From Lichina pygmaea (Eukaryota; Ascomycota; Lichinomycetes; Lichinales; Lichinaceae), in assembly GCA_963422465.1 (NCBI GenBank), contig OY730170.1, positions 1,674,001-1,738,000 of the forward strand: DNA of 64,000 nt. Direction: 5' to 3'. How positions within the stretch are numbered: the stretch's first letter is position 1; the number at the start of each line of letters is the position of its first letter. The notes beneath the pieces were generated by a model. That model had not been told where the DNA came from. It did no database searches and worked only from the letters and a program-made list of their open reading frames with translations. Below are positions 1-64,000 of this stretch, piece after piece. The position numbers were made by a program, and so were the translations under genes.

Positions 1-979
1 GGGCCGGCAATGGGCAAAGGAAATGGGCACGGAGTGATTGATTTTCTGCTCCGCAGACGAGGGAAGATGCAAGATGTCCTTGGGGAGGGTGCATCCTGGA
101 AACGGCCGAACGTTCGACTGTTCTAGTTCGGTCAGTGCCTCCAAGTCCCGATCACTTGGCCAGACGCCAGATTCTCCAAAGTCTCGGAAACGCCAAACGG
201 AAGCACTGACCGTATGTCTGCGAATGAAAGTCGAAGAACTGCGACCCCGTTCTCGATGTTGTCGTGTACAGAAAGAGGTCCGAGGTCAACATGTCAACCT
301 CCACTTGGACGGTCTGATCGGGGTCTCCGATCCGGAACTTTGTGAACCTGTCCGCAATCCATCGTAGTCAGGGACCAGTCCGTAAGTTGTTTCAACGGTC
401 AGATGTGGCTCGACCGCTGCATCAAACAAGACCGCACAAGCCGACACGTGACAAAAAGAGACAGACACACCATTTCCCATCCTCGCCGACTCTGCCCAGC
501 AGCTGGCGCTCATATCCCATCTTGGGTTTTCTGACCACTTTGTTGCCCCTCATCTCTCTCTTGGTCATGTTGAGTCGGGTGGCCACTCTGTGGAGCTCTG
601 CGTCGAGGATGCTGAAATTGACGACGACGTCGTCGTCGTCGTCCTCGTCCGCGTCGCCGTCACCGCTGCCAGCGCCGTTGCCGACGTTAGGGTCTCCATC
701 ATCGGGTGCGGCCATCGGACGATCGGCAGCATTGCTACCCGCATCCGCTCTCCCGGCTCTAGCGTGTCTCCAGGTAAAGCCGGCTGGCCCACCCCGTCGA
801 TGCACCGGAAAATGCAACAATTCCTGGCCAAGCTCGTTTGGGCGCGATGTTGCATCTGTTGACCCGCTGTCGATGAGAGTAGCGCAGATGGATGAAACAA
901 GGACCAGACAGAATAGAAAGCTGTGGGTGGCAAAACCGCGGTGGACTGGCCCGTAGGAGTGATGCCCTGGAGCAGACAT
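1..979 (-). CDS. Aspartic-protease-like secreted protein, non-canonical active site (partial, runs off left edge)
   Basis: I assembled three exons: 979-471, 347-211 and 122 to beyond 1. The introns are 348-470 (GTGTGT...CAG with a CTGAC branch site) and 123-210 (GTCAGT...TAG with CTGAC); phases match. Residues about 20-36 form a hydrophobic segment after a basic stretch, so a signal peptide or anchor is likely, which is why I chose the ATG at 979. A Gly/Asp-rich propeptide-like region follows. Exon 2 reads like the N-terminal lobe of a pepsin-family enzyme: FRIGDPDQTVQVEVD, then LTSDLFLYTT, then HSQTYG, matching the family pattern IGxPPQ...VDTGSSDLWV...SxTY. At the catalytic position the sequence is VDML rather than VDTG. 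The protein may therefore be a non-peptidase relative. The second lobe lies outside the window. The fold is inferred from motif order only. Confidence 0.55.
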
Positions 980-1929
980 GGTGACCGTCGATGATGCCCC
1001 GTCGTCGGATGTTGTGACGCGACTACTTTTAGATGGATGAAAGTAGTGTGTGTGTGTGTGTATGTGTATGTGTGTGGTGGAGATACCTCGGGCTTGGAGG
1101 TGTAGATGTCTGCGGAGCATGGGAGGATGACGATGGTCTTGATCGTGGCCGTGGCATTGGACGAGCATATCCCTGGTCTGGCGATGTAGCAGCAATAGCA
1201 CCCGATTATATGACCAATATCTCTTGCATGTCTTCGACGCACTTGCTGTGGAGCCGGCAGGACAGAGTGAATGAGTACAAAAACCACAAGGGTTATACTT
1301 GGTTTAGAGCATCAAGCGTGGCGTTTCCTCGGCGGGCATAATCCCAGCGTCGGCAGCGGTAACGAGTCACAGCACCAGAGTAGCGTTACTGGGTCTGTTC
1401 TATCTCCACCAAAGGCGGATCCGCACTGGTGGCTTCTACACTCGAGGAGGGAGAGATATATGGCTATCCATATAACATCGTGGGACTGTCCGGCATTGAG
1501 AGGGATCTCGGTGGGATATCTCATGAAGGAGCAGAGCGACTGCGGCCGGATCCATGGTCCGATTCGTGCTCAGTTCATGGTGGGAGGCCGGTCCTCATAC
1601 GGAGAGATGCATGAGCGGGCGCGAAAGTACTGGAGAGAAAGGTTCCAGAGCAGAGCGGTCGATTCAACATGGCAGATGAGCTACGGGCAACCTGGTGGAG
1701 GAATGATACTATTGTACTAGTATCTGCCAGTAGTAACGGACGTAGTGGATAATCTGTGGTCGACGCCCGATATCGAACGGTCGAACTTCAAAGCCAGTAC
1801 TGCACTAGCAGTGGTAACTTTCGTGGTGGAGGTGGATGTGCTGATGTCGGCGGGGGTGATGAGAAGACAAAGTGAAAGAGTAGAAAGGGCAGTAGGCAGT
1901 GGTATGTTAAACATGGCAATTGGTATTTG

Positions 1930-2250
1930 CGGCTGTACTGGTTGTTAGGGCCAGCAGTCAATGGTCGTAGTCCTCGGTCTGTGGTGTCGTCCGCGTTCAA
2001 TGATCTGTGGTCTGTGGTCCTTGGTCCTCCGTCTGTTGTCGATAGTCCACGGCCGATGATCAGTATTCCGTGGTCTGTAGTCAGTATTTTGTGGTCCACG
2101 GTCAATACTCAGCGGTCAATAACTAGTACTTAATCATCCGCAGCCATTCTACCGTAGTCAGCAGTCCATAGTTCACACTCCGCAGTCTCACAGTCAACAA
2201 CCAGTAAGCCAACGTGCCGTGGCACCTAATCCGCGGTCGACGGTCGATGA
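1930..2250. repeat. Degenerate short tandem repeats (GTGGTC / AGTCAGTA type)
   Basis: Words such as GTGGTC, GGTCTGTGG, CCACGGTC and AGTCAGTA recur roughly every 10-15 bases in both orientations. This looks like an old, drifted minisatellite. No protein frame explains it. Confidence 0.5.
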
Positions 2251-2783
2251 TCAGCAGTAGCAGTAGCAGCAGCAGCAGCAGTCGTAGTAGCAGTATGAGC
2301 ATCAACAGCGGTGACGGTGGCAGTAGTAAAGCTTAGCTGTCAGCGGTATATGGTATAAAAAGCCGGTGTCATGGGCCACCAATCACCGACCACCAATCAC
2401 CGACCATCTAGGAACAAGACTGTCTCTAAAAGACCACGAAAAAACCAACAAGTAAAACGAATAAGTATATTGATGAATGAGGAGGTCATAGGTAGTGCAG
2501 AGAAAGACGTAGTGAGGAGGAAAGCCTGTCTGTGAAGGACAAGACAGCAGGCTCCTGAAGGGTGTGGCTCTGGGCATGGTCGAGAGGGCGGAGATTTTTA
2601 GGGTAGAGATAAATCATAGTAGCTCTACTTGCTGTCGCTGATGAGAGTGAGGATGGGGATGATGCCATTTATCAAGATGGTGGTGGTGGTGAAGATGACG
2701 ATGAAAGTTTGTTAAGACGATATTCATGATCAGAGATCTATCATGTCGCAACAAATACTCATGACGAGAGGACGCCGAATCCC

Positions 2784-2785
<2 letters not shown>

Positions 2786-2817
<32 letters not shown>

Positions 2818-2818
2818 G
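2786..2818. repeat. (AAC)n microsatellite
   Basis: About eleven uninterrupted AAC/CAA units lie downstream of the anion transporter stop codon. Confidence 0.9.
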
Positions 2819-2912
2819 GAGTTTTTTCCGCGACTACAGCCTCAAGGACAACAACAGCAACAACGGAAACGTCCAAAGAGTAACGACCAGTAAAAAATTC
2901 CTGGTCACGGCA

Positions 2913-5465
2913 TCATACCTGCAGACTGCAGTCTCCCGTCGGAGGGGGAGAAGACTCGGCCTCGGACATGCGCAGGGCCTGGCCGACCGAGACGACAAAG
3001 TGGCGCATGCCGCCGCAGCTGTCGACGATGCCCGACGAGACGAAGCGCTGGAAGACGCGCGATCGCTCGGACGGCACGCGGCAGAAGAAGACGCGCACGT
3101 TGCGATCGCGGTAGGCCGACACGATGCCGGCGAGCACCTGGGCGCCGCTGCCGTCGATGCTGGTCACGCCGTGCACGTCGAAGATGACGTTCTGCTTGTG
3201 CGGCGGCGGCAGGTTGTCGCGGCCGCGGCGATGAGCCGGGTCGTGGCCGTGGTCGTGAGTCGGGCCATGCTTCTTCTCGAGCCGCTGCAGCCGGTTCTTG
3301 AGGTCGCCCGTGTTGGCGAACGTCAGCGGCTCGGGGATCTTGACGATGAGACAGCCCTCGATGAACTCGATGTCGGCCGCCGTGGTGGCCTCGGCGTTCT
3401 CAAAGTCGTGTGTGCCCGGCACGCGGCCGAGGATCTGGATCCTCGACCGCGTGCTGTGTCGGATCACCATCACGAGCGACACGCCGACGCCGGTGGCGAT
3501 GCCCAGCGCTAGCGAGTAGAAGATCGTGGCGGTGAAGATGACGAACATCAGCGCCAGCTCGCCCCAGCCGCCGAGCCGATAGAAGAACTTGATGTCGTGG
3601 GGGGCTTCCTCGATCAGGGACCAGGCGACGACGGAGATCATGGCCGAGAGCACGGCCTTCTGAAGGGAATGTCAGCGTCGGATGGTTCGTCTCGCTGCGT
3701 TGCTGACCTTCCCCAAGGCCAACCGACAGACGGACGGACGTACATACCGGCAGATAATGAAAGTAGGGTAGAGTGTACAAGACGCAGACGATGGTGATGC
3801 AGCTGAGCAGGACGCTGCTCATCGAAGTCTTGCCGCCCGTCGAGATGTTGACCTTACTTCGACCGTATCCACCAAAGGCGGGCAAGGCCATGAAGCACCC
3901 ACCGATGACGTTCGCCAACCCCAACGCGACAAGCTCTCGGTTGGCGCTGAGCGAGACGCCCTGCACGCCGTCACTTCCGGCGCCGTCGCCTCCACCCAGC
4001 GCCTTGGCGGCGACGGAAGACTCGAAGAAGCCCAGCATGGCGACGAGGAAGGCGGTGCTGAGCGAGCCCTCGATGAAGGCGATGTGAGAGCGCTGGAATG
4101 GCCAGTGGAAAGGCATGCCGGCCTTTCCCGTGGACACATCGCCCAGGACGAGCAGGCCCTGCTCGTCCCAACGGAGACGCCATGTCAGGACGGCGGACAG
4201 GACGACGATGACGAACCGGTCCGGCACGTACGCGACTCCGGGAAAGCGCGGCTGAAGACGTTTCTTGATCCCCCTGAGCTGTTGCGTGAGCGAAGATTGA
4301 GCCTCGTCCACGACGACGCTAGACGGGCTAGAGAGGGGGGGGGGGACGCGAACAACACCGACCTGCAGACCATGATGACCGCAAACGACGTGACCGAGAC
4401 GATGGCGGTCAGCCGGTGCGTGTGGCCGGCCTCGGCGATCAAGAAGGCAATCTTGGCCACGCTGCTGCTGTGCGTGACGCCTCCGATCTCGCGCGCGCGC
4501 GGGCCGAGCCCGAGCTCCGGGATCAGCTGATCCACGAGGATCACGAAACCGACCGCGCTGATGAAGCCGCGCAAGAACGGCCGACTCAGGACGTTGTCCA
4601 GGAAGCCCAGGCGCGAGACGCCGGCGATGAGGAGGAAGCTGCCGGCCAAGCCCGTCACGACACCGGCCGTGCGGGCGTTGTTGTAGTCGTCGTCGTCGCT
4701 GAACTGGCCGGACTCGATGTTGGATCGGACGATGGTGCCGAGCAACATCGACCCGGCGGCCTCGGGTCCGACGACCATCTGCGGGCTGCTCCCGAGCAGA
4801 GCGTAGACCAAGGTGTTGATGACGTACGAGTACAGACCGTTGATGGGCGGGATGTGCGCGAGATTCTCGGCGAGGGACAGGGCCATGGGCAGGTAGAAGG
4901 ACGCCATGGTGAAGGCCGCTATGATGTCGCCGCGCAGCCACGACCAGCGATAGTGCTGGATCCAGGCCAGCAACGGCAGATAGTAGCTCGGGTACGTGGT
5001 CTTGCTGCGAGCGCCGCCGGCCGGCCCCCTCGCCCCAGACCCCAACAGATTCCCGAAGGCGCGCGCGGGGAGATCCACGATCGTGTCTCCCAAGATCCGG
5101 CGCATCACGCCATTGCGCCGTCCTCTACTACCGCGGCGTGCGTCATGCAGGCGGCCGAAGCTCACGGCGAAGACATCCTCGTCCTCGACGGCGTTCGGTT
5201 CGTCCAGCCCTCTCACCGGGCGAGGCGTGGGTTGCGGCGAGAAGGTGCCATGGTTGCAGGGTCCCGTGTGTGCGGCCTCGTAGTCCCAGGGCTGTCGTTC
5301 CAGGAGGCCCGTCGCGGCCGAGATCAGAGTCGGTCGGCGTCTCCTGGGCTCGCGGTCCTGCTGCTGTCGCTGCTGCTGCCCCGCGCCATGGACCGAGGAG
5401 CTGTCATCGTTGCCGTCTTCGTGGTCCGTGGCGCGATGCTTGATGTTCGGTCGGCTGTCCCCCAT
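2913..5465 (-). CDS. SulP (SLC26-type) anion/sulfate transporter with C-terminal STAS domain
   Basis: Exons 5465-4363, about 4318-3748 and 3659-2913 give roughly 806 aa. Intron 2 (3660-3747) has GTATGT and TTCAG. Intron 1 is short (about 4319-4362, GTCGGT donor, C-rich tract) and its acceptor could instead be 9 nt upstream; both choices stay in frame. After a charged N-terminus of about 150 residues come multiple hydrophobic segments with SulP signatures (FYLPMALSLAENLAHIPPI, GLYS, GPEAAGS, and GGCFMALPAFGGYGRSKVN). A STAS domain then ends the protein, with the diagnostic DVHGVTSIDGSGAQVL. The family moves sulfate or related anions. The long N-terminus resembles vacuolar or internal fungal members such as yeast YGR125W more than plasma-membrane Sul1/Sul2. 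Substrate and location are inferred. The stop sits inside CAG-GTATGA, which could also be a donor to a small extra exon. Confidence 0.85.
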
Positions 5466-5854
5466 GGACGGAGACGAGGAAGCCTGCAGTCGTCGTCGAG
5501 AGGTCTGATGCGATCGAAGCTGGAAGATGTTCCAGATAATGCCATCAACGCAGCCTGACCAAGCAGCCTATGCTTGATGTCGCCTTTGAGTCGTGCTTGG
5601 ACAGTGCCCCTGGTAAGCTTCAAGCAGTCTGCTTTTGCCAGTGAATTGGTGACGAGTCGTGGCAGTAGGTAAAGTAATTGACCCCTTTATTACGAGATCA
5701 GAAACAAGAGGGGGGGGGGGAAGGAACCGGCTGAAGTGGGGTGCGTGAGTGGGTATGTGGGTGGGGTGTGGTGTTCGTGACGGACCACCTGATAATCAAT
5801 AATCAATAATCATGACATACTGTATACTGTACCGGTAATCAAGATCCAAAGATC
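5466..5854. other. Upstream region of the anion transporter
   Basis: No gene is supported here. It includes a G-tract of about 11 near 5710-5720 and AATCA repeats near 5790-5812. It is probably the promoter and 5' leader of the transporter. Confidence 0.5.
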
Positions 5855-7271
5855 GGACAATTACTCCGATGCCCCCTCTATGCACCTTTCTATCTACCCG
5901 TGCCACGGGGGGCTACACCCCCTCCTCCCACACCTTCGGTACGTCCGGAACACCTCTCCATCCAGAGAGGTGTCTAACACCGGAATGAAAGTATCAGCGG
6001 TATGAAAGGTTTTCTTGATAGAATCAACTGCAATGCCTATAATTCCACAACACAACGACTACATGAAAATCTAACTGGCCCATTTGATTCCTCTACTTCT
6101 ACACTATCGTTTCTGAGGTTGCAGGCCTTTTTATAAGCCATGAAAGTAATATATCTACAAAACAAGGAAGAGTGACCAAAAGATCACATGTCTGAGAGAA
6201 GCGAAGCGGACGACTCAAGTTTCTATGGTAGCTAACGTGGCTATGGTAGCTACAGTAGTTACTCAACAATACCAGCAGAATCTGGGAGAGCCTGAAGCAT
6301 CAGGGATGATAGTAGAAGAGTAGGGGAATCAGATAGGCACATAAAATTATCACTTGTCTATCTAGTTGTGGAGTTGTAGGTGTTTCAAATTGATGTTGTC
6401 AAGAGCCTGTTCTGTGAGTGACGACTATCATGACTTCTCAACAACACCACAAAAATCTAGAGAAGTCTATATCCCCAAGGATGATAGTAGAGAAGTAGGA
6501 GAATCAAATGAGCCGGTTACATTTCAATTCAGTCGTTGTGTTGTGAAGTTATAGATGTTGCAGCTGACTTGCAACTGAAAACCTTTCATGCCGCTGGTAC
6601 TTTCATTCCGGTGTTAGACACCTCTCTGGATAGAGAGGTGTTCCGGACGTACCGGAGGTGCGGGAGGAGGGGGTGTAGCCCCCCGTGGCACGGGTACCAT
6701 GCCCCCCTTGATCCCGTGTCTCACCGAGCTAAGCGAGGTACTTGGTAAACCACTTTAACACTCATACAGACCAATGTATCCTTCAAGCTTTAAGCTTTAC
6801 TGATGAGATACTTACAACGCCACACAAATGACCATACAAGCCGAAGTATCAGCATCGTCCTCCTCTCCGTCCCCTTGCTGGTGCCATTGTCGCTGTCACC
6901 GTCACCGTCGCTGCCCCCTCACTGTCATCGTCACCGTCACTTTCGTCGTCGCTGTGGTCGTCGCTGTCATCATCGCTGTTGCTGTCGCCTCTGAACTTGG
7001 CTGGTACTTTGATCTGTATGACTTTTCAGTGGTAAACAAAGTACAGTACCAGGATAGAGGGGGGTATGGAAGAAAAGAAGATACGTACGTGTGTACGGTA
7101 CGTACCGCCAACTTCAATTTAGACAGATACTTCAATCGCTATGGGAACTGTGAGGAATAACAAGTACCTCGCTTAGCCAGGTGAGACACGGGATGGAGGG
7201 GGGCATGGAAGAAAGAACGGGGGCATGGTAGATAGAAACGTGCATAGAGGGGGGCATCGGAGTAATTGTCC
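5855..7271. mobile_element. Nested palindromic repeat element (non-autonomous DNA-transposon-like)
   Basis: Outer inverted repeats of about 45 bp lie at 5855-5900 and about 7225-7271, starting GGACAATTACTCCGATGCC and closing with its complement. Inside is a long inverted repeat pair of about 210 bp (about 5898-6110 against 6481-6694). A further inverted pair of about 45 bp lies at about 6703-6748 and 7165-7211, each reading TACCTCGCTTAG in one orientation. No transposase frame is present. Within the long palindrome the stretches around 6285-6390 and 6450-6560 are diverged direct copies of each other. I see no clear target-site duplication. It is best explained as a foldback or MITE-type element with one unit inserted in or joined to another; the family is unknown. 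Confidence 0.65.
5898..6694. repeat. Long inverted repeat forming the inner palindrome
   Basis: The left arm (about 5898-6110) and right arm (about 6481-6694) match over more than 200 bases with scattered differences. Both contain the internal hairpin CACCTCTC...GAGAGGTG and the run CCGTGCCACGGGGGGCTAC or its complement. The loop of about 370 bp has no coding frame. Confidence 0.75.
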
Positions 7272-8205
7272 GTTGATTAATCAATTTACTGTGATTGGGA
7301 TAGTCAGCGTCTTTACGGCTGGAAGTGCGTTCCCCCTCGTACAACAGCCTTCGCTTCGGAGGAGAAAGGGCGTGGAGGCATGACCGTACGGAAGTACGTA
7401 CTACCGTACGTATCGTACCGTGCATACGTCACCTGTGACAGGGGCGGGAGATGGTGGGGCGTAACGTACTGTAGAGTAGGCTAGTGCATAGTCATTTGAT
7501 GCCTATGGTGGGTGCAGGCCACCAGAGCAGTAGGCTACGCAGGCAGTGGCAGGCACTGGATACAGGCCCTACTGTAACTCCGTGCCCCGGTACTCCCGTA
7601 CTTCCGTACTCCGTCCTGAGCCCCAGCAACGGTCTCGATGCCACCGCACCAGACGATCGGACGTCACGTGACGTAATCACTGTACGTACCGCAAGCAAGG
7701 TCGTCTCAGCCATCACTGTGTGCTAACTAGATCATCACCGGCCCCCTCAAATGCCAAAAGTACAGCTGCCACCGTATTTCCCCGGGCCTGCTCCTCTCAG
7801 CGGGGTACATGACGGGGGAGATGAGATCAAGGGGATCGCTCGCAAAAGACTCAGAGGGGTCCAATGGTTGAAGAGAGCTAGTCGTGTGGATCGGACTACC
7901 CGGGAGGTAACAGTGAACGAAAGATATCGACAGGGAGAAGGAAGCCGCACCGACAGAGGCGGTCTGGAAAGCAGGTGAAGGTAGAGTAATTGACGCATCG
8001 CCACGTTCCACGGCTCGGAGATGCGACCCGTGGTTCATACGATCTTGACACGAGAGAGAAAGAGAGAGAGAGAGAGAGAGGGTTCTGCTGGTTCATGGGT
8101 TTTGCGTCTCCGAGCCGGCCCACGGGCCCGTGGTGGAGGTAACCAGGAGAGACGGCCTCGTCCGGCACACCATCCACCTGTGCTTCTGTTTCTTCAGTAC
8201 CCCTC
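7272..8205. other. Intergenic region, GTAC-rich, with GA microsatellite
   Basis: This is the 3' flank of the TMEM33 gene. GTAC/TACG words cluster at about 7385-7420. A (GA)n tract lies at about 8051-8081. No gene is supported. Confidence 0.5.
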
Positions 8206-9301
8206 CTACTGCGCTTTCTTGGCCCGCGGTCCTTCCGTCTGCTGGAAGTACCGGCTCATGTCGGTGGCCTCGACGGCTTGGCCCGCGATGCTCTTGACGG
8301 TCGTCCAGGCTTGTCGGGCGGCGGGTGGGGTGCCTTCGTTGGCGACGGCGGCATCGATCCGACCGGTGAGCTGCTGGACGATGGACTGCATGAATCCGCT
8401 CTGGGCGTAGCGGGCTCGGAGGAAGGCGGTGTAGGCGACGAAGAGGACGATGGCCCCACGCGAGAAGGTCAGGAAGGACAGCAGCACGCGCAGCCAGGTG
8501 GCAATCTCCAGCAGGGCGACGAAGCCCATGCTGCCGTCGTAGTACTCCTTGACGAACCGCCCCAGCGTGTCGGCGAGCGCGTTCGGCGGCGGCTTGCCGT
8601 CGGCCGCCCGCTCGCGCGGCGACGGGAAGATGACCGGTACGAGGTTGGTGCGGAAGTAGGTCGCCACGTGGAAGATCGAGTAGATGGCGAACGGCAGCAT
8701 GGCCAGCGGAATCTGCCGCGAGAACAGCCAGACAAGGGCCATTGCTGTGTCATGGGCGGTCAGTCGAAGAGGAAAGACTTGCACCGACTCCCCCGGCGAT
8801 GCCACATCGGTCTCGGGGCACGGCGCCACCTACCGAGGTACTGAACATTCTCATCCGTGACCAAGACAAGCGGTGATTTGGCTTGACGAGACGCCGACCT
8901 CATCCGAGCACGGTAGGCCTTGTAGACGACGACGCCGTAGGTGACGGCGGCGGAGAAGAAGGCGGCGCGGTAGCTGAACCGCGCCCACCGCGAGTAATAG
9001 TGGAGGGTGATGTACGAGATGAAGTATTGCATCGTTGTGAAGATAAGGAGGACGTGGCTGCAGAAAATTGAGAGGACGGGACGTCGTCCGAGTCAGCCTC
9101 CAACTCGAAGAGCCATGACAGACCGGATATGGGGCGAGTTTGCTCGTATAGGTGGTGCGATCCTTTCAAACGCGACCAAGAAGTTGTAGAGGTAGTGGGA
9201 GTAAAAGGGACTTACCCGCTGAACCAACCGAATTGCAGCGTCTGAACCAAGGGCAACAGCCGCTGCGTTAGCGGCTGATCCGCCGACGGAGGAGGCGTCA
9301 T
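8206..9301 (-). CDS. TMEM33/Pom33 family ER and nuclear envelope membrane protein
   Basis: Exons 9301-9216, 9057-8834 and 8744-8206 give 282 aa. The introns are 9058-9215 (GTAAGT...CTGCAG) and 8745-8833 (GTAGGT...ACACAG with CTGAC branch). The start is the ATG at 9301; its short first exon ends QTLQFGWFSG and joins HVLLIFTTMQYFISY. The protein carries several membrane helices in the Pom33/Tts1/TMEM33 arrangement: FISYITLHYYSRWARFSYR, an AVTYGVVVYK segment, the ALVWLFSRQIPLAMLPFA segment and the Tyr-rich IYSIFHVATYFRTNLVP. It ends in a charged cytosolic tail, SRYFQQTEG...KKAQ. Yeast Pom33 helps distribute nuclear pores and fission yeast Tts1 shapes the ER; these are family roles. Length and order fit a complete gene. 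Confidence 0.9.
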
Positions 9302-10433
9302 GACGAGAGATCCAAGGACGAGTCAAGATAGAGGGAGCAACGAGGTGCGGGCGAGGGACGACGAGGCTCGATCGTTGGCAGGTCGAGTGGGTCCGTCCGC
9401 AGTGGTTGAGAAGGAGGTCGACCAAGTGACAGCTCGTGCGAAACCAAGGCGGGTATCGACCAGGCGGCTGGAGAGGACGATAGTAAGTCGGATTTGGCTG
9501 TCACGAGAACCTGATCCAGGCGCACTCGGCCTGTCTCTTCTGGACAACTGGTCTGGAGCTGTCGAAAATCAACCTGACCCAAGTCAGCCGACTCTATCTC
9601 GACCCTAGGGAAGCCGTACGATCTCTCACGCGACACTCACCTCCTATTTCTCTCCCACCTGGCTGCCTGGCTGGCTACGTCAGTTAGATCAACTCACGGC
9701 AAGCGGTGAGCGGAAGTCACACCTGTTCGTAGACGTGCCGTGGTCCTAGATGATACGATACGGTACGATAAAGTGTTACCGACGATAGCCTTGGTATGGA
9801 TGTGTTGCTACCCTTCCCACTCTGAGTCTGCCTGGCCAAGTGGAAGTTGGGGAAGTTTGACGTACTGGGGGGGCCGACGACGACCGAAGGGCGTGCAGGT
9901 ACGTACCAGTATTGCCGGTACGAGTACGGAGTATGAGGTCAGCGGTGGCCGTCAACCGGAAAACGAACAGACTGCCGTCATTGTCATGTGCGCGGCACTG
10001 GAGGCGCAGGTCAGGTATTGATACAGAAGTCGAGCGCTTGCCGTGACGATCCACCTCACCTTTTCAATCGTCCTCGAGTCTCATCGCTACTTCAATGGGA
10101 TCGAATCTCCGTCATAAGTTATCATTCCGTACTTCTGCTGACTGAGTCATGACAGCTGGCAAAGCCCTAAATGAGTAAGCAGCAGCCACGACGGCTCTTT
10201 GATTACTTAGCCACGTAAAACTTACGTATGTACGGAGTACATACGTACATCACTCTAGCCCACCGTGGACCACCAATCTTCACACCAATCCTAACACTCA
10301 TCTCCAATTGACAGTTTACGTATGTCGTGGCAACAGTACTGAGTCAAGCTAAGCTACTCAGTACTTAAATACTGTCTCTCATCACCGTGAGGACGTAGAT
10401 GCGGTGACTACTACACTACAGCTGCAAGCCAGC
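9302..10433. other. Divergent intergenic region between TMEM33 and HNH genes
   Basis: This region holds the promoters of the minus-strand TMEM33 gene and the plus-strand HNH gene. GTACGTA-type words occur near 9895-9930 and 10220-10250. None of the overlapping open frames resembles a gene. Confidence 0.5.
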
Positions 10434-11573
10434 ATGGAGGAACCCGACACCGATGGCCGGAATGTGTGGCTGCACGACTACAATGGAGGATTGGTAGGAG
10501 GTATGATTGTATTGAGATCGTGCTATCATTCTCATGTCACTTACCGTACACCGAACGATGTCTATTGATATAGGAATGTGGCTGAGTGGATCCATCACAC
10601 ATGGGCTCTTTCTCGACATGGTCAGAATCATCACCGTGATGGAGTCTGAGTACTCTGTCCATCACCATGATGGCGAGATTCTAGGTCCAAAAATTCAGAG
10701 AGACAGTCAAACCTTGGCACTAGAACATTATGTCATTCTTGCTCTGGGTATGTAGTATTAAGCATCCATCTAGGCTTGAAACTGACCCGTTGACGCTAGA
10801 TGGCTCTCTGATACACGTGCACCTCAACAATAAGGATGTGCACTCTTGAATACAGTCAAATTCTATGACGCCACAGGTGTGTGTTCTAGCTCCCCCAATA
10901 CTACCATCATACTTCGTGTCTTTGTGCATCCTGCTGATCAATACTATCAGAGCAAGAAGTTCATGGACAGCATTCAAAGCCGGGATACACACTGTGTTCT
11001 CTCAGAAGTGGAGATGTTCCAGAGTGACTACTCAGGCTTTGAAGTGGCTTATATTTTCCTCCATGCCTTTGAACAGGAATGGAAGAACTGTGGCTACTGT
11101 GGCTGGGTAGCCAAACCAGATGAAGTTGATAGGACTAATACTCTCATCAACTGTCCACGCAATAGCTTTCTGTTACAGGTGAGTATTCACATCAGATGGG
11201 ACTCCTACAAGCTAGCGGTGAACCCAGATGTATGCTGTTTCTTCAATGTCTTGTGTGAGAGTCTTTACTAACTTTCTAGAATAGCTACCTGATCTTCAAC
11301 TTCGCTGGCAACCAGTTCTGTTGTGATGGGAGAGTCCTGGATCCTATGCACAGAAGGCCTGATGGCCCGAATAGAGTGAGTGATGAGGTCTTATGTTGGC
11401 GTTTCCAGCACTGTGTTCTCCGCAACATGAGAGAAGCTGCCAAGCCAACATGGGAGTATGACTTTCCTTCTGGAAGTGATATGACAGAAGCTATCCTGAA
11501 TGGGCATGGACCTGCTCACTGGATGGAAGCTGAGCTCGCTGCTCACCTGGGTCCGTGTGTTGGAGTGGAGTGA
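10434..11573 (+). CDS. Fungal HNH-nuclease-domain-like protein, diverged active site
   Basis: My model has exons 10434-10500, 10574-10747, 10800-10837, 10951-11229 and 11280-11573 (283 aa). Intron 4 (11230-11279) has a perfect TACTAAC branch. The third intron uses a weak GTGCAC donor and is the least certain. The layout follows the widespread fungal HNH family: an N-terminal strand region (YNGGLVGGMWLSGSITHG), an HNH core (MDSIQSRDTHCVLSE, SGFEVAYIFLHAFEQEW, INCPRN, IHIRWDSYKLAVNPD) and a conserved tail (RVLDP, PNRVSDEVLCWRF, YDFPSGSDMTEAIL). Family members read AHIFP where this one has AYIFL, so the first catalytic His appears lost, and the NG of the next motif is NS. The region is less GC-rich than its neighbours. 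The role of this family is not established. Confidence 0.6.
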
Positions 11574-14063
11574 GGTGGAGGTCAAGTGATAGTGCCTATC
11601 TTGGTGCTGGGGTCCACAGTGGTGGAGCCAGTGATGCCAGTTGCTGTAGTCGCTATTGTAGGTATCATCGTGGGCATGTTGTTCTTGAGTCTCTGAGGCA
11701 TTGTTCTTATTACCGCTGTAGTCGTCATCACTGTCATCTGATCCATTGCTGTTTGATCAGTCCCTATTGTTGTCAAGCTGGACATGGTGCAAACCACTGT
11801 AGTCAGTGTTGTAGGGATCATCATGAGGCTTCGAGTCCTCAGGCCTGAATTTTGACAGTGCCACCAGAGTCTCGCGGTACGGTATTCATCATCACCATCA
11901 GCTGATCTGTTGTCGCTCGCTTGGCCGCCATAGCCATCACTCTCGTAGCCATTGACATGGCTGCTGGAATCAACACTGCCTCCGCGTTGACATGGGTTCC
12001 TTGGCATCGGTCGGCATCGACGATGTTGACGGGGAGGGGGGAGTAGAGGCTGTCCACGGATAAGAGTGGTGTTTTGTCCGTCGATGTTTGTCCTCCTCAG
12101 GCATGTCCCCGCTACCCTATTGTTCGAGTAGTCGTGCTTGTGGTTCTGAGTGGTGGGCTGCCATGCCGTGGGCAACTTCTCGCAGTGCTTCAGAAGGTGC
12201 TTGTTTACGTAGCTTGTTGTTTTGACGGGAATTGCCTCAAGGCAAGTTTTTACAGGTAGAGCTGTGGTGCACGTAACGTACGGTACCGTACCGTACCGTA
12301 ACAATAAGATGTTGCTGTTTCTCTGGCGTATTCCAGACTACTCTATCAGGCCTTATAGTACCGTACAGTCCTGCTCACCAGAGCTGTTCCTCTTTGTAGT
12401 TGTCCTTGATGCAAACGCTATCATCAACATTCATCAGCCAGACTACGTATCTGGTTCCATCTCGGCTGTGCTGATATCACGCCCAGTCGGTCGCGAGTTC
12501 GGCTACGGAGCACTGAAACCTTGAGAGGGCCAATTACTGCGGCGGGCATCTGCCCGACACCTCGCGACTCGCATAGACGAGTAAATACGAGGTACGGTAA
12601 GGGTGCGGCTTGCGCGGGCGACCTGCTTAGTCAGTCTACAGCCTGGCTAAGCGTCCATATGGGTACAGCCGTGTCCTTGACCTCTGAGTACTCGTAGTCT
12701 CTAGGTGGTCTTGATACTTCTGTAGCTAACCTGATCTATCATGTCCATCAAACTCTTGATGGCCAAACTGCTATATTCTCCCTTACACTATCACTGCAAG
12801 GCCCTGTCTCACTTCTCGAACATCTGTACGGTGTCACGACACAAGTCTGCGTACACCAGTACAAGCTGTCAGCTGCTACTTTCACAAGTAATAGGACTAG
12901 GTTGAGGGGTTACCCCAGTAACAACAAGCTGCTATGTATTGACTTCTCAGAGTAGCCCGATGTGGATTTTGTACGGAGGTGTACACAGACTTTTGTCGTG
13001 CCACTGTAGCCTGGTGGGATCTCAGTAGAGCTCGGCTCTTTGTCAGGAGCCACGTGTATTGCGCACGGACCTGACGAGGTTTGGCTGCATAGTCATCTCA
13101 CTTGTCAGTGACATGACTAGTGATATATACCTCAGTCACATGACCAGTAAGCAAAATTGATAATGAGTAGGCCTTCCCTCGACACTGGTTTGGAGGCCAG
13201 TTGCTCAGTTCTCTTCTATCGAGCGACTCCTACATGCTTACTTGACAATGTCCTTCGGGCATCTTCCAGTAGCCGCCTAGGGAGCAGGCTTCTCACCACT
13301 ATTCTGTCCTGCCGAGACTCTAGTGCTCTTATAGAGTTGATTTTTTAGTTTAGTGTTGTTTTTCTTTACTACAGTAGCCTAAGAGTTCTCAGACTTTGAC
13401 CATTTCATCTATCCTCAGACTTTTCTTTTCTGGTTGTTGGTAGATTACTGATTCAGGGATCACAACTTTCGACAGCTGCGTTTGTTTTTCAGAAGTGATG
13501 TGTTTCCATCTTTGAGATTTGGGCGATTGAATTGGACAACCTCTTGTTTTGTTACTTATGACAAGACAGACCATTTTCAAAAGTGATGGTCCATTAACAT
13601 GATTATTCTGCACTGTTCAGGTACTGTAGGTGATGAAATAGTGATTAGCAGTAGAGATGGTGGGAACAGCGATGACAGACTAAAAAGCAGTATGTGAAGA
13701 GCACTAGAGTACATCGATACAGAAGGTAGAAAGGGGGGCTTGAAAGAGAAGACAGTGAGGAAAGGATCAAGCAAGGTGGCGGACATCTCTCGCCCTCTCG
13801 TGCGCCCAGCGTTTCCTCCTCGTTGCTCCAGAGGTGAGTGGCACCGATGGCTGGGTATGGGCCGAAACGGCGGAGAGACGAATTGGCGGAGAGATCGGGA
13901 GGGCGAACAAGATGTCGTCGTCCGAATCAAGGGCACCAAGACAGAACGGCGGAGAATCGAAAAACGTAACGAGCGGTGGTGACGCGAGGCACACCAAAGG
14001 GCCGTCGCCACGGAGGAGACGAATCGAACGGACCACCAGAGCGTCGCTCCCTCCCTCTCTCCA
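11574..14063. other. Intergenic region, possibly with decayed coding sequence
   Basis: No gene is supported. The minus strand at 11582-12060 reads as Ser/Asp/Asn-rich low-complexity peptide (for example GSDDSDDDYSGNKNN) in more than one frame with stops, so it may be a decayed gene or a drifted trinucleotide repeat. 12260-12300 is a GGTACC/GTACCGTACC cluster. 12540-13600 shows nothing recognisable. 13600-14063 is the 3' flank of the septin. Confidence 0.45.
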
Positions 14064-15692
14064 TCAGCGGAGAGAGAAGCCTTTGCGTTTGCCCTTCTCC
14101 TCGAGCGGCCGGCCACTCTCGACCCGGGCCTTCTTCTCCTCGAGCTCGAGCCGTTGCCGCTCCAGCTGGTCCTTCATCTCGCGGTGGCGCGCGTACAGCT
14201 CCTCCTCGCTCTGCTTCAGCTTCGACTCCTTCTCCGCCACCTTCTGCTGGAAGACCATGCGCATCTCGGCCTCCATCTTGGTCAGCTTCTGCTCGTGCAG
14301 CGACCGCTCCTCCTCCTGCTTCACGGCCGGGTTGACCTCCTTGAACACGCTCGGGTCCTGGGCGACGCCCATCTTGGCGAGCTTGTCGGACCGGTAGTTC
14401 TCGTAGAGCGAGTTGTTCGTGTGCTCCTTGAGCTCCTCCATGTGCGTGCGGATGAGCATCTGCCGCAGCTTGACAAAGTCGCAGTGCTCCTCGTTGTCGA
14501 CCTCGATCGTGCCCCAGGGGTAGCGCCGGCCACGGACCTTGCGGCCGTCGGCCGTGGCAACCTCGTTGTCGGCCCCGACCACGGCGAAGGGCACCTTGGA
14601 CATGATCTCCGAGTTCTCGGCGATGGTCTCCTCGTCGTCGAGCTCGTAGCGCGGGCCCTCGAAGATCTGTATGTCGTTGTGCTGGATGTCGGCGAGGATC
14701 TGGACGGGGCAAGGTCAGCCTGGATCTGAAAGGGGCAAGGGCACGAGACCGGCGGCGCCGCGCCGCGCCGCGCCGCGCCGCGCCGCGCCGCGCGGGGCAC
14801 TGGCGGACCAGCGTCTCGAACGGAGAGGGAAGGGAGGAAGCAGAGCGTACCCTCTGCTTGAAAGTGGCAATCTCGTCGTCCGTCAACGTGTCCGACTTGG
14901 CGATGACGGGGATCAGGTTGACCTTGGTGTGCAGGCGTCGCATGACCTCGATGTCGAGCGGCTTCAGGGCGTGGCCGGTGGGCTGGATGAAGTAGACGCA
15001 CGCGTGCACGCGGTTGTCGACGATGTTCATCCGGTTGACCTTGTTCTCGGCGTCGAGGTAGGCGTCGAAGCGTTGGTCGATGTTGTCGACGATGGGCCGC
15101 CACGACTCGTCGTTGTTGACGAAATCGCCGAAGCCGGGCGTGTCGATGACGGTCAGCCGCAGCCGCACGCCGTTCTCCTCGATGTCGGCGCTGATGGACT
15201 GGATCGAGACGGTCTTGGGGATGATCTCGGCGCTCGGGCCCTTTTGCGCCTTGGGCGGGTACAGCGACGTGTTGAAGAGAGTGTTGACGAGGGTCGATTT
15301 TCCGAGACCGGACTCGCCTGCAACGACAGAGCATCAACATACTTCGTTCTGCCCCAACGCGCATCGAGGCCCGGTTGGGGAAGCGTCTTGCCCCTCCCCT
15401 TCGTCTCCCCTCTCGATCTCGAGCTTCACGTACCGACTACCATGACGTTGAAGTTGAAGCCCTTGCGAACGCTCTTACGATGCCATTGATTCGGGAGATT
15501 GGCAAAGCCGACGTATCCCGTCAGCTTCCTGCGGACGATGTTCCGCGAGTCGGCGGCCACCTGTGCTGCGATCTTCGGGTTCGGCAACGTTACGCTGTGC
15601 GGCGTCCCTTGACCACTCGGAAAAGATGAATTGCGGTCCATCGTCGCGGCCGGCGGCGTTGGCCGGCCATTGGGCAAGGCTTGGGCACTCAT
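14064..15692 (-). CDS. aspB: Septin, AspB/Cdc3 class
   Basis: Exons 15692-15434, 15317-14851 and 14699-14064 give 453 aa. The introns are 15318-15433 (GTACGT...TTGCAG) and 14700-14850 (GTACGC...TCCAG). Septins are GTP-binding filament proteins that form rings and collars at septa, branches and conidiophore layers. Visible motifs: polybasic region ([20 protein letters not shown] and [10 protein letters not shown]), P-loop GESGLGKST at 87-95, G3 [13 protein letters not shown]4 AKSD, then the septin unique element ([37 protein letters not shown]). A long C-terminal coiled coil ends KGFSLR, as in Aspergillus AspB. Length and class features indicate a complete gene. The second intron contains a perfect GC pentamer repeat. 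Confidence 0.96.
14755..14796. repeat. (CGCGC)n-type pentamer repeat inside septin intron 2
   Basis: About eight copies of a five-base all-G/C unit (GCCGC/GCGCC register) lie within the second septin intron. The repeat adds length without touching the splice sites. Confidence 0.9.
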
Positions 15693-17827
15693 ATTTGCGG
15701 ATGCGTGGTGGTACTCGACGAGGGTCGGTCGTTCGACGTCTGGCTTATCTCCTCGAACGTCCCACGCTTGCGATCATCAACCAGCCACGCAGCACGACCA
15801 GACTGACGCGTCCGAGAGCGGGCGCCTGGGCCTCGTTCTTTCGATCGAAGTGGAGACGACGGCTCAAGGGGCGATCCCACGACGCCGCACTGTTGTACTG
15901 TGTTGCGGTCAGCGACTTGCGAGAATCGATCAACTGCATTCTCGGTCGGTCCAGGTCGGTGAATGCAACGGCGAGCCAGTCTTTGAGCGGGCTCGGGGCC
16001 CATGCCGCCGCGCATCCGACACGCCAATCACGTCCACAGAGCCTTGTACGCTCTGTCTCGCCGTCGCCACATCGACAATGCCGCGGGAAGAGATGATGGA
16101 TCACAAGGCGGAAACTCAGCAAAGACAACGTACACTTGGTATCAAAGGGCCGCCAACCCGTCGGCGCAGAGACCGATGCGGCACGGTAGTGAGAGTGATG
16201 CCTTCCTCGGTGTCCCTTCCTCGAGCTGTGGTCGACGATGCACTTTCCCTTGGACCCAGTGGATCAAGAGGGATGTCGTCCGGTTGAAATTTTTTTTCCC
16301 GTCCCGCTGATCCGCGTCGTCGGGCAGCAGAAGCTGTTCGGCCTGCACGGGCTAGTATCTCGGTCGCGTCTCGAACGAGGCCTACGACGAGAGAGACTGA
16401 GGCAGTTGGGGTTTGGGGAAGGAAGAAAAAAGGGTGGGGTGGAAGAAAAAAAGAATGAGAGAGAGAGAGAGAGAGCGGAGGGAAGGGACGATCGAACGGA
16501 TTCGAGCTTGTCGATGTCTACGGACGTACAGATGGCCGTCTCCTCGTCTTGGGATCGTTGTCCTCCTCCCGGGTATTTGGGGGAAGGAGAAAAAAAAAAG
16601 GCTGCAGCAAAGAAGATTTAGGGAAGGGGGAATTAGCCGAGACGAGGGAAGCCCAATAAGCGATTCAATTCCCCCCCGGGTTTTTGGGCCCTTGGGTCAC
16701 TAAAGTGTCAGAGGCTTGACGCTAAGCTGTATCGGACAGGTCGGGTATCCCAGGCACCTCTCGCGGTAATTGGAGAGGCTCGGGGGCGACAGAGGACAGC
16801 GGGAACTGCTTATCCGTTCGATCAAAGGTCGCCATCCTCGAAGGACTTGAGATTGGAAGTCGTCGCATCATCACATCTGACGGAGCCCTCACGAATTCCA
16901 TCGCACGTCGGGTCCGGTCCGATCAACGTTGACCCGGCCAAATTCAATTGCACCGGCCCATTAATTGGACGGCAGACAACTGCGGGCTCTGGGCTGCTGT
17001 GAGCTGTTCTGGAAAAGCGTTGTCGGCTCCCAACTCAACTGCCACCAGGCGACGTACGTTGAGCAGCGTCGGACGACTCGCAGATACTAGCTCCCTGCGT
17101 CTGATCCATCACTTGCTGCAAACACGTCGCTCTTTCACAAATCATGTCGGAGTTGCACTACAGAAATCAAAGGGCGCTAACTAATCATCCCGAGGCCAGT
17201 TTCATGACTAAGCACACTAGTCCCCGGCGTGCCGCGCCAGTACGTATCGTACGTACTATACGTACGTACGTATGGGTACTCCGTACTTCGTACCATTAGC
17301 CCCAGCACCTTCTCATGGACGTCTCCAATCACCCGGCATCGGCGGCGACTTGAGAGAAATGCAGTATGCACGCAGCCCTTCGTATCGAGCCTCGACTGCA
17401 TGCGCTGCGAAGCCGGATCAAGCAAACACCGGTGACCTCCATCGTCGCAGGCCACCGTACTGCAGAGACGGAGATGGAAGAGAGACGAGGGGGGTGATAT
17501 GATGGAGATGGTGTGCTCTCACGTTGCATATAGCTCGATTGAGGCTTGACTGGGGCCGATGGAGCTGCGCGATGTGCGCATCAGCAGGATAGAGCGTATG
17601 TATCAAGTAGCAGAATAGTGTCGAATGAAAGTCCTGACACTTCGTAGATCATGAACGACCGGCCATTGCGACCGGGGCCAGCCGGCCACGAGTGCTGGAT
17701 CCCTTTTCGATGGCTTTGGAGCTACATGATCACTGTCACACGCTTCGAGCTGCATGAAAGGGAAAGTTGTACCGAAGCGAAAACCTAGGATACACGGCTT
17801 CCAGAGAGAGATGGGGAAACCGAAGAG
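15693..17827. other. Intergenic region upstream of septin
   Basis: Promoter side of the septin gene and 3' flank of Bos1. It holds a (GA)n tract at about 16455-16477, A-rich and G-rich runs near 16415-16700 and a strong GTAC/TACG cluster at about 17232-17295. The many overlapping open frames here carry no recognisable domain. Confidence 0.5.
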
Positions 17828-18928
17828 TCATCGCAACCACCTCAGGACCAGATAACAGAGCCCGAAGAAGACGGCGACGCTGGTCCAGAAGATCCACTTG
17901 TCCTGCCGGGTCCGGCGTTCGACCATGCGGATCGTGTCGCCGCTGATGCCCAGCGTCGTCGCGGCCGAGTAGAGCTTGCGCCGCGTGTTCTTCAGGATCT
18001 CGCGCTGCTGGCCCAGATCGCCGAGCACAGCCCTGCCGCGGTCCAGAAACTCGTCGAGCTGCACGTTGGTCGACTCGGCGAACGATCGTTCTCGCAGCGC
18101 GTGCCTCTCGCGCCCGTAGTCCGCCGGCGACGCACCTAGCGCCGAGGCGTTGCTGGGTCGGAACGGAGACGCCTGGCTGCCGCCGCCGAGCGACGAGGGG
18201 GAGTTGGCGTACGGGTTCTCGGGCGTGGACGAGTGGTGTGGTCGGCGGCCGAGAAGCTCGTTGCGGTTGGCCGCTGCTACCTGCTCCGTCGCCGCGCAGC
18301 ATCAGTCGTCTCCTCTCGACACGCACGATAGCTACTTGTACCCTGACGTAGAGACCTGCACGCCGGACGGCCAGCCGTACGATGAAGCAGGACCCACATT
18401 CTGTTCCCGGTCCTTCTTGAGCCGGTCCAAGCGCTCACGGTAGTCGACGAGGTCGGCCCGGAAGTTCTTGACGCGCTCAAAGGCCTTTTGCTGCTTCTCG
18501 GGGATGAGCTCGCGGCGCGCCAACGCGTGGTAGTCGTCGATTGTGCGGGAGAGGGATGTTAAGGAGGCGGATATCTGGCCTGGGCGAAAAGGGATATGGA
18601 ACCAGACAGCATCAGCATTTGGTGGGCGCCCGAGGAGAAGAGACGGGGGACAGAGTTCCTTCTCAACGTATCGAGATGGGAACGCGATGGAGTCGACAGG
18701 GAAGAACGGGGCCGTAGTCGATACTGACCTTGCAACGCCGGTGGAGAGCTCAAGGGCGCTTCGGCAAAGGCATCCAGGTCTTTGCGCACCGAGGACGACT
18801 GCTTGAGCGCAGAGTTGAAGAGGACGTTCTAGAAGACAAGACGTCAGCATGTCTGTCGATCCTTCTTTCGTACATGCATCCATCTCCACATCACGCAAGC
18901 CCAGCCATTACCGCTATGAACGTACCAT
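17828..18928 (-). CDS. bos1: Bos1 (GOSR2/membrin) ER-Golgi v/Qb-SNARE
   Basis: Exons 18928-18926, 18828-18729, 18579-18398 and 18280-17828 give 245 aa. The first coding exon is only the ATG, followed directly by a GTACGT donor. Introns: 18829-18925, 18580-18728 and 18281-18397 (AAT/GTGGGT donor). The protein begins M-NVLFNSALKQSSS, as Bos1 orthologues do. It then shows the Habc-like helix (LTSLSRTIDDYHALAR, EKQQKAFERVKNFRADLVDYR), the Bos1 signature NRNELLGRRPHH, a Qb SNARE helix (LDEFLDRGRAVLGDLGQQREILKNTRRKL...LGISGDTI) and a C-terminal anchor (WIFWTSVAVFFGLCYLVLRWLR). Bos1 works with Sed5, Bet1 and Sec22 in fusion of COPII vesicles with the Golgi. The gene looks complete. Confidence 0.94.
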
Positions 18929-19814
18929 GGTGATAGTTTCGAACACACCGAGTGAAAAAAGACAACGGAACAATTGCCCTGATACCGAAGGTGGCCTCCA
19001 AGGCTATCTCGGAGCCTAGTCAACCCACGAAGACAACGCTAGAGCCGCAGCATATAATTTCATTGGTTCCATCGAAGGCTGCTAGGGTCACGTAGGTAGA
19101 CAATCCTTTGGCGCAACCAACGGGATGTTTTCTGGACAATCAACCATAAGACGGAAATGTGGCTGCTGCCTGGTGCCGCTACCGCCTTGTCGAGTTCTGT
19201 CTGCAGGATGGGGCGAGGACGGTTATGGTGCAACTATATTGGTGGTGATGATGGTAAAGACGGTGAAGATGCCCTTCGATGGCTTATCGGCTTTGTAAGA
19301 TATCTTCATCTGGAACATAAATGACTACAAGAATAAAAGGACTGCTATACGTGCTCGTTCCTGAACGTACGTCGGTCTTCGGTGTAGGATGATACGGCAA
19401 TGGCTCCCCAAAAGCCGGAGTTTTGACAGCGTATTCTGTGATCAGAGCAGCTGAGGCGGGCTTGAGCAGGTCCGATCATTCGGGGAGTGCTCGTCCGAGA
19501 TGGACTACGTAGGCTCCTTGGTGATCAGGTTGAACCAGCGGCATTGGACGAACGCATGCAAATCATATTTGTCAATGATCACATACCCACGATGGAGTCT
19601 TCGGAGATAAGATGGACGCCATGATATTGGATCGTATGAGCCTAGATCAGCTTGCGCCATCATGGACTGAGAAACCTTGGCAACAAACGAGGGGCCTTCC
19701 AAGGCGAAAGTGAAGAGGGGACAGAGCTTTGGTCGAGTCGAGTATTGAAGATGTACGAGTGATTACGAAACAGGTATTTGCCGGACGTCCTCCTATTCCC
19801 CCCCCCCCCCCCAA
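18929..19814. other. Intergenic region between Bos1 and OM14
   Basis: Promoter of Bos1 and 3' flank of the OM14-like gene. A C-tract of about 14 at 19798-19812 abuts the OM14 stop codon. No other gene is seen. Confidence 0.5.
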
Positions 19815-20691
19815 TCATTGCTTCGGATACTTGTTCTTGAACAGATACCTGAGAAGCAAAGGTCAGCCGTTTGCTCAAGAAGGGGCACCAGAATAACAAT
19901 GTTGGAGTACGTACCGGCTCACGTAGTAGTCCCCTACCGCAAACAGCCCGACCACACCGGCCCAGGCACCGACCAGCTTCCATGTTAGCTCGCCTGCCGA
20001 GTACTTCCGATAGGCGCCAAAGCCGAGGGCCGCGCTCAAGGCCGCGACCACGACGGCATTCCCGACAACGACGGGGTTATCGGCGTTGCGCTGCAGGTCC
20101 TCGCCAGCGGACTTGGCCTCGTCAGATATCCGTTCGACGTCCTTCTTGACTTCCGCCGACGCTTTGGCCTTTGCTTCAAGAACTCGGATCTTGGCTTCGT
20201 GGGCCTGGGCCTTGGCCTGGCGTTTGATCCTCTGATACTCTTCTTCTGACTGCTCCCCGGCTGCTCCCTCCTCGGCTTCGAGTCCTGCCTCTGTCGGCCC
20301 AGCTTGGTTGTCGGTCTTGGTTGACTGCGACTCGTAGTCGGACGACACGGAGCCGACATTGATGCTGTCGACATCGACGAGCGAATCTGTCGAGTCTTCG
20401 GAGTGCTCCACTTGCGGAACAGGGGGAGCACGACTATGGATTGACAGACGTTAGCTTGAGGCTCCTCTAGCAAGCGTCCAATCTTGGTTTTATCGTCGAT
20501 CCATGAGACGGGAGCAGCATCGCATCATCAAACAGGTAGCGACATCCAATACGACGTATGGGATCGAGCTACTTACGCCTGTAAAGTTCGGTCAGATCAG
20601 AGCTCCATCGGATTAAGTCAGGTGAGAAAATGTGACGTACCTCTTCTGCGCTCTGCTTCGGACCCTTGGCCGTGATTTCAGCGTACGACAT
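19815..20691 (-). CDS. OM14-like mitochondrial outer membrane protein with a predicted 2-nt microexon
   Basis: Exons 20691-20641, 20578-20577, 20433-19915 and 19848-19815 give 201 aa. Exon 1 encodes MSYAEITAKGPKQSAEE. Only a 2-nt exon (GC) between a good acceptor (branch CTGAC, then TTTACAG) and a perfect GTAAGT donor restores the frame; direct joining of exon 1 to exon 3 misreads the rest. The join reads EEARAPPVPQVEHSED, as expected for this family. The remainder is an acidic linker, a helical Ala/Lys/Glu segment (QRIKRQAKAQAHEAKIRVL) and C-terminal membrane segments (NAVVVAALSAALGFGAYRKY, LVGAWAGVVGLFAVGDYYVS), ending RYLFKNKYPKQ. Yeast OM14 is an outer membrane protein that can dock ribosomes at mitochondria. 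Assignment rests on the C-terminal pattern. Confidence 0.8.
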
Positions 20692-21237
20692 GCTGAAGTC
20701 GGCGACGCTGCTCTTCTGCTCGGCTGTCGCTGGAGACAAGCTTGGTCACGTCAGAAGGCTCGTTTGGTCAAGAATGGGATGAACAGTACATGCGTGCAGA
20801 TTACACTATCACAAGCAAGGCAAATCGCTCAACCTGAGATTCGGACGGTCAGAGTTATCGTCTTGAGATTGAGCTCCGCTGTTGATGGTGGAGGGAGCAG
20901 GGATTGCCGGCTCAGATCCCGTCATATGTCTTGCTTGGCGTGGCTGGGAGTACCCTCGTACTCTCGACGTCATTACCGGTATAATGAGTATGTCTAAATT
21001 TGGGAGGACAAATTTGCATCTCCTCGCAGAAATACACGGTCACGATTTCTGATCCATTCAACCCGAGGGGAGAGTAAACTGGTCTGGCTCATAACTCCCC
21101 CGAAATCGATGACCTCTAGAGAAGAGGTTGTTGTACAGTAATCTTTCCAGGGGGTCTATAGGCTGTCACATCTCCGACCCGAAAATGCCATGCCGATACC
21201 TGCTCTCCAGAATGCATAGCGTCCCAGGCCTAAGCTC
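20692..21237. other. Short intergenic region OM14-Mia40
   Basis: Promoter of the OM14-like gene and 3' end of Mia40. No other feature is visible. Confidence 0.5.
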
Positions 21238-22369
21238 TCATTTGGCGTCAGGAGCCGCCTTGGGTGCCAGTTCCCCGCTGTCGCTCTCGGGCTCTACCTT
21301 CCTCTCCTTCTCTTCGGCAGTCCTAGCTCGTCCTGGCTGAGCCTCTTTCTCTTCTGGGGATGGCGTGGCTGGAGTTGATGCCACGTTTGTAGCCCCGTGA
21401 CCGTGACTGTGGCTGGCAGACGCAGCTGATGATGGTACAGAGCGGGCTTCTGATGCTGGGCTTGCTGCCGGTGCTGACGCTGTCTCTGTGGCGTTTGTAT
21501 TGGCGGATGGTGGCATCGGCGACGGTGGCGAAGCAGCTGGAGGAGAGCCGGGGCTGACACGACTTGCTGCGTAGATACCGTCGGGTTGGCCTCCCTCCAC
21601 GGCCACGTCTCCAGCCTCAACATCATCTTCGTCTAATTCCTCGCCGTAGACGTCGGGGTGTCTCCTGAAGCAGTCTTGCATGTGCCTACGAGCTGATCAG
21701 ACTAGAGAGTACTAGCAGGATGTAGCAAGGCGACCGAACGTACTTGAAGTTCTCGATACAATCCACGCCCTTCACCTCTGCCTTCGAGTAGACGAAGCAG
21801 CTGAAGGCGGCCTTGAACTCGTCGCCACAAGGTCCATGGGCCATGCCACCTAGGCAGGGACAATCCCAATTGATCTCGCCAGTCTCTGGGTTGAAAGCGC
21901 CTTCGCTCTCGGCTTCCTCTTCAATCTCCTGAGCGCTGACTGACGGTTCGGGCTCTGCCGCCGGCTTCAGTGGTTTTTCATCGTCAAACGACTGTGCGGA
22001 TCTCTGCTGCCGAGATCGTGCTCTGACGGTCTCCAAGTCATCTTCCACGACTTCATTGCGTGCATGGCTCGGAGCCGTCGAGCGATCTGTGCGAGGTTAA
22101 CGAGTCTCCTATCATAGTATCGCATCTGAGATCCCCTTACAGACTGGTTCTTCTGCGAAGACATTACTGGTGTTGTAGTAGTAGACTGCGCCAATCGCCA
22201 GACCCAGTCTGAAGAGGGTGCTCTTCCAGCTGCTTGATCCCGTGGCCTTTGACGCAGTGCCTATATTTCTCGCCCCTCGAATGAAAGACGAAGGATGGCG
22301 GGATGATAGATTAGGAGTCTGGCGCTGGAGAGCCTGGCGCCGAAGTAGTCGTGCTGGGGGTCTGAACAT
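21238..22369 (-). CDS. mia40: Mia40/Tim40 intermembrane-space import oxidoreductase
   Basis: Exons 22369-22141, 22086-21744 and 21685-21238 give 339 aa. The introns are 22087-22140 (GTAAGG...CACAG) and 21686-21743 (GTACGT...CGTAG). The N-terminus is an Arg-rich presequence followed by one membrane helix ([20 protein letters not shown]), which anchors the protein in the inner membrane facing the intermembrane space. The catalytic CPC is at 152-154, followed by twin CX9C pairs (C163/C173, C186/C196) in [17 protein letters not shown] and [13 protein letters not shown]. These pass disulfides to small Cys-rich import substrates and are reoxidised by Erv1. The C-terminal tail of about 120 residues, rich in Ala, Ser, Pro and Glu, is low complexity. 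The chosen ATG is the one starting the presequence. Confidence 0.95.
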
Positions 22370-24646
22370 TGTGTGCTGGTCCTGTCGATGCTGAAGAAGC
22401 TGCAAAGCCAGGGACAAGCTTCGGAAGGTTTCGCAAAAACCGATTAGTAATATCAGCCCAGGGCTTTTGGTAAGAAAATCTGCAAGAAAATGACTCCTTA
22501 CACTTTGGGTTAGCATTCTTATAACTTTTGTAAATTTCCGGCAAAACTTGCATTTGTGATACCCGAGATGAAGTCGAAGTGCCAAGCGACATTGTTGTCA
22601 ATGACCACGCTAGGCAGCTAGAAGCCACAGACAGCGAAAGGTGCCTCTGATAATGATAGCTCTATATGAAGATGCTGTCGTGTGGCTGTCGAACAAAGTC
22701 TATCATCTGCTCTTGCTTGTTCAAGAACATCTCAGTCTTTTCCAGTGTTTCACGATCACGGCTACGATCTGTCTCAACTAACATACTCGTACATAAATCA
22801 TCCTAGGAGAGGCGAAATGGAGGTGTTGCTACGTTGATGAGAACCTCGATGGATAAGGCCTAGCCCCGGCTGTTCTCCTTTCGAGTCGACAATGCTTTGA
22901 ATCAGCAGATGTGACCAGACACAAAGGTGTCTGGATACGAATCAACTCTCCTAGATATGTTTCGGGCTGTCCCAGGATGCTTTGTTCTAGGGTCGCCGGC
23001 ACCCGTGGCCGACGCCGTTGACAAAAACGATGCTCTACAGAACTTGCTCGTCTATCTTGGTTCCCAGTCTGTGGTAAGTGCAAGTGGAAGGCACTGTGCT
23101 GAGTCTCTGTTCCCAGATTCCATTTCGCTGTTGCTGTTGCTGTTGCTGTCATGAAGTGTTGCTGGACTCGAGTCTGCTTGTGAGTCTGGTTGTAAACAAT
23201 AACAATTCTGTTATGGCACTCAATGGCAACCGTTTGGTTGCCATGGCGATTTGCGATGTCTGACGGAGGGTTGCTTTATCTGCAATCACATATCAATCCG
23301 ATATCACGTGAGATGAGTGGTTCTGGTACCAGACCTCAATCAGCAGCAAATTGGATCGATTCATGATTCCAGTGATGTATAAAGATTGGAGGCTTACGGC
23401 CAGGCTTTCATCAGACATCACACAGTGCTTTGCGACGCCTAGAAGCTTTTGATGTTCAACGTAGGCTTCGATGAAAGAGATCTTGGATTCTAAGCGGTCG
23501 CTCCGCCTTTGAGTTGAGGCGAATAGCCCCAACAACATACTCTGCACCTGTTCGTGGCGCGTTGTTCGTTTCTACTGATGCGCCTGCTGGTTCCCCGTGG
23601 CCAAGGTGCTTTATCTCGGGCGTCAGTCTCGGCAATGGCAGTTCCAATAGACTCGCAATATACATGCGAGATTTGTATACCTCGTTTTCTGTGTCTGAAA
23701 GACTGTCCCACAACTATAATATAGACAGGCGACTGAACTGCAGGCGCTCAGTTGGAGTTGTCATTGATTGGAGGTGCACTTGGAGTTGGGATTGTCTCCA
23801 TTCGTCGGTGAGACCTGCCCCCCCCCCCCCCCCCCCACAACAGACGCTCTTCGGCTCTCGACAAGAAGGCCTCGATCTGACCATTGCGGTTGCTGATACA
23901 GCGCTTGAACAAATGAGGGGGCTCACAATTGATGTGACACCACCCTGTGACTGTTCTTGGACCATTGTTCATATCTTGAATTTTTGTAGCAGGAGAGTGC
24001 TTTTGGACGTAATGCTCACCAGCTTATCTTATATAAACTTGAAATCACAAACATGATGCTTCTGTACGGCAGTAGTGTCTACTATTAAGAATCAAGCAAT
24101 AAGCTACGTATTCTTGGGGCTTGGGAAGTGTATATACAGTGCAGTTTCATTGTCGTAGCCCCAAGATGAGGAGAAAGAGATGCATGATATCGAGCCTCAC
24201 CTCGTCCAAGCTAAGCTCGAGTCGGCTACCACTTCAACCCCTCACAGCAGCCCTCGGAGCAGCATCGGCACCGACATCGGCATCGTCATCGTCACTCCTA
24301 TCTCGCCCACGACCGGCTGTTTCGTGTAGCTGCACCCCTCCAACCATTAGCTCTGTTTTCCCCACATTCCCCACCAGCCCCGCTTCCCCACCCCCACCAA
24401 CGGCAAGAGCCAGATACGGTAACAAAACGAACTACCGTACTCTGAATCGAGTGCATCGAGTGTTGCGATCAGATATCGGCAAAGTACGTACGCACGTAAT
24501 GACTTGATGCTGCGGTGTACGAGGTATATTGACGTATATACCTATAGTTTCTTGTGGCTGTAGCGGCATCACACTCGTTCGAGTTCCCTCAACGCTGAGG
24601 CGGTTGCTGTAGGGTAGCTGTGTGTCCGGCTTGGATCGTGCAGGCG
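22370..24646. other. Divergent intergenic region Mia40-carbonic anhydrase, with possible small or decayed genes
   Basis: Promoter region for both flanking genes. Two weak coding signals lie inside. On the plus strand, 22927-23074 with a GTAAGT donor joins 23118-23263 after a TTCCCAG acceptor. On the minus strand, 23293-23547 has a gene-like composition. A C-tract of about 18 occupies about 23818-23836. None matches a family I know. Confidence 0.45.
22927..23263 (+). CDS. Possible small two-exon gene or 3' gene fragment, unknown
   Basis: The first piece reads YESTLLDMFRAVPGCFVLG...NDALQNLLVYLGSQSV. It ends at a strong GTAAGT donor (23075), and a 43-nt intron with a CTGAG branch and TTCCCAG acceptor continues the frame as IPFRCCCCCCCHEVLL... 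to a stop at 23263. I could not find a convincing start; the frame begins after a stop near 22910. The Cys run comes from a TGT/TGC microsatellite. It could be a remnant. Confidence 0.25.
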
Positions 24647-25779
24647 ATGCGCGGGTCTAGCTTGCGACGACTGTTGCTACCATCGAAGCCGTCACGCCGG
24701 GCGTGGAGGTGCTATATAACCCTCTTCAAAACACCGTATAACATCGGCTCGGAAAGTACCCTCGCTCATCCCTTCCACCAGGATCTCATCCTCCCGCAAA
24801 GAAACACTAGACTTGCTACCGAAACTAATCGACTGCCATCGAGATTGACGCTGCGCTCAAGTGCTGTTCCTCCGTCGCTCGCACGGACTGCTTCTTCTTG
24901 GGGGCTTGTCGCTGGTAGTTGTGCTGCCAAGAGAAGTGTCGCAGGCGTCGGCGTCCACAGAACAAGACTGTTTGCATCATCTGCAATTGTGGGAAAGATG
25001 GGTCATGGTGAAGGTTGGTTTTGCTTCATTTTGTGTCGATGGTGGCAGGAGCAACCGGGGCTACTCTCGTGCATCCTGCCTTCCATCGAGAGATATTTGC
25101 GAAGCTGGTGTGTGTACCCTGCTAACAATGCTACCCACCCACAGAGAACCCTGTCCACAAGGCCTTAGATTACAACAAAAAATGGGCCCGAGACGTCTCC
25201 CGGCAGCAACCTGACTACTTCAAGAAGCTGTCCTCAGGCCAAGCGCCCGAGATTCTGTGGATCGGCTGTTCGGACTCGCGCGTGCCCGAGACGACGATCC
25301 TCAAACTTGGGCCTGGCGACGTGTTCGTGCATCGGAACATCGCCAACCTGGTGCTGGCGAGCGACCTGAGCGCGCAGTGCGTGATCGAGTACGCCGTAAA
25401 GCATCTCAAGGTCAAGCACGTCGTGCTCTGCGGCCACACGGGCTGCGGCGGCGTCAAGGGCGCGCTCGGCGACCAGTCCCTGGGCATGCTCGAGGCTTGG
25501 CTGCACGAGATCCGCGCCATCCGCCAGCAGAACCTCGCGCAGCTCGACCCGCTGCCGTCCGAGGACGAGCGCATCACCAAGCTCGTCGAGCTCAACGTCC
25601 AGCGCGGCGTCAACGTGCTCAACTCGAACCAGAATGTCATCGCTGCCGCCCGCGATCGCGGCTTGCAGGTGCACGGCCTCGTCTTCGACATCGCCACGGG
25701 CGAGCTCCGCGAGCTCGACTGCAACGAAGACGACACGCAACAGACGCAACGCAAGTCCGTGTTCGAGACCAGATCCTAG
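24647..25779 (+). CDS. Beta-class carbonic anhydrase with mitochondrial-type leader
   Basis: Exons 24647-25013 and 25145-25779 give 333 aa; the intron 25014-25144 uses a GTTGGT donor and CCCACAG. The enzyme interconverts CO2 and bicarbonate. The zinc-binding residues of a beta-class enzyme are all present: C164 and D166 in CSDSRVP, and H220 and C223 in HTGCGG; R168 pairs with D166. The leader (1-117) has many Arg, Ser and Ala and few acidic residues (for example RLTLRSS, AAKRSVAGVGVHRTRLFASS), fitting a mitochondrial presequence. A TATA-like sequence lies at 24712-24719, downstream of this ATG. The only in-frame ATG after it is at 24998, which would give a cytosolic protein starting MGHGEENPVHKALDYN. 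Both forms are possible; the catalytic part is certain. Confidence 0.92.
24712..24719 (+). promoter_or_regulatory. TATA-like element inside the long carbonic anhydrase leader
   Basis: The sequence CTATATAA stands about 280 bases before the internal ATG at 24998. If functional, it would start a transcript encoding only the shorter, leaderless enzyme. Confidence 0.35.
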
Positions 25780-28472
25780 TGGGATCTCCCCCTCCCATGT
25801 CATGTCGTACGTAGTTGTCATGAGAAGCAGAGCAGCTGGATCTTGCTCGTCAGATGTAGGGCCCTCTTGTTTTCATCGGATGCGGCCAAACGTGCTCCGT
25901 GTTGAGTCCATGTTCGTACGAGAACTATACGGCTACTGGCTTCAGTCCATTAGATCTGACTCCGAGCCTCGTCAGACCTGAAACGTAAATTGTACTGCCG
26001 GCGGATTCTGCATGTCGACTTCTTTCTAGTCTTTTTCGGAGGAGACACGTGACGGGCATGAGCTGCCCGCAAACCACCCCACCCCACAAGCCACCTGGGC
26101 TGTCTGGGCTGCTCTATACAGTACAGCAAACCTGAGAGCTCGTGAAGAGCTAGCTTCTGCAGCCAACTTCTTTGGGTGGGAGGCTGGGAGAAGGTTGGCT
26201 AGTTCATGATAGGAGCTGGGAGAGCGATAGGCGAGTGAGGATTCGAGGCATAAGAATCCCCCGCTTCTAGAGACGTTGGCGAGTTCGTCCAAGAGAATTG
26301 AGGAGACATTAGGCGCGTGTCTGCGTCCTAGTGTTTGCAGGGACCTCGTAGTGGTGGCTGCCCTCTGTGTATCTGTCTTTTTGCGCGCGGTGGCCTTGGG
26401 TCGACGACGACCTTTGGAGCCTGTCTAGGCTCCCGAAAGACCAGCTGTAGGGCCTGCCAGGCAGCCTTTTGTGCCTTGGAGTGGTCTCTTCGCCTTCAGT
26501 ACTTCCTGTAAGTAGCGCAATGTTGAACGTGCTCCGAGCTTTCGCTCGAGCTCCTTTGATGTGGAGCGTAGCAAAGATCGACCTGGCGGATTTCAGTTGT
26601 CGTTCGTCCCCGTAAGAACACTGACATTCCCGTTCCCATTCCCATTCCCATTCCCACCCATCTTTGTGGGCGGATCTCGTGACAAGATCGTCTGCCAGAA
26701 CATAGCTCGTCTCCAGCGGCAAGGCGGCGGAGCTGGTGATGCCCTTTGTTGCGATGATCGTTCGATCTTGGATGCTCTCAAGGCACTCGGCCTTTGCTCT
26801 CGACATAAAGTGCCTGGTCCCGGTGCTGCTCCGGTTCGTATCGGTGTGCCTGCTCCTGATTAGTGCTGCGCCTGTTGATTCTTGAAGGGGGCGTATTGTA
26901 GATGCTCAAGCTCAGGTCTCGGTGCTTTCTCGGCGATTTATGTCGGGCGTCGACGACCTATTCCTGGCCTCGGCTCTCCAGTGCCTCTGCGGTGGCGATT
27001 TCAAACACCCTTCAATCTGATCGGAGCTGAACCCGTCGGTTGCTTTGAAATCCAACAGCATGACAACGCGGTACTGATTGGTTTGACTAATTATTTCCAG
27101 AGACATGTTGCGTGAACTCTATGATCGTATGTGGATTAATTAGCGATATCATTGGAGTCCGATGTAGTTTGTGCTCCGCGGCCCTGGCGCAGGTTATCTG
27201 CCACCGAGCACCAATGTTTGAAGGCTCGGCCGCGTCCAGGGACGGACCTCAACAACGATCTTGCAGGCTGGCAGAAAACACCATCTGTAGCGGAGCTCGG
27301 ACCACGAAGATCATCCGGGGCCAAGCGACAGGATCCTTTGCCATCCTGGATCCAGGCACTGCCAAGACCCATTTGTAGCGGCAGAGGTTGGCCCGTGCCT
27401 CATCGTTCATTCAGCCCTATATCAGATCTAGCCTCGTCCAAGATCGAGCGGTGTCTCGTTCTTTTGGAAAGGTCAACAAAGGATCTTCAGCTTGCTTGTA
27501 GATGAGGCACGAGGTACGAGCGTAAAGCCGCCACGCGGCAGGGAGAGAGCCACCTGGTCAGGGCTCACCCGAGTCTAGAGCCACATTATTAATCGAAATC
27601 CAAACAAGCCCATCTCCAACCACGCAATACGTATATAGAAGCCTGAAGAATCGGCTTCTAAAGTAACGTACGTATTATCGTGGGCTTGATCGCGTCCAGC
27701 GATCAAGTCCAGGGTCATCGATAATAGGCAGCCCTCTGCTTTGGGTAGATGTACAGTAAGTACGTCCGTATGTACGTAATGCAAACAAACCAAGCGCCAG
27801 GTATCTGGAACATGCAGGGCTTATGCCTGTACCGTACATGACGTACAGTAGCAAATATGACTGCGCCTCTTCTCCGCAGCTCAGACCATCGCCACTCACA
27901 AGACTGCCACTCACCGCATCCAGGCAACCAAGTCTTCGTCAGGGATGAATGACTCTGCCCCCTCTTCGATCGCGCCAGCAAACAGACACAGACTGTATAT
28001 AGTTGCTGCTATCCGACTGCCTGCCGTCTGAATACACTCTTCTAGCGTCGACATGATGCAAACCCATCCGTTGATCCTCGTCGTCCCACTCGAACGATGC
28101 TGCAAGTAAGTCACGTCCAGGTCGCGGTACGACGTCGCATGAGCAGATGAAAGAGAGCGACTCCTCAATCGGCCTTGTGCATGAGGCAGCATCCCGGACC
28201 GGGGGGTTTCACTCTTGTCGCCGCCTGCCTCCGTTACACCCTGCCGTCGATCAGGCCCGTCTCTGACGCTCCCTGAAGCACAGAAGCCATCACCACGTCA
28301 CAGCAGAAATGGGAGTGACGTGGCAGATATCGTGCGTTTAGCCGCCGCGGCCGCTTCACAGGCCAGGCCGAAGCTCTATCGGGCTGCGAACGACGGAAAG
28401 TCGGCAGCACCATCCATTCCACAATTCAGTCGGTTGTCTTGCCCTCGTTCCCAGTCGCCCGAAACCCAAGAG
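25780..28472. other. Intergenic region, GTAC-rich at its right part
   Basis: No gene is supported. 26300-26560 reads Lys/Arg/Thr-rich on the minus strand in broken frames and may be an old element tail, but I cannot name it. A (CCCATT)n-like hexamer run sits at about 26630-26660. GTAC/TACG words cluster at about 27660-27850. An alternative first exon for the ATPase lies at 28053-28105. Confidence 0.4.
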
Positions 28473-31400
28473 ATGGCTTCGAAGATGGAATCGGACCTTG
28501 GCGCCCTCCCCCACTCGGAGCTCGACGACAGCTCGAGCGATGAGCTTACAGCAAAGCAACAGCCGAGGATCAACCGGTCTCGTACCAAGGGGAAGTCGAA
28601 GAAAACACACGCAGATGGCGCTCGAAGAAAAGGCGGTCGGACAAAGAGCTCGAAGAAGATGAGCGACGAGAATGTGCCTTCGGAGGACGACCTCTCGAGC
28701 GATGACGAAGAGGATAGTAGCTCTTGGGACAGCGGAAACTCGGACAGCGATGACGAGGTGGCCGCTCAAAGAAGCGGTCGGAATCACAGATCAAAGCAGA
28801 GCACGCAGCCGAGTCAGCAACGGCTAGCCCAACCCCGATCCAGCCAGGCCAGGACGACCGAGAACGATCCGAGTCCGCTGCCGCCGCAACAGCAGCAGCA
28901 GCAGATGGCGTTTTCATATCAGCATCCGCAGTTCATGCCTCCACCTCAGCCGTCAATCTACAACAATCCATCGCAGGAGCATTGGAGACTTCCACAGGGC
29001 CAGGATCATCCACCGGCGGAGCAGTTGAGATTCCTGGACGGCCACGCTCATCCGCCTATGGATCGTCTCGGATTCCCTCCGAACCAAGTCAGTTCGCCTG
29101 CGGAGCAGCTGAGATGCGCACCGCAGAGCATGGCCCAGCCCTTTTCACGGCCGGATCCGCGAGCACCGCCTGGTTTCATGGCTACTCGTCCCCGGCCACC
29201 GGACGGATTGGGACAGTATTCCGGCATGATGTCCAGCCAGCCGGAGTTCATGTCCATGCTTCAAAACATGATAGAGGGTCAACTGATGGCGAGACAGGCG
29301 ATGCAGCCTTCTACGAGCGGCCCAGCGACAAGCAAAAGCAGAGAGTCGACCGCGCGGTCGAGCAGGAAGCCGGTGATCAAAGAGACGAGCCATCGCGCCA
29401 AGGCTCGACGATCGCAGAAGCTCGAGTACAAGCGGCTCGATCAGGGTAGGTCTCTCGGCGTCGTCATCCGAAAGCGGCGATCCTCGTCTTCGCTGACGGA
29501 GCCCTTTCTGCTTAGTCTGGGATCCGAAGATCCACAGTTTCACCTTCAAGGATACGGCCGAAGGCAGAGACCGCGACGAGTACGATCACTATCTGTTCAC
29601 CGTCAAGCGCCAGTTCGATTGGAAGGGAAAATACACCGGCACCGTTGTCAGCATCAAGAGTTCGCATCTGAAGACGGTGCTTCGGGGTGTCATGGATGGG
29701 GTCAAAGGCGTGAGCTTGGTCGAGGACACGCCAACGGTATGGCCACGTCGTGACACCACAATCCCGTCAGCGCACCGACGGCGCCTTTTGGCTAACTCGC
29801 TCCCCGACCCGTAGATGGATCCCAACATGCTATTCATGTATCTCGACGAGTTACGCGAGACCAGGAAGCGGCTCAAGGCCGAGAAGGAGAGTGCAAGGGA
29901 AGGTGACCCGAGCGGTCCCCAAGCCTCCCACGTCAAGGTCCTGTTGAATTTCATCGACGAAGACTACAGGGATATCAAAAGGACATTCTATCCGCTCGTC
30001 GGCTCGGGTCTGATCACGTTCGATCTTCTCTGGGCTCTGTTCAAGCCCAACACCATTGCCTACACTACTACGTACGGCAACCCGGATGAGCCGAGAGCCT
30101 TCAAGGTTGACTATGCGGTCAAGGAGAGTGATTTCCAGAAGGGAAGCTGGTATCGTGTACACGGACGCTATCTCGAGTATGACGGCAAGGCCTTCGGCAT
30201 GGGCGTTATGGACGTCGAGGTGTCGTCCTTCAAGGGTGCGAGCAAGATCACCAGTCTTGCGGCGTACCCGATACAGTATCATAAGGACGAGGCCGGTCTC
30301 CGGCGGCTTCTCATCGAGCGCGGCAGGAAGTTTGTCACACTCAAGGGCATGAACTACCGCTACCATCAGGGCATGGCCTTCTACAAGAAGAAGCGTGCGA
30401 TCGTCAAGGTCAACATCAACGGCAGGGTAATGGTCGACTCGGCCATATACCGACGTCTCAACCCGAACTACCCCGTCAGCGCCGTGCACCGTAGCGACAA
30501 GGACGATGACGACGAGGACGACGAGGACGACGACGAGGACGACGAGGACGATGAAGACAGCGACGGTGGCTTGGCCGGCGGTGGCTTTACAGACCAGGCT
30601 CTGGGGGAGCTGACGAAAGACGGCGTCGAGGGCCGGGTCCGGACTCGCAGGCTGGCGAGTCGACTGGAGAAGAAGAAGGCGGCGACAGAGTCGTCGACGC
30701 GGAAGATGGACAAGATCGACGAGGAGCCCAAGGTGCAGCAGCATTTCACCGAGGAGCAGCTGCTGCTTTCCAGCCCTCTCGTGCTGGGGTTCGCCTTCAG
30801 CGAGAAGTTGTGGCTCGAGTTCACCATCTCGGGGCTCCGGGACATTGAGTGGAACGACGGCGCGTTCAGCTCGCTCGTGCTGCCGGAGAACCAGAAGTCG
30901 ATCGTCAAGGCGCTCGTCGAGTCGCACACGTTCCACGCGGCACAGAACGTCGACGACGTCATCCAGGGTAAGGGCCGCGGGCTCGTCGCCGTGCTCCACG
31001 GACCTCCGGGCACGGGCAAGACGCTAACGGCCGAGGGCATCGCCGAGCTGCTGCGGCGGCCGCTGTACATGGTCAGCGCCGGCGAGCTGGGCACGGACCC
31101 GCGCATGCTCGAGGCCGAGCTGAACAAGCTGCTGGACCTGTCGCACAGCTGGGGCGCCGTGCTGCTGCTGGACGAGGCCGACGTCTTTTTGGAGAAGCGC
31201 ACGATCCACGACATCCACCGCAACGCCCTCGTCAGCATCTTCCTGCGCCTGCTCGAGTACTTCCAGGGCATCCTCTTCTTGACGACGAACCGGGTCGAGA
31301 CCTTTGACGACGCATTCCAGAGCCGGATCCACGTGGCGCTTCGGTACGGCGAGCTCACGCCCAGGGCCAAGAAGACGGTGTGGCGCATGTTCGTCGACCG

Positions 31401-31511
31401 GGTCAAGGCCAAGGAGGGCGGGCTCGGGATCGAGGAGTTCAAGGAGAGCGATCTGGATGCTCTGGCTCGGAATCACTTGAACGGAAGACAGGTGTGTATC
31501 TATCTTCTCTT

Positions 31512-31551
<40 letters not shown>

Positions 31552-31850
31552 CTTTCTTACTCTCCACCATCCATCTTCCTCGCTGTATCCCACGTCGCCT
31601 ACCTTTCAGTCGACACAACGTACCGACTCCACCCGAAAATCAAACAAACTGATCCATGTGCCTTGCAACCCATCTTCCGAAACAAAAACAGATCAAAAAT
31701 TGCGTCCGCACCGCACAGGCCTTGGCCGTGAACAACAACGAAAAACTATCAATGGCACACATCAAGCGCGTGCTTGACGTCATCGAGAGCTTCGATCGCG
31801 AACTCAAGGGCGGCACCGGCTACGTCGAGGCCATGCGTAGCTATACTTGA
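28473..31850 (+). CDS. AAA-family ATPase, fungal DUF7025-type
   Basis: Exons 28473-29445, 29516-29736, 29815-31491 and 31692-31850 give 1009 aa. Introns have GTAGGT/CTTAG, GTATGG/CGTAG and GTGTGT/AACAG; the last is 200 nt because of a CA repeat. The N-terminal 320 residues are disordered: Ser/Lys/Asp-rich, then Pro/Gln-rich. A central conserved region follows (VWDPKIHSFTF...MDPNMLFMYLDELR...YVSR-like beta segments), then an Asp-rich stretch near 620-640. The AAA core has Walker A GPPGTGKT at about 794, Walker B LLLLDEADVF at about 847, sensor TTNRVETFDDAF and an Arg-containing QSRIHVAL. This family is common in Pezizomycotina; its substrates are unknown. The first ATG in the conserved frame is at 28473, but an upstream exon 28053-28105 spliced to 28307 would also stay in frame. 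Confidence 0.88.
31515..31548. repeat. (CA)n microsatellite in ATPase intron 3
   Basis: About 16 CA units lie within the 200-nt third intron of the ATPase gene. Confidence 0.9.
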
Positions 31851-32129
31851 CTGAGAGGTGGTGGACGGAAGCAGCTGATGGTTGTTGTAGTCGTACTCTT
31901 CCTGCCTCTCTCTCTCTCTCTCTCTCTCTCCCTCTCTCACTCATATCTCCATGCTTCTGTTCCACTTTTCAGCGATCTTTCTCTTCCATGTACACACATT
32001 CTCTCTAGTACATGCTATCAGACACTTTTTTCACATTTATTCTCTCTCTTCCGCGTTCCTTCTCATCTGTCCCTCTTTAGATATCAAGGAGAATAACAAG
32101 TATATCATTTCACCACCACCACCGTCTTG
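31851..32129. other. 3' flank of the ATPase with (CT)n tract
   Basis: A (CT)n run at about 31908-31946 and other pyrimidine-rich sequence follow the stop codon. No gene. Confidence 0.5.
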
Positions 32130-32540
32130 TTGCGCGTGAACTAGAAGGTGGCCCACCAGCGCCCCGCCGCACTACCAACCCAGACCCTGGAGGAGGATGG
32201 AAGCCTGAAAACATGCCGTACAAGAAGGCGGCCCTCCGCCTGCACGCCGGCCTCTCGAAGCCACACAGCAGCCTCCTCACCCAACTCCGCACAGGAAAGA
32301 TCGGCCTGGCAGGCTTCCTGCACACCTGCCGGGTCCCCGGCTTCGAGTCCCTGGCCTGCCCCTGCGGGTGGCAGCAGGAGACTGCCAAGCATGTAGTGCT
32401 CGACTGCCCCAGGTTCCACAGGGAACAAAGGCAGCTGCGACAGGCAGTTCCCACCACCGACTTCCAGCAGCTAACCTCCAACCTCGGGACAGCCGCCACC
32501 GTAACAACGTGGTTCCTACAGCTCGACCTTCTCTCTCCCA
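32130..32540 (+). mobile_element. LINE (non-LTR retrotransposon) 3' ORF2 fragment
   Basis: The frame from about 32213 reads LRLHAGLSKPHSSLLTQLRTG, GLAGFLHTCRVPG, then CPCGWQQETAKHVVLDCPRF. This is the region after the RNase H domain of fungal LINE ORF2 proteins, where a C-x-C...H-x4-C zinc-knuckle-like motif (CPCG...KHVVLDC) sits. Reverse transcriptase and endonuclease are absent, so this is a heavily 5'-truncated copy. It runs directly into a C-tract of about 23 at 32566-32589 rather than a poly-A tail. No flanking duplication was recognised. Confidence 0.7.
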
Positions 32541-34027
32541 GTTCTCCTGGGCCCGGGACCAGCTTCCCCCCCCCCCCCCCCCCCCCCCCTGCTTGACTGC
32601 AAAAGCAGTCACATCATCTGTTCACGGTCGCTTGATAGGTGGACCCTTCCCAGCGGAGGGGTCGGAGGGGGGAGGTTTTTTACCCTAGGCCGCTACAGTA
32701 CATGTCTGATCATGTGACCCGGTCGTTTTTCCTTACCAGCTTTATAGACTCCCAGCCTAATCTAGCCTAGCTAGTTTTGGACTGGAGTAGGAATTCATAG
32801 ATACGTACTGTCTTGTTGTAGGCCATCCAATATCCTTTTCTTCGTGTCGACCTCTCTTCATCATCTACATACCATCCCTTTGATCTTTTTTTGGTTCTTT
32901 CCTCGGGTCTCGACCCTTGTCCTTCCAGCGCCTTGTACATGAACTGAACCCTGCCCTCCCTCTGTCCCCCTTCTCCTTCCCTCCTCCCCCTCTTTTGCCT
33001 TTCCCTACCTTCCCTGCTTCTTCTAATTTTCCGCCCCCCCCCCCCCCCCCCCCCTCCGGCTAATTCTTCACATCTTAGCTTTTCTGTCTACAGTAACTTG
33101 TTTATGTCCTAGTTGCTCTGTCCTCTGGATGAACTCTATCCCTGACACACTGTCCCTGACACACTGTCCCTGACACACTTCATCCCTGACACAACTCTCT
33201 CGACGCAGCTGTATATATATCTCTCAGGTTCGTCATCTTGTTCTATTCGTAAGCTGTTCCTGGCCCCTTTTTCTTTTCTTTCTCTCTTTTCACTCTTTCT
33301 GGCAGGAAAATAAATAATGATCGGTCGAGGATCAGTAAAGGCAGTTGCGTTGTGGAGAGTAGCAAGTAGCGGGTAGCAGGCAGGTATGTACGTAGCAGGT
33401 AGCAAGCAGCAGATGGCGAGTAGCAAGTAGCATGCAGTACATGTTGGTTGGCTGGAGGGTTGGGCAGGTATGAATTTATTGAGCTATTTCGTGAGTTGGA
33501 TGGAAATGTGGAACTATGGGAGTATGGAGGATATATGATGATGACGATGACGATGATGGGAACCAAAAGGTTGACGACAACAGCAATCGCAAAAATAGCA
33601 AAGATAGTAACACCAACGCCGCCACCACCACCACCATCACCATCACCACTGGTCAGTGACAGCAACAACAATGAAAAACGAACTCTGTCAAAAACAACAT
33701 ACACTGACAATGCCACGGCCAGAAATATACTTCATCATCCCATCACTCATCGCGCCTCATCCACGAGAGACGACAGGCCGATGAAATCAGAAGTTGTCGT
33801 GGGACTAGGGACTGAGAAGGATGATTTCATGTCGGTTGATTATGGTACATTGATGAAGAAGAAGAAGGAGAAGAAGAACAGAGTTGGCTGGACGAGTGAC
33901 TGGATGACGGACTGGACGATTGACCGGACGACTGACCCACTGCATCGCCATGAAAAAAAAGTGAATAGACCAACAAGAGAAAAGAAGGAGAGTGAGAGGG
34001 AAAGAAAAAGACAGTGTCACGCCCATC
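32541..34027. other. Intergenic region with C-tracts, pyrimidine-rich DNA and a short tandem repeat
   Basis: C-tracts lie at about 32566-32589 and 33027-33053. 32940-33050 is strongly pyrimidine-rich. A 14-base unit (CCCTGACACACTGT) repeats in tandem at 33138-33195. 33430-34027 is low-complexity 3' flank of the glycosyltransferase. No gene is supported. Confidence 0.5.
33138..33195. repeat. Tandem 14-bp repeat
   Basis: Three near-perfect copies of CCCTGACACACTGT and a shortened fourth follow one another. Confidence 0.8.
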
Positions 34028-35456
34028 TCATTGAGCAGGCATCAGCCGGGACAAGGTCCCGTCTAGAGCAGCGCGGGCTTCGCGGACGGCGTCGAGACGG
34101 TCCGTCTCCGTCTCCATCACGGTCGACAGGAGTTGGATGGCGTTGGTGAGCTCCGCCGGCGGAGGCTCAATCGACGTCGGCGTCGGCTTTGCCTTCGCCG
34201 TCGGCTGGCCAGCTTGACCCTGGCCCTCTTCTTTCTGATCCTGCTTCTGCCTTTCACGCTGCCGGTCCTGCTCCTCCCGGACCTTCGCTTCTTGCGCCTG
34301 CTGGTGCCGGTTCACAAAGTCGTCGGCGCGTCTCAGCATCTCCCGCGCGCTGCCGAGCTCGGACCAGAACGTCTCGATCTCGGCCGGGTACATGGTGTCG
34401 GCCAGGTCGGCCTCCCACTCCTCCGGCGTGTCGGCGACGATGCGCAGCCACTTCTCCATGTGCGCCCATCGCTCTTGCTCGAGGCCGGGGAAGTGCACCA
34501 GGAGCCGGCCCTTCTCGCCCTCGTACCCGTGCGAGAACTCGTACGTGTTGTACCAGATGCGCGGCTGGAACAGGACGTTGTGCCGAAAGTCCGTCTCGTT
34601 GAAGAGCATCGCCATGGCCTGTTGGTCCGCCGACCGGCCCAGGTCGATCTCCGGTCGGAAGAGGGGGAAGCCGGTCGTCTTGGTCAACATCCGGGCCGAC
34701 CACTCGTGAACGCGAAGGAAGAAGACGCCCGTGTTCAGCCCGGAAGCATCCTTCGTGCCGATGAAGTGGATGTGGTCGTAGCTTCCGTCGTCGGGGGGGA
34801 GAAACATCTCGACGGCAAGCCTGGAGTTGAGGATGATCGTGTCGGCATCAAACCACCTATCGTCGTCATGTCAGATCGCGAACTCTTCTGCGGGCACAGC
34901 CTCCCCGCCACGGCCTACCATATCCACTGCGCTCGCTCTTCGACAGGCTTGCTCAGTTCCTGGACGAGGATCGACAGCAGGTACGTCGGCTTGTTCCAGA
35001 AGCCGCGGGCGATGTCGTTGCGCAGGACATGGACCGGGTATCCTTGCCGTTTGGCGTGGCGCAGGTGAGACTCGACGGCGCCCTCGTAGTTCTCGTTCCG
35101 CTCCCCGTACAGGATCGAGACCTTGGTGATGTTCGACACCGCGGCTTTCTCGACATGTCGGAACGGTCTGAGATTGTCGAGGCTCGGTGCCGTAGGGATG
35201 GCCGGGAAATGGAATCGCGACAGAATCCAGCCAGCGACGGCCAGCAGGGTGATGGCCCCGAGCAGGTTCCGGAGCGTAGCTGGCTGGTGGGCGCTCGATC
35301 ATCAGCATGACGTCTGGGGGTTCGCGGCACCTTTACCACGGGCTCGACACGGACCGACGTACTGCCGCAATGTCAGTCCATCGACTCGAACATCAGCTCT
35401 GCCGTACAACCACGGACGCACCCTTACTGAGCATTATCGCAGCGGACATCTAGCAT
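34028..35456 (-). CDS. GT34-family (Gma12/Mnn10-type) Golgi glycosyltransferase
   Basis: My model has exons 35456-35428, 35361-35337, 35283-34919 and 34856-34028 (415 aa). Intron 3 (34857-34918) is clear. The two 5' introns (35362-35427, 35284-35336) are inferred from phase and branch sites, so the first 18 residues are tentative. A type II signal anchor is present (LLGAITLLAVAGWIL). The catalytic part reads SILYGERNENYEGAVESHL, HAKRQGYPVHVLRND, NKPTYLLSILVQEL, then the DxD motif in WWFDADTIILN, followed by NTGVFFLRVHEWSARML, DQQAMAMLF and GRLLVHFPG. This is the galactosyl/mannosyltransferase family 34 pattern; it uses a nucleotide sugar and Mn2+ in the Golgi. A Gln/Glu/Lys-rich C-terminal extension of about 100 residues follows. 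Acceptor specificity cannot be told. Confidence 0.88.
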
Positions 35457-36380
35457 GGCTCTGCTGAGCTCTGGTCACCGATCGGCTCCGTGCTGTACCT
35501 GAGCCGCTCGGTCGAGACGAAGTACAGTAGGAACGGCAAGGTCGAGTTGGCAAAATTTGAGGGACGGACATTTCTCATGGTGAGAGAGATGTTGGTCCGC
35601 TGTACTTCCGTACATACAGTACGTACTCCGTACGTAACGTGACAGCCACCGAAACTGGCTCTGATTGGTGAGCCGAAGCCGTTAGGTATCGTATGGTACG
35701 AGGGTAATAGTAAGCCGCGGGTAAGATCCATATTGTCTCTATTGCGTATGTACGCCTGTGGAGATAGGGGTAGAAAGTCACTTCATAGGTATCCGTACGT
35801 ATGTACTACGTACGCACGGGTAAAGTACCTTTAGTGCGCGTAGATACTGGCAAGATACACATATCATGACTTATGATAGCCCCGGCTTTGAAAGCCAAGT
35901 CCTCAGAAATGCTGAGAAGTGACGAGAGTAGTACAGTAGCTGAAGCGGTGGCGCAGCGGTGCAACGGCGCAGGCGGCGCAGCCGTGGCACTGCCTGGAAG
36001 CGACGGGCCACAGATTCGTCAAGCGTCGCCAAAAGAAAGAAAGGAAAGACGGTGGATCTGTACTTCCGTAGATTTGAGTACAGTACTTACGTACGTATCG
36101 TACGGTACACAACTTCTGCGCAAAGCAACACTCTTGCTACCTAGTCATATGCAGTCTCCTACGCTGTTGCTGAGAACAAGCTCCGCATGGGCTTGAACGG
36201 CTCCTTCCACCTTTCTCCCTTTCAAAGCATGCAGCTATAGAGTGACAGCGGTGCCCGCTCGAGTCGAGCAATGCCCCAAGCTAGGTATAGCTCTGTGACC
36301 AGCAGTTCCTGCCTCAAGGAACGCCTTGGTCCGACCCCGTCTCCCTGGTGTTTCCCATGCTGCTACGTACGGTAACGTAC
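35457..36380. other. Intergenic, GTAC/TACG-rich
   Basis: Promoter side of the GT34 gene and 3' flank of the RRM-like gene. Palindromic GTAC words cluster at 35605-35640, 35790-35830 and 36080-36105. No gene. Confidence 0.5.
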
Positions 36381-38345
36381 TCAGCTGCGACAGTTCCGAC
36401 AGAGGCATCCCCGGGATTTCTCGGCGGGCCGATCGCAGGGATCGCAGAGGAAGCCCACAGGGTTTGTCACGAAGCCGGCGACCGCACCCCGCCTGAAGCT
36501 CTGGAGCGCCGTGTGGGCATCCTTGATGCTAGCAAACTCCAGGATGGCGGAGTGTCCGACCAGCTCCCGGATGTGGCGCTTCTGATCCTTGACCAGGGCG
36601 ACGTTGACGAGGATCATCCCTAGCGAGGACCTCAACCGCGCGACGAGGTCCTCGCGCTTCGTCGTCATCGGGATGCGTCCGAGCCGGAGCACGCGCGTGG
36701 CGTTCTTTTGGACCACCGCCTGGAAGACGCCGCGCTGGATGGGGAGGACGGCCTCGGTCTCGTCGCCACCGTACCACTCGGCATCGACCTGCAAGCGTCG
36801 GTATCCCTGCGCGTCGTTCTCCCGCACCATCTGTACGTGCTCGATGAAGGTGAAGGCCTCTTCGGGCAGGAGGAAGACGATCAACGCTGTACGCTCCGCC
36901 GGGTGGAACTGCATCTCTTGCAGCACGCCCCCGAACACCCTCGTCACCACCGCCGCCGGGTTGAAGGCGACCAGATTGTGCAGCCTGATGCACACCGCCC
37001 TCCCTCGGGTCGAGCACAGCAGCTTTGTCCGTTCGAACTGCTCGACGCTCGTCTCGCTCGGCGTCGAGGGCTGATCCAGGAAGATGTCAGCCAACGGCGC
37101 AAGCCGTGGACCGGGGTCGAGCCCCGGGGTATCCGATCGGACGCTCGATGCGGAAATGGATCTTGGATCCGGGGCCTGAGCCTTGCGGACGCTCGTCGTT
37201 AGAGCGCCGAGCCTTGCCGTCGACTTCGACCTGCCAGGGGCGAAGGAACGCCCGCCAGCGGAAGCCTGGTCCTTGGGCCCTCGCCGTCCCGCTACGCTCG
37301 TCTCGCCGAAGCCCTCAAAGTCGCTGACTGGCACGAACAGATCGTCGCTCGCGACACTCGCGGCCGGGGCTCGCTGCGACGGCGCCGACCATGCCGTGAT
37401 CTCGTCGGCGGTGACTCTCCGCAGGTATATCTCCGGCATGTCGTCGTACTCGAACTCGTCGAGCCCGCTGCCGTCGCAGCCAGCCAAGAAGGCCTTCATC
37501 GGAGCCTGTTTCCTCGCGATGTGTTCCTCCTTCTCGCGCGGGCTCATGGCGTCCCACGTTCGTTTCTCCTGCGTCGCCCGGACCATCTCGTCGTCCCGCA
37601 GCTTGATGAGCGATCGGCGCTCCTCGACGAGGTGCTTCTTCATCGCGCCGAGATCTTCTCCGACGTAGTTGCCGAAGCGATCCTGGTACTGGGCCCGAAC
37701 GTCTCCCTTCCGCTCCAGCGTCTTCAGCACCCGGTCGCCAATCATGACCGTGATGCTGGGCGCAGCGGTACTGTGGGCCATGATCCTCTGGTTTCTCTGG
37801 TCGAAGGCCGAGCGAGGCGCCGCCCGCTCCTCGAGGATGTTCTGGATGGGCCTGAACTTGGCCCGGATCTCGGGGTCCACGTCGATGTCCGGATTCTCCA
37901 TCCTGTCGTCCAGCGGCGACAGACTTTCCCGCGTGATGTACGGGGTGGCCTCGCGAGCGGAAGAGCTAGCTCGAGACGTCGATGGACCGCCAGTGAAAGG
38001 CGCCTGGTAGCTCCAAGTGGCGCTCCCTGCAGCGCTACCGGACACACTTCTCTGCTCGTGCCAACGCCGGTCAAACCTCCGAGTGCCATCCGCGACGTCA
38101 ACGGTCGTCCACGTGCCGCTGACTTCAGCGTCTTGCTTTTCCTCCATGAAGGTGTAGGGATCCTCTGGCGCCAGCACGCCTTCTGGGTCGTACGGATCTA
38201 CCTTTGGCTTTCTTTTGGCCAAACCAGGGGCGAAGCTGCGAGCCGGAGGATTCTTGCCACCGCGCCTGCCCATCGAGCCTGATCCCCGTCGAGACCAGCC
38301 AGACGAGCGGTCTCCCCTGCCGTGCCTCTCCGCCGGAGGAGCCAT
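36381..38345 (-). CDS. Uncharacterised RRM-like protein with C-terminal Cys cluster
   Basis: A single-exon frame of 654 aa starts at an ATG preceded by stops. The N-terminal half is Arg/Ser/Gly-rich and charged. A helical segment (HLVEERRSLIKLRDDEMVRATQEKR) follows, then a Ser-rich linker with the repeated word RSFAPG. The C-terminal third has two RRM-like stretches: RAVCIRLHNLVAFNPAAVVTRV...ALIVFLLPEEAFTFIEHVQ and RVLRLGRIPMTTKREDLVARL...SAILEFASIKDAHTALQSF. RNA binding is therefore possible. The last 25 residues contain CDPCDRP and CLCRNC, a possible zinc-binding cluster. I do not recognise the family beyond this and do not assign a function. Confidence 0.75.
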   Translation of the reverse strand: MAPPAERHGRGDRSSGWSRRGSGSMGRRGGKNPPARSFAPGLAKRKPKVDPYDPEGVLAPEDPYTFMEEKQDAEVSGTWTTVDVADGTRRFDRRWHEQRSVSGSAAGSATWSYQAPFTGGPSTSRASSSAREATPYITRESLSPLDDRMENPDIDVDPEIRAKFRPIQNILEERAAPRSAFDQRNQRIMAHSTAAPSITVMIGDRVLKTLERKGDVRAQYQDRFGNYVGEDLGAMKKHLVEERRSLIKLRDDEMVRATQEKRTWDAMSPREKEEHIARKQAPMKAFLAGCDGSGLDEFEYDDMPEIYLRRVTADEITAWSAPSQRAPAASVASDDLFVPVSDFEGFGETSVAGRRGPKDQASAGGRSFAPGRSKSTARLGALTTSVRKAQAPDPRSISASSVRSDTPGLDPGPRLAPLADIFLDQPSTPSETSVEQFERTKLLCSTRGRAVCIRLHNLVAFNPAAVVTRVFGGVLQEMQFHPAERTALIVFLLPEEAFTFIEHVQMVRENDAQGYRRLQVDAEWYGGDETEAVLPIQRGVFQAVVQKNATRVLRLGRIPMTTKREDLVARLRSSLGMILVNVALVKDQKRHIRELVGHSAILEFASIKDAHTALQSFRRGAVAGFVTNPVGFLCDPCDRPAEKSRGCLCRNCRS

Positions 38346-39304
38346 CCCTGTATGGCGTTAGGGCGAAGGGAGCACGTCTCTCCGTCACTTCAGTCTCAGA
38401 GGCCTTGGGGCTTGGCTATGTTCTGCATAGAAGGCTCGGACGATACACCACAACTCTTTTCAGTCTGCAAAGCAGCGTCGAGGGGGATTTCTTCGAACGT
38501 GGTACGGCAGGGGATGATCTACCGGTCAGTACTGTAACCTAGTCTTGCTTCTCGGACAAGTCAGTCGAACGTCAATCTCCATCACGACTTTCAAACCCCT
38601 GCACATACCGTTGCGTCGGGCTTGTACGGAGATTCCTTCACACGCGCTGTGAGCTCATAGGTTCGGTGGCATTCGATCTCTCTCTCTCGGGGTCAAAGTA
38701 TCGGCCGGCCTATGAAAGTGAGGTCCAGCAGGCTTGGCAACCCTACAAAGCTCTTCCTCGAGGAAATAATCAGCATGGCTTCCAACCCTGCATCTCCGTA
38801 TGAAACATGGATATGACAGCACGAACCCAACGACCTTGAGTGACAACCGAGAATCGACCCGCCGCTCCCGGGCCACTCTGTATCGACGACGACACCAAGA
38901 CGCTGGAGTGAGGCTTGGCAGACCTCCTAGGTAATCAACGGCGTCGTCAACAGACCCCACGAAGATGGGTTGAATTCAGGTTCGATCCACAGCGTCAAAT
39001 TTGCCGGAGGAAGAGGGCATCCGATCCGGTGTGGAAAAAATGACCAAATCGTACCGTAACTTAATTGCCCCTGATCGAAATAGTACGGAGACGGTCGGTC
39101 CGTGTGAGAATCTGTTGCCGGCCTGTGTCCTCACACGCACTTCACTACTCGTAGGCTGATGAGATGGAAGCTGTCAGCGCAAGACGCCGGGGTGTGGGAA
39201 AATCCTAAGCCTGTGATGTCTGCACGGGGCGGACGCCTGATTGGGATTGGAAATCGCCGCCTGATGGGCTTGAGGCTGTCTGTCCCCGCCGGCTTTGGCT
39301 ACAG

Positions 39305-39347
<43 letters not shown>

Positions 39348-39628
39348 TGTCGCTACTACTGTATCAAAATGACATCAAAGCTGTCTATGGCGGCCCTCGG
39401 AAAGAACTTCACCAGTACCCTTTGGAGTGACAGGGTTGGCAAAGTGTGTCACGGTTGATGATACCACGGTAGAGATATAGAGACTGGAAAGAGAGGTCGA
39501 GAGACCGCGTTGATTTGGAGCTACCAGAGCCCGACTATCTTCATGCTTCCTTCGCCATATCCTGTATGGCCCGTCTGCACGGCCGCATTCGAATCCGAGT
39601 CCTGTCCAGTCTGGTCCCCCTGATGACG
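38346..39628. other. Intergenic region with CTG microsatellite
   Basis: Promoter side of the RRM-like gene. A (CTG)n run lies at 39307-39350. 38640-39060 shows nothing recognisable; a B-box-like GGTTCGATCC at about 38981 has no matching tRNA fold around it. Confidence 0.5.
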
Positions 39629-39683
39629 TCACTTCCCTCTGCGGGGCGCACGCAACGGCGGAGGAGGCGTCGAAGACGATGAC

Positions 39684-39718
<35 letters not shown>

Positions 39719-41064
39719 AGGAGGTGGAGTGGCGGCTTGGAAGTTCCGCTTCGAGGTGCCGCCAGGCCGTTTCTCCATGGTCCGGCGCCTTTTCTTGGAA
39801 GCCCGGACCGGCTGCTTCCCTTTGTGGTGGCCTGCCACATTCACCTTTTTTCGGACCGTCGGAGACACGACCTGCAGAGACGCGGTGGTGAGCATGCTTT
39901 CAAGGGAGCTACGTACGACTAGGCGCCCATGGAACGCATCGCGGCCGCCATCAACGCACCTGGTCCAGCTGTGCCCCGAACTTGGCTCGCAAATTCCGCA
40001 ATCTGCCCTGCAGCGAGCCCTCCCGGTAGCTGTGTCCAGTGACGTCTGCGACACGCTCGACAATCTCGGCCCAGGGGGCGCGGCGACGGTGTAGCTCGAT
40101 CATGAGCCTGTCCTTTCGGTCGATTGCTTCCGCCGTGCTCGGGATTTTCGCACCGACGGCGTTTTTGGTAGGAGGGGTGAGCTTCAGACGGATACGCGGA
40201 AGGGGGGCTTCTCCATCATCACCAGCGTCGTTTGCTTCGTCCTCCTCCATCTCGCTGGCTTTGCGCTTCCTGGACTTCGCGGTGCCAGGGGCTCCTCCCG
40301 CGACGGTGTTGCCATGCTTGGCGGCAACAACTCGGCCCAGCTTTGGGCCCGAGGAAACGGCTTTGCCGTCCGTGTTGATGGGCGGCCGACTACCTCCTGC
40401 CTCGGCGCCCATCGTGATCTTCGGCGAGACCGAGGTTCCAGCGCCGCGTTCTCCGGTCTGTCCCGGTTCCTCTGCGGTTGTCATGTCAGTCAACATATAG
40501 ATTCACGTGCTTCAAATGTACCAACCCCGCAGCTTGACGCTGTTCACGGCTACCCATACCGGGCTGCCGCGGGACCGGACCGGAGCGGCTGCAGCGCCAT
40601 TCCCAGTATCGCCGGTGACGGCGGAAGCCTGTGAAAGGCTGCCGTTGGAGGCGTCACGGCCAGCCGTCTCGTCTGGCGTTGCCGGGGCGGAACCGGCGAC
40701 GGATGGCCCTCCTTGGGGCTCAAGGGCCTTTGATTTTCGCGAGCAGTTACCGCAGTCAGCCATCGGTATCATAGACCTGATCGCGAATCGGTCGTGGGAT
40801 GTTTCGAGCAAGCCGATGGCTAGGAAGAGCCGGCTTCAGGTTTTCGTGACTCACCTCCAGTGTCTTGTTTGCCACCTGTGCCTCTTCGCTCGGGTGCTTG
40901 CGCTCCTTCACGTACAGCTTGATGGAGATCCTTCTAGTCTCCTTGTGGCGAGTGGTGGTCTTGGCCTTGCCCTTGCCATTGGGCTTGCTCTTGCGCTTTG
41001 CGCTGCTCTTCGTCACTCGGCCTTTCTTGACCTTTCCGGTCTTCTCGGTTCTGGCACGTGCCAT
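39629..41064 (-). CDS. Basic nuclear protein with Myb-like helix segment, uncharacterised
   Basis: My model has exons 41064-40916, 40776-40526, 40471-39960 and 39871-39629 (384 aa). The introns are 40777-40915 (GTACGT), 40472-40525 (GTTGGT, TTGACTGAC branch) and 39872-39959 (GTGCGT...CTGCAG). The N-terminus is strongly basic (MARARTEKTGKVKKGRVTK), resembling a chromatin or nuclear-localisation tail. The middle has a CGNC motif and Ala/Ser-rich linker. At about 240-300 a helical segment (RKDRLMIELHRRRAPWAEIVE...GHSYREGSLQGRLRNLRAKF) has the Trp/Leu spacing of fungal Myb/SANT-like domains. The C-terminus is Lys/Arg-rich, then poly-Ser. DNA binding is inferred. The first intron could be wrong: unspliced, exon 1 makes a separate 102-aa frame. 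Confidence 0.65.
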
Positions 41065-42962
41065 GGTTGAGACGAAGACGGAGAGGATCTAAGGTATGAT
41101 AGAATGGAGAAGGGGAGAGAAAGAGAGTGCCGTCTAGAATCCTTCCTCGAACTTGATGATGGACCAGAAGCGGGTTGGAAAGCTGTAAAGTAACACGTCG
41201 ACTGTTGACAACACCTGGAAACTAAACAGATATTTGTGCAGAGGGCAGAGTGTTGCGGTGATAACGACGTGGCTGGGTGACTCCCAAGTCGATATTCCAC
41301 TAGAAGTGTCCTGGGAAGCTGTCAAGTAACACGTCGACTGTTGACAACAGCGGGGGGCTAGATGGGTATCTGCCCGGTGTTCTTTGATAACGACTAAGCG
41401 GTTGACTCCTGAATCTAGCATAAAGACCAAATTCTTGGCTGGAATATCTTTATTAATGTCCACTCGACGATGCATGTGACTGCCGTTAGCTGGAGCCAAC
41501 AGTGCCAATGAGCGGCACCTTCTCGAGACCGCAAGGCACCACGGTGACCACGCATTGAAAAGGTCATGGCGAGCCTCGATTCCAGAGTGGATATCTCTGG
41601 CAAAGAGACGTGCAAAGCAGCAAGACTTCAATATCCTTGAAGCGCTTCCTTTGCAAAGGCCAGTGCACGACGTCCGCAGCTTCTCCTATTGATGCATACA
41701 TGCTGCAAGGGTTGCAGAGTTTTCCATACGATTGACTTCTTCTGGTAGGGGGTGCTGGATGCGCTCAACCAGGTGGGGGTTCCATCAGAGGTTGATGGGC
41801 CAGGAAGTACGATCCATCAGGCTGGATGATTGGGCCTTGAACATATGAGAGACGCTTCCCAGGCGACCTCAGTCCAGCGTCCGCTGTAAGGACCGTACAG
41901 ACGACACTGTACGTACCACCCACTGCGTGCAAGCAAACCATCTCACAACAGCACATGTGTTGGGCCTCCTGAATCCAATCGGAAGTCGGTCGTCGCAACC
42001 CCAGCAACGTGAAGCACAGAAAGCAAACATCCACTGCGCAGTCGACACAGCTCCAATCTCTGTGCGACGACCACCGTACCTTGGTCCAGATTCGAAAACA
42101 GCCAAGTCTCAACTTGAGCAAGGCAAGTTCTGATGGCGCGTGAGGCAAACCTGGAGGACTTGATCTGGAATCCATTGCAGGCCCGCATAGATGCAAACTC
42201 GTCCAAGCGTGCTTGGGCCACCGACACAAACCGGCGCGCTCGATGGTGCTTACGCTCTCCTGCCGGCGGCTATACATACAGTACGTACGTACGTCTGGCA
42301 GGGCGTTGATGCAGATCAAGAGCGCTTGATCCTCAGCGGATATCGTCTGGCTGGACCTGGATGGTACCATGGCATCGCGTCTGTTGGCTCTTTGACCTGG
42401 TCCATATGCAAGGAGTGCAACAGGAAGCGGCTCTGCCGGAGGTTTTTTGCTCACGCTGACATTGGACGTTTGATCTTAGCGCAACTGAAGTCGCCGGCTT
42501 GGGCCGCCCCCACTTGTCTGTACGAGGTTAGACGGCCGGGCACGGCCACGCAGCCTGGTCGATGTTACCAGATGATACATTCGTGCGAACGTACCAGACC
42601 CAGCGAAGCCGTGAGCAGTGGAGACGCAAGGCCGAGCCGACAAAGCCACAGCCTCTCCAGGATGTGGCAGGTCTGCCGCATTCGCTGACCGCCCCCCGGT
42701 TTGCCTGCTCTTCTCTGCCGGGCAATGCGTCGGACGAATCCAGAGTGGCAGGGGAGCGGCCCGATGTGAGGCGTCCTTCAGGGTCGTACGTCGGCGTCGG
42801 TGGCCGCACGTTTGTCTCTTGCTCTCGTCTTTTCGAGCATAAAAACGCAGGCGCCTCGCCGGTGCTTTGATCCCGAGAGCCCACAGTCCCCAAGACCAGA
42901 GCGTCCGGCACAGTCATCTTCGTCGCAGCCGTCGATTCGAGCGTTCCGACGGTCGCAGAGCG
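41065..42962. other. Intergenic region with a diverged tandem duplication
   Basis: Divergent promoter region between the Myb-like gene and the His/Asp-rich gene. Two diverged copies of a unit of about 130 bp occupy 41181-41410. GTACGTACGT occurs near 42280-42295. The overlapping open frames have no recognisable domains. Confidence 0.5.
41181..41410. repeat. Diverged tandem duplication (about 130-bp unit)
   Basis: The 30-base stretch starting AGCTGTAAAGTAACACGTCG at 41181 returns nearly unchanged at 41317, and both are followed by GATAACGAC (41260 and 41386) and a GTGACTCC/TTGACTCC word. The middles have drifted. Each copy begins with a core containing GTCGAC and GTTGAC. Confidence 0.7.
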
Positions 42963-44681
42963 ATGCCTGCTCCGATCCTAGGGCCGACGTTGGGCGCCTA
43001 CCCAGTCTTTCCCGCGGCGCACGCGCCGCCTTACCAGGCCATGCGTCCGCCGCCTCGGATGGACGACATTGAGATCGGAACGACGTATCGGACCATCCGT
43101 CTCCTCTCGCACACGCTGTCCAAATACCTGCCTGGGCTCTGGGATGACATTCGCGACGGCGTCGTCGGGAGGATCACCCGGCGTGGCTACGTCTTCGTCG
43201 ACACGGAGAGCCTCCCGGACCTGAGGAGCCATGAGATCCAGGAGGGTCTGGCGCAGCTGTTCAAGCACTTGGAGGAGCTCGAGCGCACGGATGGACACTC
43301 GTCCGTCCTGCTGCACTGGCTCGAGGCCGAGTACCAGCGGTCGCGCCAAAAGAGCGCACTGCGCCACGGTCACGCCGGGCTGGACTCGCTCACGAGATCG
43401 TTCGCGGGCCTGGCCAAGGCCATGGACCAGAGGCGGCTGGGGAGCCACCGCAAGCTCTTCCAGATCATGGCCAACTTCCTGATCAAGAACAGCAAGGAGG
43501 TGTCCCGGCTCGCGACGGTCGGCGAGTTCATGCGTCTCATCTACTCGCTGGACCGCATGGGCCACGACATGAACGAGGCGCTGTCGGCGATCGTGTCGGC
43601 GCTCGGCAACGGCGGCCGTCGTCGGCTCCGGCACCACGACGAGTACTCGTCCGACTCGTCGTACTCGCAGCTGAGCTCCGACACGCGGCGCGTCTTGAGG
43701 AAGCTGCTTGATCCGCGGCGCAGCCACGACGGCGGCCGTCGGTCGGAGGACCGCCACGTCGTCCCCTTTCGGCACGCCGCGCCCCGCGACGCGGTCCGCG
43801 ACGCGGTCCGCCTCGGGGCCGCCGTGCCGGGCCGGAACCGAATCGGCGTCGTGCCGCGCCACCAGGTGAGGGCGCTGAAGCGCCAGCTGGGCCCCAACGT
43901 GCGCTTCCAGAGCTGGGCCCCCAACGACCATGTCTTCTACCGCGTCGTCGACGGTGCCGTCGGCCACCACCACCACCATCATCATCACCATCCCGGTCGC
44001 GCTCAGGTCCGTCCGCGCAGACAGCTGCGCATCGCCGACCGCGGCATGGGCCCCCGGACCGCGTCCGGAACGTGGTTCGCGCCGGGCGCGGCGGACATGA
44101 CGCTTGCGGACGAGGACGACGACGGGTGTCTGTACGACGATGGCGATTCGTCGTCGTCCTACTTCGGCAGCTTGCTCGATTACGACGATTACGACGATTA
44201 CGACGACGACGACGACGATGACGACGACGACGACTACTACGGCGACGGCGCCGACTTCGACTGCGAGTACAACTACACGCACCGGCCGGTCGTCGGCGGC
44301 GGCATCGGGGACGGTCTCGGTCTGGGCGTCGGTCACGGTCGCGGTCACGGGCTCGATCATGCTTTCGGTCATCGTCATCATCATCATCATCATCATCCCG
44401 ATCTACCGCACCACGAACACGCCGACATGCGACCTCGGGTGCTCCCGCGGCGCGTGTCGTTCGGCTCGCTCGAGGACGCCTACCGACGTCTCGGCCTCGG
44501 GGATGCGGCGGACTACGACGTCGGCTCGGACGTGCTCGACGACGGCGTCGCGGACGACAATGTGCTCTTCGGCGACGATCGCCACCGCCACCTGCATCAC
44601 CACGTCCGTCAGCCGGCCTTCCTGCGGCCCGGGTTCAGGCCGCGCAGCCGCTCGTGGGCGTATTACTCCATGGCGCCTTAG
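42963..44681 (+). CDS. His- and Asp-rich orphan protein
   Basis: A single-exon frame of 572 aa from the ATG at 42963; the frame opens earlier without an ATG. The N-terminal 220 residues look folded and helical: TTYRTIRLLSHTLSKYLPG, HEIQEGLAQLFKHLEELER, FQIMANFLIKNSKEVSRLA, FMRLIYSLDRMGHDMNEAL. The rest is low complexity: a run of nine His near residue 340, an Asp/Tyr stretch (YDDYDDYDDDDDD) near 410-430, a GHGRGHG segment, a second run of seven His, and a C-terminus of Arg-rich short motifs. The two His runs and the Asp run could bind metal, but that is inference. I recognise no known family. Codon use in the helical part is strongly GC3-rich, like the neighbouring real genes. Confidence 0.75.
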   Translation: MPAPILGPTLGAYPVFPAAHAPPYQAMRPPPRMDDIEIGTTYRTIRLLSHTLSKYLPGLWDDIRDGVVGRITRRGYVFVDTESLPDLRSHEIQEGLAQLFKHLEELERTDGHSSVLLHWLEAEYQRSRQKSALRHGHAGLDSLTRSFAGLAKAMDQRRLGSHRKLFQIMANFLIKNSKEVSRLATVGEFMRLIYSLDRMGHDMNEALSAIVSALGNGGRRRLRHHDEYSSDSSYSQLSSDTRRVLRKLLDPRRSHDGGRRSEDRHVVPFRHAAPRDAVRDAVRLGAAVPGRNRIGVVPRHQVRALKRQLGPNVRFQSWAPNDHVFYRVVDGAVGHHHHHHHHHPGRAQVRPRRQLRIADRGMGPRTASGTWFAPGAADMTLADEDDDGCLYDDGDSSSSYFGSLLDYDDYDDYDDDDDDDDDDDYYGDGADFDCEYNYTHRPVVGGGIGDGLGLGVGHGRGHGLDHAFGHRHHHHHHHPDLPHHEHADMRPRVLPRRVSFGSLEDAYRRLGLGDAADYDVGSDVLDDGVADDNVLFGDDRHRHLHHHVRQPAFLRPGFRPRSRSWAYYSMAP

Positions 44682-45497
44682 AGCGGGGTCGTATCTCGAT
44701 GGACGAGACCGTTCCCAAAATCTCGCTCGGCGGTCCATCTTCCGCTCATCGGGAGAGGCGAGCGGGGAGCAGCTCCGTGAGCCTCGAGCGTCTGTCCGCA
44801 GCGGATCGTCATTCTTCCGCGCTCTCCTTTCCTCTTTCCGGGTCCGTCCTCTTTTTCCAAAGCAAGCTTTCTCTTCCTCCTCATATTCTTATGTTTGACT
44901 TTTTTGGGGGGCTTGCACGCGTTAGCTTTCGTCTTTTGGGGGGGGGGATGCTTCTCTACTGTATCTCTGTCGTGATTCTATTGCCGATCGCTGGATGGAC
45001 GGGCGGGCCATTTCTCTTGCTCTCTGGCCGTCTCTGGCCGTCTCTCGCCTTCTCTCGCCTCCTTGCTCTCCCTCTAGATACTTTCAAGGATCATGACAAT
45101 GACGATGACGATGACGATGGCAATGACGATCAATGATCTGGCGACCTTGCATCTCACTGTTCTTTCCCATCCTCGTTCTCGATTTTCATTCTCAGTTTTT
45201 GATTATAACTACTATGATCATCGTTATCTTCCTTCCCTCCTTCCTTCCTTCCATAGAATGACCCTTCAAACTTGTTGGCGCGCACGGCACGCACCAAGCA
45301 TCCACTCCTCTCTCCGCCCCTCCATCCACCCCCTCCATCAACCACCTCTATTTGGTCCACATTCATTCAGTCGTCTCTCCATCCGCCCTCTCTTTCTCAC
45401 GCCATGCCACATCATATCTCTGCATCATCTCATCCAAGCTGTTATTCCACGCCATACCATAGCTCTCAATCATACTAGCTCCACCATATCTGTAGAC

Positions 45498-45551
45498 CCA
45501 CCACCACCACCACCACCACCACCACCACCACCACCACCATCACCACCACCA
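45498..45551. repeat. (CAC)n microsatellite
   Basis: About 17 CAC units, with one CAT. Confidence 0.9.
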
Positions 45552-46289
45552 GTGCAACAGAAAAAACAACAACATCATTATCATCAACACACCCTCAAAC
45601 AATCACAACCTGCAACACACCACCCACCCATCTCCATCACCAAGCCAATGCCTCATCACATCTCATCACACCTGCCGAACAAATCAACTACAAGCAAAGC
45701 AACTTACAGCGTCTCAGCTACAGTGGGGGTCCATAAGCGCTACAAGATATTTTCTTACACCTTACGACAACTCTCTTAGTATCCGGTATATCCATTCCTT
45801 GCTTGAATAACTACCTTGACTTGACTGGGCATTGACTTGACTACCGGTAGTTGCTGGAGCTTAGCCACTGGAATTCCATCCCATGACGCCAATTGATTCT
45901 ACTGCCAGCACGTACGTAGTCTCTTTTTGTTGTCCTTACCCAGCAACCCCAGAGTCGTAGATATCAGTGGGTTCGCATACACAGCTCTGTTGGCATGGTT
46001 GGGTTGGAGTGACATGGTACATACCAAGTTGTGCTTCGAAGTTTTGTAACACTTACGACAGGGGGGGGGGGGGGGGGCTGTAGCTTTGGGATGGGGTAAG
46101 GACTTCAATACAATACAATCCAACCTCTCTCTCGCAGCCCCTCATCCCATCCACCTAGAAAAAAGACTGTTTTTCAAATCGACGTCAGTACTTCTCGGTC
46201 TGTTGACGTAGCCGTGGTCGGTTGCTCTTGACCTGACGTACCGCGTTCCTCCTTTGCCTAGCTCGCCTCCTTTTCTCGTTCTTTGGAAT

Positions 46290-46570
46290 GGTGTTGATCT
46301 CTCGTACTTCTTTGGACCGCCGGTCTTGTTCTTGGCGAGTTCATCTCGTCGGTTGTCTGGTCGATCAGTTGGCCATTCTTGTTCTTTGGAGGTGACATCA
46401 CACACTTCTTCGGTCAGCCGTCCTTTGTCTTTCATCACGTCCACGTTATACACCTTTGGTCACCAGCCCTTGTTCTTCGCCAGCTCATCTCATGAACAGT
46501 CTAGTCAGGCTGTTCTTATCCCATGTCATGCGGTCTTATACGCCTTCAGTCAGCTGCACTTCTGTTCTTC
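46290..46570. repeat. Degenerate repeat with four in-frame copies
   Basis: Copies begin near 46304, 46405, 46453 and 46540 and share CTTTGG(T/A)C..CCxxTTGTTCTT..CAGCTCATCTC words. In the single open plus-strand frame they read YFFGPPVLFLASSS, SSVSRPLSFITS, YTFGHQPLFFASSS and YAFSQLHFCSSAL. Spacing is irregular. Confidence 0.45.
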
Positions 46571-49468
46571 TGCACTCATACACCCTGTACAATATTGCTT
46601 ACTGGCACTGAGAGCTGTGGCACACAGTAGACACTGTACTGTACTGTACAATACCACCCACATTTCAGTGAAACAAAAAACAGAGAACAAGACAAAAGAA
46701 GCATGCTTCCTCGTCAGGATAAAGGTGGATAAAAACCCCCCTGACAAAGCTCACAGGAGACTGCCTCTCCAAAAACACTACATATGTACGGAGACTACAG
46801 TATGGATACTAGAGTGTATCCTGCTTAACCCACAAGAAAAACAATATCATCATCATCATCATCAAACCATCCATGCATCCCACCACCAAATCATCCATTC
46901 ATGCTGTCATCAACCCATCTATCATGTCAAATACACACAGTACGTTCAACCCCTGCGACATGCCTACTGCATATACCTGCCACTTCGAGCCCACATACGG
47001 GGTACAGAAGTACCTATACAGCACATGATCAACATCCCAGCCCAGAGAGAGACAAGAGACAGCTGTGGACTGCCGAAGCCAGGGCCGGCGCATGTCGTCA
47101 TACAACATCCTCTGCACTTACCTCGAGACAGGATGAACTCCTCTTTCCCCACCTCTTCATCTTCTTCTTCTTCTTCTTCTTCTTCTCCTCTTCTTTCATG
47201 CAGGATCTGTTTGGCTGCCGCCACATACGCAAGTTTACATATGCAAGTTACAAACGTTACGTTACGGACGTTACGGACGTTACGTACTGACTGCTGCCGA
47301 GAGAGCCGACGACGAGATCGGTTTAGTCCGTCCAAACCGTCGAGTCTGCACCACGCCTCCGTGCTACGTACGTACCGCACGTAATTAGTCTGTCCCCCCC
47401 CTCCTCCTCATCTCGCCGTTCTTCCCCCATCGAAGAGCTCATATCCCTTCTGGGTCACCTTCTCGAAACTCGGTTCGGCTCGGATCCTTCCGGATTCTCT
47501 CCAACCAACCTTGCACGCAAGGAACCCCCTCCCCACCCCGTTCCCTCCCTGCCCCCCCTGCCCCCTGGCGGTGCCTTGAGCGTGCCTGGAAACGGTACGT
47601 ATCGTATCGCGTAGTACGGAACGTACTTGTTTCTTATCTTACGCACAGCGCTCTCGGCCGGCTGCGCTTGCCCCCTGGCGACGTGCGGGGTTCGTTTGGT
47701 TCGGCTTCGGTCGATCGTTCGCATCTCGGTCCCGCCAAAACTGCCCCTGCCGAGTTTCACGAACCCCGGCCGGCGGCTGCTGTGGTCGCACAACCGCTAC
47801 TGTCGCGACGCGCCTATGCCTCGTACGATTGCGAGATAGTGTCAGGACGACGACGTTGCCAAGGCCGGACAGCACGCTCCGAGAAGGCCAACGGCTATCG
47901 TCGACCTCGCTTGGCCCTTGCGCTGCAGATCGTGTTTGGTCCGGTCGACGGTCGACACCCTGCAGTCGCGTCTGCGCTTGCAGACGAGTTATCGGCCGGC
48001 GACCGAGGCTCTGCAGGTCCTCCTCCTTCCGCCAGTACGCAAGGAGTGGTTGGCGCTTCGAGCCAAACGAGCTCGAGTACCACAGTACGTATTACTGCCC
48101 CGCCGCCTCGCCGTCGGACGAGCAGCTCGCTGCCGAGCCACACGTGTTCGGGCGTACAAGTCTCAGATGGTCTGGACCCCCCCCCCGACAGCCACGGCAT
48201 GCTTCCTCCATGCCTTCCGGAGTTTTGGCAAGGCGGAAGCAGCGCACAAACGGTGATAGAAGTGTTGTACGTACGTACTGTACGAGGCTTCCAACAATAG
48301 CAGCTTGACGACAGCCGCCACAGATACGCTTGGGCCGTACCGTAGCGAGGCGGAGAAGAAGACCGGGGTAGTACGTACGTACGTACTAGGACAATGGTTC
48401 TCGTACCTGCAGCCGTCCAGGGGGAATGGAAAGAAAGAGACAGGAACAAGATGGCAACAGCGTCCGCGCCGGTCTGCCAGCACGATCGTGCCGTACTGTA
48501 CTGCACTGCACTGCAGCTTGTCCGTGACGGTCCAACTCGATCTGGCGGCCATGGGTGTGGTCGGGCGCAGCAGCTGACAACGGTTGGGCCGGAAAAGGGA
48601 ACCAGGGATAGCCCTGATGATCGACGACGGTGGCCGCTTGGCGCATGCTCTCCAGCATGGGGACCTGGCCTGCCCGTGGAGATGTCGAGTCGCGAGGGCA
48701 GATCCCTGTTGGCGGTCACGTCTTCGACCGAGGAGCCCAACAGGCGAGATATCGACCGGCGCCGACGCCGCTGCTTCCCCGTACAACGCTTTCGGCTTGA
48801 TATCCCATGCCGTTACTCATCTCCTGCGCCCTTTCGTCGGGGTTCCCGCGATGGCAAGTCCGACGGATGGCGTCACCGTCCGTCTAGCTTTGATCCCGCC
48901 GTCGAGCAGGTCCACCGTCCCCTGAAGCCACCGAACATGGATTCGATCCGACGCTGCCGACCGAGGGCACCGTATGGGTCAGGCGCACACGGCGTCCTGT
49001 CTCTACGGACCAGCATCTCGTTCCTTGGGCCAAGACTTTGTCGTTTTCCTCTGCATCTGCCGTCGCCGACCGGAAGAAGAATTTCGCGCTTCGTAGAAGC
49101 TCAACGGCCCTGCTAGGGCTGAAGGCCCCCATCCGTCCGGAGATCAACCTGCACGAGAGCCTGTCGCGGTCCCGTCGTCGGGTCCGGTCGACATGGCGGT
49201 GTAAGGCCGTCTCAGATGACGGCGGCCTGCGATAGGCCGGATGGGATCCGTAAGGCTGAGACAGCCAAGCCGAAGCTGTCGGACCATGCGTCGCACCGAG
49301 CCATCCAATGTGCGCCGAGTACATATGTACTTCGGTAACCGATGCCTCGTCAGAGAATACGAGCAAGGAGAGTGGAGAGTGGAGATGACGAAGCAGCGGA
49401 AGAGCATGACTAGCACGCGGCGACTGATGACGAACGACCCGCAGACGGAGACGACGCTCTCAAACGAA

Positions 49469-49473
<5 letters not shown>

Positions 49474-49504
<31 letters not shown>
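49474..49504. repeat. (GA)n microsatellite
   Basis: About 15 uninterrupted GA units. Confidence 0.9.
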
Positions 49505-49507
<3 letters not shown>

Positions 49508-51539
49508 CAAAGGGATATGCCGAGGCAAAAAAGGAAGGAAGGCGCCGGCAGCGATGGGACGGGCGTGACGAGGCGTGTCAACATCCGCAACGGCCTCGAT
49601 CTCCAATGAGGATCTGCTCTCGCTGGCGCGTCGCGGCACGGCGCCGGCTCAGACGAGTCGCATGATCTTCGCGGCCGATGCGGCTGGGTTGACGACAGGA
49701 GGATGGCGTCGAAACGTAGGCACGGGGACTCTGCCATCGAACGAAAGCCGGGATCCCTCCGACACACCCGCGCCTTGGCGATCAAGCAGCGCGTCGCGCT
49801 CGACTCGTAAGGAAACAGCAGTAGATCCGTACAGTACGATCCGTACGTCTCGTACACACGTACGTACCGCACCGCAATATATTCGTGCCTCGTACCGAGC
49901 CGCGCTCCGAAGACGGAGAGACATGGAGTCGCGTGACAGCACAGCTGCAGAGCTTCGACGGCCTTCGTGGCCACCAGGGACTGGCTCGAGAGGGCGATAG
50001 ACGAGCGTCGCTCCTCGTCGAGATTGCCACGGACTGTGGTGGCTGCATGCGGGCTCGAGCAGTGGTCCGTGTCGTCGCACTACCATCTCGAGAGGTGACA
50101 GAGCCCGGTTCTGGTCATCCGAGCCGACGGTGCTCTGGACGGACGTGCGGACCTTACCGGCAGGGTTGACTCGGCTTGCATCTCCATCGTCGTCCAGGAG
50201 AGCTGAAACTGTGGGGGCGCGTGTCAGGGCGGCCGATGGGCCGAAAGGGCCCCGCTCTCAGACCGAGCAGAGATGCGGCATGACGGGTCTCTTGGCGAGA
50301 GCGTCCTGTCCTCGACGTCGGCGCCGACGCTGTCGATCACGACCGCACGTGGCAAAGACCCAGACACTGCCAGAGAGGCAGCAAGGTGCCGAAGCGTTGC
50401 ACGCGTAAGCCAAGGGAGGCCGAAACATGGCCGACGGTGATCGCCCGAGAGCCGGGCAGATCTGGGAGCCTCGCCGTCGTTCCAAGCGCAAGCCTCCTTT
50501 CATGCATCGCGAAACAGAAGATCTGTTCTGGTTGCGGTGTACGTAGGGGTTTGGTTGGTTTTCCGCTGAAAGTCTCGCCAGACTATCCATTCTGTACGTA
50601 GCGTACGAAGGTACACATCCCGACGAGCAAATCTTGAATCGAAACCACCTCTTACCGGAGATGCCGTCCCTTGGCAAACCCAACGGTGGATTAGAGAGAG
50701 AGAGAGTTGAGCTGCGGACGACGTGAGAACGCGCAGGTTCATGCATCGACGGCATGACTGATTCTGTGACGGCGGTGTCACCTGTTGTCCAGAGGATGTG
50801 TGACCGCCAGGGGGCAAGTGATGAGGTGTGGCTCTGCTGTAGTAATCTAGCGCCGGAGGTCCTGCCAGGCACGCCAAGGTGTTACTCAGGCTGCCACTTA
50901 GGCTGTCACTAGAGCTATACAGTACAGTACAGTACAGCAATGTCGGTGACATCATTACCTGAGCACCACGGAAATCAATGGCCCATGGGAGACTGGTGTA
51001 CACTGCTTTTGCTGCGGATGGCAGTAATTAGCATCTCACTCCAGGCGCAAGGACTGCTGCGGTTAGGCCTTCCGCTGGTGATGTGCCTGCCCTACCTACA
51101 GCATTCCAGGCAGTAGGGAAGTACTGTGCTCTGTACGTTACGTATGTTCTGTACGTACGTAGATGGGGGCTCACATAGCACTCCTCCAGTACCTATCCGC
51201 ACGTTACGTACGTACCGGTACTGCGTCTACAGTACTGCAAGCTCTACACATGACTTACGTAATACAGCTCTCCAAGCCAGGCACCCCACCAGCCGTGTGC
51301 AGCCACGCCCAGGCCATACCCAGCCGTGCGTGCTTCACAGGCATGGCGGGGTACGTGACCTCGGATGTACTGTACTACATCATACGGCCACCCATAGAGC
51401 CAGGAAACACCACACCTGGTCGCACAAGACGCTGCGAGGCGTGCCAGGCACGCGAGGATACGGTGCTTACCGAAGCACAGTCAAGCTAGGCACGTTAAAT
51501 TTAGTAAGCGAATGATAATGTCCGGCGGGGGGTGTCTAC

Positions 51540-52030
51540 GTGTACGAAGATACGTGACGTACGTACCTACCTAGACCCACCACCTCCACTGACAGGCTGA
51601 CACATTGCTTGACTTCCCTTCCTGCCTCCCTGGCGAACGTATGTAGCGTACATACGAGTATGTGCTTCTGTAGCAGGCGGGTTATGCGTACAGGTAAGAT
51701 TGGGGGGTCACACGGGGGGTTATAGCGGGGGCCATAGAGGGGGCCATAGAGGGGGGGCCATACTGTACTGTAGAGGGGACACAGGGGGGCATACTTACGA
51801 GTGCTGTACGAGTACGTAATGCTCTACGTAGTACTCCGTACGTACTGAAGTGCATTCGTACTTTGTACAGTAGCCTACTTCCGAACTTGCAGTACTTCTA
51901 GTACGTACTTACATACAGCTCTTACGAAAAGCCCACCGGCGATACGTACTGTACGTCCATACGGACTATCGCACGTATCATACAGTACGTATCGTACCTA
52001 TCAACAGCTATCGTACGTACTACGACAGTA
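51540..52030. repeat. Dense GTAC/TACG palindrome block with GGGGGCCATA repeats
   Basis: GTAC, TACGTA and CGTACG words recur every few bases, interrupted at 51718-51795 by four G-rich units (GGGGGCCATA and relatives). No frame or known element explains it. The G-run-plus-CAT word resembles GGGGGGCAT units in the palindromic element at 5855-7271. Confidence 0.6.
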
Positions 52031-53333
52031 TAGTGATTACACGAGATATGTCCTTGGGAGTTCTGGCAAGCGTACTTGGAGCGGTCGATGATTGCTTACG
52101 ATTACCATGACATCTTGAGCAAATATCTTTTTTTTTGGCAAGCCGTAAACAGACCTGTTGCTGTGGAATGGTGACGGTGACATCAAAGATTACAGATAAA
52201 AAAACAAACTAAAAGAATTCGGCGTCAGGATGAGAATTCAAGGCCATGGATGAAATCTTGAAGAACGATGGAGTTTTGATTCCTGAGGGCTATTGGCCTT
52301 GCTAGAAGAGAAGAAATTTTTAGTTCTTGGGGAAAGGGGTCTTTGTGTGTTTGCGCCGGTACTACAGCTAACACTTCACGCCCTTGTAGTGGTACGAGTA
52401 GATGGATTGTATTGTAAGATTGCAGTGTGAGCCCGGCCAGACCGGCTGGTCCGGAGCACGGACATGGATGGAGAGGGAAGCAACAGAGACGACAACGACG
52501 ACGACACGATGAGAAGAAGCGCTCGGCTAGACAGGAAATTTATAAGGACCGACAAAGTCAAGGCAGGAAGGAGGAGAGGAGAAGCTTTGAAAGTGCTTCA
52601 GACGTCGGTGAACAGATGATATGCCAGAAGTCGGGGGAAGGACTTGCAGGGTTGTGGACGTGTTCGGGGGAGGAGACAGACATCTCAGAGCGAAAGAGAG
52701 GGAGATGAGCTGATGGAAGCTCACCCAAGCCGAAAAAGACGTAGAGTACTTTCCCCCCGATTCGCAAAGATGCTAAAAAGATTCGTAGAGGAAGACGGAG
52801 AACGCAAAGAAGGGACATGACAGATGAGACGACAAGAAAAGCAAAGACGGCTTTGAGAATCTTTGACTGAAAAAAAGGAATTAAAGAATTCGAGAAAAAA
52901 GAAACGAGAGAAATCTTTTTTTGGTCGTGGGGAGCAAGCAAGGCAAACCCCCCCCCCCCCCGGGAAAAAAAAACCTTCCCCAGCTCGTAGGCAGACAGCA
53001 CCGTTGACGCGAGGAACCGTAAACGAGTCCGGGTTCGAGTAGGTCGAGCCGGTGGCGGCGGCGGCGGCGTCGGATGGACAGAGACGAGACCTGGCGAGTG
53101 GGCCCCCGGTCCTGGTCGGGGATACCCCTTGGGCGTTGGTGCGGAGAGGAGCTAACGGTCCGGGGCAACGTGCGTCGAGCCGACAATCCCCCCCCGCCCG
53201 ACACGCGGTACGAGATGCTTCGTACCGTACCTGGCATCTCGTGCCGTGCGCGCCCCGTCCGACGCTAGGGTGTGCCAGGATGGAATTCGATGGCTCCCTT
53301 CGATGCGGCCTCGGTCGGTCGGTCGGTCGTCCG

Positions 53334-54968
53334 TCATGCATGCGGCGTTGGCGTGCCCGGTGCCGCCGTCGCCGATGTTGGTGGTGGCGCGATGAGCAGA
53401 TCGTCCGCGCCGTCGTCGGCGGGCGTCAGATCGGGGCCGATGTAGCCCAGCGCCCACGGGTTGCCGCCGCGCCCGGTCTGATCCACGAACGGCTGGCCCC
53501 TTGGGCTGGACGTGACGTGCTGCTGCTGCTGCTGCTGCGGCTGAGGCGGTGGTGGAGGTGGTGGCGGCGGCGGCGGCGGCGGCACGTGCGGGACCGAAAG
53601 CCGAAGGTCGGCGACGCCCATGGGCGACAGTTGCCCCGCCGTCGGGCTGCCGGCCGGCGACATGGACGCCGGCGACGCCATGGCGTGGTAGTCCGAGCCG
53701 GCACCGTACGCCGACGGGCTCACGGACCGGCCGAGCGCGCTCGCCGTCGACGAGTAGCTGGCCGAGTACTTGCCGATGATCTTCTTGAGCGCGTGCGCGA
53801 GCACCTTCCAGGGGAAGACCTTGACGTCCTTCTCGATGTTGCGCGGCTTCGGAGCCGGGAAGCCCATGATGACCTTGAAGAACTCCTCGCTGTCGGCCTT
53901 GCCCTTGGACACCGTCAGCGGCCGGAAGCCCTCGAGGTTGCGCCGGATGCGGTTCTTCTCCTCGACCGTGAAGCGCACCGCGACGAGCGATTCGAGCAGG
54001 TAGATCGTGTCGACGCTCGTGACGTAGCACTCGCCCTTCTCCTCCCACCAGATGCAGCTGATGCAGATGCTGTTCGCGGCCCGCTCCTCCGGGGAGATGG
54101 GCTGGAAGGAGGCGTAGATGGTGCTGCCGTTCTGTCGCCGCTGGAACTGCACGAGCCGCCGCTTGGCCTCCCACTCGTTGACGGTCCAGTCCTCCGCCAT
54201 CGAGTCGAGGTCGCCCTGCAGCCGGAGCACTGCCTTCTGCGGGTACATGGCGTAGGGGTTGAAGCCTTGGCCGGCCGCGGGGCCGGCCACCAGCGCGCTC
54301 GCGGACCCGGGCGACTGCGTCATCGTGGACGTGCGGATGAGAGGCGGGTTTGCCGGGTTGGACGACGAAGAGTGGCGGAGATGTTGATGTTGATGTTGTT
54401 GATGGTGGTGGTGGTGATGGTGGTGCTGGTGCTGGTGCTGGTGCTGGTGCTGGAGATGGTGCAAGGCGTGGCTCGACCGGCTGGCGGCTGCCACGGCCGT
54501 CAGGGCTGGGCTGTGGCTCGGCTGGCAGGTGACGTCCGGGTAGACGGGACTCCAGCCCGCCGACCGAGACGTCTGAGCGTCCGCGCTCGTCACGGACAGG
54601 CCGGGCGAGGCCGGGTAGGGGTAGGAGAAGGTGCGACCCGGCATCGGCGGTCCGTAGACGACCGGCGACTGCGCCGTCGAGTAGCCGGCCACGGTCGAGG
54701 GCACGCTGGTGCTGGACGTCGTGCTGGCCACGGCGCTGCCGGGCCCGTCCACGGGCAGGTAAGACCGGTACAGGGAGCCTCCGGCCGCGGCCGGGTAGGC
54801 GTAGCTCGAAGCCTCATCGTCGCTGCCGGAGCGCAGATGTTGATGCGAGATGCGTTTGCTCGGCGCTGCCACCGCCTCGGGTGACGCCGAACTCTTTCGT
54901 TTGCGCGCCGAGATGGAGGGAGACGTGTAGGTCTGCGACTGCTGTGTTTGTTGGGGCTGGGTTTGCGG

Positions 54969-55003
<35 letters not shown>

Positions 55004-56308
55004 GCTGCTGCGCCGGCGGCAGCGGCCGCGGCGGTGGCTGCTGTTGTTGCTGCTGTTGTTGCTGCTGCTGCGAGGACGGCTTGACCGACGAGTACGCGTA
55101 GTTACCCACCTTCACGGCGCCGACGCTCTGGCCGGCCTCGTCGTCGACGCGCAGGTGTATGGGCACATCCGCGCTCACCCAGCCGGTCGACGATAGCGGA
55201 GGCGCCGTTGCGGCGAGCAGGTAGCGAGGGTACTGGCCCTGCTGGTCGAGCTTGGTCAAGCTGCTGGCGCAGCACTGGGATCCAAACATAAGGGAGTAGC
55301 GGAAGGCCGGCACGGCCTCGAGGTCGAAGACGGAGCAAAGGTAGGCGGTGACCTTGGTGCCTGGTGGTCCCTCGGTGGGGGTGACGCCTTGGACGGCCGG
55401 CACGGTGCGGGCGGGTTCGTCTTGCGAGGGCCGGTGTTGTTGGGGGTGGTGGTAGTAGTGGTGTTGTTGTTGTTGTTGTTGTTGGTGGTAGTGAGGTTGG
55501 TGCCGATGCTTCTGCGGGGCCTCGCCTGATTGATATGTACTTGTGCTCTCGAGGGCGAAGGCCTGCTGGCGCGGTGAAGCAGCGCCAGTACGAAGCCTGC
55601 GGATGACCGACGCATATTGGTCCGTCGAGCCGATGCCCGAAGAGGCGTAGGGCAGCTGCCGGTCTTGGCTCGGTTGATTCGACAAGTACCCTGTGTAAAC
55701 GACTAGGTCAGTTAAACGACGCGAAGAAGGAGAAGGAGAAGAAGAAGCAGAAGAAGCAGAAGTAGACGCAGAAGAACGAAAGAAAGAAAAAGCAAATCAG
55801 GCCTAATCAGCCTTTCGAGGGGGTACGTAAGTACGAATGTACGGGTTACGGGCACGGGTGGGCCTGGCCGCAGTCAGGGGCACACTCGTCTCGGGCTGCT
55901 GCAAGACGAACCTGGAAGGTCTGAGGAAGCTTTCCCGTCAGCCATCGACAAGCGCGCAAACTCTGCCTCCGCCAGACGGGCGTCGTCACCACCGTTGCCG
56001 ACCAGATCGTCCCCCGCTCGGCCGTGCAAGAGCTTCGCGTCGGACAGCTCGTCGTAGTCGTCGAAGATCAACGGCGGTTTCCCTTCCAACCCCCGGAGCT
56101 GCAATCAGCGCTCCCCGATGGGAAGCTGTCAGTCCGGCACAGCATCCGAGGGCAGGACGCGATGAGAGAGAGAGAGGGAGAGATGGAGAGATGGAGAGAG
56201 AAGAGGCAAGGTCGTGGAGCTGAGTTGGACTGAAGGAGCTACACTCACCCCACGCGCATCAAACTTCAACGACGCCAGGTTGAAGGGGATGACTTCCCGG
56301 GGCACCAT
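53334..56308 (-). CDS. medA: MedA/Ren1/Acr1-type developmental transcriptional regulator
   Basis: Exons 56308-56249, 56098-55912 and 55690-53334 give 867 aa. The introns are 56099-56248 (GTGAGT...TTGCAG) and 55691-55911 (GTTCGT...ACACAG, TAACTGAC branch). The start MVPREVIPFNLASLKF is the first ATG giving a continuous frame. The conserved C-terminal domain is nearly diagnostic: LRLQGDLDSMAEDWTVNEWEA, then ICISCIWWEEKGECYVTSVD, then FTVEEKNRIRRNLEGFRPLT, ADSEEFFKVIMGFPAPKPRN and KVFPWKVLAHALKKIIGKYS. An earlier beta-rich region (GPPGTKVTAYLCSVFD, FRYSLMFGSQCC) and a basic stretch (ARKRKSS) precede it. Linkers hold Gln, His and Pro runs. In Aspergillus, Fusarium and Magnaporthe this family controls conidiophore development and virulence. 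Nuclear location and regulation here are inferred. Confidence 0.9.
54958..55078. repeat. CAG/CAA repeats coding poly-Gln in MedA
   Basis: Two runs of CAA/CAG codons (minus strand) separated by a Pro-rich spacer give two poly-Gln tracts. Similar His codon repeats lie at about 54385-54460 and shorter Gln/His runs near 55440-55500. Confidence 0.85.
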
Positions 56309-57616
56309 TAAGACGCAGCGGCCCCCAAGAGACGGTCGAAGACGCCGGCGCGCTCGAGGCTTCGATCCCGTTTATGCAAAGACCGGTCGCATGGACTGGC
56401 TTGCTCCGTGTACGAAGCTGTCCCGGCGCGGGAAACGAAACGAGGTGAAGGGCGAAGATCTTCCCAGCCGCACAGAAGACGCAGCGAAGGCCAATCCAAA
56501 ACGGTGCTTCTGACCTCTCGGCTCGAGGCACGCCCGGTATATTTCTTGCGGACCGGTGCTCGGCCCAGGGGTAAGATTCGCAGGGAAAAGCTTTGCTTTC
56601 AGTGACGTTGACGTGCCATGCGCCGAGATACAGCCCTTTCCAACCCAAAACAAACACAGGAGAGAGGCGGAAAAGCAAAGACGAACAGAGGTGACCACCG
56701 AGCCCGTGGCCGCACAGGGAAGGAGGTATCTCAGCACCGAGCCGGCCGTAGAGGATAGACGATGTGCGACACCGAGCGACAGGCACGGACACGCCGAGCA
56801 CGCGAGAAAGCACGGGAGCCGGTCTTATGTATAGACCGAAAAAACCACGGCACCGGAACCCTTGCCAATGGAAACAGAAAGACGCTTGCCGAGGACTGGC
56901 GAGAAGACGATGGCTATGATCGAAGGTGAGTCGAGTCTCGGGAAGGTGGCCGATGTCACACTCCTATATATCAATGGAGAGATGGGTGTACGCGAGGCCG
57001 TCCCTTGATCGTCCCCGGATTAGCGCCATCGGACGTGAGTTGGAGAAAGAGAAGAGGCGTGGATGTATCGGGCCTGGAGTCCTTGTGGTGGCTGAGGGCA
57101 AGGGGTAAGAAAGAGAGATACGAGGGAGAGGGAGGAAGGGAGGAGGAGGAGGAGGAGGAGGGTGATGATGAGGAGGACGAGTAGTAGTATAGAGGAGGAG
57201 GACGACCACGACGAGGCGGAGGGAGGGAAGCTGCGTACCTCGAGACAAAGACTCGGGAAAAAATCAATTCTCGATGGACAATGTCGAGATTATGCCCCCG
57301 TCCCCAACGCCAAACCAAACCAAACCAGACCAGACCTACTGCCGTTTGATGTTGATGTAATGGGGGGGTCGTTCCCACCTTTCAAAGCCACCTCACAATC
57401 GACCGGGCGAACGCGAGCAGTTGCTTCTGGCATAGAGATCGTAAGTCCCGGTCGAAAGTCAATGGGGGAGCAGTCGTCATCCGATTTTGAAAAAGATAAG
57501 AGGATGGTAGGGGAATTGACCGGCGGAAGGATCAGAGAGAGTGAGGATTGCGTGGACCCAAAAAAGTCACGAACGTAACATACGTAGAATGTCTTGTATC
57601 AAGCGCGCCAGGCGAG

Positions 57617-57642
57617 GGGGGGGGGGGGGGGGGGGGGGGGGG
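57617..57642. repeat. Long G homopolymer tract
   Basis: About 25 consecutive G, the longest of several G/C homopolymers in the window. Confidence 0.85.
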
Positions 57643-59750
57643 AGAGGGAGGGGTGCGCCGTTTGAGATGCGACGTTCAAGCCCCGCTGCAGACGTCAACG
57701 GCCAGCCCCGTTAGCTATAACTCGTATCCGATACAGGCACAACTCAACTGCGGTTGTCGCAAGCAGACGGGCTGTGCTGTCGCGACCGGTCGGCTTCGTC
57801 GATGGATTTCTCGAACGGCGAGAACGTGAATCTCCCCCAGAATCTAGCCGAGCGGTGGATCGAGGCTCTCTCTCTCTCTCCACTCCCCCACATCCACGGA
57901 GGTCCAGGCGCGACGTGACCGGATGAGTCACGCTGTGGCAGTAGCTCCTCTCTTCTGCTCTGAGACCAAACGGGAGCCGAAGGTTTGCGCCGGAGTGAGT
58001 CCGTCGCCGAGTGAAAGGCGACCTGCCGCGCTTGGAAGACGTGTCGAAGCGCAACTTCGTCTGCCTGATTGGCCCGAGGAGGGCTCGAAGGAGAAGAACC
58101 AGGACGGTGGTGATGGCGTGCTCGAGCGAGCCTTGGTCTCTGCTGCGTCGGTGCTTATGCTTCGGCATGGCTTCCTCCGGGCGCAGAGGCCACGGGAGCC
58201 GTAGATATACACGTCCTTGCGCCCGACCGACTCGGCGTGTCGACCTCGAGCCATGCTGCCCTTGTTGCGCTCTTCTTCGGGCTCCTGGTCGGTCGCGCCC
58301 ACGAACCCTGACGAGCGATCGGCGGAGCTCGTTCTGTTGGCCTTCCCAGGGCCGCGCTCGAGCCGACCTCGCTGGCTCGATGGAGCATGGCCGGTCCAGC
58401 ACCACCAACGACTTCCCGCATCCGAGTCTCCCTCTCCTTCTCCCTCTCGAGGGACTGCTATCGGTCGGTCGAAAGAGGCCGGTTCTCGATTCCGCCGGGT
58501 CTCATCAGGCTTGCGTAGAACGGGTCGCCCTCGGCACCGTCCGGCAAACGGAACACGTCCTTGCCCGAGCCGTGAGCGGCCATAATTGGCTCGTCGAGAC
58601 GGACGTGCTGTACGATGCGGCGGCCTCTAAAGATAGGTCGCCAAGCTTCTGTAGGCTCCGCGAGAGCGTCCTCTCTTCTCGCTATCCCTCGTCACGCGCG
58701 CAAGCACCTTCCGCCGACTGGGAGCTCACTCATCCTTGTCCGTTCGGGCCGCTTTCCGGCTTCGAAGCCGTGTCGAGGGTGTTCCAGGTTCCCGGTGTGT
58801 GTCCTTGTCTCGACGGCCGTGCCGTACTGTACAGAGCCGACGCCAAAGGAGGTCGTAGCCGGCCAGGTCCGCAGCGCTTCCTTGCCTTGGGCCTCTTGCG
58901 TTGGTCTCTGCAGCCTCATCGTCCAATGAACGACCTCGCGCGTGGCGGTGGTGTGAGTCCCCCAAGCGTGACCGGCCCCATGCCTGGCGTCAAAAGCAGC
59001 AAGACAGCAAAAAGATAGATCGAGCCACATCAACTCGGCACCACCGTCTCAACGGGTAGAGTCAAAGATGACGGTGGAGCGCTGCTGCAGATAGCTGGTG
59101 GCGGCCAGATTCGGAACCTGGATCCTCATCCGAACCCGGACCAAGTCCAGACCGCATGGAGATACTGCATGCCATCGTACCACGAGAGCTCCGTCAACCG
59201 AAGCCATCGTAGGCCATAATTCGCCGAGTCTGAGTGCCACTCACCTCGTCGGATGGATCTTGTAGGGTCATCGTCCCCTTGATCGATGGACGGTCCCTCT
59301 GTCTCGCACCGTTGTCGGGGCAGGACAGCACAACCGATCCGTCGACCCGGTTCGGGACAGACGTCTGCAGTTCCTGCACACCATCACTCGATGCAATTTG
59401 GGCTCGGGAAGCAGCTATATTTGGATGTGCGGGGGAGGGACAGCACGCCCCCCGATATGTCCCTTCCCATGTCCGGGGACAGAGCAACAGAGGCCCTGCC
59501 TATGCCTGCTCCCGACCAGCAGTGACAGTTAGAACGTGATGACGGAGTGCCGACGCGAAGACCCAGCCAGCATTACTCCAGCAGCAGGTGCTCTAGTGCG
59601 GTGTGTAGCGCACATACATTCAAAGCAAGTTGGATGGCTGAGGTCATCGTCGCCAAGGGCCATCGTCAGAGACCAACGGCCCACCGAGGGAATCCACATC
59701 AGAGTGTACCCCGTACATCTTGGTCGGACCTGTCTTCTGAATGTGCCGAG

Positions 59751-59752
<2 letters not shown>

Positions 59753-59802
<50 letters not shown>
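59753..59802. repeat. (TAG)n microsatellite
   Basis: About 16 perfect TAG/AGT units. Confidence 0.9.
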
Positions 59803-61214
59803 CGTCGACGATGCTGATCGACAGAGCTACCGCTCAAGGGACCAGAGTAAAAGAGATCGTGCGGTCACTCGACTAGGAGGGGTGTTCTAGCCTCTCTCGA
59901 TGCACGCTGTAGGTCGCTATAAATATGCACAGGGCTGGTCACGCTCTCCGATTCGCCAAATGGTTATCAGAAGTGCGGTGGCACATGCAGCCGAACGCAA
60001 GCACCGACCCTACTACGTACATACCCACCGTAGCTACATGAGGTGGTCTGGATCGTCCTCGTAGAACGACCGACGTCGACGCCGTTGCGCGACGGCCATG
60101 CAGACCGGCCCACAGCAGCCTGTTTCGAGATGGAGAGGCCCCCGCTTGAAACCACCAGGTTCCAGCCGAGCGGGGAAACACAGACCGACGACTGGTGTCA
60201 CGACGGTGTTGTCAAATATGGATTCGCATCATCTCTCTGGACCCGGCGGCCACTGACACGCTGCCGACGCAGCTGGCTTATGGTCTCCAGAAAAGTCTAC
60301 ACGCCTTTTCTTCCTGCTTTTCGAGGCCTCTCGGATGTGCGAGAGCCCCTTTCTTCTTTGTTCGATTGTGACATTTGCGCTCGGAGCCCTGTCCAGCAAA
60401 TTGACGCTTTGGCTCCCTCACCAGGGCTGGCCGGTCGGCGTCGTCGCTAGCTCTACGACAACCATGGCTAGCTATCGGCAACGTGGAGCTGTCGCTGCGC
60501 GCAGAGCCCTCGTGCCGCTGGCTCCCTTACCGTACCAGTACGGTAGCTAATCTCTTCGTTTTTGGTCCGTTGATAGGGGTCGCCAGCGGACCGATGCTGT
60601 GCCCGAAGACCATCGACTACACGCTTGTCAGCAGTAGTGATGGGTGTCCCGAGGTGGTCTTGATCCTTGAACCGCTCCCGGCTTTCCGTGTGACTCATCT
60701 CGGAAGACGGGGAGATCGTGTTGCCCCGTCGTGGGCGTCAGCTGCAAACCGACGCTCGGACAAGCCCAACCAGCCTCCTTGATCTTCTTTTAGATGGTCA
60801 GGGACGATAAAGAAGGAGATGTCTGCTCCAAGCGCTCCTGAGGCATTCTCGGCTCCGCATCACGTCCTTTCCGTTCTGGCAAAGAGGCTGCCTTTGACAT
60901 GGCGGCATCGGATGAGCATCCTGCTAATCACTGGCCACCGGTGGCGTCTGTCTCGGAGACGGCCGACTTGGTGGCTTCTTTGTCGCACCACATCCCTCTC
61001 GGCCCGCTGCGTGCGGGTCGGTATGGTCACAAATAGGCCTTGCAGAGCTCTTTATGGGAAAATCTGCAGCATATCCAATGGCCATGTAGCAGTCACTCAG
61101 GCGGCAGGGGCTGTTCTTTCTATGTTGTACTTCACTTCTTCTCACCGTGGTCGCTCAGTGCTGCGTAAGCCTCTGGGCCCAACTGGCTTCAAGATTCACA
61201 AAATCTGATTAGCA

Positions 61215-61700
61215 TCAAGTCTAATTGGTCCTTCAAGTTCCTCTACATACACTAGACTGAAGATTCGCCACCAACCTATCACCGATTGTCCATCTTGCCA
61301 GACCTATTCAAGTCATCATCACCATCTATAAGCGTCTTTGAAAACATAAAAGACCGTTGATCCACTTGGATCTTATCTGCTAGCTCCATTAGCTAAAGCA
61401 GTCTTATACATCCTTTCAGTTCTTGTTCACAGTGGTTTTCATCATGAATTTGTGACATCTGGCTCACAAGTCATGATGATATTAGACTCCAAGTCTATCA
61501 GGACTTGGCTCTCCATGCTCAGGACAGGCTCGGTAAAGTTGCGGGGGGGTAAAGAAACTCCAGCTCTCTTCCTTGCTCACTGATGTGTTTTCATGTGTGA
61601 TCTCCCGCCCTCAAAGATCTGGCCAATATCATCATTCGCTCAACAAGCTTACTGCTCATCAATTCAGCCTATCAAGTGTTGACTCCCCCGAGAGCCCGAT
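61215..61700 (+). mobile_element. Possible Ty1/copia-like LTR retrotransposon relic
   Basis: A short stretch near 61260-61380 resembles the boundary between the pre-integrase zinc region and the integrase core of copia-type elements. No LTRs or other parts are seen. If real, it is a small, old and broken fragment. The call is weak. Confidence 0.22.
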
Positions 61701-62393
61701 CGTTAGAGGCATTGTACTTTTCACGCCGTCACAGACAGTCGTACGGAAGTACACCTATCCCCTTGCCAAATCCTCTACGGAGTTTCCAGAGGCCTGAGCG
61801 GTTTTTCTTTCAACGTGACCTGCTCCATGGTGTTGAGCCGCACTGTCGATGTTTTCACAAGCCTCGGAAAGACGTATGACATGCCCGTGTTTCTACAGGA
61901 CAATGGGACGCTGCAAGTCCGTCACTGTCAAGGTATTCAATGGCGTGCATCAGTTGTGAGGTTGGACAAGTCAGTGGCTAGCTGTACTGTAGCAAACAAC
62001 TTGAAATCTAACGCCTACGGTATATTTGCTGACTTGATATTTTGACGTTACTGTACCGTAGGAGTTTCAGTGCTTGTTTCCAGGCAGCTACCTTGCTATA
62101 TGCCTTGCTGTAGACGCCGACGTAGGTGCTCTTCAGCCTACATGTGTATTGGACATACTGTACATACATCACGTCTGGCTGACACTCAAGGCAGTTGGAT
62201 AATCTGTATGACGTAATCAGGAGGTGGATGATGTCAATGGCATGTTCGATAGTTTGAATCTGCGGATCTCACTGAAACCACTACGAAGAAACCTTGAGCT
62301 TCCCGTCACCGTTCGTACTAGAATAATTCATCTAGTACAGTACATGGTGCTTCTTGACAGAAGCTGTACATACGTGCCTTCCGTTGCAGAGCC

Positions 62394-63686
62394 ATGCCCA
62401 AGGCCGTCGTACTGGAGAAAGGGGCTGCCGGCGAGATTGGTTACCCGCACGTTACATTCCAACTCACGCGAACTGCGGAAGCTCATCGTTTTCCCCCAGG
62501 CTTAAGCTCGTGGAAGTTCCAAGACCTTCCCCACGAGAGTCGGAGCTCCTCGTTCGCGTTATAGCAGCGGGACTCAACCATCGCGATGTCTTCATCAGAC
62601 AGAACCTCTATCCCGGTATCGCGCTCGGAGTACCGCTCCTGGCAGATGGGGTAGGCATGGTGGAATCGACTGGGTCTGCCGCGCTTGAGTCGTCGTGGAT
62701 AGGGAAGCGCGTTGTGTTGGCCCCTGGCCGAGGATGGACTTCCTCCCCAGAAGGGCCCGAGCCCGTGAACGGTCCCTATGCGATCTTGGGCGGCACGAAG
62801 CACTGCCCGGTCGGGACGCTACAGGAATTTGTCGCCATCGGCGCGGCGGAGGTGGAAGAAGCCCCTGATCATCTCGATGATGCCCAAGCGGCAGCCCTTC
62901 CGCTGGCCGGCCTCACGGCCTATCGCGCCTTGTTCGCAAAGAGTGGTAACGCAAAACCAGGGCACAACATCCTCATCACAGGCGTCGGAGGTGGAGTTGC
63001 CCTGATCGCACTCCAGTTCGCATGTGCTGCCGGCTGCAGCGTCTTCGTCACCTCAGGCTCGGAGAGAAAGCTTGAAGAGGCGAAGCGACTGGGTGCCTCA
63101 GGTGGTACACTCTACAAGGGCGACGAATGGGAGAAGGCGATTCGGGATCAGCTACCTGCCGATAGAAAATACGTGGACGCTGTCATTGACGGTGCCGGTG
63201 GCGATATGGTTGAGCGTGCCACTAAGCTGTTGAAGGTGTGTAAGGTTGAACGTATGATCAGACTTGCAGCAGGATGAGTGACACTGACTCCTGGCCAAAT
63301 AGCCCGGCGGTGTGATTGTAAGCTACGGCATGACACTGGGGCCCGTCCTGCCCTTTTCGATGAGAGCAGTCACCAGAAACATTGAGGTACGGTATATCCT
63401 TTCCGCTCCTCGCAGCAGCGATATACCGAACCTGGACGGCATTGCTCACCTGAATCGTATATAGCTACGTGGCTCGACCATGGGCTCCCGCAGAGAATTC
63501 TCAGAGATGATCGATTTTGTGCGCACCAAACGCATTGTGCCCATCGTGTCCAGGATCGTCAAGGGTATCGAAGATCTCGAGGCCGTCGACAGTCTGTTCG
63601 AGGACTTGCGGACCGGCAGACAGTTTGGCAAGTTGGTGGTTTACATCAAGAACGATGGTGAACATGCCAACTCAAGCAAGCTGTGA
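62394..63686 (+). CDS. MDR-superfamily NAD(P)H quinone oxidoreductase / zinc-type ADH-like protein
   Basis: Exons 62394-62450, 62507-63235, 63303-63386 and 63465-63686 give 363 aa. Introns 2 and 3 are clear (GTGTGT...ATAG, GTACGG...TATAG). Intron 1 (GTTACA donor) is uncertain: a stronger-looking acceptor at 62499 fits the expected homology better but not the phase. Visible medium-chain dehydrogenase motifs: MPKAVVLEKGAAGEIGYP start, LVRVIAAGLNHRDVFIRQNLYPG, PLLADGVGMVE, the cofactor loop ITGVGGGVALIALQFACAAG followed by VFVTSGSERKLEEAKRLGA, and VDAVIDGAGGD. The structural-zinc Cys cluster of classical ADHs is absent, and no full catalytic zinc set is evident, which fits quinone-reductase or YogA-like members. 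Cytosolic NADPH-dependent reduction is the likely activity; the substrate is unknown. Confidence 0.85.
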
Positions 63687-64000
63687 TTTTCTCTCAAACT
63701 GCCCAAGATTAGTCCAATTCGATCGTAAGCACTCCTGCAATTGTTCCGTAGGGCTCCATGTATGAGCCACACGGCGGTGTGAACTAGTACGTAGCAGATG
63801 GCGCACTGTTGGTACTGTTGGAGTTGAGCGATCTGCAACGTCATACCACGTGACATACAGAAGGACGCTAACCCTAGATTGGGAAGAAGGGTTTTCTCAG
63901 TTTTCAAATGCTTGAGTACATCCTATTGAATACAATATTCTATTGTCCTCGAAGTGCCTCGTCATTCTGAAGTGTCACCAACACCTGATTATCCCAACAG
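63687..64000. other. 3' flank of the oxidoreductase gene
   Basis: Nothing recognisable to the right edge of the window. Confidence 0.5.

Follow-up and report, generated by a model that had tools for sequence, protein, structure and literature searches.

Exons of one to five nucleotides are known and are rare. The description of the CYP621A gene of Fusarium, in which a single-nucleotide exon has the support of SRA reads, also cites exons of 2-5 nt in Arabidopsis, Drosophila and humans (PMC12940212), and a single-nucleotide exon has been described in APC11 of Arabidopsis, where it was tested with GFP-fusion constructs and where, going by a section heading of that paper, it is mostly conserved in rice (PMC4674806). 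The 1-nt exon of Fusarium was the only fungal one that we found in the open PMC literature, and among the papers that our search of it listed we saw no 2-nt exon in OM14 or in any fungus. Here we describe a dinucleotide, GC at positions 20578-20577 of a stretch of DNA from the ascomycete Lichina pygmaea, that probably (we put the probability at about 0.9) is a genuine, constitutive and old 2-nt exon of a nuclear gene encoding an OM14-like protein.

The gene is found on the minus strand (20691-19815) of the window, by which we mean the whole stretch of 64,000 nt that was analysed, taken from contig OY730170.1 of assembly GCA_963422465.1; a 271-nt stretch gave a single match in the L. pygmaea genome (32.5 Mb, 8 contigs). 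It is predicted to encode a protein of 201 aa in four coding exons of 51, 2, 519 and 34 nt (Table 1). Exon 1, which ends in phase 0 at 20641, and the main exon, which starts in phase 2 at 20433, cannot be joined in frame, so that the GC is needed. The preliminary description had pointed to this phase conflict, to the acceptor (CTGAC, TTTACAG) and the GTAAGT donor that border the GC, and to the complete protein of 201 aa that is obtained when the GC is included, and the coordinates, the sequence and the translation agree with it in all three respects. The introns on either side both have a canonical donor, a branch motif and an acceptor (GTACGT/CTGAC/CAG and GTAAGT/CTAAC/TAG), and the GC is both required for the reading frame and part of a codon for a residue of the family. 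The 2-nt exon model puts GCTCGTGCTCCC after GAG, and its predicted spliced junction reads ...GCAGAAGAG-GC-TCGTGCTCCC. Translation of the other possible transcripts yielded a frameshifted product of 102 aa when the GC was skipped, a stop after EEA (18 aa) when intron 2 was kept and a frameshifted product of 170 aa when intron 1 was kept. The stop codon of the gene is closely followed, on the minus strand, by 15 consecutive G (19798-19812), possibly a homopolymer mis-sized in the assembly or an element of the 3' UTR.

Table 1. Predicted features of the OM14-like gene of L. pygmaea, in window coordinates and in the order of transcription.
Feature	Position	Strand	Description
Exon 1, coding part	20641..20691	-	51 nt, MSYAEITAKGPKQSAEE (translation), ends in phase 0 (..GAG)
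Intron 1	20579..20640	-	62 nt, GTACGT...CTGAC (branch A 20592)...TTTACAG
2-nt exon GC	20577..20578	-	with T at 20433 gives codon 18, GCT, Ala
Intron 2	20434..20576	-	143 nt, GTAAGT...CTAAC (branch A 20451)...CCATAG
Main exon	19915..20433	-	519 nt, first base in phase 2 (T CGT GCT CCC)
Intron 3	19849..19914	-	66 nt, GTACGT...CTGAC...TTCTCAG
Last coding exon	19815..19848	-	34 nt, YLFKNKYPKQ and stop; end counted on the sequence

The product would be an OM14-like mitochondrial outer-membrane protein. Its best Pfam match was PF17304 (OM14_C), with 22.7 bits against a cut-off of 26.1, and it is because this match lies below the cut-off that we use the label 'OM14-like'. The six homologs that were scanned all stayed below the same cut-off (19.6-25.0 bits), some other homologs carry a precomputed PF17304 annotation, and the source names of several named matches include 'Mitochondrial outer membrane pro...'. 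The upstream gene, likewise on the minus strand (21686-22597), has a CPC motif and paired cysteine motifs and a weak CHCH match (19.3 bits against a cut-off of 27.2), and on the basis of these motifs we take it to resemble MIA40. OM14 and MIA40, both connected to mitochondrial protein import, would then be arranged head to tail. In yeast, OM14 is described as a receptor for ribosome-associated NAC (PMC4268710).

The strength of the splice sites was judged with weight matrices derived from 66 introns that were predicted ab initio in 264 kb of the L. pygmaea genome, none of them from the OM14-like gene. The thresholds for this set were relaxed because the strict set held 11 introns, too few for weight matrices, and since GTRNGT and YAG are required the 66 introns are biased to consensus sites and surely include some false ones. 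The commonest donor among them was GTACGT (13/66) and the commonest branch motif CTGAC. Ranked against the 66 introns, the sites of intron 1 stood at 97% (donor) and 58% (acceptor), and those of intron 2 at 15% (donor) and 6% (acceptor). The GTAAGT of donor 2, which had earlier been called perfect, is indeed the consensus, but its rank is low, and despite this consensus donor the sites of intron 2 are at the weak end of what is a small model.

We then listed all GT...AG models that lead from the ATG of exon 1 into the main frame without a stop by way of one or two introns, each 40 nt or longer. This yielded 194 in-frame models (14 with one intron and 180 with two), only five of which retained the N-terminal motif together with RAPPV. 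All five have two introns, and each of the 14 one-intron models lacks at least one of these motifs. The model with the 2-nt exon scored 28.2 and the remaining four scored -13.3 to -20.6, making it the only well-scored one among the 194 that retains both conserved motifs. The top-scoring two-intron model (31.1 versus 28.2) also includes the 2-nt exon, uses an acceptor at 20364, and lacks RAPPVPQ as well as a branch motif in range. An arrangement NAG-NN-GT with a branch motif and with both sites at least as strong as those found here turned up a single time when both strands of 264 kb (528 kb of strand) were scanned, namely at this site. The 207-nt interval was shuffled 50,000 times with its dinucleotides preserved and the first 6 and the last 3 nt fixed; an in-frame exon of 2-20 nt of equal strength was obtained 14 times, one of 2 nt 4 times and one encoding Ala18 not once, and with slightly higher thresholds the corresponding numbers in 20,000 shuffles were 12 for any exon of 2-20 nt, 5 for an exon of 2 nt and 0 for one with GC. 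The probability that the site arose by chance is low.

Three protein searches returned 540, 464 and 332 matches, and the best 120 of each together made up 300 distinct proteins, including the ORF of L. pygmaea itself (P0001). All 300 were classified at the junction, automatically except for 11 that were re-assigned by hand (five to no anchor, five to clean and one to read-through). The counts that follow represent neither independent events nor an even sample, because of the redundancy of lineages and the choice of the queries, the second and third of which were taken from the Dothideomycetes and the Chaetothyriales. A clean junction was found in 116 of the listed proteins, 80 read through into RAP without a full exon 1, and 36 had exon 1 followed by an insert of unrelated residues; the remainder had no RAP by pattern (51, many of which start downstream), no usable anchor (16) or a start at R (1). 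The clean junctions were ARAP (74), KRAP (25), ARAH (5) and 12 others (including two VRAP and one SRAP), and the residue at codon 18 in the 111 proteins that were automatically classified as clean was A in 80, K in 28, V in two (both named models) and S in one. The proteins P0002 (73% identical, on a contig of 929 bp) and P0003 read EEARAPPLPEVEHSD.

The clean class consisted of 72 unnamed records on contigs of at most 1350 bp, 30 named records, 13 unnamed records on longer contigs and one of unknown type. Conversely, the 87 unnamed records on such short contigs were distributed over the classes clean (72), read-through (7), no RAP (6) and no anchor (2), with none in the class of exon 1 followed by an insert, all 36 members of which were named genome records. 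We presume that the short-contig records are transcripts, because they hold a full protein in about 1 kb. In an alignment (A1) of 30 sequences, with 29 homologs picked by hand from 120 for a clean junction, M1, S2, Y3, A4, G10, P11, Q13 and E16 were invariant; that R19 and A20 do not vary either follows in part from the selection, since the homologs were picked for being clean at that point. Many of the homologs in this alignment end in KNKYPKK or a similar sequence. Scans of viral contigs and of genome contigs with a profile of the alignment, made in search of the DNA of a relative, did not yield one. In the EEKRAP records (e.g. P0012, P0031 and P0042), some of them from Leotiomycetes, Lys replaces Ala, and these may either keep the exon (as AA) or have lost an intron. 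Another four proteins (P0018, P0093, P0094 and P0106, one of which is from Pleopsidium flavum) start with MSYSPLF... and continue with SRAP or SRAA, a start that seems to reflect a different wrong 5' join common to several records.

The faulty gene models proved informative with respect to the splice sites. If the relatives share the arrangement, a gene finder that is unable to place a 2-nt exon has to extend something, and the extra residues should spell splice sites. At the first donor, 13 of the 36 inserts begin with V (GTN), followed in 11 of these 13 by R, S or G (NGT), as expected for GAG/GTNNGT in phase 0. At the first acceptor, six of the 36 end in QA, which corresponds to CAG/GC (Ascochyta lentis, Pleomassaria, Alternaria, Amniculicola, Rhinocladiella and Xanthocarpia); the Amniculicola insert, LTSSQA, has CTNAC as a possible branch, and that of Rhinocladiella, of 18 codons, could be an in-frame intron 1 followed by GC. 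Five of the 36 begin with A-Y, which corresponds to GC/GTAY at the second donor and is followed by V in four (Cladophialophora, Capronia, Exophiala and Lambiella) and by A in Endocarpon. At the second acceptor, the residue before R19 was S (75) or R (5) in all 80 read-through ORFs, which are the sole residues that a phase-2 AG/N can encode, and the residue preceding it permits a pyrimidine-ending codon (YAG) in 77 of the 80; when P0007 and P0078, which may originate from an ATGTC donor (see below), are left out, S or R is found in 78/78. An upstream stretch of 11 residues or more was available in 55 read-through ORFs, of which 26 carry LT (CTN AC) between -10 and -3; 2000 shuffles of the residues gave 8.0 on average and never more than 17. 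Of 33 LT pairs in the upstream stretches (up to 45 residues), 20 are located at exactly -6, which would set the branch point 13-14 nt ahead of the splice.

Individually these codon readings are non-unique, yet they are consistent, and the four boundaries agree with each other and with those of L. pygmaea. For Exserohilum turcicum two public models differ just at the junction, with EEVRAP in P0114 and EE-HNSILHPG...NNSRAP in P0122. We also considered that the relatives might have a single phase-2 intron after an exon 1 that ends in GAGGC. Against that idea, the inserts of 13 of the 36 faulty models can be read as starting with a GT donor right behind GAG, and a single intron of that kind should have posed no difficulty for prediction.

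With respect to the spread of the exon, the preliminary description had proposed a comparison with related Sordariomycetes. The first named matches were instead Watsoniomyces, Phylliscum and Peltula, of which Watsoniomyces and Peltula belong to the Lichinomycetes according to a lineage look-up. The kinship with Sordariomycetes is thus not borne out, while the idea that the register might be conserved in relatives appears to hold for other Pezizomycotina, judging from predicted proteins. By name, the 36 faulty models comprise 19 Dothideomycetes, 11 Eurotiomycetes, three Lecanoromycetes and one each of the Candelariomycetes, Lichinomycetes and Thelocarpales. The lineages of Rhinocladiella, Xanthocarpia, Amniculicola, Peltula, Thelocarpon, Pycnora, Lambiella and Lachnellula were looked up, and the remaining assignments of the faulty models are ones that we assume. 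No Leotiomycetes were present among these 36 models, with queries that favoured other classes; of the 30 named clean models 14 are presumably Leotiomycetes (Lachnellula was looked up), and others include Bipolaris maydis, Lepidopterella palustris, Xylona heveae and Aspergillus californicus. Since these 30 named models are clean, as are 13 unnamed records on longer contigs, the exon is possibly not universal; in all of these the introns may differ, one of them being absent, or the annotation may be better. Taken together, we infer that the same exon, in the same register between GPKQSxEE and RAPxxP, would be present in Dothideomycetes, Eurotiomycetes, Lecanoromycetes and other Pezizomycotina, and an origin in a common ancestor with later loss seems the simpler reading.

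Several other structures for the interval were weighed. A single intron from the donor at 20640 to an exon that starts at 20405 would give ...SAEE-HSEDSTDS, at the cost of ARAPPVPQVE. It is one of the 14 in-frame one-intron models, and a relative, P0008 (Phylliscum), has been annotated in a similar way (PEE-VEHSD), but its score is 5.8 where that of the 2-nt exon is 28.2, no branch motif lies within range, and the model deletes the RAP motif, which is kept in some form by 72 of the 87 short-contig homologs (51 ARA, 17 KRA and 4 variants), and we regard it as very improbable. Even less credit is given to a model whose first coding exon is the 5-nt ATGTC (donor GTACGC, 20686), joined directly to 20433 to give MSRAPPVPQVE. 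This model is in frame with a score of 5.4, and MSRAPP is the annotated start of P0007 (Watsoniomyces) and P0078 (Thelocarpon impressellum); these two annotations look like the same prediction failure, however, the conserved N-terminus MSYAEITAKGPK that is present in clean homologs would be lost, and the donor is far weaker (the total of 5.4 less 3.1 for the acceptor, versus 10.4 for donor 1). The interval might also be a stwintron, in which an internal intron splits the splice signal of an external one and no exon is left between them, and the stepwise removal of closely set introns has been described for ascomycetes in the stwintron literature. Here both introns have their own complete donor, branch motif and acceptor, and excision of the full 207 nt would fuse a phase-0 end to a phase-2 start and shift the frame, so the twin-intron alternative that had been suggested for this locus is not needed and can be given next to no weight. 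A recursive splice site, i.e. an exon of zero length, was dismissed as well, since 2 nt remain between acceptor and donor and are needed for the frame.

It has also been suggested that the exon is real but acts as a regulated switch, with skipping causing a frameshift in OM14 and decay of the mRNA, which would tune the OM14 level. Skipping was computed to put a stop 261 nt ahead of the last exon junction, as in a target of NMD, and a glucose-regulated microexon of 20 nt has been described in Xlr2 of Trichoderma (PMC11121469). Nothing points to regulation of the 2-nt exon, though, and no skipped form was seen among the homolog proteins, in which such searches would hardly find one; regulation thus seems unlikely, be it less so than the alternative structures above. 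Equally doubtful is a more far-reaching version, in which the exon stems from the common ancestor of most leotiomyceta and was held over hundreds of millions of years, being retained for the sake of a control that its splicing exerts on the OM14 level (decay-prone mRNA would result from skipping or from intron retention), which couples splicing efficiency to co-translational mitochondrial import.

We keep to the reading of a 2-nt exon that would be spliced constitutively in vivo. Each of the two introns would be recognised across itself (intron definition) and the two would be excised in succession, since U1 bound to GTAAGT and the factors at the 3' splice site of intron 1 hardly fit 2 nt apart at the same time. 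The order of removal need not matter: as the last three bases are GAG in exon 1 and CAG in intron 1, donor 2 would be GGC/GTAAGT (-3 to +6) both before and after the loss of intron 1, and with this context unchanged the same mRNA results either way.

With damaged gene models in many distantly related fungi pointing to it, the 2-nt exon appears to be ancient and genuine, and genome annotation seems to have overlooked it often; the data suggest that dozens of public gene models from fungi have a wrong OM14 N-terminus. Gene models of many genomes that break at one fixed codon could serve as a signature for hidden tiny exons. If the exon is shared by several fungal classes, the spliceosome can keep a 2-nt exon over long evolution, and these genes, if the reading is true, form a natural test set for the removal of two introns that are 2 nt apart. 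The gene, the size of the exon in a fungus and, if DNA bears it out, the depth of its conservation would be new.

Among the closest of the described systems is CYP621A of Fusarium, with which the OM14 exon shares an ultra-short internal exon in an ascomycete, a phase conflict at a conserved motif and a structure that is hard for annotation pipelines, but that exon is 1 nt long, is known from Fusarium and is documented with SRA reads, whereas the exon in OM14 is 2 nt long and its conservation over several classes is read from proteins (PMC12940212). The exon of APC11 is similarly ultra-short, placed between two introns and constitutive, and differs in being from a plant, of 1 nt and tested with GFP fusions (PMC4674806). 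The plant and animal exons of 2-5 nt cited above are of the same size class and belong to other kingdoms (PMC12940212). The microexon of Xlr2 in Trichoderma is, like that of OM14, from a filamentous ascomycete, and it is missing from the JGI gene model; unlike the exon in OM14 it is 20 nt long, is included in a glucose-dependent manner and is part of a gene for a transcription factor (PMC11121469). Finally, the resemblance to stwintrons lies in closely set fungal introns that are excised consecutively (PMC5639578), but where in a stwintron one intron splits the splice signal of the other, the introns of the OM14-like gene are complete and the 2 nt between them would stay in the mRNA.
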